This document shows, in pieces, positions 1 to 64,000 of a stretch of DNA of 64,000 bases (its first letter is position 1; each line of letters starts with the position of its first letter). A model generated the notes under the pieces. The model ran no database searches. It saw nothing but the letters and a program-made list of their open reading frames with translations, and was not told the DNA's origin. Source of the stretch: Beroe forskalii (lineage: Eukaryota > Ctenophora > Nuda > Beroida > Beroidae); the NCBI GenBank assembly GCA_011033025.1, contig WFMF01000037.1, forward strand, positions 496,001 through 560,000. Reading direction: 5' to 3'. Made by a program: the position numbers and the translations under genes.

Positions 1-130
1 TCGGGGCTCCGCCTCTGGCCAGGGGCACTGCCCCTGGACACCGCTGGGGGCTGCGCCCCCTAGCCCCCCGCCAGGGGCTCCGCCCCTGGACCCCGTTCTC
101 TGGGCTCGCTTCGCTCGCCCAGCCCCCCCA
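1..130. other. GC-rich repeat edge
   Basis: Short GC-rich patch made of near-repeated phrases of the type ggggctccgcccctgga, with no reading frame. It resembles the edge of a dispersed repeat rather than a gene. The composition changes abruptly to AT-rich at about 130. Confidence 0.4.
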
Positions 131-229
131 TCTCAAAATTGAGAATTACGGCCCTGTTTCTGAACCTTAAGAACTTTTGGTTTGATGTCTAGAAACACAT
201 TTGATATGTTTTTATATCATTCTGACCGT

Positions 230-3200
230 TTACCACCTATTTGGTATATGTCAGCAATTTGTCTCATTTTTGTTCCAATTATGTTCCAATTTTGTTCCAA
301 TCGCGCGGAAACATTGACTCTCAGTAGATGAATCCTCCGAATTACCGGCACTTGTGACAAAATAGAAAGTTGTGTTTTTGGGTCATTTAACCTGCTTTGT
401 TGGTTCCGAACAACCAGATTAGATAGTAGGATTTCATTTGACACTGTCTGAATCATTTTAGAATCGGTGATGATACAGTGATGACATCATGATGACTCAA
501 AAAAATAAATTTTCAAAAAGTTCCAAATTTGTTCGAAATGACTTGAAAACCGTTTAGTTGGTCACAAAAAGTCATAAAAACTTGATTTTGTCTCATACTT
601 TTCGACTTTGTCAGGTAATATTGCGATGTTGACAGAAAAACAGCGAAAAACGAAAAAAATCGGTCATTTTAGACGAAAAAACGACTATTTTGTAAAGCTG
701 GCGATTTATATCTTCTAGTTACTATGAAATTGACATGCCTACCAAAATTTGGTGTGGCTATCTATTGCAGAAGTCGAGATATGGCACTTGTCACCATTTC
801 ATGACCTGAGAGTATCCGCCAAATTACCGGCACTTGTAACAAAATGTGACAAATTGAAATGCGTGTTTCTGGGTGTTTCATGTTATGGTGATTTTATGTG
901 ATCAAATGTTTCTTTGATGTGCATTAGATACTGCTTCAACCATCTTGAGGCTCTATTCCTGAAAATGGTGACGCGGTGACACCAAGATGACACCTTGGAC
1001 ACCATTTCAAAAAATTCTCCAAATTTGTTCGGAATCACTTTAAACCCGTTCAGAAAGTCAAACTAAGTCACAAAAACATGATGATTTTGAATGGAAATAA
1101 TCGGTTTTGTTTACCAAATTTTCGATCTTGACTTAGCCTGAAAATACAGTGTCACATCAGCTGAAAATCAAAAAGGGCCATGTAAAAGACCTGAAAATGT
1201 AATTTTTGAATGGCTGCTGATTTTATATCTTCTAGTTACTAAATTAAACATACCTACAAAATTTGGTGTGGCTTTCTGTGCGAAGTCGAGATTATGGCAC
1301 TTGTCACCATTTTCATGACCTGAGAGTATCCGCCAAATTAATTACCCCAGCACTTGTAACAAATGTGACAAAATTGAAATGCGTGTTTCAGGGTGTTTCA
1401 ACATGTTCTGGTGATTTTATGTGATCAAATATGATTGCTGATGGCCATTGGAGATACTGCTTCCAACCATCTTGAGGGCCTCTATTCCTAAAATGGTGAG
1501 ACGCAGTGTCACCAGATGACACTTGACACCCATTTCGAAAATTCTCCAAATTTGTTCGCAATCACTTTAAACCCGTTCAGAAAGTCAAAGTAGGTCACAA
1601 AAACATGATTTTGAATGAAAATAATTTGGAGAATTTTTGAAATGGGTGTCAGGGTGTCATTTTGGTGTCACCGCGTCACCGTTTTCAGGAATAAAGGCTT
1701 CAAGATGGTTGGAGCAGTATCTTATGGCCATCAGCAATCCTATTTGATCATAATAAATCACCAGAACATGTTAAAAAAACTCCAGAAACACGCATTTTAA
1801 TTTTGTCACATTTTTGGCCCACAAGTGCCGGTAATTTGTGGATACTCTCCCAGAAAACATATCTCGACTTTTGCAATAGATAGCCACACCAAATTTTGCA
1901 GGCATGTCAATTTCGTGGTAACTAGAAGATATAAATCAGCAGACATTCAAAAATTACATTTTCAGGTCTTTTATGGCCCTTTTTTGATTTTCAGCTGATG
2001 TGACACTGTATTTTCAGGCTAAGTCACGATCGAAAATTTGGTAAACAAAACCGATTATTTTCATTCAAAATCATGTTTTTATGACTTACTTTGGCATTCT
2101 GAGCGGTTTAAAAGTGATTCCGAACAAATTTGGAAAATTTTTGAAATGGGTGTCATGGTGTCACTTAGGTGTCACGCGTCACCATTTTCAGAATAAAGGC
2201 CTCAAGATGGTTCAAACAGTATCTTATGACCATGAATCATATCTGATCATTTAAAAAATCATCAGAGCATAGAACACCCAGAAACACGCATTTTTTAAAT
2301 AATTTTTTCGTCCGGGTCATGAAATGGTGACAAGTGTCATATCTCGAGTTCTGGAATAGATAGCCACACCAAATTTTGCAGGCATGTCAATTAGTCAATT
2401 GAATGTTTACTAGAAGAAATAAATCGCCATCTTAACAAAAAAGTCGATTTTTCGTCCGTGATGACCGATTTTTCGTTTTTTACTGTATTTTCAGGCCATG
2501 TCAATATCGCAATATTACCTGACAAAATCGAAAATTTTGGATCAGAATCATGTTTTTATGACTGACTTTGACATTCTGAACGGTTTAAAAGTGATTCCGA
2601 ACAAATTTGGAAAATTTTTGAAATGGGTGTCATGGTGTCACTTAGGGTTTCCATTATCTACTTGAAATCTTTTATCTAGATAAATAGATAATTTTTTCGC
2701 AATTATCTAGATTATCTAGATAATCTAGATAATTTTTTAATCCGAAATTTGCACATATTTGACACAATTTTCAACGTAAGAAATACACAACTGTTGTAGT
2801 GGAGTATCATCCAACAACTAGCTGTTGGTATTCATATTGTTGGTTACGGTATTCATATTGTTGGTTATTTAAATGTATGATATTAATGACCACCTTATGT
2901 TCATATTTTGATATCAAATGAAGTTCAGGAAATTCATTGTTTCTGATTGATTGAGTTCAAATCAGAAATCACCCATAACAGAGTAACAACAACCTTATCT
3001 ACCAATTATTTGCTATAAACACTTGCATTATTCATCGGAAAGAAGTCAATTAATGATGAATTAAGGTTGATTTCATGATGATGCCCTCGGAGTTGCTGGA
3101 ATGAGAATAAGAGAATAAGAGAATAAGAAAGAAGGAATAAAATTTCCTCATTGAATCACCATAACAAAGTTAACGTTTGCTCGAGCTGGATGCTTTGCTA

Positions 3201-5720
3201 GTTTAAAGTTGGATATTTTGAGGGTAAGTTTTAAACACTCGATCACTTTGCAATAGCTGGAGACTACTTTCGTACAGATTTTCATCCTATATTTTGAAAA
3301 GGGCGCCAATATCTTGTGACAGAATATAGTGGAGCAGAATATCGAGAGTTATTAAGAGTATTAAGTATTAGTTCGTTAGAGTGACAAAATATGACGATTT
3401 GTACGATGTAATAAGATCCTTTGAACATTGCCTTCTAGTTCTCAAGTTTTGTTGTTATTCATTTCAATATGACAAAGGTCAAATTATTAATTTAACAGAA
3501 TAACAGATTGTACTTGAAGCCGAACAATCTGTCCATGAACCTGGGAGCCCTGAATATGAAGCAATGTTCATAGAAGTATGAAATGAGTAGTCCAAGTCCA
3601 TCTATGCATAGCCATTTAAGGTTTCTTATTACCTTTGATCTCCAAAACGGATATGAAAATGAACAAAACAGAAATTTGGAAAATTTTAAGTCCAATAATT
3701 ATAAAAAAAGTTCTAGAAAATGGTGAATTTATTAAAATTTCTCGACAAAGGGATATGAAGTTTATCTATCTAGAAATTATCTAGATAAATAGACAAAGAT
3801 TTTTTGCAAATTATCTAGATAATCTTATCTAGATAATATCTAGATGGAAACCCTAGTGTCACTTAGGTGTCACCGCGTCACCATTTTCAGGAATAAAGGC
3901 CTCAAGATGGTTCAAACAGTATCTTATGACCATGAACAATCATATCTGATCATATAAAATCATCAGAGCATATTAGAACACCCAGAAACACGCATTTCAA
4001 TTTTGTCACATTTTGTTACAAGTGCCGGTAATTTGAGGGATACTCTCAGGTCATGAAAATGGTGACAAGTGTCATATCTCGAGTTCTGGAATAGATAGCC
4101 ACACCAAATTTTGCAGGCATGTCAATTGAATGTTTACTAGAAGAAATAAATCGCCATCTTAACAAAAAAGTCGATTTTTCGTCCGTGATGACCGATTTTT
4201 CGTTTTTTTACTGTATTTTCAGGCTGTGTGAAAGCTTGCTTAAAAGAAGTGCTTTATAATTGCCAATATTTATTTATTTATTTATTTATGTCAATATCGC
4301 AATATTACCTGACAAAATCGAAAATTTTGGATCAGAATCATGTTTTTATGACTTACTTTGGCATTCTGAGCGGTTTAAAAGTGATTCCGAACAAATTTGG
4401 AAAATTTTGAAATGGGTGTCATGGTGTCACTTAGGTGTCACCGCGTCACCATTTTCAGGAATAAAGGCCTCAAGATGGTTCAAACAGTATCTTATGACCA
4501 TGAACATTGAACAATCATATCTGATCATTTAAAATCATCAGAGCATATTAGAATTTTAGAAACACATTTCAATTTTGTCACATTTTGTTACAAGTGCTGG
4601 TAATTTGAGGGATACTCTCAGGTCATGAAAATGGTGACAAGTGTCATATCTCGAGTTCTGGAATAGATAGCCACACCAAATTTGCAGGCATGTCAATTGA
4701 ATGTTTACTAGAAGAAATAAATCGCCATCTTAACAAAAAAAGTCGATTTTCGTCCGTGATGACCGATTTTCGTTTTTACTGTATTTTCAGGCTATGTCAA
4801 TATCGCAATATTACCTGACAAAATCGAAAATTTTGGATCAGAATCATGTTTTTGTGACTGACTTTGACATTCTGAACGGTTTAAAAGTGATTCCGAACAA
4901 ATTTGGAAAATTTTTGAAATGGGTGTCATGGTGTCACTTAGGTGTCACCGCGTCACCATTTTCAGGAATAAAGGCCTCAAGATGGTTCAAACAGTATCTT
5001 ATGACCATGAACAATCATATCTGATCATATAAAATCATCAGAGCATATTAGAACACCCAGAAACACGCATTTCAATTTTGTCACATTTTGTTACAAGTGC
5101 TGGTAATTTGAGGGATACTCTCAGGTCATGAAAATGGTGACAAGTGTCATATCTCGAGTTCTGGAATAGATAGCCACACCAAATTTTGCAGGCATGTCAA
5201 TTGAATGTTTACTAGAAGAAATAAATCGCCATCTTAACAAAAAAAGTCGATTTTTCGTCCGTGATGACCGATTTTTCGTTTTTTGTCAATATCGCAATAT
5301 TACCTGTACTGACAAAATCGAAAATTTTGGATCAGAATCATGTTTTTATGACTTACTTTGGCATTCTGAACGGTTTATTAAAAGTGATTCCGAACAAATT
5401 TGGAAAAATTTTGAAAATTTATTTTTTGTGTCACCATGATGTCATCATGTCATCACTGTGTCATCATTGACTCTAAAACGGCTCAGACAGTGTCTAAGGA
5501 CCTCCTACTATGATATCTTATCACTAAAGTGAGTCAAAGTAGACAGAAACTCGTTATTTTGCTTTGTCACGTTTTTGTCACGTTTTTGTTACATGCCGGT
5601 AATTTGCCGGTAATTCGGCGGATTCATGAACTCCAGATATTACTTTAAAAAGTGTGACATATGATCTTTCCCCAAAAGTGGAACAAATGTGTAACAATCT
5701 GCTGTCATATACGCGCATCT
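230..5720. repeat. Giant foldback element built of ~0.6-kb units
   Basis: Left-arm sequence (about 230-1615) reappears in reverse complement on the right (about 1620-5720). For example attaccggcacttgt near 340, 823 and 1345 is answered by acaagtgccggtaat near 1825 and 4020, and by a tgccggtaat form near 5590. The outermost parts also pair: gtatatgtcagcaattt near 245 matches the complement of the sequence near 5700. Each arm is a tandem series of roughly 0.6-kb units sharing the gtgtcaccgcgtcacc and cctcaagatggtt motifs. No conserved coding frame runs through it; the short ORFs here are repeat translations. It is probably a non-autonomous foldback transposon or a cluster of them. Confidence 0.75.
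2645..3855. mobile_element. Insertion with TIRs and putative 10-bp target duplication
   Basis: A 1.2-kb block interrupts one unit of the foldback element. Its ends are inverted: gggtttccat at 2645-2654 and atggaaaccc at 3844-3853. The target phrase gtgtcactta occurs on both sides (2635-2644 and 3856-3865), and uninterrupted sister units have it once, so it is a likely target-site duplication. Both subterminal regions are rich in the palindromic word ttatctagataa. There is no transposase frame, so the element is non-autonomous. Confidence 0.65.
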
Positions 5721-5754
5721 TGTAACAATCTGCTGTCATATTCCATGGAATATG

Positions 5755-6115
5755 AGTGATGAACAGCCCCTCCTACTCCTACCACACCTTCCTTGACGAG
5801 TGATGACCAGCTCCTTCTACTCCAACCACGCCTTCCTTGACGAGTGATGACCAACCCCTCCTACTCCTACCACGCCTTCCTTGACGAGTGATGAAAGCTC
5901 CTCTTACTCCTACTAAGCCTTCCTTGACGAGTGATAACCAGCCCCTCCTACCACGCCTTTCTTGACGAGTGATGCCCAGCCTATTCTACTCCTACCACGC
6001 CTTCCTTGACGAGTGATGACCAGCTCCTTCTACTCCAACCACGCCTTCCTTGACGAGTGATGACCAACCCCTCCTACTCCTACCACGCCTTCCTTGACAA
6101 GTGATGACCAGCCAC
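5755..6115. repeat. Minisatellite, ~44-bp unit
   Basis: About eight imperfect copies of a unit containing ccacgccttccttgacgag, followed by tgatgaccagc and a ctcctactcctac segment. No coding potential. Confidence 0.8.
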
Positions 6116-6335
6116 TCGGCCCCTTCTAATGATCGTCCCAGTTCTACCGCACCTTCTTAAAGGACCAGCCCCTCCTACTTCTATTACGCAGAGTGACACC
6201 TTGCCTGTGACCTAGTCATAATTGTAAATTCTGCTCGTATATGATGAACTATATCGTGGTCCCTCGAAGGGATCATACGAAATATTCTCACGGCCTGACG
6301 CAGTGTTTGTCACTTGGCAAATCCTATCAATCCTA

Positions 6336-9300
6336 TCATCGATATAATCGAGCCATCTGTAACTGCAAGTCCATCTTCTCCGCTGCCAATCGTGTCATTT
6401 CGTCTTTGTGGGCTTGCTTTGAATACTCCAACTGGTTCTCCAAGGCCTTGACCTTCAACTTGAGCGCCGTCTCGTAGGGTACCTCGTGCTCGTATTCACT
6501 GAGATGAGAGTTGGGCGAGGGAAGGGGCTCTAGTTTGGTAACTGCCAGAGGCTTGCTGAGGTCAGGAGGTGCCATTATTGACAGTGTGTCGTTGAATGTA
6601 ACGCGTTTTGTGGAGGGCTGAGAATCGTCCAGTAGTCCTTCCAGGCGTTCTATGACTTTTTCTTGATTCTGACAGGTCTTTTCAAGCACACGCGTTGTTT
6701 TCAACTGAAATAATATCAAATGCGTAAATCTGGCTTGTTCTTTGCAGGAAAATCAAACCAGCTCGAAATAACTAAGGTGTGGCAGTATCTACGTGATTGG
6801 ATGAGAATGTGCACTTACCTTTTCCTGTAATTTGAGGAGAAGTTGGTTCTGGGACTGGTGAGCACTGCGTAGCTCCGATATCTCATCCTTCTCGGACTCT
6901 ATGCGAGTCAATCTGTCCTTCAACGAAGAAACCGTCTCAGTGATGACTCGGTTCTTTTCCATCTGAAAGCGCGATGTGTTTCAAATGTATTTTAGGAGGT
7001 GTGTTTATAAAGGTTGTAATTATGTGGATTTTTCGGGGAAAAAAAATTTACCCACCATGACAGTTCAAAATGGCGTCATTATCATAATATGTTAACTAGA
7101 ATAATGACTTGAGAAAGATCCCCAAATTTCAACCTACCAAATTTGTAAACACCAAAATTTTACTCTACATAAATACACCTCATGTCCGCTGGGAACCGGA
7201 CACGAGGTTGGGGGACACGCGGTCGGTGGACACTAGGTCGGCGACGGAAACCAGGGCACTGGACGTTAGGTCGGCAAATCCCCACAAGGTGGACACGAGG
7301 TCGGCAGCAGCTAATTACTTCATATCAATTTTCAATTATTTCCGTGTGTTTTTCTCGTCGAAGCGGAATACCATTAGTGCGCGCGTTTTTCGCCGGAAGC
7401 TATATTTCCCAACTTTTCAACCCAGTTTAGCGTGGCGCCAAACGAGGACATCGACCCTCCTATTTTTGTCACCGATAGTTAGCCACATTTTTAGCAAATT
7501 CACCATGGAAGGTACCAATGATTAACGAGGAAATTGACGGTAGAACGCTATTTTAAGACTAGGAAATGAAATATCAACATTTTTAGGCACTGAATGCTTC
7601 CAGTTCATTGATGCTTCAAATTCAATAAATACGCAAAATTCTTAAGTAGTGAAACGAACTACATTATTTCAAAAATTCTGATTATCTTCTTCTTTAATAG
7701 AGCTTCTGCTACATCTGTTACATCGGCTACATCTGTGGCACTATTTGAATAACTTCTTTCTTTATTGAATGCAGATTTATTGGCATTCATTGAGTCCTCC
7801 AAATTGAAAACCACAGAAAGCTTACGACGCTGGTCTGCAATGCCCCAAGTGCGCACATTGTGTATGAAACAATGTCCACAGACAGGAAGGCTACTAAAGA
7901 ACATCCAACCAGAGCACCCAACTTACTAACTCCTTCAATAATTACAGTTGATAGTGCTTTGATGGATGGTTCAAAGGCTTCCATCATGTAAAACCATAGA
8001 GTTAGGTTCAGATAGGCATATGCAGCTTTGCCAATACCCATGAGGACTTCTGATGAAATCAAAACCTCTTGTGCTCCTAGCACTGATAGCAAGAGGAAAC
8101 TAACTGAACTGACGAATGAGGAAAACACCAAGGATGTAGGAAGTGAGACAAAAAATTGGGCAATGTAAGCCACTGCCTTGGCGACAAATGGAGCCAGACC
8201 AGATAAAAGTGCCATCTTTATGAACTGCCCCCCAAAGACGTTGCTGCAATTGGGCGAATTGCTGTCAACTTGTACATTGTAGTTGTTGTAGACCTTAGGG
8301 ACAAAGAGAATAAGGCCCCATCCCTGAGCAATGTTAACAAAGTGAACAAGGGAGAGTTGGGCTATGAGAAAAATGACTGCTGTGTTTGGTCTACTTGAGT
8401 TCCTCGGAGAGTAATCCTCGTCTGGAACTGAAGTTGAATAACTCACGGTAGTCTCAGCTGATTGTGTTAGTCTACATCTTTCCGTCATATTTGCCTGCTC
8501 TTTTTTCAGGCTGAGATATACATCTGTTTCATTCAAATAAAATATGAAACAGATTAACGGCCCTATGAAGATAGGCGTGGAGCAAAGTACAAAGAAGATC
8601 CTCCAGCCCAGGGTTGGAAGTGTCCAGTAAGCCAAAAGGGCCATGTAGCCTGCACCAGCACTATAACTAAGTGACACCATGGCGATCCCTAGGTTTTTCA
8701 TCTTCTTTGACGGACTTACTTCAGCCCAGTAAACATATGTCATTGCACAGTTAGATCCCACTAGAATGCCAGTAAAAGCTCGGCTTACCAGCAACAGGTA
8801 GAATTCATGGGACAGGGCAGTCAGGACGGATACTAGGAAAGCTAAACTTATGGATATTATGATGGTTTTCTTCCTTCCAATCCTGTTAGCAAGCCATCCA
8901 GAGGTGAAGGAACCTGCAGCATAAAATGAATAAAATACAACATTCAGGATACCCTGTTTTGCTTCAGTGAGTTGCAGATCACAACCTATCTCCTGTGTCA
9001 AGACAGATGGGAGGTATACCTCCACTGCGTCTCCGAAGTTAATCAGGCAAACACAGAGCAGAGCGACCTTTACTTTCAGGTCATTGGCAGCCTCCGAACT
9101 GAGCTCTGACCCTGTAGGTGGCGGTACAAGTATTTGTTCAGTATCTGACTCCCTGCCAGGCTCTCCTGATTCCATGATCCTATCAACGGATGAATTTAAC
9201 CACTTTAAGTAATTGATAACCACTTGAAGTAGGTACTGATAACCTTACAATGTGCTATAATAAATCATAACTATAATTTGATATGATACAAAAATCAAGA

Positions 9301-12300
9301 CTAACAGGAGTCTTGAGATCAAAATTGATAAGTTGATAGACTAAAAAACATCGAAACGCTGAATTTTGTATCTTTCTTGGAAAGATTCTCGCGTGATCAA
9401 TTGTGCTCGTAAAACACTAAAATGCTCAGCTCGTCGAGAAGAATCGAATACAAGAAAAATCTAAGCTCTATCTTCTTCAAGCTTTCAAGTAAAATTTCGA
9501 TTTTTCCCTGAGGAAAGAAATTTTAACATTTCAATTTAAAAGAATTGCATTAATACTAATAGACATATCTATATTATGAAATATATTGTGATTCAAGGAC
9601 TCAAGGACAAGGAACCGGCTGATAACATATACCCACAAATGCTCATTAGCCGAATTCAAAACACCAAATATCTCCAAAAAGCCAAAGAGATGCATCTCCA
9701 TCCAGGAAGGAAGGGCAACGTTGGTACTTAGTCGTAAACATGCAAACCAAATCGGAATATCTCTGAAGATATCTCTCAGGAAGGCTGTTGACAGCAATGT
9801 GCTTAGTACTTTATCTTGAGTTGTCTCAAGTTGTATCGGTTCGACTCGCGTTTATTCATGCGGGCATTTGATAGAAATAAGTCTCACAATAACGTACTCA
9901 AAGTATACAACTAGTTTTAATATGGGAGATTCAGTAAGAGTTGAGATAGTACAGTAGAGTGGTAGTAAGAGTTCCGAGAAGTAAAGATTAGAGTTCGTGT
10001 TTAGTCTTTCACGTGTCAAGCATTGACAGGTCACGTCAGTGATGCAGTGACGGGGACAGTGATGCAGTGACGGGGACAGTGATGCAGTGACGGGGACAAT
10101 GATGCAGTGACGGGGACAATGACGCAGTGACGGGGACAGTGACGGAGTGACGGGGACAGTGACGGAGTGACGGGGACAGTGATGCAGTGACGGGGACAAT
10201 GATGCAGTGACGGGGACAATGACGCAGTGACGGGGAAGCAGTGATGAAGTGACGGGGACAATGATGCAGTGACGGGGACAGTGATGCAGTGACGGGGACA
10301 GTGACGCAGTGACGAGGACGGTGATGCAGTGACGGGGACAGTGATGCAGTGACGGGGACAGTGATGCAGTGACGGGGACAATGATGCAGTGACGGGGACA
10401 ATGATGCAGTGACGGGGACAATGACGCAGTGACGGGGAAGCAGTGACAGTGATGGAAGTGACGGGGACAGTAGTGTGACGGGAACAGTGACGGGGACAGT
10501 GACGGGGAACAGTGTGACAGGGACAATGATGCAGTGACACGGGGACAATGACGCAGTGACGGGAAGTGTGATGAAGGACGGGGAGATGCAGTGGGGAAGC
10601 AGTGATGAAGCGACGGGGACAATGATGCAGTGACGGGGACAATGAAGTGACGGGGAAGCAGTTTAAACATCAAAGGAATAAAGGACGCAGTGACGGGGAG
10701 TGACTGGGGGACAGTGACGGGTGACAGGGACAATGATGCAGTGACGGGGAACAGTGTAAACCGGATGAATATGTATTTTAATCTACAAACAGTGTACAGG
10801 TACAGAACAGCTGAACGAGTTGGGAAGGAATAGGTGTAAAATCAAAGGAATAAAGGAGGTGTGGAGATATTACTATATTATAAAATCTGCTAAGTTAGCT
10901 GTGATAAACCGGATGAATATGTATAGTGCTGGTCCTATTAAGTTCGGTTTAAAAACAGTCTAATGAATAGGGCAGAGGAAACAATGGACGGAGGGAGGAA
11001 AATGGACACTAAAATTTAATTCCAGTTGCAATCTTATCAGCAGTTGCAATCTTATCATTTTTCGTTTGCGTTGAATTAGCAGCTCTCGCTTATCAGTGAT
11101 TTGATTCTTAGAGTGTATTGTAGAAAATACACGATCATTTAAATTCTTATACATGAGCAATTACAACTTGCTCTCAAAGCACTAACCATCGATCGACAAA
11201 CATAACCGCGATCTGTGGTGTCTCACCCTCCAGGCAGCGTAATACCGCATACAAACCTCTTCCCGTAAGATCTTCCTTGCTTGCAGGACCTCCTTCACCA
11301 GATCCTCTTTGGGAATGTTACTGAGGGAAATGTCGTGGACTGGTTCCTGGAGGTTCGCCACTTTGGACTTGAGAAGGGTGTTCTCCGCCTTCAGGTTGGA
11401 TATGTACTCCCGGCACGCCAGGATGTCACGACCCATCCTTTGTACTGCTTCTCTGTCAAGGTAGGGCACGGTCATAGGATGGTAGAATTTAACTTCAAGG
11501 TAGGGCACGGTCATAGGATAGTAGAATTTCACGTGGCGTAGACTCCGGGCTATGTATCGTGCAGTCATTTTAAAAATAAAAACTGAATTTGATGACTAAA
11601 GAACTAAACCATACATCAAATGCAAAGAATGAGGGAAATCAGAAAACTTCTTTGTACTTCCTAAGCTCGCTGGCCTGGTGGTCTATGATTTTACCCATGT
11701 ATTCTGCACTGTTTTCGTTCTTCTTGTCGTAGATAAATGCAGCGTCAGACGAGGGGGTGCCGTGTCGTTGTAACAACTGAATAGCGTGACATTTCAACAT
11801 TAAAAGTGAACGTCTCTGTTACATGAATGTGGGACAATAAAAAGAACCAAGCTACACTTTGAAATGAAGTAAATTCACCCAGTCCAGTAATAATTCAAGA
11901 CCATAATTAAGACATCACTACAATTAATAATCATCACTTCATTATTATATTTTACTCGAGCAACTAATCAGATATTACCTCTAACAAAGCCTGGTGATCT
12001 GGGAGGACTGAGCACTCGTCAAAGCTGGAGGTCGGGGTGAGTACTCGCTTCTTATCTGCCCGTTTAGGACCGGGTGACTGCTGCTTCAAGGGGGATTCAT
12101 TGTCATTTGGAAGGGTGGCTGTGGGGGACCTGTAGAGCTTGGGGATGTGCCCCCATTCCATGGGGTCAACTGGTACGTTGTTAGAGGTAAGAGCTGGCGT
12201 AACTCCTGCAATAAGAGACGTGGCTCAGTAAATCAGTACTGCAGCTAAATAGAAATATTAATATGGTCTCATGAGCGAATTACTGTGGTAGAACGGAGGA

Positions 12301-15185
12301 AGTCCAACCGTCCCGCTACCGTCCTACGGTAAAACCAGTGGCAGAGCCGCAGAATTACTACGGAACTTACAACAGTCCCATAGCGGTACTGCCACGGCAC
12401 TTGTTTTGCTGTCGACGTATATATTTTCTAATATTTCCGTATCAGTGTATGGAAGAGAAGAATACTATAAAAGTTCCTCAAACATAGAAATCGCTTGAAC
12501 AGCTGAAAGTTCTCAAACCTAATTTCATGGAAATGCGGAGTGACAGATTTGACTGAACTGCAACGAGCGGGACCTTGGTGAAACACACCCCTGTCTCGTT
12601 CCTGCTCCGCAACAAGTTGAGCAAACCCTCGTCTAGTTGTATTGCACATTCCCCTATCTTATCTCCTAGCTCCCACCGGTGCTGAGAGATAGAGGGAGGG
12701 GTAAGAAGAGGAAAAAAGGGAGAGGTGATCTTTTGATGTGCATTGTTGTTCCAGTCGATCTTTGATCACTACAGCCTAAACTATACAAATTGTATCTTGT
12801 AACTAGCTCACGTTATAACTTGAGTAAAGTATTAGATCCGCATAAACCATTTCTTTTCGTTATTCTTATTATCCTTTGTAATATTTTGATAGCAAAATTA
12901 GGTATGAGTACAGCAAAGCAGTAAGATCAAATCGGTTATAATATGATCCATTACTCCATTACTTCAACTTTGCGAAAGTATTCCCATAGTTACCGATGAT
13001 AATGGTATAGGAATCAACATTCTAACATTGAGAAATGTCCAAATATCATCTAATATTCTGATACTTGTATTCTTATTCAAGATTGAAGGGATGTATGATT
13101 CAGTATTCCAATTACATTCACATTAGTTGAACCCCGAATCAGGATCCAGGGCATAGATAAATCGTATACCTGTCACTTGGTAATTGTAGCTGAGTTTAGA
13201 CATATGGAAATTTCTGGTATGGCGGTAACTGAACAGGTGCCAAGTTAACTCAGTTTAGCCAAATTGGATGAATATCAAAATTCCGATAAACAGTTGAAAA
13301 GATACCGATCTTTAAGACCTTTTGACCTTAAGCCTATTAGGGTGCCAGGATGGCCATGAATAAGTAGTGAAAGCTTGTTGAAAACTTATTCCCTCACAGC
13401 AGTTTGTTTACAATTGCTGTTCTCATATAACAGTATAAACGCATGATTTTGATACAGCATGGACCGAATTAAATGTAAAATGATAAATATAGGAGAGGAC
13501 TGACGACCACGGAGGAAGGAGCTTGGCTGAGATTGGATTACAAAGAACCTCCTGGAACTAATGGTGTGGCATTTAGAAATTTTGGCAACTCCCACTGAGA
13601 CATCAGGGGAATCATGTGACGGGTATTTACACGGCATATTGTTATTTAGTTATTTGGGTGTTTGGAACGGAGGGGTCGGAGAGAGAAAATGTAACTACAT
13701 TTAATAAAGTAATAAGGGGGCTGGAGGTTCTGATGTGATGTCGATTTTCGGGTTTTTGTTGCTACTGATATCGTGATTTTTGAACAATTCCTGAATATAT
13801 CGAAATTACACCAAATCAACTTACATCGACTCTGTTGATGCGAGGTTGGTGGAAGAGGTAGATTCCGAGGCTCTGGTCGGGGGAACACCCCCTGAAGAGG
13901 AAGGTGTGGTACCACTGAGGCTGGTCTGAGGGCCCCTGGGGCGTGCTCACCTGCACCTGCCAACACCAGATATCGTGAAGGGAATTTAGCATTATTAGAG
14001 TGCTTTTAATATCTTCTTGAAAGGACTAAGAGGTTCAAAGTAACAAGAAACATTGATCATATTATGAGCAAACCTTATCATGTGAATTAAATGATATCTG
14101 TGAGTAGGCGCTTTCGAATTGGTTCCTTCCCGCGACCAACACAGCATCCTGCGTGTGTTGTATCGGTGTCTCTAGATACTGCACCAAAACCTGACGGGAG
14201 AAGAGAACTGATTGAATAATCATAATCAGAGATTTGTTATAATGTAAGGTATTGGAAGGTCCTCATGTGGATAACTTAGGCCCTCTTATGACTAACTTAG
14301 GACAATCACTAAATGAGGCTTCCTTTAGATCGGGCCCTAGGCCTTATCATCCTAACAATTCACGTTGCATAGAATTTTATAGCGGGGGGGGGGCAAAATT
14401 GATGTTCATGGAATGTTTCGGAAAGGATGCCCAATTACCTGAACATCAATAAGAGATGAGGGAGAGGATTCGATATGTTTCTCCTTGATAACAAGAGTAA
14501 CATAAAGTTCGCTACTCTGCCCTGCTAAGGTGAGGTGGTAATACTCAAAGACTTGGCAATCAGCCAACTTGAGACCGTATTCATCTATCACTTCATTTGC
14601 AGTGCATAGTAGCAAGTCTAGCTCTTCCAAAGTTTCTGTATGTACCACCAACACTTCCTCAAATACACACCTGGTCAATTTTCGTAAATCTATCAAAAAT
14701 CCAGTGAGAAAATGTAGTTCACTAGTTATAACTTTATGATTATAATAAAACTGTTTGTAAGTGTCTATTCAAACTGCCATCAAGCACAATATAATGATTA
14801 GCTTTAATAGTTAAATGAACAGTACTTACTTCTCAAGAGAAATAGTTTTGGTTTTTAGGAGTGGTAACTCTTCATTCAATCGTGCAATCTGAACACTGAT
14901 CTTGCTTTCCTGGATTGAAGACTGATAATTTTAGATGAACGAATGTTATAACATAAATTTCAGAATTTGAATTATCCATTAGAATTCACGAGAAATAAGC
15001 AAAACATTACGATGAAATAAAGCCATGAAATGAAACTAAGAGTGACCTTTACTAGCCTGGTTGGGTAGAGTGAGATTGGGGCAGCTCACTCCGTGAACTA
15101 GTATGACAACAGAGTACTCCAGTATAGGTGCAGTATTTGGACCACAGAGGAGGTCATTAGCAGTGCGACGACGAAGAGCAGACAT
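6336..15185 (-). CDS. CCDC33-like: CCDC33-like C2 and coiled-coil protein, multi-exon
   Basis: I assembled this gene from exons whose junctions and phases fit: 15185-15057, 14909-14830, 14670-14439, 14190-14074, 13956-13825, possibly 13594-13549, then 12205-11979, 11776-11648, an exon ending at 11227, 6962-6819 and 6704-6336 (stop). The first exons give a C2-type beta-sandwich pattern (LEYSVVILVHGVSCPNLTL, then KTKTISLEKCVFEEVLVVHT, then FEYYHLTL). A second C2-like stretch contains PQWYHTFLFRG. The last three exons give a coiled coil (AVQRMGRDILACREYISNL, then SEKDEISELRSAHQSQNQLL, then NQEKVIERLEGLL). This order and these motifs recall vertebrate CCDC33, which is linked to ciliated and testis cells; the name rests on recalled family features. 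Uncertain points are the small 46-nt exon, the acceptor of the exon ending at 11227, and a GC donor after exon 1. The 4.3-kb intron 11226-6963 hosts another gene. Confidence 0.75.
7787..9175 (-). CDS. MFS transporter, SVOP/SV2-like, intronless
   Basis: This single uninterrupted frame of 462 codons (478 if the upstream ATG at 9223 is used) encodes a polytopic membrane protein with about 12 hydrophobic segments. FGDAVEVYLPSVL in TM1 (about residues 47-59) resembles the GDAVE motif of SVOP/SV2 and related MFS carriers. GWLANRIGRKK (about 93-103) is the MFS loop 2-3 motif A. A hydrophilic central loop (SAETTVSYSTSVPDEDYSPR region) separates the two six-helix halves. The substrate cannot be read from the sequence. 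I favour the start at 9175 because an AG with acceptor-like context lies 4 nt upstream and the next residues are acidic and cytosolic in character. The gene lies wholly inside an intron of the CCDC33-like gene on the same strand and has no introns, suggesting a retrocopy. No frame damage is seen, so it may be functional. Confidence 0.85.
   Translation of the reverse strand: MESGEPGRESDTEQILVPPPTGSELSSEAANDLKVKVALLCVCLINFGDAVEVYLPSVLTQEIGCDLQLTEAKQGILNVVFYSFYAAGSFTSGWLANRIGRKKTIIISISLAFLVSVLTALSHEFYLLLVSRAFTGILVGSNCAMTYVYWAEVSPSKKMKNLGIAMVSLSYSAGAGYMALLAYWTLPTLGWRIFFVLCSTPIFIGPLICFIFYLNETDVYLSLKKEQANMTERCRLTQSAETTVSYSTSVPDEDYSPRNSSRPNTAVIFLIAQLSLVHFVNIAQGWGLILFVPKVYNNYNVQVDSNSPNCSNVFGGQFIKMALLSGLAPFVAKAVAYIAQFFVSLPTSLVFSSFVSSVSFLLLSVLGAQEVLISSEVLMGIGKAAYAYLNLTLWFYMMEAFEPSIKALSTVIIEGVSKLGALVGCSLVAFLSVDIVSYTMCALGALQTSVVSFLWFSIWRTQ
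10031..10745. repeat. Minisatellite, ~20-bp unit
   Basis: About 35 copies of tgatgcagtgacggggacag with a/g and c/t variants lie inside the large CCDC33-like intron. Long minus-strand frames (poly Ser-Pro-Ser-Leu-His-His) arise only because a 20-bp unit cycles through all frames. They are not genes. Confidence 0.95.
11460..11540 (-). repeat. Tandem duplication at exon edge
   Basis: A 39-nt phrase (containing aaggtagggcacggtcatag on the plus strand) is repeated twice side by side just 5' of, or within, the coiled-coil exon of the CCDC33-like gene. If translated it gives two copies of PMTVPYL. An AG that could be the acceptor (after ccttgac, minus strand) occurs at the end of the second copy, so the repeat may instead be intronic. 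Confidence 0.6.
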
Positions 15186-15978
15186 ACTCAATCAAAGTAA
15201 TATATCAGGCTCTTGAGCAGTTAAAAACATTTTTAGCCACAGTAGTAAATCAATTTCTTCAATCATCCACACTTTTAATAACTTGCCCTCATGCATAATA
15301 TCGAAGAAACAGATATGATTTAAAATCTATGGCATAAATACAATATATCCTCAAGGTATTCATTCAGTAAATTAATGATGCATTGATTTTTTCTACAAAG
15401 GAGATTAATAGAATAACCCACATCTGCTGTTACTAAATACGAGACAAAATAGATAATAAGATAATAGAATGAAATATGTATCAAGTGTGATATGTATTTC
15501 TGAAGAAATCATTTCTAACACAAAATTCTTCAAACTGATTTTTTGGAGGTTTTTAACTGAATTATGACATAAACATTAAATAAGATTATGGTTTTGCACA
15601 TCAGCAGAGAATGATGTTAATCCTTTCTTAGGCCTTAGTTATTCCTGACCATAATTTTTAAAACATCATTCGAACTTAACAGGGGCATGTCAAACTCCTA
15701 TGTGCATGGCTTTTTATGCACTGAGTAAATTTTCATGGTTCACTGCCTGTTATTGACAGCCAGTGAGCTGCACATGATTATGCAGTGCATGAAAAAGCTG
15801 TGCACATAGGAGATTCACATGTCACTGTTAGGTATACATCTAATTTGATTTTCTACTGAAAAAATAGTACACAAAAACACTGTTAGGAGTAAGAAAGTTA
15901 ATACTTAAAGAATAAAGGCATTGCAGATTAACTATTGTTTCAAATAAATAGTTCATGGCAATAATTTATCTTAAGTCA
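15186..15978. other. Intergenic, no gene seen
   Basis: AT-rich sequence between the 5' end of the CCDC33-like gene and the 3' end of the granulin-like exon, both on the minus strand. It should contain the CCDC33-like promoter. A short imperfect inverted repeat (ctcctatgtgcat near 15697 versus gtgcacataggag near 15799) is visible. Nothing else is supportable. Confidence 0.5.
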
Positions 15979-16537
15979 TTAGAGATATATAATATTTGTC
16001 TTGTAATTGATTTTAACATGACAAGAAAAGTATAGATAGGTTGAAGTACAGAAAGTCCAACAAAATAGCAGGGACACGAATGGAGCCCAGTGATGGTTCA
16101 TACAGTGATATGTGTTATCAGATTCATTTTGAATGCAGCTGTCACCTGTGTGACAACAAACTGTTTGATATGATGTACCACAACAATAGTGATTTGACCT
16201 ACAACAAAGGTGAGGATTTATGAAACTCTTACAACATGAATAACCAAGTTGACAGCACCCAGCAGTGCTATTGAAATTGTTGCAGCAAGAGTTTACACCA
16301 CAGTTGGATGATGAATAGGCACCAGCAAATGTATTCCAACATACATTACTTTTATTTATTGAAGTGAAATAATCCTGAGTTTCCCCAAAATTGTATCCCC
16401 AGGTAGTTGGTTTCTCACTAGATGTACTCAATGCTTGATAACTTCTGAAATTGCTTCTCTCAGAACTCAATTTTGTTATTGATCTTGCTGCTGTTGTGAA
16501 GTTTGTGTTGGGCCAATTTGTCAATGCTGCACTCAAC
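15979..16537 (-). CDS. Cysteine-rich granulin-like protein, terminal exon
   Basis: The open frame encodes about 185 residues and ends at a stop near 15979. Residues 66-145 are rich in paired cysteines (SCC, GCC, SCC, LCC, YCC, VCC at short intervals, then TGDSC and YHC), a ladder typical of granulin/epithelin-type disulfide modules, although spacing is not canonical. A hydrophobic stretch (about WAPFVSLLFCWTFCTSTYLYF) follows, so the protein could be membrane-tethered or GPI-processed. No signal peptide is encoded, and the frame opens right after an AG preceded by cctcataac, so an upstream exon with the true start is expected above 16537; I could not identify it. Function unknown; secreted or surface role inferred. 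Confidence 0.6.
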
Positions 16538-17320
16538 CTGTTATGAGGTAGGTAAAGTAGACAAGTAGTAAAACAATTTTGTTTTTGGCAAGCTGCATAG
16601 TTTTCAATATAAGTATTAAATGTAGATCATTTGCCCTGAAGTTTCTATGGCTACAATTCCTACAGGGTCCAGCAGTTAGATCCCTTAGATTTTCACCAAA
16701 AAATTCATAATATCACTTGATCTATTTTGTAAAACTTATCATCAAGGCATAATCATATTAGTCTGAAGCACTTAAATCTAAAATACCATAAATTCTCAAG
16801 GAAATCTGTCCCTTAAACCTGTGTGGCTTTCTTACTACTCCTTAGTTGGTCAGCACACTCCAATGCTGTAATTCACAGCTCAGACTAGGGGCTGGGCAAG
16901 TGCCATAAGCCAAATACACGGAAAGAACCACTCTCAGGGTTTGGGGCAGGTGATCCAGAAAATTTTAGGAAGTTTCAGTGTCTCACACATTTAATTCCAA
17001 GCTCCAACTCTTCAGTCCTCTTGAGACTATGCACAAACTCTATCCAGTGGCATGCTCACTGAGCACAAGTTTTAGAGGGTCTCATCACTCTTTTTTCTTC
17101 TTACCACAAAAAACGGGGTAGTCAATCTTCAGAGGGGCACCCCGACCAATTGTTACTTGTAAGAGTATCACCACCTGGCAACTAGGTAAGGGGTTGCTTG
17201 CACCTCTAGTAGTGCAACCAGGTGGGTCCCAGTAGAACTCTCTGTGATTGAGAGTTGCAATCCATCCCCGGAAGGGGATGTGGTCATGGTCTGTTGGATA
17301 TTGCACCAAACAAAAAAAGA
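16538..17320. other. Upstream region of granulin-like exon; structured patch
   Basis: No convincing exon. The part at 17110-17310 is GC-richer and contains several small hairpins, for example aactctctgtgattgagagtt and ggttgc...gcaacc. It could be a short structured repeat or RNA-derived element. I compared it from memory with U1-U6, U11, U12 and SRP RNAs and saw no match. Confidence 0.3.
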
Positions 17321-18103
17321 TACCTTATTACAGGAAATATCGCCTCCAGAAAAATGAGCCTACATGTCATTATGCTACATGAAATTAAGCCCTTTTTGAG
17401 GCCCTAGGGCTTAATTACATGTAAGCCTGATTTAATGCATTCGTAAATACATGGAGCCAAATTATCATTGTGGATATATAAGTTTCGTAAGATAGAAATT
17501 TCAGCCTTGTATGCAAATAATTAAGACAATATATTTGACGAATTAGGAATTTTTGGCTTTATTTTTTTACTTGACTCTTTGATAGTTAAAATTACTCTCC
17601 AATTACAATATAACCTATAGAATAAACTATCACAGCATCATGAGAATCTTATAAGGTACATCAAAATATTAATGATCGAATATGTTTCCACAACGGCCTT
17701 GAAAACATTGCATGTAAATTCAGTTATCAAGGTTTCTAGGTATGATGGAGTGTCAAGGAGTGAGCTACAAAATGTGTCTCTTGCATTACTGATAGTCTTG
17801 GCAAAACCAGTGGCTTTCCAACCGACATCAATTCAAAGCTTAATCAATACTGAATAATGAAAAATTGAAACAGGAGTGAAGAAGAGGGATTTCTTTTGAA
17901 GTTTTATGATAAATTTATCATAAAACTTCGAAAAATTGAAAAAATCAATGTTTTCGAACTTATTAAGTTATCATGTTCAAATTTGCTTGAAAAATAAGTC
18001 TTCATGAAATTAAGAATACATGTCATTAAGGTGCATGAAATTAAGCCCTTTTTGAGACCTTAGGGCTTAATTATATGTAAACTTAATTTCCTGTAATAAG
18101 GTA
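17321..18103. mobile_element. TIR element (MITE-like), 783 bp
   Basis: Perfect 18-bp terminal inverted repeats: taccttattacaggaaat at 17321-17338 and its complement at 18086-18103. Subterminal blocks near 17370 and 18019 are copies of one another in direct orientation (tacatgtcatta, then catgaaattaagccc) and each contains an inner palindrome around the word ttaagccct. A perfect 32-bp palindrome sits at 17898-17929. The outermost TA may be the target duplication. No transposase is encoded. Confidence 0.8.
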
Positions 18104-18208
18104 ATTAATTAGTTCCGCAAGACAATTTATGGCTGATGGCCCTGATGGAAGTTTCTGAGTAGGTTGTTAGTTAATTAAACTTGGGCCAAGAGGGGTTTTA
18201 GCCCCTTG

Positions 18209-19045
18209 GTCTTTTCCGTGCCTCTCTATATCTTAGCCAATTTAATCCTATTCCACCCATTTCTATTATTTTCATATTTCAGCACCGTTTATCTATTCCA
18301 TTTATCATTATTTCCTATTCTTTTTCCAGTTCCATTCTAAAATAGACAGTAACTAGACCGTTCCTTTTTCCCTTCCGACTATCACTATCTTAGGGCCGTA
18401 ACTCTTTAAAAAAAAAAATTGAGCCGCGCACTAAGTTTGCTTTCGAAATTCAATGACATTGTTTATATAGGAGCAAATTGATCACACGTGTATGACATTT
18501 AACTTACCAGTGTTTATTACTCGTGTTCTTTTCCGTGCCTCTCTATATCTTAGCCAATTTAATCCTATTCCACCCATTTTCTATTATTTTCATATTTCAG
18601 CACCGTTTATCTATTCCATTTATCATTATTTCCTATTCTTTTTCCAGTTCCATTCTAAAATAGACAGTAACTAGACCGTTCCTTTTTCCCCTCCGACTAT
18701 CACTATCTTAGGGCCGTAACTCTTTAAAAAAAAATTGAGCCGCGCATTAAGTTTGCTTTCGAAATTCAATGACATTGTTTATATAGGAGCAAATTGATCA
18801 CACGTGTATGACATTTAACTTACCAGTGTTTATTACTCGTGTTCTTTTCCGTGCCTCTCTATATCTTAGCCAATTTAATCCTATTCCACCCATTTTCTAT
18901 TATTTTCATATTTCAGCACCGTTTATCTATTCCATTTATCATTATTTCCTATTCTTTTTCCAGTTCCATTCTAAAATAGACACTAACTAGACCGTTCCTT
19001 TTTCCCCTCCGACTATCACTATCTTAGGGCCGTAACTCTTAAAAA
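18209..19045. repeat. Tandem triplication, 316-bp unit
   Basis: Units beginning with cttttccgtgcctctctata start near 18210, 18526 and 18842; the first two are full-length and the third is partial. The copies are nearly identical apart from the A-run and a few bases, so the amplification is recent. The 60-codon ORF in two copies is a repeat translation without recognisable features. Confidence 0.95.
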
Positions 19046-20279
19046 AACAACTCACCCTCTCAAAAAATTACCCCTTACTAACGGACTTCTTTATTAACCT
19101 TTTAATTTATTTCCTTGTGTTTAAATCAAACGCTGTTTCTGTTGCTTGTTTGAGACGAATTTCGTTTTGGTCACACATATAGAAGATCAAAGACAAGCCT
19201 TGGAAAATAGCTGATGGATTTAAATCCCGAAAGACCACTAAGGAAAAGCAAATAGGAAAAGGATGAGTGTTTTTAACGCATTTTTTACCTCTTACTTTCT
19301 TATCTTATTCTTTTTCTTTTAATATTTTTCATATCCACTTAGTACTCACTTACTGTGGGGGGTTGCCGTCCTGGCTAGGACGGAAGTAATCAATTTTCCC
19401 CTAGTACAGAATAATCAATTTTGGGAAGGGTTAGCAGAGATTGAGTTTTATCGAGTATGTGCCCTGCGGCTTACGCCATGCACGCAATAATCTAAATAAT
19501 CTCCAACTACAGCGCTAGATATTTTATGTTATTTTACCACTTTCAAAACTACTGTGTACAATCAAATTCAGACGACAAGTACAACGAATCAACTACTTCC
19601 TGCTTTCTTGTTAACATACCAGTTTTCTACTTCATTAAGAGTATCCACTTTATTGCCACTAGGTGCCGAAGTATCATTTGTTGACTAGTTTTGTCTATCT
19701 TCTTTAATAATAATCTATTAATTAGATTTTCATGACGGGAGCATTAATTCACACTAGTTCTTCTAACTTATTAGGAATAAGGTAATAGACGGAAAAGTAT
19801 TCATTACATCAGACAGTAATCGTTTATTCACTCATTTTTCTTGTCCGAACTACCAAAGCTATTCTTATGCGTAAGACTCAGGGTAGTTAATTTCTTTTAA
19901 TCCAGTACAATACTCTCGTAAGGGGCATATAAGCGCATGTTACTATCTGTTGCTTTTTATAATCAGTCATAATTCTTTAGCCTCAAGTTTACTGCATCGA
20001 CGCAACACTATTTCTCATGGCTCGCTACGTTTAAAGTATCTTTTACTTAAATCATCACCATTTTCTTATGGCAATTTTTATCTTTACCTTAAGAATACTC
20101 TTCGCGATGGGCACATTGTTGCAGTACTTCTTTTCGGCAGGCTAATTTTAATTATCTCTTTAACATTCTTCCACTCTAATGATTATGGGTGTACGGGTTG
20201 ATTTGTAGGGAACTGGTAGGGTATTTTACCTCGAATAGCTCTGTCATTCATAATACTGCTTATGATGGAGATATATGCA
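19046..20279. other. Intergenic, no gene seen
   Basis: AT-rich, no long frame of coding character. A small hairpin, ccgtcctggctaggacgg, lies near 19367. Confidence 0.5.
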
Positions 20280-21995
20280 GGTGTAGTAATCCAAGGAATA
20301 ATTGCCAAAAATTGTCCAAACCTGGAACTGGTGAAGGGCGGTCTGATTTGTTCTTCAGTGTGTTGCCCGGGGTGTCTTGTAGCGCGGGGGGGGGGTTCGC
20401 TGCCCGAATCGATGGGGGGGGGCCCGGGGGATCGGTTTTTTTGATGGGCCGTAGCCGGGTTGTATGGGGGGTGCCTGTCTCGGTCCGGGGGGGTCGTGGG
20501 GGCTTCATTTTTGGCTTGAGGTGGGCGCGGTGGGCGTGTTTGTATGCAGCTTGTTGACGGGCGTGTGCTCTGGAGTGCTCGGGGGCTGAGCTGTGGGCCG
20601 GAGACTGATTTTGGGGCGCCCGCGGGGCCCGGTTTGGCCGGAGTTGCTATCTCGGCCCGGGGGGGTCGTGGGGGCTTCATGTTTGGCTTAGGGTGTGCGC
20701 GGTGGGCGTGTTTGTGTGCGGCTTGTTGGCGGGCATATGCTCTGTGGTCCTCGGGGGCTGGGCTGTGGGCCGGGGACTGTATTTCGGGGCGCCCGCGGGG
20801 CCCGGTTTGGCCGGAGTGTCTGTCTCGGCCCGGGGGGGTCGTGGGGACTTCGCTTTTAGCTTGAAGTGTGTGCGGTGGACATGTTTATGTGCGGCTTGTC
20901 GGCGGACGTATGCTCTGGAGTGCTCGGGGGCTGGGTTGTGGGCCGGGGACTGATTTTTGGGCGCCCGTGAGGCCCGGTTTGGTCGGGATGTCTGTCTTGG
21001 CCCGGGGGGGTCGTGGGGGCTTCGTTTTTGGCTTGAGGTGTGCGCGGTGGACGTGTTTGTGTACGGCTTGCGAGCGGGCATATGCTCTGAAGTGCTCGGC
21101 AACTGAGTTATGGGACAAAAGCTGAATTCAAAATTTGGCCTCCCCTCTGCCTCAAAAATTAGTTTTTGGCCCATAGCTCGGTTCCTGAGTGCTTTGGAGC
21201 GTGTGTTTGTTGCGGGTTGTGTATGAGCGGGTCCATTGCGCGCATTTTGAGCCGGAAGTGGAGTCTCTGCGGCCTTCCTGGGCCGGGATGGACGTTTGCG
21301 CCGAATTGGGTCTTGCTGGTGCCTGGGGGTCGGTTTTTGGCTCATAGCTCGGTTCCTGAGTGCTTTGGGGTATGCGTTTGTTGGCGGGTCGTATGTGGGC
21401 GTGTCCGTTGCGCACGTTTTGGGCTGGGGGTGGGGTCTCTGCGGCCTTCCTGGGCCGGGATGGGCATTTTGGTCGGGTTGGGCCTCGCGGGTGCCTCGGG
21501 GTGCGGTTTTTGGCCCGTAGCTCAGTTCCTGGGGGCTTTGGAGTGTATGTTTGTTGACGGGTCGTGTATGGGCGTGTCCATTGCGCGCATTTTGGGCTGA
21601 GCATGGGGTCTCTGCGGCCTTCCTGGGCCGGGGTGGTGATTTTGGTCGGGTTGGGCCTTGTGGGTGCCTCGGGATCGGTTTTTGGCCCGTGGCTCGGTTC
21701 CTGAGTGCTTTGGAGTGTATGTTTGTTGGCGGGTTGTGTGTGGGCGTGTCCGTTGTGCTCGTTTTGAGCTGAGGGTGGGGTCTCTGCGGCCTTCCTGGGC
21801 CGGGGTGGGCGTTTTCTGTGTGGCTCGGCTGCGGCTCATCGGGGAATCGGTTTTTTGGGCCTCCCCCTGTCGATTTGGGCGGCGGGCTTTTTTCCTGTGT
21901 TGCGGGGCGCCTTGGGTGGCGTATTGGAGGGTAGGTTGGATTGCCCTTCACCAGTTCCAGGTCTTACCCAAAATGCCTTGGATTATAGCCTTTTT
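20280..21995. mobile_element. A-to-G hypermutated foldback element 1
   Basis: The outer ends pair: aatccaagg near 20290 with ccttggatt near 21984, and ctggaactggtgaagggc near 20321 with gcccttcaccagttccag near 21944. Between about 20338 and 21941 the plus strand is extremely G-rich, in about 170-bp tandem sub-units in each arm. The element is homologous to 38921-40073. Left end gggtgtcttgtagcgcgggg (20370-20389) corresponds to aggtgtcttgtaacacagga there, and right end cctgtgttgcggggcgcctt (21894-21913) to cctgtgttacaagacacctt. Differences are almost all A to G on the plus strand in both arms. The centre (about 21112-21172) keeps its adenines. The many frames on both strands across this block are compositional artefacts. 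Confidence 0.9.
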
Positions 21996-22049
21996 CCCGA
22001 CTAGTTTTGCCAATTTATCTTCAACTAGCATTGCTTTTTAATCTGTACC

Positions 22050-22430
22050 GTTACTCCTCATGATGGGCGCAATGGCGCAGTTTTTCATTGATTAACTATA
22101 CTGGGAATTTATAGGGCATCTTCATGATGGGCGCAATGGCGCAGTATTTCATCGGGCATTTATAGGGCATCCTCATGATGGGCGCAATGGCGCAGTATTT
22201 CATTGATTAACTATATTGGGCATTTATAGGGCATCCTCATGATGGGCGCAATGGCGCATCATTTCATTGGGCATTTATAGGGCATCCTCATGATGGGCGC
22301 AATGGCGCAGTATTTCATCGGGCATTTATAGGGCATCCTCATGATGGGCGCAATGGCGCAGTATTTCATTGGGCATTTATAGGGCATCCTCATGATGGGC
22401 GCAATGGCGCAGTATTTCATTGATTAAGGG
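22050..22430. repeat. 51-bp tandem array, left block
   Basis: Seven or so copies of a unit containing catcctcatgatgggcgcaa, then tggcgcagtatttcatt and gggcatttataggg; some copies carry an extra gattaactatatt. It directly abuts hypermutated hairpin 2 on its left; a matching block lies on its right. Confidence 0.9.
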
Positions 22431-23115
22431 GGCCGGGGGGGGTCTGAGGTCGATTTTCGGTTTTTTGTTGTTTCTGATGGAGCTGAGCGCCGGCTGCCAG
22501 TGGGTTTTTGCCGCATCGGGGGGTATTGTTCCTGGCCGGGGTTGTAGATTTTTCGGGTCGTGGTTTCGCCTGTGATTGCAGTGCGCGCGCGAACTTGCGA
22601 CGCGGTTTGCCGGGGATGGGCTTTGGAATCTGTCTCCTCCTGCAGTTTTTGGGGGGAGCCCTTGGGGCTTGGTGGTTGTGTTCTGGGGCGTGGAGCGGGG
22701 CTTTCATGCGGGCCGATTTTTGATTTGGGCCTCAGAGGTGAAAATGTGAATTTTTGAAATTTGAAAATCGTCATTTTTGACCATTTTTGGGACAGGAGCC
22801 AACTTTGAAAATTCATATTTTCACTTCTGGGGCCTGGGTCGGGGGTCGGCTCGCGTGGGGGTTTTGTTTTGTGCCCTGGAGCATGACTGCCGGGTTTCGG
22901 GGGTTTTCCTCGAGGGCTGTGGGGGGGGATGGGTTTTGGGGTTGGTTTGCGGCGGATCGCGTCGTGGGTTTGCGCGCGCGCTGTGATTGCGGGCGGGGTC
23001 GCGGTTTGGGGGGTTTGTGGCTTCGGCTGGGGGCAGTATTTTTTTGGTGCGGTAGGGGCCTACTGGTGGCAATGGCGCAGTATTCTGTTGGGGCGGGAGG
23101 CCGGGGGTCGACCTG
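22431..23115. mobile_element. A-to-G hypermutated foldback element 2
   Basis: The two arms (about 22450-22740 and 22825-23110) are inverted repeats once A/G and T/C differences are allowed. For example the left arm reads gggccgatttttgatttggg at 22710-22729. The reverse complement of the right arm at 22833-22852 reads gagccgacccccgacccagg. All ten differences are explained by A-to-G on the plus strand, in the left arm at two sites and in the right arm at eight. The apical segment 22741-22830 stays A-rich and unaltered. No coding sequence. Confidence 0.9.
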
Positions 23116-23590
23116 ATGGGCCCAATGGCCCAGTATTTATATTGGGCATTTATAGGGCATCCTCATGATGGGCGCAATGGCGCATCATTTCATTGGGCAT
23201 TTATAGGACATCCTCATGATGGGCGCAATGGCGCAGTATTTCATTGGGCATTTATATATATAGGGCATCCTCATGATGGGCGCAATGGCGCAGTATTTCA
23301 TTGGGCATTTATAGGGCATCCTCATGATGGGCGCAATGGCGCAGTATTTCATTGGGCATTTATAGGGCATCCTCATGATGGGCGCAATGGCGCAGTATTT
23401 CATTGGGCATTTATAGGGCATCCTCATGATGGGCGCAATGGCGCAGTATTTCATTGGGCATTTATATATATAGGGCATCCTCATGATGGGCGCAATGGCG
23501 CAGTATTTCATTGATTAACTATATTGGGCATTTATAGGGCATCCTCATGATGGGCGCAATGGCGCAGTATTTTTGATTGACTATATTGGG
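23116..23590. repeat. 51-bp tandem array, right block
   Basis: Same unit and same orientation as 22050-22430, about nine copies, some with an extra atatata insertion. The 51-bp unit (17 codons) leaves frames open on both strands, producing spurious proteins. Confidence 0.9.
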
Positions 23591-24899
23591 CATTTATAGC
23601 GTTTTTTTTTCAGCATCTTCATGATAATGATTTGCAGGGGTTGCATTGGCGTGATATTCTAAACATCGGCAAGCTTTACCTTCTTATCTCTTTCAATCGA
23701 CTAGCTAAGTCAAATTGGTAGTATTTTCCAATTAATTCAGAAGATTATTCGGGAAACACTTAAGAATTATATAACAACACGACAGAACACTATACTGGTA
23801 GTCTCCCCATGGATGTGCCTGAACATGAATGACGAATGGGCACCCATAGTAGCTTGAGAAAATATGCTACGGTCGGTCTTGGAATGAAACAAAAACAACG
23901 AAGGACCAGATTGATTCTCGTAGACATCACAGAAGCATTGACCTCAGTTGACAATTGAAGCCTCGAAGAAGAGAAATCGCACTGACTGCTAAGACTACCA
24001 GTTTCAACGAGTATACCAAAAAGAAATTAAGGAAATACAGTGAAAAAAAAACAAACAAAAAAAAACAAACAAACACACAAATCAAAAACACAAACACAGC
24101 TTTGGTCATCTGCTACTGATTTGAGCTTTTGCATGCCGTTCTTCCTACTTTATAGATACGTCAATTACCTATTTCTTCTAGAATTCTCATAATACCCTAG
24201 TTTTCTCATAAGTCCACGGCCCATCTTGAAATAGATAGAAGTAGTGGAGGTTTATTTAGATTATGTCTTGGACTTATGGCTTTTTTTTTATAATTAGTGC
24301 ACTGTCGTGAAAAACATCCTCATTATTAAATGTTGCCGTCCTTACTCTCAGCATGATCATCACTATCACTTAATGAATGCCTTATTATGTTGGTTTTTCT
24401 AGCATTGGTATGTTAACAGCTTCCTCTTTGACCAGGAACCCTTTCTCTTGTTCCAGCTTCATCGTAATCAGAGACTGTCTGCCAGCTCTAGAGAGTGTGG
24501 CGACTCTCCAGGTAAGTGGTACTCCTTTCCGCATTGGATAACTCTCCTAAAATTCAACACAATGGGCGCAAAGACGCAAGAAAAGGGAAGGGGAAAGGAT
24601 GCAATTGGTGAAATTTTTGCTGACTGGAGAAATACATTTAGATGTAAAGGGCGCTAAGATGCTAACTGGATTGTTTTAAAACATACTTATAAACCAGCAA
24701 ACTCACTTCAATAGATACCTAAGTTATAAAAAAAGTTCAATTGAGGAAATAAAGGGGGAAATAAATTGGGAAACAAAAGGGGGTACATAAATTGTCCGAC
24801 GTCATCTGACCCCCTCGCGGGGATCAGACAACATCTGGCAATACAAAGGAGAGTATTCCATAACTAAGCCCATTGCCAAACTATCCCAATTTAAGAACG
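23591..24899. other. Gene-poor region; one possible isolated exon
   Basis: Mostly AT-rich with an (aaac)n-type A-rich run at 24042-24095. Near 24435-24511 a stretch runs from an AG to an intron-donor-like gtaagt on the plus strand and stays open (reading EPFLLFQLHRNQRLSASSRE), so it could be an isolated exon. I do not recognise it and saw no partner exons. Confidence 0.3.
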
Positions 24900-25292
24900 G
24901 GATTTACTCGGCTTTGTCCCAATTGTCTCAAATGTCCCATTTTTCCCAGTCCGCATTCACTTTTTTGAGTCCCATTTGTTCCATTTTCTCTGTCTATTTG
25001 TCCCAATTGTCCCATTTGTCCCAATTGTACCAGTCCACATTCATTTTTTTAGAATCTCATTTGTTCCATTTTCTCTGTTCCATTTGTCCCAATTGTCCCA
25101 TTTCCCATTTGTCCCAAATGTCCCAATTGTCCCAGTCCGCATTCACTCTTCTGAGTCCAATTTGTTCTATTTCCTCTGTCCCATTTGTCCCAATTGTCCC
25201 ATTTGTCCCAAATGTCCCATTTGTCCCAATTGTCCCTGTCCCAATCCACTTTTTCTTGAGTTTGGGACAATTGGGACAGTGAAACCCCCCCC
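24900..25292. repeat. tgtcccaa minisatellite related to 38.3-38.6 kb
   Basis: Irregular array of the words tttgtcccaattgtccca and tcccatttgttccattt, ending in gagtttgggacaattgggac. The same ending closes the TIR element at 37909-38582, so this is probably a related element fragment. Confidence 0.8.
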
Positions 25293-25357
25293 CCCATGTA
25301 AGTCTCCACATTTTCAGACCCATTCCCTCAACTATTGCTTTTGGGTCAATCACAGAA

Positions 25358-25693
25358 TTAACTACTTTTAGGAATTTTGGAAAATACAGGAATAATGAAT
25401 ACTAACCATGACAGAGTGAAAAATAGAAGTGGCTGACTGAAGGTAATCATTTTGTGAGACATGATAACCATAACAATTTTCTTGAAAATTTTCTCAAACA
25501 TTGTGGCATTCTGAAGAGTAATTGGTATTGAAATAAGTTGATATAATTCTAATAATATTCCAATGCAATGAAATAAAGCAATGAAACAACTTCTTTGTAG
25601 AACAAATACAGTCATCTTAGTAGTCAAGCCACAGAACTCTCCAACACCTCCAACCATAGTCTTTGACAGGATCCATGAAAGAAATGCCTTCAT
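25358..25693 (-). CDS. Unrecognised hydrophobic ORF
   Basis: A 111-residue frame with three or four hydrophobic stretches (for example SCFIALFHCIGILLELYQLI and PLLFFTLSWLVFIIPVF). It could be one exon of a multi-pass membrane protein or chance in AT-rich DNA. No family recognised, no clear splice signals, no neighbouring exon found. Confidence 0.2.
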   Translation of the reverse strand: MKAFLSWILSKTMVGGVGEFCGLTTKMTVFVLQRSCFIALFHCIGILLELYQLISIPITLQNATMFEKIFKKIVMVIMSHKMITFSQPLLFFTLSWLVFIIPVFSKIPKSS

Positions 25694-26359
25694 CAGAGAG
25701 CAAATAACAAAGATAATGTATATTTTACACAGTCAAATGAAAATAAAATAAAATAAATGAAATAAGGATGAAGTATAGTATAAGTATAAAACTTTTTGCT
25801 TTACAGCAACACGGTTCCACGACAAACTCTTCACAAAACTGCAACATTCATTTCAACACATGAGTCATGACTAATATCTTGAAAACATTGAAAACATTGA
25901 AAATAAAATAAAGTATTTTGATTTAAAAAATTTTGATATTACATCAACACTAATTTCATAAACATGTCAATGATTCATTGGCCAATCTGCTGGATCTTCC
26001 AGCCCATATTATTTTATAGACATTAACATTGAAAAATAAATTAAACATAATAAGTTAAACATTATAATTTATGGGATACTAAATTAGTGCATAATAATTT
26101 AATATTGATAAATTAATAGAAATTAACATACGGCATAGGTAATAACTGCTTGAATGAAGGAAATAAAAACACAGCAAACACATTGTCTCTGTGTCAAAAA
26201 ATAATTTTAAAAATGCCCAAAACCGAATTCATATGAATTTAATTTGAATACTGCAACACATAAATAAAGATACAACTACAAATAGATAAACTAGTAATTT
26301 GCTGAGGAGTAACCTAATAGTGCATACAAAAACTCCAAATAAGTACAAAACCGATTTAA

Positions 26360-29300
26360 TGTTAAATTCCGCCTAATTTGAATGAATCCTGCCAATTTAT
26401 CGTGCCTGCCAGGTGATCTAATTAAGGCAGGATTGTTCGCAGTATAATTCACCGATTTGGCAGGATTTGATTGTAATTATTTATCCACTAATCCTGCCAA
26501 ATTGGCTCAAAGCATGCCCTCAACAACGCGATGTCCAGTAATTTCGCAGGATTCTCTGCTAAATTTGGACGTCTTCATCTGAAGCATGATTTGATTAGTA
26601 GTAACTACATTATAGCTGTTTCCAAACCTTAATTGGCAGGATTTGACTCTAACTATCTACCTAAGCCTTCGTATTAACAAGCAAATTTATTCAGTAATTT
26701 GGCAGTATAAACATCTCTATCGGCTGAAATCTCTCCTAGATTCGCAGGTTTTTCTGTTTTTGAGTTTTCTCAAACTCTGGTAAGGAAATATAGGACAATA
26801 GGAATAATGTAAAGAAAAATTAGAATATTTGTCATTTAGGTATATCCGTCACTGTAGCTATTCTATTGTGGGAACTAACCCCGGCTTTTACTCTAAAAAC
26901 GACAAAAATCTGCCAAGACACTTCCAAGAACCGGCAAAAATTCGTCAAAAAGGCAGTAAGCCATCAAAAACTACTCAAAAACCGGCAGAAAATCCCAAAA
27001 TGACAGAAGTTGCCAGTTTATAAGAAAACACTAAGAGTGTGTATTGAAAACTTGACTCGACTTGACTCGACTTGACTCGACTTGACTCGACTTGACTCGA
27101 CTTGACTCGACTTGACTCGACTTGACTCGACTTGACTCGACTTGACTCGACTTGACTCGACTTGACTCGACTTGACTCGACTTGACTCGACTTGACTCGA
27201 CTTGACTCGACTTGACTCGACTTGACTCGACTTGACTCGACTTGACTCGACTTGGATCGACAGCTTGACTCGACTTGACTCAACGACTTGACTCGACTTG
27301 ACTTGACTCGACTTGACTCGACTTGACTCGACTTGACTCGACTTGACTCGACTTGACTCGACTTGACTCGACTTGACTCGACTTGAGTCTTGACTTGACT
27401 CGACTTGACTCGACTTGACTCGACTTGACTCGACTTGACTCGACTTGACTCGACTTGACTCGACTTGACTCGACTTGACTCGACTTGACTCGACTTGACT
27501 CGACTTGACTCGACTTGACTCGACTTGACTCGACTTGACTCGACTTGACTCGACTTGACTCGACTTGACTCGACTTGACTCGACTTGACTCGACGACTTG
27601 ACTCGACGACTTGACTCGACGACTTGACTCGACTTGAATCGACTTGACTCGACTTGACTCGACTCGACGACTTGACTCGACTTGACTCGACTTGACTCGA
27701 CTCGACTCGACGACTCGACGACTCGACTTGACTCGACTTGACTCGACTTGACTCGACTCGACTTGACTCGACTTGACTCGACTTGACTCGACTTGACTGA
27801 CTCGACTTGACTCGACTTGACTCGACTTGACTCGACTTGACTCGACTTGACTCGACAGCTCGACTTGACTCGACTTGACTCGACTTGACTCGACTTGACT
27901 CGACTTGACGACTCGACTTGACTCGACTCGACTTGACTCGACTTGACGGCTCGACTTGACTCTGACTTGACTCGACTTGACTCGACTTGACTCGACTTGA
28001 CTCGACTTGACTCGACTTGACTCGACTTGACTCGACTTGACTCGACTTGACTCGACTTGACTCGACTTGACTCGACTTGACTCGACTTGACTCGACTTGA
28101 CTCGACTTGACTCGACGACTCGACTTGACTCGACTTGACTCGACTTGACTCGACTTGACTCGACTTGACTCGACTTGACTCGACTTGACTCGACTTGACT
28201 CGACTTGACTCGATTTGACTCGACTTGACTCGACTTGACTCGACTTGACTCGACTTGACTCGACTTGACTCGACTTGACTCGACTTGACTCGACTTGACT
28301 CGACTTGACTCGACTTGACTCGACTTGACTCGACTTGACTCGACTTTACTCGACTTGACTCGACTTGACTCGAATTGACTCGACTTGACTCGACTTGACT
28401 CGACTCGACTCAACTTGTCTCCACGAACACTACCTATTTAAAGGGTTATTAATAAGTAGGTATCGAGGAAGTCATGTCACATTTGGTCATAATATATTTG
28501 ACGATTTCAACTATGATTGTTGAAGGGCCATTCCATGTTGTCTGACCGATTCTTCACCAAGGTGAGGTTTGAACATCTAATCAGTAATTCAGTAATCGTT
28601 ACACAATGTTTCATTGTGCGTCCAATACACGTAACTTTTGAATGTTCAACAATCCACACTTTCATTGCAATGCACAGAGTAGCCCTGTAACCCTCCAATA
28701 ATTACCATGAGGTTTAGCATGAAATTTGTTAGCCGTTGCCAGAGCCCAGACCCTCCTGACAATCGGCACTTCACAGCTGGCGGCAGTGGGTCAATGGGTC
28801 ATACATCGTACGGCAACATAAAGCGACAAACAACTTCCTAAACTGAACTGGAAGCGGAAGCGGAAGTCGGAACTGCATAATTGTTTTGCTGATGGTGATC
28901 TCATAGTATGTGTTAAATGTGATTCATTAATCAAATTAACAAGCTGTCTGCTGTCTTGTTGTTGTAAAAAGAGTGCAGGCGTGATAACCATATCATTAGT
29001 TCTCATGAGAGGGTTTAGTTGCGTGTGTTGAAACAAGTGTTTCGTTTAAGCCGCTTGCAGTTTCTCGTTCAGAACCTTTTTAGTGCAAAATCCACAGACC
29101 ATCACCATCCCTTTCGGAATGCGATGGCAACCCTCGAAGTGGAGCGTTCTGCTGGAACCCACCCGGGTGCACTTCGTGAGGAGGACCTTGTTAGGATTTA
29201 AAAACATGATTGTATGATTATCAGCTCGATGAGTACCTTATACCTACCTACTGACCTGCTTTCAGAGGAGCGTTAAGCCCGTGTAGGTATTATAGCATAC

Positions 29301-30110
29301 AATTGCAATGAAAGTGCGATAACTCACCTACTGAAGATATGCAGCATTCACAGAAAATCCGTTTAAATATGAGGTTTTTATTTTTTTGGCCAGGTGTCGG
29401 CTAATTTTTTGTTGACATTCTCCCTGTTTTGGTGACAATCGCCGGTTTTAGCCACACTTTTCTGGTTTTTGGGGACTAATTGCTGTAATTTGCCATTTTT
29501 CTATTTGTCATTTTCCATTTGTCACTCGCAAATGACAATTTGTGAATGACGATTAAATGTCATTCAAATTTCTAAATTTTCACATTTTATGTGTCTGCGA
29601 AGCAAAGTCTACAACAAGAGAGCAAAGTTCGTGGTGTGCACAAAATATTGTGTGTAAGGGAATGTAAGAATGTACATATAAACATATGATAGTGCTACAG
29701 AAAATTGGTGTAAATGCAATTAGTTTACACCTCAAGTTAATCAATAATCCTGCGGAACAATTCACGACTGCCTTAATCAAATCTCCAGAACTTCCAGAAT
29801 TTTAGTCCTAAATCCTGCGCTTTTGACCAGCAACCCGCGAAAATTGAATTTGAATTTTGGAGGAGAAACCTGCCGAAATGGTATAATCATGCCTCTGTCG
29901 GTGGTGGGACGGCGCAGGATTTGACCACAATTCGCAGTATTCATCAACAAGACTTAATATAATTATGTAATTTAGTGAACTGGATTAAGCAGGATCGGCC
30001 ATCTTTTTCGCAGGATTGATATGGATTCAAATCAGTGCCTCAAAATGCGATATTTGTCTTCAAGGCAAATCCTGCCGAATTAGATCCGCAGGTGCGCCTG
30101 CTGGAAAGGC
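26360..30110. repeat. Diffuse repeat region flanking the 10-bp satellite
   Basis: Both sides of the satellite (26360-27020 and about 29380-30110) are studded with the words cctgcca, ggcaggatt and tcgcagg. They contain loosely inverted similar stretches, for example ccggcaaaa words on the left and ccggttttagcc on the right. This suggests an old inverted-repeat element into which the satellite expanded. Alignment by eye is weak. The short ORFs at 28500-29200 are unrecognised. Confidence 0.35.
27045..28412. repeat. 10-bp satellite (cttgactcga)n
   Basis: About 135 copies of cttgactcga, nearly perfect in long runs, with slipped variants such as gactcgacgactcgac in the middle (27590-27960). All frames stay open for long stretches in a Ser-Arg-Val-Lys-Ser-Ser-Gln pattern that has no biological meaning. 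The left part (27050-27250) is the most homogeneous. Confidence 0.98.
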
Positions 30111-31392
30111 TCTTTGGCCCCCACAATAATTTAGAAACATTTGCCGCGTTACCATTTTATTTTATTGAGGTACATTGTCACATTAGCTTGCGCAGTGATA
30201 AAGAAACGTCAGATAAACCAATTGTGGGATGAAATAAAAACAAACGTAGGAATTGAGCCCAATTAGCAAATTTTATTGTCCATCACATTATGATAATGCA
30301 ATAAGCTGGAATAATCAAGTTACCGGCCCATCAATAAGCAGAAACATGACCTCCAACGGCTTTGACTTGAAATTTACCCTCTCAAGCTTCTCAAGAGTGT
30401 GTCTATCAAAACATGCCAATGATGTGCTGTCAATTACAGCACTTGAAATTGCTAATATACAACTCTCACAGTGAATTAACCCTCTCTACGACCTATATTC
30501 TTGCTATACGAATTTCTGAATTTACGTATATCAGTTAATTTGCCAATTTGACTTATCTTCATCGATTGCAACTCTGCCTTGCCTGCTGATATACGAGCGT
30601 TTTTCAAAGCCCCTTCGACTGACACCCTCCTTATCACCACCTTCACCTTCTAGTTCAACGTCGTCCAACAGTACCTGTAGTCAGTCTACTTTCTCTCTGT
30701 CGTCTCTGAGCCTGATCGAATTGTCATAGATGACGAACCTGCTGCTTCCTTTGCAATTAAGCACTGTTCACTTTAATGCTGCAATCTGTTGACAAATTCT
30801 GCATTTCGCTATCACTTGGAAAAGTCAGCAACTGAGCAAGTTGAGTACCACACTGATGGCCGAGTCAAAAGAAAACATTTCTTTCACTGTGAATGGTTGA
30901 GTGAATTCAGTTGAAAAGTTCTTTGTAAGACATCACACACTACTTTCTGCCAAATCTGTTCTTTGCAGTTGCTAGAAATTTGCCAAGAAGGGGGACCCTG
31001 CATTCATTGACTCTGGATTTTCCAATTGGAAGAAAGGAAAGGAGCCCTGAGTTCCATTGGGAATGCAAATTGAGGGTTAGCCATTTCATGACATCTGCCC
31101 CAATAAGTCACCAGATAAGTGACGACTTGAAGAATACTCAGAAACTTCGAGCTGAATGTCTGATTGATCATTGAGCAATCAGCAGCTGGAAACGCATCAA
31201 ATTACTCGCCAGAAATGGACAGGCCTTTCGTAAATCGTAATTTTCAGGAAGAGGACGGCAATGTGGCTCAAAAGTTGGCAAACTCTGCTCGCCACATACC
31301 ATTCATACAAACTTATTTGTGTAGGGGTTGACATGATATTAACATTAAAACATTAAGGGCATAATCGTTAATTGGATAATTGAATAATTGAA
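30111..31392. other. No gene seen
   Basis: AT-rich stretch with only short unrecognised frames and no clear repeat structure visible by eye. Confidence 0.4.
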
Positions 31393-32010
31393 TTAGTTAA
31401 ATTTGAAATTTTTTAGTAAAAAATTGCCCAAAATTCGGCCCCCACAATAATTTTCATCTTCCGCCATGGCTGCTTTACATATACATTTATTGATCTGATC
31501 ATTCCAAAGGAGGGAATCTGAGATGAGAATCCCCAAATCTTTTTCCTGATCAGATACTTCTATACTATTGCCATTTAATTTATAATCATTCTTTGGATTG
31601 TTATTGTAATTCAGGTGCATAACCTTACATTTGGTTTCATTAAAACTTAATAACCACAACTTTTCCCACCTTTCTAATTGACACAAGTCTTCATTAATTG
31701 TCCTAGCACTGTTTGCTTTTGCAATCAATTTCAAGTCATCAGCAAATAATTTAACTGCATTAATAATGTTATCAGGCAAATCATTTATAAATAATATAAA
31801 CAATAATGGCCCCCAATACTGACCCTTGTGGTACCCCAGACAAAACTTTTTTGATTGTTGAATACTTTCCATTGACAAATACTCTCATACTTCTATCATT
31901 GAGAAAACTCCTTAAAAGCTCTAACAGCTTGCCTTTAATACCAAGATTTTCTAATTTACTCAATAGCACATCAACACTGTTTTCATGAAAACTATCTTCA
32001 AACTTCCACT
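31393..32010 (-). pseudogene. Non-LTR retrotransposon reverse transcriptase fragment
   Basis: Two overlapping minus-strand frames together carry the core of a LINE reverse transcriptase. One (31781-32010) has LLSKLENLGIKGKLLELLRS and GVPQGSVLG; the other (31393-31878) has GPLLFILFINDLP, the catalytic-type box KLFADDLKLIA (FADD), then WLLSFNETKCKVMHL and EKDLGILI. The break falls inside the VPQGSVLG/PLLF motif, so a frameshift separates the halves. Upstream endonuclease and RT fingers are absent. The motif set is of the CR1/Jockey type. It is a dead, truncated copy. Confidence 0.85.
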
Positions 32011-32320
32011 TTTAACTGGATCTTCCAGCCACTAATGATATATTGAATATTAAAATTAAAGCTCTTAACATCAACTAGAACTGTTACTTAATTACAAGCA
32101 TAACATTGGATAATGGATGGTACTCAGGGCAGGAGTCCTAAAGGTGATACGATGTTGAAGATCTCGATAAAATAAAATGTTGCCAGGTGATACCAGGCCC
32201 GCTGACAGTGCGCGGCGCGTCGCTCGGAAGGGTCTATCATCGATAGACAAATAAAATGTTGTCTGCTGATACCAAACGACCACATCCGCTTGAACTTCCC
32301 CCTATACTAATCAGTCGTAG

Positions 32321-32945
32321 GATGTTACCCTACCCTCGCGCGCGGCGCTGGGCGCAACGTTCCACATTTGGACGTCACTTTGCAAGTTGCTAAACACGTA
32401 TATCCCTGTGTGGCTCGCGCTTCGTACACACGCTTATGCGGGCTTAGGAACTTTGCAAGCCATCCAGTCAAAAGAAATAAACGGGGCAACGTCCGTCCGC
32501 GTCCGCCGTCGACCTAACCAGGGGCGCGGCGTCGCGAAACGATTTCTAGTTCTTTTGACTGGACGGGCGCGGGCGACAGATGCAATTGCAATGACAGAGC
32601 AAATATTACCGTTCAAAGCCATTGTCCAAATGTTGCTAAACACGTTCCCCTAACCAGGGGTGTTTCGTCGCGAAACATGCGCGCGTAAAACTAGGGATCT
32701 GGTTAGAGCATACCCCTGTTATCGTTACGCGGCGCGCTTCCCTACGTGTGTCCTTGCTAAACACGTATATCCCTGTCTGCGTTGCGCGGCGCGCTTCCTC
32801 AAAAGGGTAGCGCGGCGCGCGTACGCACACCTATGCAGGCTTAGGAACGTGTGTCCCGTAGGGAAGCGCGCGGCGCGGCGCGTATACGGTTTTAGGAAGT
32901 CCAAATGTGGAACGTTGCGCGCGCGCAGGGTAGAGTAATATGCTT
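32321..32945. mobile_element. GC-rich foldback element
   Basis: Ends are inverted: gttaccctaccctcgcgcgc with caacgttccacatttgg (32325-32371) on the left, and ccaaatgtggaacgttgcgc with gcagggtagagtaa (about 32900-32940) on the right. The interior repeats gctaaacacgtatatccctg and gcgcgcttcc. A related copy is at 44569-44790, and a partial one at 33040-33100. No gene. Confidence 0.7.
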
Positions 32946-33104
32946 TGAAAATTAAATTGGTCCAATCAAGTTATCAATTTATAGTAATTTTTGGCGAATG
33001 ATAACGTAATCAAAATATTTGAATTTTTATAAAAATTTCTTGCTAAACACGTATATCCCTGTCTGCGTTAAGCGGCGCGCTTCCTCAGGGAAGCGCCTCG
33101 ACGG

Positions 33105-33185
33105 GCGATGTCCGTCCCTTTCTTCTGTCCCTTTCTTCTGTCCCTTTCTTCTGTCCGTCCCTTTCTTCTGTCCCTTTCTTCTGAC
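33105..33185. repeat. 13-bp tandem repeat tgtccctttcttc
   Basis: Five or six copies of ctgtccctttctt, adjoining GC-rich element debris. No coding meaning. Confidence 0.85.
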
Positions 33186-33659
33186 TTGTTGTTGGACAAG
33201 GGACGGAGGAAATACGACAATTCCCGCGCAAAACTTTTCTGCGCGTCATCGTACGTGTCAACATGGTACTTTGTCAGCGCATTTAGTTCAGCGTCGTACT
33301 GAAAGTACGACGTAGTATGGTACAGCCCCATGCCAGAGTCCGAAATAGACGGGCAACGTCCGTCGAAGTGTCGACTAATGGCCAGAACAACCGGGTCTTG
33401 CTTGCATAGAGATCAATAAGAATATAAAATATATTTTAAAAACCTGAGAAGAATAGTACACATGTGCAATCTGACAATTTAACGCTTTGAACTGTACTAA
33501 TCAAACATGAACAAGATTGACAATTTAAAGCTGATTACCTACGTGATCAAAATTTTAAAGAACAAATTGTCAAAATTTCATAATTCAATGATTAAAATAG
33601 TATAAGTCTATGTTGTACTGTAGAACTAATATACCTACAATCTTACTCAAAAACATGAA

Positions 33660-34470
33660 TATTTCACTCAATATGTTTTAGAATGTGCAGTTCCTTTAGT
33701 GCTGCCCGTAGAGGAGGGATGCTCTCCATTCGTGGAACTCTTCCAAACCTCTACCTACAGTGCCTCTCAGTCTCTGTACGTAAGGTTTGCTGCTCTGTGC
33801 TTGATCAGACGTTTGGATGCCTTTCTTTCCCTAGAGCTGAGGTTAGAGCAGGTCTTGGCGTACGATCGCAGCTCCATTTCCAGAAATCAATGTTTTTGAT
33901 GAAGGTGTATGAAGCTGCAGTTCTCTGTGAAGCGTCTGTTGCAACATAAAGGGCCTCCCTGGCCTAGTCCTTCCCAGGCTTGATCGATTATCTGACACCC
34001 GCAGGAAGATTCCAGATGAAGAGGGTATATCACGAAGTCTTGAGATGTTGAGATTGCGAAGGTATATACCTACTGCGGAGTGCTGGTGTGATCGTCCAAG
34101 TTGAGAGGAGCCAAGTGTTGAGGGTCTGGAAGGTGAAGAGGTATTTCAAGTGAAGGTCGGGATTCATCAGGAGCTTCAACAATCCTCTGTAGTGAAGTGT
34201 GGACTCTGATCTGGCACTTTGGTTCTGTCGTCTTTGGAGGCAGATGGGCAAGGACTCTGATCCGAATGGTCCAGGGTTCTGTGGCATCGACAGGGAGAAG
34301 GGGAGGGACTCTGATCTAGATCTTGGGTTCTGTTCACTGTATACTCCGGCTCATCATTACAAACTTCCCGAACTCCCGAAGAAACGCAGCAGCTGTGTCC
34401 CAATCTTGGGTGTGCCTGAGGAATACGATAATCAGAAACATATAATTACATCAAGAGGTGTATAGGATAT
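33660..34470. repeat. Dispersed repeat module, copy A
   Basis: Shares ctctgtacgtaaggtttgct, gctctgtgcttg and agagcaggtcttgg with a second copy at 45150-45650. Each copy lies beside a copy of the GC-rich foldback (32.3-33.1 and 44.6-44.8 kb), so the two loci carry the same composite. A plus-strand frame (VRFAALCLIRR..LELRLEQVLAY) is open in copy A but broken in copy B. I recognise no protein. Confidence 0.6.
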
Positions 34471-34929
34471 AGGCACATGTACAAGAGAGTGTATATTGAT
34501 ATAGATATTATGCAGAAAAACACGCACGGAAAATGCATCACCATGTATTTTTAGCACACCAATCACCAATCAAATCCACCGATCAAAACAAATTGATCAG
34601 AATTTGAGTAGCTGAAGATAATGATTTGTACTGCATCATGACTGGCACACCATGAATCCCTAATCTCCTAATTAACCAGGTCTTCTCATCAGTATACACA
34701 CAGTATTGAGTATACACAAAGTATACATCAAGCATAGCATACACTCATTGATACAATTTGATTACATGCGCTGCACTGCTAAATGCTCACACTTAATAAG
34801 TTAATACTCTCTATTACTTTTTGTCCCAAATTTGCTAGTAATAAGGTGTTGTTGCAGTTCTGTCCCATTTCAATGATATTGACAGGCAAAACTTAACCAG
34901 AGAATCAGTGCCTTGACAATAAAATTGGA

Positions 34930-35760
34930 TGACAGCTACACTGCGCTGGTTTATGCTTGTTCTGAACATAATATGCTCACGACGGGTTTTGACTTTTAGC
35001 GACGGGTTTTTATACAAGTATACAGGTTTTAAACGGGTTTCTCGTGACAAGCCTTATTTATTAAGATATTATTGTAAAAAATGGGGTACCACTTATCAGG
35101 TTCCGTCATCATTTCTGCGGTGAGTTTGAGTAGGTATAGACGAAAAGTTTATACACAAGACACACCTTGTACTCCTGTACACAACAATTCAACAAGCACA
35201 CATTACCTTATATGGCAATAAACAAAATGCTTGCATACTCATTATAATAACGCGTATAACTCCGCTGTTTTTTCTTTAGCAATCTTGATCAAACTTTCAG
35301 AATATTACGAGCAACATATGACTAATAGGATCCTGGAGCTCTGGAATTCTGGAGTAGCTAACATTTTTGAATTTCAGAAACGGAGATAATGGTCGAAAAA
35401 CTTTTTTTGTGCCTAAGTTAATAATAACTCTGCCATTTTTTGAGCTACACATTTTTAGGTACGAAACTGTATGACGTATGACTTATAGTACTGTAACTAC
35501 TCCGGGCTACTCCGTACGAAAATTGCAATCATATTCCATCCTACTCTTAAGAAGCTGCAAGGAATTTATGGCTGAAAACTGAAAATTATTGTCGAAGACG
35601 ACTTGGTGGAAGAATTGATGCAAGACCGATAGAGGTGAAGCTGAACAGTTCCGACACCGGGACAAATTCTGAGCAACCGTGAGGTTTTAAGGACATAATG
35701 TATACAGTTCGCTTACAAGCGCTTAGTCGTGCCACACCGTGGGTTTTTTTCAAAGGCTAT
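34930..35760. repeat. Dispersed repeat, related to 40.15-40.45 kb
   Basis: Contains gcaatcttgatcaaactttc with ggatcctggagc and tttcagaaacgg, all of which recur with small changes at about 40315-40410. It looks like a transposon remnant; no frame recognised. The rest of 34470-36678 shows no supportable gene. Confidence 0.5.
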
Positions 35761-36677
35761 TATATGTTAAGTGCAGAGTGCTATGAGTATTGAGAACGTA
35801 AAATCTTGAAAGCTCACATGTTAGCGAAGACTTTTCTTTATCTTGAGAAGCCGTGTTTTTGCTGTCACCCTGCGGAGCCTCATGTCGCATAACATCGCAA
35901 TCCCGTCACCGAAATGAAGTTAAAATTACTTTTCAGTTGCAGCTCTGAAAAAGGTAGCATTTACACTCCAATATTTTATCTACGCTGTTACAAAAAATAC
36001 ATAAAACACACTCGTGAAGTCTCTAAATTGATTGAGCCTATTGAAATAAAAATCGCTACCTCATGACACATATTAATTTGTTGCTTGAAAATCTGAAGAT
36101 AAAATTTAAATGCATTAACCGGCATTTAATGTCTAATTTACCTTGTAACTGAACGATGCTATTAATCCCATGATGCCCATATGATCCTGATGCTCGTACT
36201 GTATTCGGAGTGTAGTTTGAGAGTTGCAACTTCACGAAGCACTTAAGCGAAGTTCAAAGTAGACTCGAAGAGCACTGAAAAGGTAAACCTGTCATAGCTG
36301 GATTAAAGTTGCCACAATAAGCTAATGAGTATTGGCCGACTACTTAGTCGCTCTTGATTTCAAGTCAAAGACTTCGACATTGACAGGCTCCGTCCCTTTC
36401 CCCGCTGGGGTAGCGCCCCAGACCCCCCTGATGCCACCGACCTCATGGTTGCTAGTCTTTCCTTCGGACCAGAAAAACCAGTCCCTCACCTCACGCCATC
36501 ACCCCCCTCTTTCATCACTTTCACTATTCAACATTTCAACTCAATTTCAAACCACACGTCTAATTTACCCAGCCAATACTTAAGCGGGTTTCACCCCTCA
36601 TATTTTAGAAAATACGAATTTGAGATAGCAGTAATTGGCCAGGCGTGTACATTTTGACGGTGGCCTTAAGTTCATAG

Positions 36678-37785
36678 GTCCAACATTGCTCAATCCATGT
36701 GAGGCTTCGGAGGAAAAATGGCGTCCTAAATTCAAAGAGAGAGAGCTTAGCTTTTGATACATTCGATTCGTCTCGGAGAGCTGATCATTTTAGTTCATTT
36801 GTTTGTCAAAATCGGGCGAAAAATGGCCAATTTATCGCTCTGCGAAGCGGGCGCGCCAAAGTGGAGGTTGTCCTATTTAGTATTTTGGACCTAAAGATGG
36901 CCATTTTGGCCACATTTTTGGACATCTGAGCTTCAAACCTGTTTTGCCCATCATTTAGGTCAAAATTGGTTAGGCCTTTTTAGCCCATATAAAAAACTTC
37001 AAAAATCCACTAAATCACTAATATCTTAGTTTGCGATTTTGCCCTTAAATGGACTTCACACTTTCCAATTCTAGTCCGCCATTTTAAATGTTTCTGCATG
37101 AAATTTTCAGAATCGCTTCAAAACCGAATTGCACACTTTTGTTACTAAGCGAAATTTTAGTTAAGCCCCCCAATGGCCTTCGGAGGAAAATGCCCCGGGG
37201 ATTTTTCCTCCGATGGCCAAAATGTTTTAGGGGACCTAACTCAAAATTTCGGTCAATAACATAATCCGAATCTTGGCTGTATAATCACATACGTCGCAAT
37301 AGCAATGTCATGTACGGAGCCCCTCAGTTTCGAAAATTATTTTCCAAGCGAATCTGAAAGTTTCATGCGAAAACATTGAAAAATGGCGGAGTAGCGGAAA
37401 GTGTGAAGTCAACTTGGGCAAAATCGCAAACTGAGGTTACATAAGCGATTTTGTGGATATTTGAAGGTTTTTTATAGGCTAAAATGGCCAAATAAGGTCC
37501 AATTCACTTATAAATTATTTTGCACATCAATGTTGACCTAAATGATGAGCAAAACAAGTTTTAAGCGCATATCTCCAAAATTGTGGCCACAATGGCCATC
37601 TTTAGGCCAAAAATAGGCCAACTGCCACTTTGGCACGCCCGCTTCGCAAGGCCAAAACTTGGCCATTCTTTATCCGATTTTGACGAACAACTACACTAAA
37701 AGGATCAGCTCGTCGAGACGAATCGAATGCAAAGCTCTTTCTCCTGTTCCTACCGAAGCCTCATATGGGCAATGTTGGACCTATG
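36678..37785. mobile_element. Foldback element with ~0.5-kb arms
   Basis: Left end tccaacattgctcaatccat with gtgaggcttcgg (36680-36712) pairs with gaagcctcatatgggcaatg and ttgga at 37758-37782. Inner parts also pair: gcgaagcgggcgcgccaaag near 36842 with ctttggcacgcccgcttcgc near 37630, and gcccatcatttaggtcaaaa near 36947 with ttgacctaaatgatgagc near 37535. The centre is about 37200. Not hypermutated. A half copy lies at 50560-51130 and a scrap at about 9420-9510. Confidence 0.85.
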
Positions 37786-37908
37786 GACTCGATACCACCG
37801 TCAAAGTGTTGGTACACGCCCTGGCCAACTCATATCTCAATATCTTGTTTGATATGAGGGGTGACCCCCCCTTAATTCTTGCTTATTTACACGGGCTTTT
37901 GCTAGTAA

Positions 37909-38582
37909 AGGGGGAGTGTCACTGTCCAAATTTACTTTTCTGAGTTTGGGACTGGTTTTTCGGAAAATTGGGAAAACTAAGACATTAAGGACAAAAAAAA
38001 CAGACATTTATTTTTTCAACATTAATCCAAGTTTTTCTATCATCGAAATGAAAGTTATATTCATACTACAATACATATTTTGGTTGTGTTTGTTTGCATT
38101 GGTTATCTGTTCCCACTTCTCTATCCCAAAACCTATGATGGGAAAACACAGTGGCAGTTGCAACGCAGCAAGTGCCTTCGGAAGCGTGATAAGCGCTGTT
38201 AATTTCCCTGTTTCAAGACTCTGGCAATACTCTCTGGCAATAATCATTAATCAAGCAATGTAACAGGCTGTAAAACAAAAACACTAAACTGCCGCTCAAA
38301 AACACAATCATTTGAGCCCCAGTTGTCTCCGTCACTTTTGTTCAAATGTCACATTTGTCCCAAATGTTCCATGATTTGTCCCAAATTTCCCTATCCCAAT
38401 TCACGTTTAGAGACCCATTAATCTCTGTCTCCTTTGTCCCAATTATCTCAATTTTCCCAGTCCCAATTTTCCTAATTTTTGAGTCCCATTTGTATCATTT
38501 TCACTGTCCCATTTGTCCCAAATGTCCCTGTCCCAACCCACTTTTTCTCGAGTTTGGGACAATTGGGACAGTGACACCCCCA
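37909..38582. mobile_element. TIR element with tgtccca array
   Basis: Ends gggggagtgtcactgtccaa (about 37910-37929) and ttgggacagtgacaccccc (about 38563-38581) are inverted. The right third is an array of tttgtcccaa and tgtcccaattttcc words. The frames inside have no recognisable product. Confidence 0.7.
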
Positions 38583-38920
38583 GTAAAAGAATAAGGTATC
38601 TAAAACATACCTCATATACTGAATCCGGGATGGACGGATCTCGTTCCAATCCACATTGTCGCACTAGAAAGCTCTTTCAGACCCAGACTATTTACACTGG
38701 GTGGCTGGTATCAGTCCTCGCCAGTCCTACTTGTCCACCAAGAGTATTGTGGATAATATCTGAAAATGTTTATAGTTTAATGAAAAGAATCTGATCTTAA
38801 AAACTTAAAAACACTACTTCATACAATCAATTAAAGTATTTATGTATTGAAAACGGAGTAGATTTCTGAAAATATTCCCGGTGTCAGTTTATTAAAATAT
38901 AATTTGTTTGATTTATTGAA

Positions 38921-40073
38921 AGGTGTCTTGTAACACAGGAAAAAAGTTCGCTGCCCAAGTCGATACTTTTAGGTAAAAATGGCAATATATAAGTTATATG
39001 AAAATGCCTATCTCATTCCAGGAATTATTACAGACTTCATTTTAGCTTAAAATGATACAATGGACATGTTTATACACGGCACCTTGTTAACAAACATATC
39101 TCTGATCAAACTTTCAGGAACATATGGGCAAAATTTTTTGACAAACACCCCAAGGCCCAATTGACAAAATTATATCTCGGCCCAGGAAGGTCGTAGGAAT
39201 ACGTTTAGTTGTTTGTGCATAATGGACATGTTTAAACGATTTCAAATCCCAACTCTACGTTACTCAGGGAACTGAGTTATGGGCCAAAACTGATTTTAGG
39301 CACCCCTTGACATCAAGCCAAAATGACTTCTCGGCCCAGAATTATGAGACTTCGTTTTTAGTTTTTGATAAAATGTATATAATGGACATTTTTTATACGA
39401 CCTAACATTAACAAACATATTTCTAAATCCACTCAGGAACTGAGTTGTGGGACAAAAACTGAATTCGAAATTTGGACTCCCCTCTGCCTCAAAAAAATCA
39501 GTTTTGGCTCATAACTCGGTTCCTGAGTACTTTAGAGCATATGCACGGCAAATATAAACAAGTCCATCACTCCCACAGCAGAGGACATTAAAATGGATGG
39601 AACGAAATTCTGGGCCGAGATAGACGTTTAGCCAAATTGAATTTCGTGCCTAAAATCAGTTTTTTGGCTCATAACTCGGTTCCATATATTTTTTAAAAAC
39701 ATACGTTTGTTGACAAGTCGTACATAAACATGTCCATTGCGCACATTTTAAGCTCCTAAAAAATCAAATTTCTACGACCACCTGGGCACTAAGATAGACA
39801 TTTTGGTCAAACCAATAAATTTGCTATGGTGCCTCGAAAATCAGTTTTTGGCCCATCTTTTCAGTTTGATAGTTTTTATATTTGTTTGTTAACTTAAAAT
39901 TTATAAACATGTCCATTGTGCTCATTTAAGCTAAAATGAAGTCTCAAATATTATACGACCTTCCTGGAGTTGGATCCATTTTTATACAACAGGTTTAGAG
40001 CTCATCAAAAATCGTTTTTTCTTACCTCCCCTATCGACGAACACGAACTTTTTCCTGTGTTACAAGACACCTT
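38921..40073. mobile_element. AT-rich foldback element, unmutated relative of 20.3-22 kb
   Basis: Near-perfect 30-bp terminal inverted repeats: aggtgtcttgtaacacagga plus aaaaagttcg at 38921-38950, and their complement at 40044-40073. The interior repeats a phrase around gaactgagttatgggccaaa in the left half and its complement-like form ggctcataactcggttcc in the right half, meeting at about 39465-39500. Homology to the G-rich element continues right of the TIR to ccttggattatgag (about 40133-40146). Because its two ends are still complementary, this copy shows the ancestral state. Confidence 0.85.
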
Positions 40074-40606
40074 GAGCAAAACATATTGAGAATAAATTGT
40101 CGACAGCGACCAGTTGAGGACATACCCAAAATGCCTTGGATTATGAGTGCGAGGCGAAGCGAATCAGCCGAGTTCCATAAATGATTTCTGCGGTGAGTTT
40201 GAGCCTAAACTCAAGTACTAAAATGGCAATATATAAGATGAATGCTCCTTTACACATTATTGTATAACTCAGCTGTTTTTTAAATTTGAGCATAATATCA
40301 TTATGAATATGAGCAATCTTGATCAAACTTTCAGAACATAACGGCAAAATATGACAAATATGATCCTGGAGCAGCTAACATAATATTAGGATTTCAGAAG
40401 CGGAGGAAAAGCCGGTTGTTTGTGCATAACTTTTGAAGCAAAAACTGGGAAATCCAAATACAGAATGACGTCACGACAGGTCAACAGAACAATTCTTCCC
40501 TCATGACTCCCAACCCCTAACAGAAGATCCTGTCTTCGCACGAAAACAACACTTCATACTCCAGAAGCTGCAATCTACCTAACATTCTGACCGAAACAAA
40601 AAGAGT

Positions 40607-40702
40607 CCCAACGTGATTGTCACCTGCGACAACTGCTTTGGGTCCTACAGTGGACAGACACGCAGGCCCATCCACAAACGTGAAACGAATTACAGAATAT
40701 GA
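40607..40702 (+). pseudogene. Possible Penelope-like GIY-YIG endonuclease remnant
   Basis: The frame reads NVIVTCDNCFGSYSGQTRRP and then IHKR before degrading. The C..C, Y.GQT.R and R pattern resembles the start of the GIY-YIG endonuclease domain at the C-terminus of Penelope-like retroelements. Stops and frame breaks follow, and no reverse transcriptase part is visible nearby. Weak call on a short motif. Confidence 0.4.
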
Positions 40703-40999
40703 ACGGCACTTCAGACGTGACAGCATCCCATCACTCCCACAGCAGAGGACATTACATGGGATGGAACAACACTACAATCCTTACCCATACCAGATCCTTT
40801 CAACACATAGACCTTACAGAACACGCCATCATACAACAACACAAACAACAGTCAATAACAGTCTAGGTTGCTCATCACTGTAGCAACCTCTGGAACCCCG
40901 TCCTTCCCAAAATCGCTACCACCTTCCCACCTCGACACGCAGGTATCACTGCTACCTCCACAAACCTAAACAGAAACACTATAAATATAATCAGTGACC

Positions 41000-42189
41000 G
41001 ATCACATTTTATTTTTCTCAGTCAACGCAAAACGATTGCTTACATTCCCCAACAAAATTGGTAAAGTCTGATTATTTTTACTCGTATGCGATACAAAGAG
41101 GCGCATATCTCCGTTTTATCGAGAAAATTGAATTCGAAGTTTTTTGAAATGTTAATTAGGACATTATAGTTAGTGTAATATATGGCACTGAAGTTTGGAT
41201 TCACTTTTGAGCCCCATAAGCTAAGTTGGATATAGCAGGGAAGAAACCAGTTTTTTGTTGACAAGGCGAACATTCTTTGAGCTAGCTGCAATTCAAATTT
41301 TTGAAGCAAAATTATAAAATCATATCGAGCATAGCCATTATATATGACATCTCAAAATCTTATTAAGAATATTAAGGATACCCAATCACAATCAAAGTTA
41401 AAGAAACTTATTTTATAACGCTTATTATACCCTCCCAAGCTTGGTTTAGCGACCGGGTGTAAGTTTGGTTATACGGCCTCTACTGAATAACAGCGCAAAA
41501 AAGCTTAAGATGAAATTTTATTTTATAAAGGAGCACTCAAAAAATCTTCTTAAGCGTTGAATCCGGACAAGGGGAGAAATATTTTGCTTTGTCGGAGAAA
41601 ATTCGGTCTCAGCTGTTTCCGGTCGCGGTATATATTCCGGTTCCATGATCTCAGCTGTGACCGTATACCTTCGATAATGAACTCGGCACCCCTCGTCCAT
41701 TATCCAACTTACAGTTTTTACAGTCTCGGCTGTCTCCTCGACCATATAAGTTGCGGTATACGGTCACCACTTCGACATGTAACTGCTTATGTTGACGCAC
41801 CCAGTTTAAAATAACCGCTTCTTTCTGTAGGTATACATTTTCCATGATTTTATCGAACAGTATAAATTGCATTCCTACGGAACCTTTCTTAATGTACAGT
41901 GATGTTATTGTGATTAGAATTTATTAGGCTAATAAAATGGCCGGTGGACCCCTCCCCTACTTACCCCTGGGAGAGCATTTAAAGACCATGGTTAAGGCTG
42001 CGATTTGGACGGTATATGGCAGTGACCGTCATCCTGTGTTGAAATAGACCCGGCGTGATTCATCGCCTGGAAATTGACAAAATACAAAGAAATAGTTACG
42101 ATGCAATCAACCAAATCCAAGTTACCGAATCATGGTATTATTTTTTCTTATACAATTGCTTATAATAATATTATATGTAATCATTAATA
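41000..42189. other. No supportable gene
   Basis: Overlapping minus-strand frames at 41518-41872 hint at a frameshifted coding remnant (MENVYLQKEAVILNWVRQHK region), but I recognise no family. Confidence 0.3.
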
Positions 42190-42235
42190 TAAGTTTATTG
42201 ATAATTACATAATTATGTAATTATCAATAAACTTA
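42190..42235. repeat. Perfect 46-bp palindrome
   Basis: taagtttattgataattaca followed by its exact reverse complement with no spacer (axis between 42212 and 42213). It could be the fused ends of a TIR element or a cruciform-prone site. Confidence 0.9.
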
Positions 42236-42954
42236 CACGTGAATTCAAGAAAATGACTGGCACAAAAATTGACCTCACGAACATAATTTACAAAGTCTGC
42301 ATATTCTTTAGCTTTATCACTGTAGAGAAAATGAATTAAGAATACTGACCTTTGCATTGAACTTATTTTGAAGACTGTTCTAAGTTCTTGTTGTGATCGG
42401 CATTCAGCAGAAGTCAATCGTATGCAGCTGCAGGGTACTTTCAGAGGATTCGAAAATCACCATTTCAGTTCTTCAGTTCTCCACCATCGCCTAGTGACAA
42501 TAAAAAATTACATTTATAAATTAATACCACTGTTAACAGAAAAGGGACACTGCAGCCTGCAGCGCTTATCAGGTAGGATTGAGCACTTTAAATCTTTAAA
42601 CAATCAATCTATCAATGTTGAGGCACCGCGGGAGGCACTGGCATGGTAATGTGTAGAAGCGAAAGATTTCTGCTCTGAAATTGGGTAAGAGAAAATTATA
42701 TATTAGCCGATCGTTAGATAGTTAGATGTTGGCATCATTCCAATTCCACAATTTATTCAAAATTAGAAATGCTTCATATCAAGCATGAGAAAGATTCAAA
42801 ATTTCTGAAAGCTGGAATGATTCAAGAAGTACACCAAGAAAAAGAAGATAGCTGCAAAAATGCAAAGATTCATGAACGTGGCAGCACCCATAAAATTACA
42901 TCTCAGCCATGCTAGCAGGAAAATAGCAATTCCTCATTAGGATATTGGGGAACA

Positions 42955-43140
42955 GACATTTCATCTCAGGACACTTTATCTCGCAATATGTCAGCTCTAT
43001 GCAAAGATAAGGGTCTCGGTTAGGGTAAGGGTTTGGGTTAGGGTCAGGGTCAGGGTTAGGTTTGTTATGGTTAGGCCTAGGACAGGGAGATGAAGTGTCC
43101 GGAGATAAAATGTCGTGAGATGAGATGTCGCCCACCCAGG
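42955..43140. mobile_element. MITE-like element carrying telomere-like repeats, copy 1
   Basis: Inverted ends: gacatttcatctcaggacac with tttatctcgc on the left, and gaagtgtccggagataaaat with gtcgtgagatgagatgtc on the right. The interior (43017-43085) is a degenerate ggttaggg/gggtcagg array. Copies 2 and 3 are at about 47600-47765 and 49365-49525. Confidence 0.7.
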
Positions 43141-43429
43141 ATATTAGGTGAGTTTGAAGGCTCTTGAAAAAGGCAAGAGATATGCTGATATCACAGGCAA
43201 GGACCTTCACAGTACCTATCAACGATGTCTCTGATTAATAAAAGAATGCAGTGAAACTGAATAAAAGACGTATAGCAAGTTATTAGTGATTAGATGTTGA
43301 CATCATCCCACAACTTTTTCTGAGTTTCACATAATTAGATAATTATCGAAATAGGTACTTCAAGAAAGTCTAAAACTATGACCGAAAATTACTGACAGCT
43401 TCATAAATCACAAATGAGATGAAGAATTA

Positions 43430-44260
43430 AGATCTGAGACGGGCTACGCCCTTACAGTCAAAATCAAAAACTCAGAAGAAAGATTAAAACCATGACTGAA
43501 AAGTTCTTAAAGATCATTCAAAACACTCGACTTGAAATGAAGAAAGAATAAATTGATCTGAGACCGGTAACTCCCTCACAGTCACAAGCAACAGCTAAAA
43601 AAAGATTAAAATTTTACTGAAAAATGACTGAATTGATTCAAAACACTCGGCATGAAATGAAGAAATTAGAATGCCTAAAGATCTAAGAATGTCAACGCCC
43701 TCGCAAGCAACAGCTAATAAGAATCGAAAGATCAAGATCATGACTGAAAATTACTGAAAGATTCAAAACAATCGACATGAAATGAAGAATTAGAAAGAAT
43801 AAAAATCTGAGACCGGCAACGCTCTCACAAACATCAGTTCAGAGGAAAGATAAAAATTTTGACTGAAAATGACTGAAAGATCGAAAGATTCAAAAGACTC
43901 GACATGAAATGAAGAAAGAATAAAGATCTGAGACCGGTAACGCCCTCACAAGCATTCTCAGATTTCAGAAGAAAGATTAAAATTGTGACTGAAGATGACT
44001 GAAAGAGCAAAAGATTCAAAACACTCGACATGTAATGAAGAAAGAAGAAAGAACTGAGACCGGCAACGCCCCCACAAGCAAAAGCCAAGAAAAAAGATTA
44101 AAATTATGACTGGAAATTACTGAAACTCTGAAAGATTCAAAACTCTCGACATGAAGTGAAGAAAGAAGAAGATCGACAACGCCCTCACAAGCAAAAGTCC
44201 AGAAGAAAGATTAAAATCGTGACTAATAACTTAGAATTAATCAAAAGCTCATGACCGGCA
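43430..44260. repeat. Tandem array, ~110-bp unit
   Basis: Seven or eight diverged copies of a unit containing gaaagattaaaattatgact, then gattcaaaacactcgacatg, aaatgaagaaagaat and ctgagaccggcaacgccctc. Short minus-strand frames (FLHYMSSVLNL and similar) are translations of the unit. Confidence 0.9.
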
Positions 44261-44568
44261 ACACCCACACACCGTAAGCAAGCATTGAACATTTAGCAAA
44301 CACGAGGTGAGAATGTTCTGGAACAAGAGCGCTCGATTATTTGAGCGAGAAAAGGTTCGATGTTCGCGGAGGACAGCTACAAAATTTCAGTAAAACGCCC
44401 ATAACTCCCGGTCCAAAGCATCTTTTTCCACGATTCTTTTTTAATTTATAGCTGAGAATGAGATCTTCCCAATGATGTAACATTTGACAATAGTTTTTCA
44501 ATAAATTTCACTCAATTTGCCCAACCAGACAATTTTTTGCAATATTGGTGCGCGCGTCGTTTCGTAGC

Positions 44569-44790
44569 GCAATACGTTAGCTTATGATAATGACGTAGTA
44601 CGCGCTCGACCAATCAGATTGTGCAGCACTTTCTGCTGCACACGATGTTGTATTTCCCCCTACCCTCGCGGAAGGCGCAAAGTGACGTCCAAATGTGGAA
44701 CGTTGCGCCGCGCGCGCGAGGGTAGGGTAACATCCTACGAGGAAGCGCCGCGCGCGTACACACACCTATGCGGGCTTAGGAAAAAAATTT
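44569..44790. mobile_element. GC-rich foldback fragment, second copy
   Basis: Contains caaatgtggaacgttgcgcc, the cgcgagggtagggtaacatc end and cacacctatgcgggcttagg, matching 32321-32945. It precedes the second copy of the 33.7-kb module. Confidence 0.7.
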
Positions 44791-45149
44791 CAAGGAATTT
44801 CATATTGAAAATTTTACGAATTTTCATGAAAATTAAAAAAATTTTCATGAAAATTTTAAGGATTTCCGAATTTTCATCACTCAACTTTAACCATTTACAG
44901 AAAAATTAGTCAAAATTTCATAATTATGATTAAAATAGTATAAATCTATGATGCACTTTCTTTTTATTAATGTTACTGTGAGTTGGGCACTGGAGTGAAA
45001 TGGTGCTAAATAATTGTTAACATTTGATATTGATCAATTGGGTATGAGATTAGAGATGGTTTAATACTATTATACTTACTTTACTTTACTTTAGATTATA
45101 ATCTCACTCAAAAACATGAATATTTCACTCGGAAACAAAATCTACTCAA

Positions 45150-45660
45150 TATGTTTCAGAATGCACAGTTACATTTAGGAAAGATGTTCTTCATTCATGG
45201 AGTGAAGTAACTATTCACTGAACTTTTCTTATTTGGACACCTTGGTTATAAGGTGTGGAATTGAATGATGAAGTTTGTTAGTTTCAATATTCGCAGACCC
45301 ATTTGTGTTACATCATTGTAAAACATCATTATTATATTATATTATTAGCTCTTCCGAACCTCATCAGTGCCTCTCTATGTAAGGTTTGCTGCTCTGTGCT
45401 TGCTCAGACTTTTGGAGGCATTTCTTTCCCTAGAGCTCTAGAGTTGATGCCAGAGCAGGTCTTGGCCTATGTCTGCAGCTCCATTATCCAATTGATATTT
45501 TTGATGACAGTGTAGGAAGCTGCAGTTGGTTGTGGAGCATCTGTTACCAGACTCTGATCCAGCACTTAGGGGCTAGGGACTGATCTGATTTGAATCTTGG
45601 GTTCTGTCAGCTTTGCTGGCAGATGAGCAGGACAGGAATACTCAAAATCAGTTCTATCGG
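45150..45660. repeat. Dispersed repeat module, copy B
   Basis: Partner of 33660-34470: shares ctctatgtaaggtttgctgc with tctgtgcttg, and gagcaggtcttggc. It carries an insertion-like difference near the start, and the reading frame of copy A is not conserved. An adjoining Ser-rich minus-strand frame (45707-45904) is low complexity. Confidence 0.6.
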
Positions 45661-47599
45661 TTTTGAAAGAGGTTAAAGTGGGACCAAGACATGGATTTCC
45701 GGCTCTTTAGTGGACCTGAGGGTATGGTGTAGAAGTGGAAGAGGAGGATGATGAGCTGGAGGTAGAGGAGGATGAAGAGGATGCATTGGAGGATGAGAAA
45801 AAGGTGTCCATCTCACTGTCAGAGGAGCTGTCATTGGTGGGATCTCCATAGGAAAAAGGAGCTTTGAATGTCATCTTCAGGTCCATGATTGAATTGAAAC
45901 ACACGATGCTGTTCTAATTTTTTGTTGGTTAATATAGTTTTTGGTGATGTCAAAAGAATCTTGAGGGGGCGGGGGTTGGGCCATGATTATTGATTATGTA
46001 TTATTTTCCCAAAAAGATAGGGGGTTGATTATGGAGGGGGGGGGGGTAAAAATGCCCAAAATTGATTACATAATATGTGAACAATCCCTATTTCATTTGA
46101 GGCTGATTTTTGAAAACATGTGCTCATCAAGTCATCAAAGTCCTTTATGTTATTTCATTTTATCCAGAAACCAAATTTAAAGTTTTGATTCCTTTATTTG
46201 ATTAATTGATTAATTACCTATTCTGTATTTGTACATATGCAACGATTGTTTCATTCCAGAAATACAATTTGCTTTTCCTTAATGTTGCTTTTAACTATTA
46301 GCCCAAAGGATAGTTAAACTTAACAACACTACTAAATGCAATCAAATTTAAATGTTGTGTTGCACTATATGGAGTACCTGAAGAAGAGATTTTTATAATC
46401 TTGAAACTTTCAGTAGAATAGTGGAGCATAGTGTGTGGGTTAGATTGCTTTATTGAAAGTTGTTTGTTTCACTACATCAATGATCAATCACACGGATAGT
46501 ACTAACGTTTTATTAATTAATAAATTAATTATACTCCAGTAGCTGAGGGCTGTGCAGTGTACTTTTCATTTTACTGCCTGGTTTGTTTTATCATTAATAA
46601 CAGGCGTTATTAATTAAATAGTATTTCATTAATGGTAATTAAGTTGTTAGGATATCCTGACCTTATTTATATTTTTTATATGTTCTGTTTTTTAAATTAT
46701 TATATCACTATACTATGTTCATAATATGCCTATTGATTATCTAATCTGAACCTTGATTGTTCTAAGATTAAGAGAAATTTATGGTCAATTATTGGTATAA
46801 TGTGCTACAAAATATAAATTTTATTGTTTTATTAAATTTTATTGTTTTATCATTGTCGAGGCAGTTTCTCAACGGTTTTCGTTAGTTTTAAGCATAATAA
46901 AGAAATCCTAGGGGGTAACATTATGTGAATCGACGTCCTGGGGGGTCGTAGGGCCACGCCCATTTTTGGCCTTATGTGGTGTTATGAGACCAAATTATTT
47001 CAACTTCTGATGGTCATAGAGACTTCGGAATTGATTCAGGATGTCCATCTCATCGAGGCAAACAACTTTTTCATTGACAACTTTTTTGTCAGATAATTAG
47101 CTAATTGGGTAATTTTCAAAAATTCGAAAAAAAAAAATTTTGGCTTAAAATGATCCCAATCACATGAAACGTGGAAAAAAGTGTTTTTTCAAAAATATTT
47201 TGAAAATTTTTTACTTCAAAAAATTTCGGGACTTGGAAAAATTTTGAGCGAAAAATTGAAATTAATTCATTTTTGCGTCCTTAAACTTTTTCCAACAATG
47301 TTTGGCAGCTCAAATTCACGGTGGTTGCTTTTTGCTGGTTTGAAAGAATATTTTACAGACCCTACTGCAAGTGGGCTCACTTCATAATTGGTTGCAGAGC
47401 CAAGATCGCCACTGTTGATAAGCAGCTGATATCCCCTGTTCGTGACAACTCCAACCATGGTGCTCAGAGAGCTGCCTCCACCGTCTTCATGCCACCACCT
47501 GAAGCCATGGCCAAGATGTGCTGCCTCCCTTCTTCTCTTGCTACAATACTTGGATAGCCAGATGGACCCACCCAGCTGCCCTGCAAGGGGAACCCCAGG

Positions 47600-47765
47600 G
47601 GTGGACGACATCTCAGGACACTTCATCCCCCTGTCCAGACCCTAACCATAACCCAAACCCTAACACTAACCCTAACCTAGACCCTTACCTCTGCATAGTG
47701 ATAGAGCTGGCATATTGCAAGATAAAGTGTCGTGAGATGAAGTGTCATGAGATGAAATGTCCGTT
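47600..47765. mobile_element. Telomere-like MITE, copy 2 (in left arm)
   Basis: gacatctcaggacacttcat at 47608 and gagatgaagtgtcatgagat at 47735 flank a C-strand telomere-like array (accctaacactaaccctaac, 47638-47692). It is part of the larger inverted repeat, so it probably duplicated with it. Confidence 0.7.
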
Positions 47766-49364
47766 CCCACTTCCCCAACCCCTGTTCTCCCCGAGACTTG
47801 GAACACCCATCATCCTTATTATGTTCTATCTCTCAAAACAACCAGTGCCTCCTGCCGTGGGATTCTGTCCACACTGAACACTGAACAGACACCTCTTCAT
47901 CCCAGACAAAATGCCATTCCTTCTTCTACGGACTCCTCACTCCGTCCTGGCGAGACCAAGACCCTCTTCAAGCAACATTTTGGCGAAGTTGACACCTTGG
48001 GTCCCTAACAACCCTCCTCCATCTTCCTGAACTACGAACTGGCAATACGAAATGCTCTGGCCTTGTTTCAGCAGGGAATGTAAGTTCCACTTCAGCATTA
48101 CCCCTTGAAGCATATCTGCCAAGCAGAACTTCTGGATGAATACAAGATTAGGAACTCACCAATCAGAGCTAAGGACTTTGCCAAGATTGAAGCCATTCCC
48201 TCTGTTCTAGTGCTGTGGACGCTCAAGCCCCTTCTCCCTGTAGACATCGCTGCCTTTACCTCCCCAAATCAGCACTGTACTGCGGGACTTTCAGGACAGT
48301 TTCAGTCAGTATGGGAGCTAAGATATCATTCGTTGATTAATTATCGATACCATGGCCAGTGGCCGAGCTTACATTAATAAAGCTTTGATAACGTGCCGTT
48401 AGAAGTAGTGTATTCATACAACACACTTAGGCGAAATTGCTACTCACAAGAATATTGAAACCCTTTTTGCGTCAAAAACTGTGACTGATATGATCAATTC
48501 AAATTTATTTTATCATTCATTCGTCACTAAAATCACGTCCTATCCCTAACCCATGTCTACAAGGAGAAGGGACTTGAGCCAAGCGTCCTCCACACTCAGC
48601 ATCACTCACTTAAACGAAGGAAGTTGCTCCAAGCCCTGAGCTCTGAGTTCTCAATCTAGTACGTAGTCAAGGGGAGGGACGTGGGGGCTGCCCCCCCCCC
48701 CCTCGGAACAATGAAAACATCCTAAAATTTTGCTCTAATTTCGAATATCGTAATATTCGTATTAGGATGAAACTATGATTTTTGTGTGTGTGTGTGTGTG
48801 TAAGCGATTACAAATGTGCGAATGATAAACTTAATATAAAAACAGCCTAAAATTCTCTTTTTTCATAAATTTTCCGGGGACTGCGTCCCAAAATCCTGCC
48901 AGGCTACAGGCCTGGTATCAGGGTATGCTTAAAGTGGAAGTTGCAATCCCTGGTGGTACAAGGCCAAAGCGTTACGGAATGTCAGCTCGTAGTTCAGGAA
49001 GATGGAGGAGGGTTGTTAGGGACCCCAGGTGTCAACTTCGCCAAAATGTTGCTTGAAGAGGGTCTTGGTCTCGCCAGGACGGAGTGAGGAGTCCGTAGAA
49101 GAAGGAATGGCATTTTGTCTGGGATGAAGTCATGGACGGAGAAAAGCTGCTTATCGTAGTTTGGTGAGGACTTTCAGGTGTCATCCATGATCTAGTGATT
49201 GTATTCCACCATGGCAGCAGCATTAAGGTGTCTGTTCAGTGTTCAGTGTGGACAGAATCCCACGGCAGGAGGCACTGGTTGTTTTGAGAGATAGAACATA
49301 ATAAGGATGATGGGTGTTCCAAGTCTCGGGGAGAACAGGGGTTGGGGAAGTGGGAAAGGACATT

Positions 49365-49525
49365 TCATCTCACCACACTTCATCTCAGGACACTTTATCT
49401 CGCAATATGCCAGCTCTATCACTATGCAGAGGTAAGGGTCTAGGTTAGGGTTAGTGTTAGGGTTTGGGTTTGGGTTATGGTTAGGGTCTGGACAGGGGGA
49501 TGAAGTGTCCTGAGATGTCGTCCAC
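49365..49525. mobile_element. Telomere-like MITE, copy 3 (in right arm)
   Basis: Mirror copy of 47600-47765 with ggttagggttagtgttaggg at about 49444. Flanked by ctcaggacactttatctcgc and gatgaagtgtcctgagatgt. Confidence 0.7.
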
Positions 49526-50559
49526 CCCTGGGGTTCCCCTTGCAGGGCAGCTGGGTGGGTCCATCTGGCTATCCAAGTATTGTAGCAAAAGAAGAAGGGA
49601 GGCAGCACATCTTGGCCATGGCTTCAGGTGGTGGCATGAAGACGGTGGAGGCAGCTCTCCGAGCACCATGGTTGGAGTTGTCACGAACAGGGGATATCAG
49701 CTGCTTATCAACAGTGGCGATCTTGGCTCTGCAACCAATTATGAAGTGAGCCCACTTGCAGTAGGGTCTGTAAAATATTCTTTCAAACCAGCAAAAAGCA
49801 ACCACCGTGAATTTGAGCTGCCAAAAATTGTTGGAAAAAGTTTAAGGACGCAAAAATGAATTAATTTCAATTTTTCGCTCAAAATTTTTCCAAGTCCCGA
49901 AATTTTTTGAAGTAAAAATTTTCAAAATATTTTTGAAAAAACACTTTTTTCCACCTTTCATGTGATTGGGATCATTTTAAGCCAAAAAAATTTTTTTCGA
50001 ATTTTTGAAAATTACCCAATTAGCTAATTGGTCAATTAACTAATTATCTGACAAAAAAGTTGTCAATGAAAAAGTTGTTCGCCTCGATGAGATGGACATC
50101 CTGAATCAACCCGAAGTCTCTATGACCATCAGAAGTTGAAATAATTTGGTCTCATAACACCACATAAGGCCAAAAATGGGCGTGGCCCTACGCCCCCCAG
50201 GACGTCGATTCACATAATGTTACCCCCTAGGATTTCTTCATTATGCTTAAAACTAACGAAAACCGTTGAGAAACTGCCTCGACAATGAAAAGTACACTGC
50301 ACAGCCCTCAGCTACTGGAGTATTAGCTTGATGTCTTGAAGAAAGATTTCTTTTTAATTCAAATAATTAATTAACTATTAGTACCATACTTTCAGCTCAC
50401 AATAAGGAGCAGGTTATACTGTGTGTATAACTAACTATATCAACAATTATTAACACAATTATGATTAAAATAATTATATTATCACAATCATATCAACAAT
50501 TAAAGAATAAATCCTTTAAGGGGGGGGGGGGGTTCACCCCTCATATGAGAGCCAAAATC

Positions 50560-51130
50560 CCTGGGGATTTTGGCTCTCATGGGCATAAAAATATTTTGGA
50601 GGCCTAACTCAAAATTTTGGTCAATAACATAAGTGTGAAATTAAGTTTCAAAGCGATTCTGAAAATTTCATGCAGAAACATGGAAAAATGGCGGAGGAGT
50701 AGCGAAAAGAGTAAAGTCCATTTGGGCAAAAGCGCTAACTGAGATATAAGCTATTAAGTGGATTTTTGAAGGTTTTATGGGCTAAAATGGCCAAATAAGG
50801 TCCAATTCACTTAAAAATTGGTTTGCCCATCAATTTTGACCTAAATGATGGGCAAAACAAGTTTGAAGCTCATATCTCCAAAAATGTGGCCAAAATGGCC
50901 ATCTTAAGGCCCAAAATAGGCCAACTGCCACTTTGGTGCACGCGCTTCGCTAGGCATAACTTGGCCATTTTTCATCCGATTTTGACAAACAAATACACTA
51001 AAATGATCAGCTCGTCGAGACAAATCAACCAAAAGCTAAGCTCTATCTCCATCAGGAAAAATTTCGATTTTCGGACGCCATTTTTGCTCCAAGGCCTCAC
51101 ATGGGCAATGTTGGACCTATGGACTCAAGA
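50560..51130. mobile_element. Half copy of the 36.7-37.8 kb foldback
   Basis: Single arm only: shares aaaatggccaaataaggtcc, ttttgacctaaatgatgggc and ggccaactgccactttgg with the right arm of the 36.7-kb element. It is preceded by a g-run (50521-50532) and a small hairpin gagagccaaaatccc/gggattttggctctc. Not A-to-G mutated. Confidence 0.75.
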
Positions 51131-51601
51131 CCACCGTCAAAATGTTGGTACATGCCCTGGCCATCCTGGCCAACTCATATCTCAAATTCGTGTTTTCCAA
51201 AACATCAATCTGCAAGAATTTTCTCCAACTCTGAACTTGAACTTTGACACAATTTCTTGAGAAATTCTATGTAAAAACAGCCAAATCCTAATGAGTCACA
51301 CCTAGATGATTATTGCACATGCATCATCAGTCCAATACCTACCTCAGTTTTTGGGGTGTTTGATTTGCGAGAGCTTTTTATGAGGTAGGGCCCCCAAGCA
51401 GTCAACCCCTGGTACCAGGGTAAAGCACTGTCAAGTACAGTGACCACCTGCCAGATTGAAACTGAATTGAGGTCTTTAACACAAACATGCAGAAATTAAG
51501 TAGCACACTTGGTGAAGAGAATTATAGGCCCAGTTGATGGATCCTTTACCTTGCTACATTTAAAAGGAGTAGATTTATTAAGTAATAGATTATACACTCA
51601 G

Positions 51602-51928
51602 ATGGCAGATGGTGAATTGGTTGGATCAGATGATGATTTTGAAACTCAGGATTTAGATGATAACTTAGTGGAAGAAGAGCTTCCAGTTGATGTGACAAGA
51701 CTATCATGGAGTCGCTACATTCTTCATATGACTTGCCTTGGAGGGCAGAAAACTCTTGCTATTATTGACACAATGGGTGAATGGTTGGCTGACTTTTTTG
51801 GTATAACTGGACCTAAATATTGGTATATCATCGAAGAATATGAGCGCCAAAAGGCTAAAGAATTGAAAGAGAAGAATGCATCAATGACTGACTCAGACCA
51901 GATCCTTGAAGGAGGTATTTCAGACTAA
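51602..51928 (+). CDS. FAM177: FAM177 family protein
   Basis: From the ATG at 51602 the frame gives 108 residues. The core VTRLSWSRYILHMTCLGGQK then TLAIIDTMGEWLADFFGITG then PKYWYIIEEYERQKAKE matches the FAM177 pattern (LTWGPYL..., D..GE..A...GI..PKY.Y.I.EY.R.K). It follows an acidic N-terminal stretch and ends in a charged tail. FAM177 proteins are small conserved eukaryotic proteins; vertebrate FAM177A1 has been linked to the Golgi. The frame is open upstream to 51500 (with VKRIIGPVDGSF, faintly like the family's RRIIHF start). An AG lies directly before the ATG, so either an upstream exon or a spliced leader may join at 51602. Confidence 0.8.
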   Translation: MADGELVGSDDDFETQDLDDNLVEEELPVDVTRLSWSRYILHMTCLGGQKTLAIIDTMGEWLADFFGITGPKYWYIIEEYERQKAKELKEKNASMTDSDQILEGGISD

Positions 51929-53218
51929 AAAAAAGAGCTGATGCTCACCTGGAGTATTTCGATGTTAAGTATTGTATATAGTTGAGCATGTACCTTAAAT
52001 CCAAAGTCTTATCTATCTTGTATTTTGGTTGTAGCCATTTTAGCCCCCTTTGTGGTTAAGCTTCTGTCCATTTGTGGACAATTCCAAACAGCAATTACTA
52101 TGCCAGTGGTTTCAAATGCATTGAGTATTATATAATGTTGATTAATCTGATCTGTGTGCTGCATGATTGGTGTTTTGGAATTTTGATACCTATGTGTGGA
52201 AAGTCATTCCACTTGATGGGCTTTGCTTGTAGGTATGGTAAATGGTTGTATGCTCAATTCCATGGATTGTCACAGGAATTTATTGAAAGTCGAAATTGTG
52301 AATCTTCAGCAGTTACCTAGCAACTAATTTCATAGTACCAGGTAAGTTCAAAGCTAAGTTAAAAGTTGATTTAAAGTTAACTTTGGAGTTCAATTAAAGG
52401 GACTTTCCTTGTGTACTTTTACCCTCTGACCAGCTATAATAATAATAATTTAGATTTTTATATTATAGTGGCACATCAACTAATTTCAATTATTCAATTC
52501 AATTCAATTCAAGCTGTGCCATGATTCATAAAAACATAACTTGCAAAGTATATCTGCATTCTGCTAATATCTAATCACCTCTTCTGCATGTTCATAAATT
52601 TTCTAAAAGATTGGGGTAAAACTATCTTTATTATAAATATCTTGTTGACTAAAAGCATGTAATCTGTCCCAAATATTGATAAGAGTTTGCACACAACAGC
52701 CATGTATGGATCAGACAAATTTGACCCAATTCCAATGTAGGTATCTGTTCCTTTTTTATCCTCAAATCTCTGTCTTTGTTTCTTTGCCACAATGTGACCT
52801 GGTTAGTGACAACTGCTTTCCACAATTTCATAAACTATTATAGATCTTTGAAAATCAAGTATTTCCAATCTGTATTCTGTGTTTTATGATAATTTGATTA
52901 TTTCATAATTGATAACCTTTATAAATAGTTTAGTTTAGTTAAATGTAATCTTTAATGCAGACCATTTAAAGCATTTGGTAATAACATTCAGAGGTAAGCC
53001 CACTTTTGATTTCATCAGAAGTTTTTATTTAACATATAATTGTATTTAAAGAAAGGAATATTTGTCTATTAAATTTTGTAAATAATTATTACCAACATAA
53101 TATTAGCCTAGTTTTGTAACTTTTTAATGCCAGATTGTAATTACAGAAATAAATTTAATTTAATGGCAACATATGGCGTATGATTCTTTCTCAATTATGA
53201 TTTGCACATGAAATTCAT
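51929..53218. other. 3' flank of FAM177, no gene recognised
   Basis: AT-rich. A plus-strand frame at 52072-52320 and a minus-strand frame at 52575-52790 are unrecognised and lack splice context; they are probably UTR and intergenic DNA. An (aattc)n run lies near 52490. Confidence 0.4.
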
Positions 53219-53482
53219 TTGACTTACAAGGATGTACTGTTATATAGCCCACTAGATTTCTTTCCATATAAAGCAAAACTATGCCATTCAATGAAGTATA
53301 TTCATAGATTGGATGGACATCAAGCAAAATCGATTACTCTTGAAAAATTAAAAGATTTATTCCAGGTGACATACTATCAACCTAGAGTTGAATTACAATT
53401 GGTGATACAGTTTGGTAGATATGATATAACTAGCACAATCCGATTATGCTTTTCTCCAGGCCCATTACTCAATCATGTTTAA
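53219..53482 (+). CDS. Exon-like ORF, weak ribonuclease T2-like C-terminus
   Basis: The ORF ends KSITLEKLKDLFQVTYYQPR, VELQLVIQFGRYDITSTIRL, CFSPG. Its order (short helix, YxPxxxLQ, then IRLCFS) resembles the C-terminal part of RNase T2 enzymes. The catalytic boxes (HGLWP, HEWxKHGTC) are not found in the 1.5 kb upstream, so if real this is a last exon or a fragment. A possible acceptor AG occurs at 53230. It stops 53 nt before the collagen start codon. Alternative: chance ORF. Confidence 0.25.
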   Translation: MTYKDVLLYSPLDFFPYKAKLCHSMKYIHRLDGHQAKSITLEKLKDLFQVTYYQPRVELQLVIQFGRYDITSTIRLCFSPGPLLNHV

Positions 53483-53535
53483 TTGAAATATTTCACCTGC
53501 CTAAATCTAATTGATCAAGTCTCTGTTCATAGACC

Positions 53536-56500
53536 ATGGTTTCCAAGAACAAGCAAGCATTTGTGCAACAGGGCCCCAAGCCTGAAGGTATTGGCTCTCT
53601 TATTCCAACTGTCTGCCTTGCTGTCATCTTTGCTCTTGTTGCTTCATGGTTTCAGATGAGGATTGTAGAGTTAGAAAAGGGTGTTAATAACCAGAGAATT
53701 GCCCAGACAATCCAGGTTAGTTAGGTTACCTTCTACCTATAGAAGCTATAATAATGATTGTATTTTATGTGTAATTTGTGCTTTCATAAATAAAAGAAGT
53801 CCAGGTATTTTTTGATATTTTCGAAGTAGAGTGATGGTTCTACAACACTAGATTTAGTGCAATTCCACAACTCCTCCAGGCACTGTCTGAAGAGCTGGCC
53901 TCAGTTAACATGAAGGTTGTGGAAATGGAAGCTGTGCTCGCAGACAGGGAAAAGATGAGAGGACCAGCAGGACCACCCGGACCTAAAGGAGACAATGGTT
54001 CACAAGGTCAATTTAAACTTTTAAACAAATCTATAGTCATAAACTGCTATTTGATATCTAGTCTATGTAAATACATACGTGGCAGATGTGAAAAAAAATT
54101 TGATTTATCAAATTTTTGCACAATTTGTCGGACTTATTGATAATGATTGATGATCAATGTGATCAAATTTGAAAGACTAGCCAACAGAAATTTTCCTAAA
54201 ATCCCCGGGATCTTGTTGTAAATGATAATAACCAAATACAGCAAGTTAAACCCTTCGTTTTATCAGGACCTGCTGGTGCACAAGGCCTGCAAGGGCCAGT
54301 TGGACCTGCTGGAGAGACAGGACCTCAAGGACCACAGGTGATTCAAATTAGTCCCTTAATTGATCATGCTCATTTTCGACGGCGTTTGATTTCCATTTCA
54401 AATTTACAGAACCTACTCGCTATATAAGGATAGTTTGGGTAGTTTTGTCTTTGACAATAAAATTAACCATCTGAATTCTAGGGAGAAGCTGGACCACAGG
54501 GAGTTGCCGGAGAGACAGGTCCTCAAGGTGCCGAAGGGCCTGCAGGACCGCAGGGAGAGCAAGGTTTGACTGGGGCCCAAGGCCTGCCTGGTGAGAGAGG
54601 AGAGAATGGTGTTACTGGCCCCCAAGGAGAACAGGGACCTGCCGGAGAACAAGGCCCACAAGGAGTACAAGGACCTGCAGGAGAAGCTGGTGCAGCTGGA
54701 GAGAAGGGGGCACCAGGTCCTAAGGGCGATACTGGAGATGACGGGGCTAGAGGTCCACAGGGCGCTCAGGGTCCTCAGGGTATGTCTTCAGTCTTACTAA
54801 TCCCCGCCCATATAGCGCTATATTCTAATATGAGTATAACCCTGCTCTACCATCTCAAAGCTTGCTATAAAATCATAAAACGTCATATTTTCATTGAGCC
54901 TTTGAGCTAACTCACAGTCCGAGGCGTGAACGTTTTCTCATCCCATTTCTCTGCAGGAGAACAGGGCGAGAGGGGAAGTCCTGGAATGCAGGGACCTGAG
55001 GGAGCTCAAGGAGAACGGGGCGAGAGAGGCCGTGGAGAACCTGGTGAACAGGTTACTGACCCATCAATGGTGCTGAGCATGTTTCTTGATTTTACTACTT
55101 GATTTTCTGTGTTTTAATTGATCTATATGTGATTCTTGAAAAATTGTTGATTTTCTGTGGGTTGATTAAGCGTGGGTTTTCGTTCTGAATGTTCATACAT
55201 TTTTGGGAAAATACTAATATAACATTTTATCTCCTAATAAAAATAACTTCACAGCGTGATTTTGGTGTTACATAATCGTAGTCTAATACTACCATCACTG
55301 CTGTGATTTATCCTTGAAAGCCCAATCATGATGAAAACTACCTAGTGGTATTACACAAGCCTTTTGAAATTTTTCTAAAGCCTCTCCTGTTACCCCCTTC
55401 CAACTACCCTTTTTATGCCCTGATAATCTTCTTCTTGATACCCATGCTAACCCCTGCTTTTTACCCTTACAGTAATAATCACTCCCTTGTCTTCACTTGT
55501 TACTCCTCCCTTGTTACCCCTCTCTTGTTCCCCTCAGGGTGCGCCTGGTTGTAACCCCTCCCTTGTTTCCCCTCAGGGTGCCCCTAGTTGTAACCCCTCC
55601 CTTGTTTCCCTCTGGGTGCCCCTGGTTGTAACCCCTCCCTTGTTTCCCTCAGGGTGCCCCTGGTTGTAACCCCTCCCTTGTTTCCCTCAGGGTGCCCCTG
55701 GTTGTAACCCCTCCCTTGTTCCCCTCAGGGTGCCCCTGGTTGTAACCCCTCCCTTGTTCTCCTCAGGGTGCCCCTGGTGTAAGTCCCACACTGACCACTG
55801 AGTGCACGGAGTACACTTCCACTGGTCCCCTCAGTGCCCCTGGTTGTAACCCCTGTCCTCCTCAGGGTGCCCCTGGTTGTAACCCTCCTTGTGTGAGTAC
55901 CCCACACGCATTAGTCAGGGTGCCCCTGGTTGTAACCCCTTGTTTCCCTCAGGGTGCCCCTGGTTGTAACCCCACCCTTACCACCTCAGGGTGCCCCTGG
56001 TTGTAACCCCCTCCCTTGTTTCCCACACTAGGGTGCGCCTGGTTGTAACCCTCCATTAGTAGTACCACACTACCACACGCATTAGTAGTACCACACCACT
56101 TCCATTAGTAGTACCACACTACCACGCATTAGTAGTACCTGTTCCCTCACACGCATTAGTAGTACCACACTACCACAGGGTGCCCCCTGGTTGTAACCCC
56201 TCCATTGTAGTACCTCAGGGTGCCCGCATTAGTACCACTTGTTTTCCACACGCATTAGTAGTACCACTCTTGTTCCCCTCCACACGCATTAGTAGTACCA
56301 CACACTTGTTCCCCTCACGCATTAGTAGTAACCCTCCCCACACTACCACCCATTGGTTAGTAACCCCCCCTTGTTCCCCCACACCCATTAGTAGTACCAC
56401 ACTACCACACGCATTAGTAGTACCACACTGTTCCCCTCAGGGGTGCATTGGTTGTACACCCACGCATTAGTAGTACCACACTACCACACGGCTAGTACCA

Positions 56501-59500
56501 CACTACCACACGCTCAGGGTGTACCACCCTGGTTGTTCCCCAGGGTGCACACGCATTAGTAGTACCACACTTCCTCAGGGTACCACTACCACACGCATTA
56601 GTGTACCACACTACCACACGCATTAGTAGTACCACACTACCACACGCATTAGTAGTACCACACGTGCATTAGTACCACACTACCACACTTGTTCCCCACA
56701 GGGTGCCCATGGTAGTACACTACCACACACGCATTAGTAGTACCACACTACCACACGCATTAGTAGTACCACACTACCACACGCATTAGGGTGCCCACAC
56801 CTTGTACTACCACACGCATTAGTAGTACCACGCTACCACACGCATTAGTAACCCACCACGCATTAGTAGTACACTTACACTACCACACGCATTAGTAGTA
56901 CCACACTACCACACGCATTAGTAGTACCACACTAGTACCACACTACCACACGCATTAGTAGTACCACACTACCACACGCATTAGTAGTACCACACTACCA
57001 CACGCATTAGTAGTACCACACTACCACACGCATTAGTACCACACTACCACACGCATTAGTACCACACTACCACACGCATTAGTAGTACCACACTACCACA
57101 CGCATTAGTAGTACCACACTACCACACGCATTAGTAGTACCACACTACCACACGCATTAGTAGTACCACACTACCACACGCATTAGTAGTACCACACTAC
57201 CACACGCATTAGTAGTACCACACTACCACACGCATTAGTAGTACCACACTACCACACGCATTAGTAGTACCACACGCATTAGTAGTACCACACTACCACA
57301 CGCATTAGTAGTACCACACTACCACACGCATTAGTAGTACCACACTACCACACGCATTAGTAGTACCACACTACCACACGCATTAGTAGTACCACACTAC
57401 CACACGCATTAGTAGTACCACACTACCACACGCATTAGTAGTACCACTACCACACGCATTAGTAGTACCACACTACCACACGCATTAGTAGTACCACACG
57501 CATTAGTACTACCACACGCATTAGTAGTACCACACTACCACACGCATTAGTAGTACCACACTACCACACGCATTAGTAGTACCACACTACCACACACATT
57601 AGTAGTACCACACTACCACACGCATTAGTAGTACCACACTACCACACGCATTAGTAGTACCACACTACCACACGCATTAGTAGTACCACACGCATTAGTA
57701 GTACCACACTACCACACGCATTAGTAGTACCACACTACCACACGCATTAGTACCACACTACCACACGCATTAGTAGTACCACACTACCACACGCATTAGT
57801 AGTACCACACTACCACACGCATTAGTAGTACCACACTACCACACGCATTAGTAGTACCACACTACCACACGCATTAGTAGTACCACACTACCACACCACC
57901 ACACGCATTAGTACCACACTACCACACGCATTAGTAGTACCACACTACCACACGCATTAGTAGTACCACACTACCACACGCATTAGTACCACACTACCAC
58001 ACGCATTAGTAGTACCACACTACCACACGCATTAGTAGTACCACACTACCACACGCATTAGTAGTACCACACTACCACACGCATTAGTAGTACCACACTA
58101 CCACACGCATTAGTAGTACCACACTACCACACGCATTAGTAGTACCACACTACCACACGCATTAGTAGTACCACACTACCACACGCATTAGTAGTACCAC
58201 ACTACCACACGCATTAGTAGTACCACACTACCACACGCATTAGTACCACACTACCACACGCATTAGTAGTACCACACTACCACACGCATTAGTAGTACCA
58301 CACTACCACACGCATTAGTAGTACCACACTACCACACGCATTAGTAGTACCACACTACCACACGCATTAGTAGTACCACACTACCACACGCATTAGTAGT
58401 ACCACACTACCACACGCATTAGTACCACACTACCACACGCATTAGTAGTACCACACTACCACACTACCACACGCATTAGTAGTACCACACGCATTAGTAG
58501 TACCACACTACCACACGCATTAGTAGTACCACACTACCACACGCATTAGTAGTACCACACTACCACACGCATTAGTAGTACCACACTACCACACGCATTA
58601 GTACCACACTACCACACGCATTAGTAGTACCACACTACCACACGCATTAGTACCACACTACCACACGCATTAGTAGTACCACACTACCACACGCATTAGT
58701 AGTACCACACTACCACACGCATTAGTAGTACCACACTACCACACGCATTAGTAGTACCACACTACCACACGCATTAGTACCACACCCATCAGTTACGGTG
58801 TTGCAGTAACTTTCCAGCGCACGCTTACAGAGTAACACTTTATTGTGTGCATGAATAACTAATAACTATGTCTATTGCCTACTCAGTGCTCACTTATTTC
58901 AGGAGGGACAGTTATAGGTACCACACACATTACACTATAATAGTCTCACGCACATTTAACATAGCTCCTCTGCGAATTACATCCCTTGATATCTAGCGTC
59001 TCTCACATACACTTTATAGACATGCTAAATGAAAAACCCATCTATTACATGAGCTCTATTTGATAAATCTGACACCGCATCAATGTTATATCTTCTCTAC
59101 ATCAGCATTATATAAAATAGATCTTTGCTAATTCACATGCCAATTTATCATCCGTCTTCTTTGTATCCTAATGTAATTTATAGCCCCAAGATGAATATTA
59201 TTCACAGGCATCCCCAAACCACAGCTTCATATAACCTACGTGTTACAAATATGCAGAACACGTTCGACTATTATATTACTTTAGCGAAAGCCATTCATAA
59301 CATATCTATGGTGGCTCAGGTGCGCCAACATGATATTTCGCAATATTTTTCAAAATCAAAATAAATTTCCGTCAAAATGAATCTTGAATAAAATTATTTT
59401 TTGAATGAGTTTGAGTTTCAATAAGTTTGAAATTAAAAAAAAGGAAAATATTCCTTGGCGCATATAACGCCCCGCGTTATTCGCGCCAGTTGGTTTTCAA

Positions 59501-61044
59501 TTCCATTTCAAGTCTTGAAAAATTCAAGTTCAACTGAAAATCGAAATGAAATGAAGAAAAATTGTTTGGCGCACCTGAGCCACCACGCTGCGTTATTTGC
59601 GCCAGCGTCATTATCATATGCTTACATTATAGTTACAATTACATGGTCGTAAATCTACATCCTACTTAAATTAATGATACTACCCGTAGTATTCCAATGC
59701 AACGACTTACAGCATAAGCACATCAACCAATCGCTACCCTACAATCCTATCACGTGACACTCATCCGCCAATCATAGATATGGGTCCCGGTAAAGTGTAG
59801 AAGCTGAGTGCTGAGGGGTCGGGGGTGAGGGTCCGCACTCTGCGGCATCAATCATGCAGGCCACCAGCGGGTAAATGAGTGAAGCTTTACCCATTATATT
59901 GTTCAAAAGTGAGAATCTTTAAATTATCAAATCGATAATAAATGAATTACTAAAAGAACGTTTGACTAATAAGTAATGAACATTAATCAATGAAACCGAA
60001 AATCAAGACAAATCATTTTAGTTTCTTCTTGTATCAGCACTTCAAAGATGTCATTGTCTGTGCAATAATTGGAACATCACAGATATCATGCTCTCTGTGA
60101 TCTGTCCGTTTACTATCCAAGTATTTAGACCATCACCCCTCAGCTTCTACACTTTACCGGGACCCATATCTATGATTGGCGGATGAGTGTCACGTGACAG
60201 GATTGTAGGGGTAGCGATTGGTTGATGCTTATGCTGTATGTCGTAGCTTTGGAATACTACGGGTATTATTAGATATCAACTAATAAGTAGGATGTAGATT
60301 TACGACCATGTAATTGTAACTACAATATTAACATATGATAATGACGCTGGCGCAAATAACGCAGCGTGGTGGCTCAGGTGCGCCAAACAATTTTTCTTCA
60401 TTTCATTTCGATTTTCAGTTGAACTTGAAATGGAATTGAAAACCAACTGGCGCGAATAACGCGGGGCGTTATATGCGCCAAGAATATTTTTAAATTTCAA
60501 ACTTATTGAAACTCAAACTCATTCAAAAAATAATTTTATTCAAGATTCATTTGACGGAAATTTATTACGATTTTGAAAAATAATGCGAAATATCATGTTG
60601 GCGCACCTGAGCCACCCATACATATTCTTTATCACGCTCCACTCTTCGAGTGTCGCGTGATAATTAGTATAAATATTCGTAGCAAGCTACTCAATATTTA
60701 TATCCTATTACATACTCATTTCATTCGTATGTAATAGAGATATGTTAATTCCTGGTCTTTCGCTAAAGTACATATACACACCCCGGCCCCTTTACACACA
60801 ATCTGTGATACTTACTTTATCAATTTAGTCTCATAAATGAATATATTATATGCGTCTTGGTAACTCATGATTTTCACCGTTCAAGAGATTTTAGGATTTA
60901 TTACTCCTGCATGTAACAGGAAAAATGTCAAAATGTCAAATAATTCAATGACTTCTTTCTTATACCATGAACCACTCATCATGCATTCTCTTTCAGACTG
61001 AGGAAGGGAAGCGATTCCAGTGCTGCGTTGTGGCTGCTGCGTGA
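53536..61044 (+). CDS. Type II transmembrane collagen (MACIT-like), six exons
   Basis: Exons with matching phases: 53536-53715, 53880-54006, 54267-54337, 54482-54779, 54957-55051 and 60997-61044; together 819 nt, 272 residues, in frame. Residues 1-17 are cytoplasmic-type. About 18-40 ([19 protein letters not shown]) is one membrane anchor. About 41-87 is a heptad-like stalk. Residues 88-257 are an almost unbroken Gly-X-Y helix (about 56 triplets) with one imperfection near its end (GERGRGEP). The last exon adds [15 protein letters not shown], whose Cys pair could form interchain disulfides. Signal-anchor, stalk and collagen order suggest a membrane-anchored trimer. No C1q, TNF or scavenger domain follows. 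The last intron (5.9 kb) contains a satellite and a foldback; more collagen exons may be lost or hidden there, and the last exon assignment is inferential. Confidence 0.8.
55490..56560 (+). repeat. Minisatellite whose unit is a collagen 3' splice site
   Basis: A dozen or so ~37-bp copies of ccctcccttgtttcccctca followed by gggtgcccctggttgtaacc. Each unit is a pyrimidine tract plus AG plus ggtgcccctggt, which reads Gly-Ala-Pro-Gly, then tgtaa. From about 56040 the copies are mixed with and replaced by the 26-bp satellite. Confidence 0.85.
56040..58787. repeat. 26-bp satellite in collagen intron
   Basis: About 100 copies of taccacactaccacacgcat plus tagtag, highly homogeneous from 56890 on, with regular 3-bp shortened variants (cattagtaccac instead of cattagtagtaccac). 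The array ends abruptly at 58787. No coding or CRISPR character. Confidence 0.98.
59305..60620. mobile_element. 1.3-kb foldback element in collagen intron
   Basis: Left end tatggtggctcaggtgcgcc at about 59308 pairs with ggcgcacctgagccacccat at about 60600-60619. The arms (about 500 bp) pair throughout: ggcgcatataacgcc near 59457 with ggcgttatatgcgcc near 60466, and agcttctacactttaccggg near 60141 with its complement near 59790. The spacer is about 59820-60135. Frames inside are mirror translations of the arms. No A-to-G bias. Confidence 0.9.
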
Positions 61045-62422
61045 TCTTCTCACGCGTGATCCTTTAACGCGTGATTCCTTGATAACGCGTGACTCTAATT
61101 TAAGTAACCATCGATTAACTCTGTTCCTTTATCACACAGTACTAGCACCTGACGTCAGTCATTCTTCAACTTGATTCAACCAGCAACTATCACACACCGA
61201 TGCATTAATTATTTCTATAACACGTGCTTTTGAAGGGGTTTCAATTGATATCATGGTGTAACATCCAACAATTTTTAAACACCGATTACCAAGTCACACC
61301 CAGCAGTGACTTTTCTGGGTTTTTAGTTGTTCTGGGCTTTATTAACTGTTGGGTTGCTGAGTGTTGTACTTACAGTTTTCTTCCAGATTAAATGTACGAC
61401 ATAAACGCAAGTTAAAATTACAATTGTACCAGTTTTGCGTCTTTGAATATTATGGTCATTATATTTGTCATCATATTCTGTAAATTCCTATCTTGAGAAA
61501 TTCCACGAACTAGATTATGGTAGACTTATTCTAGTATTTATTATTTTAATTGATCAGATATGAAGTTACAACTTAGTAAATGTAAAGACCTTGTACACAA
61601 TATTCATATTTTGATAATGATAAGGGGGTTATTAGCTTATGTTAGCTCAGTGTGTTGAATTATAAACATTGTCTAAATGTCTATAGCTCATGCTAATTGT
61701 TACCAGGGGTTGGTTTCAGTGGCAATCACTGGTACATTGTACACTACTGTGTACATTTGACATCGGTGTACATTTAACATTGTAAATTGTACAATTAACA
61801 TTGGCATACATTGTACAATTTACATCGGTATATATTGTACGATGTACATTATGGAATGTTTACAAGCTACTGACCACTCTGTGACAATTTATTGCACGGT
61901 TATCATAGGCCTTCAAATAAGAAAATTTTATGTTAAAATTTTATGTAACGCACTGAAGGACTGATGGTGATCATATTGATACATTGTAAAGTCTTCATTT
62001 GACACGTTTTAGAACTTGGGCCGATGCCAGATTAAACCGTTTTTATGACATGTTAAAAGTTAGATAAATGCGTAGTACGTGTGTGTGGAATCTTATGATT
62101 TTTATTTATTGAGGGAATTGATTTTTGTTGAAGTTTAATTAACATCTCCAGATTACACTAAATTTATACTATTAGAAATATAATAAGGTCTCCTCATTGT
62201 GTTCTTCTCTCATTATTGAACTGTGGAAATCTTTGAACAAAATTCATCAATGATGTTTCTAACAGCTGATGATTGAATTAATTTACAAATAATGATATTT
62301 TTCGTATAATATTGTGTAATGATCTAGATGATACTAACTTGAATAGCTTTCTATGTGTTTAGGAAGCAGGTACTAATGAACTCGTTATTGAAATAGCAAC
62401 TAACCTTTCCCCGTTCTACTAG
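61045..62422. other. Collagen 3' flank / GAR1 upstream region
   Basis: Three cgcgtga words at 61050-61090. A loose repeat of the word acattgtac at 61731-61850. No coding sequence. It must hold the collagen polyadenylation site and the GAR1 promoter or a 5' UTR intron. Confidence 0.5.
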
Positions 62423-62426
62423 GAAG

Positions 62427-64000
62427 ATGTCATTTAGAGGGCGTGGTCGAGGCAGGGGCGGGGGAAACAGACATTACGACGAGGGTCCTCCTGACTCAGT
62501 CGTCAAAATAGGAAAGGTTAGTGCTCGCTGTGCCTATTTAGACTGTATTTATACTTTTATAGTACGTAGTGAGAGGAGTGAGAGTGGGGGAGGTTGGTAT
62601 GTATTGCATGCCCCTTCCCCCCTATGAGTGGTTGTAACATTTACACAATGCACAGTGCCAGTAATTGAGCAGTGGACTACGGTATTATTTTACCAGTGTA
62701 TTCTGCGTTGAGACCTGGGGGTCCTGTCCAAAACAAACGTATCTCAAAATCGGACTAAAGTCAAAACTACAGTGTAAATTTGCGATGAACTTTTAATCTG
62801 AGTCAGTTTTTTGACTTTAATCTGTTTCGGGAAGAACTCCCAGCTGAGAACAAAGCAGACTCACAAAGCGTCCCTCTATCTCGTGTAGTCTGTGCCTCTA
62901 GTCTTTGTCCGAATGTAACACACTATTATTATTATACTCGCCAACACTCGCCCCATATACCAACGTACTACACACACTGACTATTGTTTGAAATGCTCTT
63001 AGCGTGCATTACGCATCCACACAGTGCTATTTAATGTAAAGTTACGAGTCACATTACCATCCGTTATTAACTGGTGCCGTATTATCAAACTGATTATTTC
63101 ATGTATACAATACATTGCTAAAGGTGGCAGATCAGTTATACAGATCTGCCACCTTTCTCTACACTACACAAACAAGTATAAGCGGCAGCGTCCCCTAGTC
63201 CACATTAAATGATGGGCATCTATAGTTTGAGCTGTGAATGGCATCCAGTAAACTACATCGTACTTTATACCGAGGAATTTCCTGCGCATTTAGAACGAGC
63301 CATAGAGAACGGTCTATAGAATCATCTAGACTACGTTTTACATTGGGTCCCAATAGCAGCTTTCTTTACAGACTATCGTATTCATTACACGTCAGTAAAT
63401 AAACGTGTCCTATATAATGAGCGTATTGAGTATTCCTAGAATGATTGGCAATACTCAATACGTGTAAAGTAGTAAAGTGACGTGTAATGAATACGATCTT
63501 CTGTGCGCGCTGCAGAGAAAGAGCTGCTACTTGGGTTCTGGTGTTAGTGACAGTGTCCGGTTACTTCTCATTATTAAGAGGGAGGCACTGGTGCGTTACA
63601 CCCGGTTACACACTTAGTGTCTTTATTTCAACTAACTTATTATTGTAACACATGTGTCACTGAACACTGAACGTTACACACATGTCACTGAACAGTGAAC
63701 GTAACGCAAATATGTTATTGAACACTGAACGTAACACATGATAAATCACTGAACACTGAACGTTTCAGTTGATGAACACGTGTGAAGGTGACCTTGTTTT
63801 ACGTGCTGATAACGAGTGTGTGCCCTACTTCAATGCCCCTATCTACCTGGAGAACAAGCAGCAGATTGGCAAAGTGGACGAGATATTCGGACCCATCAAC
63901 GAGTACATGATGTCAGTTAAACTCATGGATAACATGACCGCTGACTCGTTCAGAACGCAATGATGCGAACTCTTGGTGTATTGGAACAGGGCTATGTACT
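62427..64000 (+). CDS. GAR1: GAR1, H/ACA snoRNP subunit, 5' part
   Basis: Exon 1 (62427-62516) encodes [20 protein letters not shown] and [10 protein letters not shown]. After a 1,252-bp intron exon 2 opens at 63769 with [40 protein letters not shown] and [16 protein letters not shown]. The glycine/arginine-rich N-terminus plus the [16 protein letters not shown] and [10 protein letters not shown] motifs are diagnostic of the GAR1 core. GAR1 binds NOP10/dyskerin in box H/ACA RNPs for rRNA and snRNA pseudouridylation in nucleolus and Cajal bodies. Phase 0 at the junction is exact. The frame meets a stop at 63961, so exon 2 should end by about 63947-63960; the donor there (gttcag) is weak. The rest of the gene lies beyond the window. 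Confidence 0.92.
63120..63157. repeat. Hairpin in GAR1 intron
   Basis: aaaggtggcagatc, a short loop, then agatctgccaccttt: a near-perfect 14-15-bp stem. Confidence 0.85.
63345..63540. repeat. ~190-bp foldback in GAR1 intron
   Basis: atcgtattcattacacgtca (63376-63395) is answered by its complement tgacgtgtaatgaatacgat at 63479-63498; the outer parts tagcagctttcttt and aagagctgctac and the inner gcgtattgagtattc and caatactcaatacg also pair. MITE-like hairpin. Confidence 0.85.
63640..63768 (+). repeat. Short tandem repeat ending in the GAR1 acceptor
   Basis: Four copies of a roughly 33-37-bp unit around cactgaacactgaacgt, followed by an acacatg word. The last copy ends cgtttcag, and this AG is the splice acceptor of exon 2. 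Confidence 0.75.

What the first reader, a model, noticed from the sequence alone, without database searches (positions are those of the whole stretch)
20338..21941. Foldback element with wholesale A-to-G change on one DNA strand
Seen: compared with the AT-rich relative at 38921-40073, plus-strand adenines have become guanines in both arms. gacaagtcgtacataaacat (39712-39731) corresponds to gacgggtcgtgtatgggcgt (21556-21575): seven A-to-G and one C-to-T. Left TIR aggtgtcttgtaacacagga becomes gggtgtcttgtagcgcgggg, and right TIR cctgtgttacaagacacctt becomes cctgtgttgcggggcgcctt. Direction is fixed because the AT-rich copy still has complementary ends while the G-rich copy's ends no longer pair. 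Known: dsRNA adenosine deaminases (ADAR) edit A to I, read as G; C-deaminase and RIP hypermutation give C-to-T or G-to-A, the wrong class. Inference: either an ADAR-edited hairpin RNA was copied back into the genome, or an adenine deaminase acted on a DNA foldback or RNA-DNA hybrid during mobility.
Basis: partly seen in the sequence, partly recalled or inferred. Interest (0 to 1): 0.97.

Follow-up and report, generated by a model that had tools for sequence, protein, structure and literature searches.

The report
RNA-edited hairpins written into genome
Hairpin sequences carried inside a self-copying poly(A)-tailed repeat have had most of their adenines turned into guanines on the RNA-like strand, which is best explained by the cell's RNA-editing enzyme altering the repeat's RNA before that RNA was copied back into the animal's DNA.

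Summary
E1 (20287-21985) and an unreported second foldback, E2 (22428-23114), are near-perfect hairpins whose arm mismatches are almost all G•T: 360 G•T against 5 A•C, and 140 against 2. So A became G on the + strand in both arms. Against the consensus of 25 unedited E2 relatives, this E2 shows 137 A>G among 157 differences.

Both sit inside a larger repeat R (about 18210-24915), a retroposon with poly(A) tails; two copies show 9- and 11-bp target-site duplications. Of 31 E2 copies read base by base, 5 are hyper-edited and lie inside R copies; the other 26 showed no R around them, one lying just beyond an R poly(A) tail. In all 6 edited hairpins the edited strand is R's sense strand. R outside the hairpins is unedited. 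Edits avoid helix ends and loops and partly follow ADAR neighbour preferences. The genome encodes a plausible ADAR.

Best reading: ADAR edited R's hairpin-bearing RNA, which was then reverse-transcribed into new genomic copies. Precedents are ADAR-type changes in avian retroviruses; my paper searches listed no such genomic retroposons.

The parts
18210..24915 (+). Retroposon R: copy of a poly(A)-tailed, apparently non-coding retroposon with E1 and E2 nested in it. The window copy lacks the last ~30 bp and the poly(A) tail that other copies have.
   Evidence: 5' 316-bp tandem units 18210-19047; related copies across the genome, lists capped; 3' ends with poly(A) in L072-L074; TSD CATAATCAA at C359 and GTTCACGTGGA at C179
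20287..21985 (+). E1: foldback element with edited arms, nested in R. R sequence without the insertion is present in L042, L043 and L081; a 3-bp duplication TAG flanks E1.
   Evidence: hairpin counts; R continuous across the insertion point in L042; uninterrupted site in L043 and L081
20340..21942 (+). Edited arms of E1; 351 of 458 scoreable arm adenines are now G
20320..20339 (+). Outer 20-bp arm end of E1 (left), unedited; its partner is 21943-21962
   Evidence: 100% complementary inverted repeat
21943..21962 (+). Outer 20-bp arm end of E1 (right), unedited
21100..21180 (+). Central loop region of E1, little edited
   Evidence: 10/23 and 3/11 edited in the two central 60-base bins against 63-92% in the other 25 bins
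22428..23114 (+). E2: second edited foldback (TTAA-flanked, piggyBac-like non-autonomous element), nested in the minisatellite of R; its right end is damaged
   Evidence: 140 G•T against 2 A•C of 325 pairs; 137 of 157 differences from the unedited consensus are A>G
22735..22830 (+). Central part of E2, almost unedited
   Evidence: 2/16 and 0/12 edited in the two central bins
38920..40145 (+). AT-rich, old, truncated relative of E1; not edited
   Evidence: 36 G•T against 53 A•C; sequence

Best explanation
R is a retroposon transcribed into a polyadenylated RNA. Foldback DNA transposons (E1, E2) inserted into DNA copies of R, so R transcripts from those copies carry hairpins of about 340-820 bp. 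An ADAR edited most adenines in the double-stranded arms of the RNA to inosine, sparing loops, helix ends and the rest of R. Target-primed reverse transcription then read inosine as G and wrote the edited sequence into a new genomic copy. Shown: one-strand A-to-G in hairpins only; always R's sense strand; R has poly(A) tails and TSDs; among the copies read, only R-nested ones are hyper-edited; partly ADAR-like context; an ADAR gene is present. Inferred: that ADAR is the enzyme, that RNA was the edited molecule, and that reverse transcription fixed it.
For: 1) Substitution class and strand: E1 360 G•T to 5 A•C; the five edited E2 copies have 113-149 mismatches of the biased kind to 1-9 of the opposite kind. 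Against the consensus, A>G (or T>C when the other strand is edited) makes up 107-143 of 148-180 differences; the other 20-51 are like the 12-59 total differences of the 25 unedited copies. 2) R dependence: the 5 edited E2 copies (window, L042, L043, L044, L047) lie in R; 26 other copies read base by base are not hyper-edited, and the flanks of the 25 tested do not match R. The 26th, L086, is a built-in control: it lies 15 bp beyond the poly(A) tail of an R copy and is not hyper-edited (17 G•T, 5 A•C). Fisher exact for 5/5 against 0/26 is 6e-6. 3) Strand: the edited strand is R-sense in all 6 hairpins, although relative to E2's own loop it is + in 3 copies and - in 2. 4) R bears poly(A) tails of 14-29 A, and two copies show TSDs; the R copies holding edited L042, L043 and L047 end in poly(A) (for L042 about 900 bp between the locus and its end were not read). 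5) R outside hairpins: the window copy has 10 differences in 1306 bases (2 A>G) and 21 in 518 (1 A>G). 6) Edits avoid duplex ends: 3 of 83 adenines within 30 nt of the loop end against 74-83% beyond 60 nt; E1's outer 20 bp are unedited. 7) Context over 925 of 1183 edited arm adenines: 5' T .86, C .80, A .76, G .70; 3' T .61 against .80-.84, near the metazoan ADAR pattern in PMC9989829 (passages). 8) Copies edited independently: L043 and L047 share the insertion site and 18 other differences, but 44 of 159 arm sites differ in state. 9) ADAR: 801-aa frame with A_deamin, three dsRBD matches and HAE / PCG / C motifs.
Against: No RNA or read data were available, so neither editing of R RNA nor the raw reads were seen. 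Context preferences are softened: 5' A is not above 5' C, and in E1 alone the 5' effect is not significant (p=0.48). The window's R copy lacks its own poly(A) end, L043 shows no clear TSD, and only one side of L044 matches R. Shared edited sites exceed what trinucleotide context predicts (Mantel-Haenszel odds ratios 2.2-5.1), so independence of copies is not perfect. No unedited R copy with a nested E1 or E2 was found to serve as the source.
Confidence: 0.9

Rival explanations
1. An adenine deaminase (ADAR or other) acted directly on DNA, on a single-stranded foldback hairpin or an R-loop, without an RNA-copied intermediate.
For: Edits are confined to hairpins and one strand. Editing of DNA in DNA/RNA hybrids by ADARs is published (Zheng et al. 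2017, seen only as a citation in PMC12925331).
Against: The hairpin alone is not enough: 26 of 31 E2 copies read base by base, none of them shown to be in R, are not hyper-edited. The strand follows R, not E2. In an R-loop the hybrid holds the template strand, whose editing would read as T-to-C on R-sense, the opposite of what is seen (inference).
Confidence: 0.05
2. Sequencing or assembly artefact at hairpins (for example strand-specific base-calling errors).
For: Perfect inverted repeats are hard to sequence (recalled); the raw reads were not seen.
Against: 26 other E2 hairpins in the same assembly are unaffected. Affected ones share an R context and R strand. Context preference and sparing of helix ends are enzyme-like.
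Confidence: 0.03
3. Old divergence or a G-rich ancestral state with C-to-T decay.
For: A C-to-T change in one arm also makes a G•T pair.
Against: The unedited E2 relatives are 38-42% GC; 137 A>G against 5 C>T in the window's E2. A G-rich ancestor would need arms of about 80% GC (from the pair counts).
Confidence: 0.01

Closest known systems
ADAR-type A-to-G hypermutation of avian retroviruses (Rous-associated virus, avian leukosis virus; Hajjar and Linial 1995, Felder 1994, seen only through a passage of the review PMC12925331)
   Same: A-to-G clusters in reverse-transcribing elements; in an inverted repeat region nearly 50% of adenosines were changed to G (review passage).
   Different: Those are infectious retroviruses. 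Here it is an endogenous non-LTR-type retroposon carrying nested DNA transposons, with several separately edited copies in a genome assembly.
[quoted passage not shown]
   Same: Repeat-derived duplex as substrate; 5' G and, in most species, 3' U disfavoured; a ctenophore was among the species profiled.
   Different: Known at RNA level; here the edits are in DNA. The 5' preference here is weaker.
APOBEC editing of retrotransposon cDNA and RIP (recalled; APOBEC also in PMC2873906 passages)
   Same: One-strand, deamination-type hypermutation of mobile elements.
   Different: Those give C-to-T / G-to-A; this is A-to-G and is limited to duplex regions.

Membership tests
ADAR hyper-editing product | Clustered A-to-G on one strand, other classes at background | tested here: met
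ADAR hyper-editing product | Confined to long duplex; flanking unpaired sequence spared | tested here: met
ADAR hyper-editing product | 3' neighbour U disfavoured | tested here: met
   3' T .61 against .80-.84, p=1e-13; also in E1 and in E2 taken alone
ADAR hyper-editing product | 5' neighbour U and A favoured, G disfavoured | tested here: inconclusive
   5' T highest (.86) and G lowest (.70), p=2.6e-4 pooled, but A (.76) is below C (.80) and the effect is not significant in E1 alone (p=0.48)
ADAR hyper-editing product | ADAR with deaminase domain, dsRBD and active-site motifs in the genome | tested here: met
   the roles of the motifs are recalled
ADAR hyper-editing product | Editing seen in RNA of the organism | not testable with these tools
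   no RNA data
Non-LTR retroposon (R) | 3' poly(A) tail | tested here: met
   8 of 8 other R copies whose end was read have 14-29 A; absent in the window copy, whose end is lost
Non-LTR retroposon (R) | Target-site duplications of variable length | tested here: met
   CATAATCAA at C359; GTTCACGTGGA at C179; none clear at L043; other copies not checked
Non-LTR retroposon (R) | Own reverse transcriptase (autonomous element) | tested here: not met
   no ORF of 150 aa or more in the window copy outside the ORFs that overlap E1; other copies not tested; so R is filed as a non-autonomous retroposon
piggyBac-like foldback/MITE (E2) | TTAA target duplication and terminal inverted repeats | tested here: met
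   TTAA at both ends in most copies shown, altered or missing in some (for example L042, L049, L058)
piggyBac-like foldback/MITE (E2) | Related transposase | not tested
   -
APOBEC / RIP hypermutation | C-to-T or G-to-A excess | tested here: not met

The most novel reading that the evidence does not exclude
ADAR editing licenses copying: an unedited long hairpin in R's RNA blocks reverse transcription, and editing loosens it enough to be copied. If so, RNA editing is not only a by-product recorded in the genome but a gate for which nested retroposon RNAs can spread, and a heritable route by which RNA changes enter germline DNA. In its favour: 6 of 6 nested foldbacks identified inside R copies are edited and no unedited one was met (not every R copy was read); predicted folding falls from about -639 kcal/mol for the E2 consensus to -468 to -510 for the edited copies other than truncated L044, with inosine-U pairs expected to be weaker still (last point recalled).
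Probability: 0.3. Interest if true: 0.95.

Novelty: new variant of a known kind. Interest (0 to 1): 0.9.

Why it matters
If true, it is a direct genomic record of RNA editing being turned into DNA sequence: more than a hundred, in E1 more than 350, A-to-G changes entering an animal genome in single copying events. It makes the question of how often edited RNA is written back into the germline testable by computation, because any nested hairpin in a retroposon is a self-contained test (count G•T against A•C mismatches). The DNA also preserves ADAR footprints (context, helix-end exclusion) without any RNA sample, and such G-rich islands are a substitution source that dating and phylogeny methods would misread as great age.

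Tried and rejected
Considered and rejected: an unusual GC-rich transposon family (unedited E2 relatives are 38-42% GC); editing during the foldback's own DNA transposition (edited strand follows R, not E2); one edited master copied many times (39-44 of 159, or 28-29 of 125-127, arm sites are discordant between pairs of copies, though concordance is somewhat above what trinucleotide context predicts); edited stretches elsewhere in the fetched DNA (one search scanned 362,785 bases, overlapping loci counted more than once; the only extra A-poor stretches, in L052 and L006/L015, are minisatellite-like; L052 and L006 were checked and are not hairpins); extra-long gaps in five other R copies as further nested hairpins (L081-L085: minisatellite expansion or, in L082, a non-hairpin insert). 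A first hairpin script used too lenient an alignment and was discarded. A light A>G excess shared among the 25 not-hyper-edited E2 copies (29 shared sites against 10 T>C) showed no significant 5' T enrichment (p=0.44) and is left open.

Full report
What is there. The window is part of a 216-Mb genome (G000, contig C436). The best relative of a window-encoded transporter is from the ctenophore Bolinopsis microptera, at 51% identity, so the animal is probably a ctenophore; that is inference from one protein. At 20287-21985 lies a foldback element, E1. Setting its left arm against its right arm gives 816 opposed pairs: 54% Watson-Crick, 360 G•T, 5 A•C and 8 other (one search gives 837, 359, 8, 12). 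In a hairpin with both arms on one strand, A-to-G in either arm turns A•T into G•T, while G-to-A or T-to-C would give A•C. A C-to-T origin of the G•T pairs would need a ~80% GC ancestor, whereas unedited full-length relatives are about 41% GC. The AT-rich relative at 38920-40073 shows no such bias (36 to 53). A second hairpin, E2, at 22428-23114 shows the same thing: 140 G•T against 2 A•C of 325 pairs.

Families. E1 relatives (12 loci plus the window's AT-rich one; search lists are capped) show no large G•T excess, the most uneven being L006 with 40 to 24; the best full-length ones, L032 and L033, are 93-94% Watson-Crick. E1 copies are flanked by 3-bp duplications (TAG in the window, TTG in L032, TAA in L033; read). 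E2 is a roughly 715-bp hairpin flanked by TTAA, as in piggyBac-type elements (recalled). I read 31 E2 copies base by base (window, L042-L070, L086). Five are hyper-edited: window, L042, L043, L044 and L047. Against the consensus of 25 others the five show 137, 143, 131, 107 and 127 A>G (or T>C, when the other strand is edited) out of 157, 180, 170, 148 and 178 differences; the remaining 20 to 51 resemble the 12 to 59 total differences of unedited copies. Two more searches bring the copies seen to 56. Among the 25 not read, 21 match both strands along their length, as unedited hairpins do, and four are partial matches I could not judge (C366, C486, C552, C402).

The carrier. The flanks of the four other edited E2 copies match the same window sequence, about 18.2-24.2 kb, L043 and L047 on both sides, L042 well on one side and weakly on the other, L044 on one side only; none of the flanks of the 25 unedited copies tested does. 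In L042, R runs straight across the place where E1 sits in the window, so E1 is an insertion into R. R has 316-bp tandem units at its 5' end and a 51-bp minisatellite in the middle, and other copies end in 14-29 A. Two copies have clean target duplications: CATAATCAA (C359) and GTTCACGTGGA (C179). L042's R copy has a variant 3' end before its poly(A). No ORF of 150 aa or more was found in the window copy apart from ORFs that overlap E1, so R looks like a non-autonomous non-LTR retroposon. A reverse-transcriptase fragment lies elsewhere in the window at 31393-31878 (RVT_1), but I have no link between it and R.

Strand and dependence on R. In the orientation that ends in poly(A), the A-to-G strand is the sense strand in all six hairpins (E1, and E2 in five R copies), although R lies on the + strand in three loci and the - strand in two. 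Relative to E2's own loop, the edited strand is + in three copies and - in two. The nested insertions lie at several places in R; L043 and L047 share one. R sequence around the hairpins is not edited: in the window copy 10 of 1306 bases on one side and 21 of 518 on the other differ from the other copies, two and one of them A>G. L086 is a natural control: an E2 15 bp downstream of an R poly(A) tail, so outside the RNA, and not hyper-edited (17 G•T, 5 A•C).

Footprint of the enzyme. Over 1183 arm adenines, 925 are edited. By 5' neighbour: T .86, C .80, A .76, G .70 (p=2.6e-4). By 3' neighbour: A .84, C .84, G .80, T .61 (p=1e-13). PMC9989829 (passages read) reports that across metazoans ADARs favour 5' U and A, disfavour 5' G, and in most species disfavour 3' U. 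The fit is partial: 3' U and the order T highest, G lowest agree; 5' A is not above C, and in E1 alone the 5' effect is not significant (p=0.48). Near saturation such preferences soften, and a 5' A is often itself edited (inference). Editing is nearly absent near the loop end of the helix (3 of 83 adenines within 30 nt, 11 of 30 at 30-40 nt, 74-83% beyond 60 nt) and low near the outer end. E1's outer 20 bp and unpaired tips are untouched. L043 and L047, at the same R position and sharing 18 other differences, differ in state at 44 of 159 arm sites, so they were edited at least partly separately.

The enzyme. The genome has eight matches to the ADAR deaminase domain, five of them over 100 bits. 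One 801-aa frame carries the deaminase domain (1.8e-91), three dsRBD matches and the active-site motifs HAE, PCG and the second cysteine region (motif roles recalled). Ctenophores are reported to have ADAR2-like and ADAD-like genes and to lack ADAR1 (PMC4323055, passages).

Mechanism and rivals. The simplest account is: nested foldbacks in R RNA fold, ADAR edits the duplex, and target-primed reverse transcription writes G for inosine. Direct DNA deamination does not explain why only R-nested copies are hit or why the strand follows R; in an R-loop the hybridised strand would be the template, giving the opposite strand bias. An artefact does not explain the R dependence, strand rule, context and end effects. 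What is missing is RNA and reads.

What is known. The closest precedents are avian retroviruses with A-to-G clusters, including an inverted repeat region with nearly half of adenosines changed (review PMC12925331, passages). A large survey of traces looked for mismatch clusters and, in its high-quality human and Xenopus DNA traces, saw no A-to-G/T-to-C excess (PMC2873906, abstract and passages). Nine full-text searches listed no title or abstract reporting ADAR-hyper-edited endogenous retroposon copies; five papers were opened in part (PMC2873906, PMC9989829, PMC4323055, PMC4245799, PMC12925331), and most subscription papers and all preprints are outside that library.

Verdict. Real, well explained, and a new variant of a known kind: genomic copies of ADAR-edited retroposon RNA. 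The open and more daring point is that every nested foldback found inside R is edited, which would follow if editing is needed for such RNAs to be copied.

Noticed in passing
E2 copies L045, L046, L051, L055, L057, L060 and others: Not hyper-edited, yet sites shared by 3 or more of the 25 copies show 29 A>G against 10 T>C in loop-forward orientation; perhaps a lightly edited founder later spread by DNA transposition. The 5' T enrichment is not significant.
   Followed up: partly
window 55500-58800: Large minisatellite array (unit around 'taccacactaccacacgcattagtag') beside collagen-like exon sequence (by eye); its strong C and A skew comes with the repeat.
   Followed up: no
window 27030-28420: Tandem 'acttgactcg' array giving a long repetitive reading frame.
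   Followed up: no
window 24925-25280: Tandem 'TGTCCCAAT' array joined to the truncated 3' end of R; a similar motif appears near 38500.
   Followed up: no
L082 (C362): An R copy carrying a non-hairpin insert of about 1.3 kb; no A-to-G hypermutation was evident on reading it, as expected if a hairpin is needed.
   Followed up: partly
window 7787-9223 (-): MFS transporter frame of 478 aa, closest to ctenophore svop-1 (51%).
   Followed up: partly
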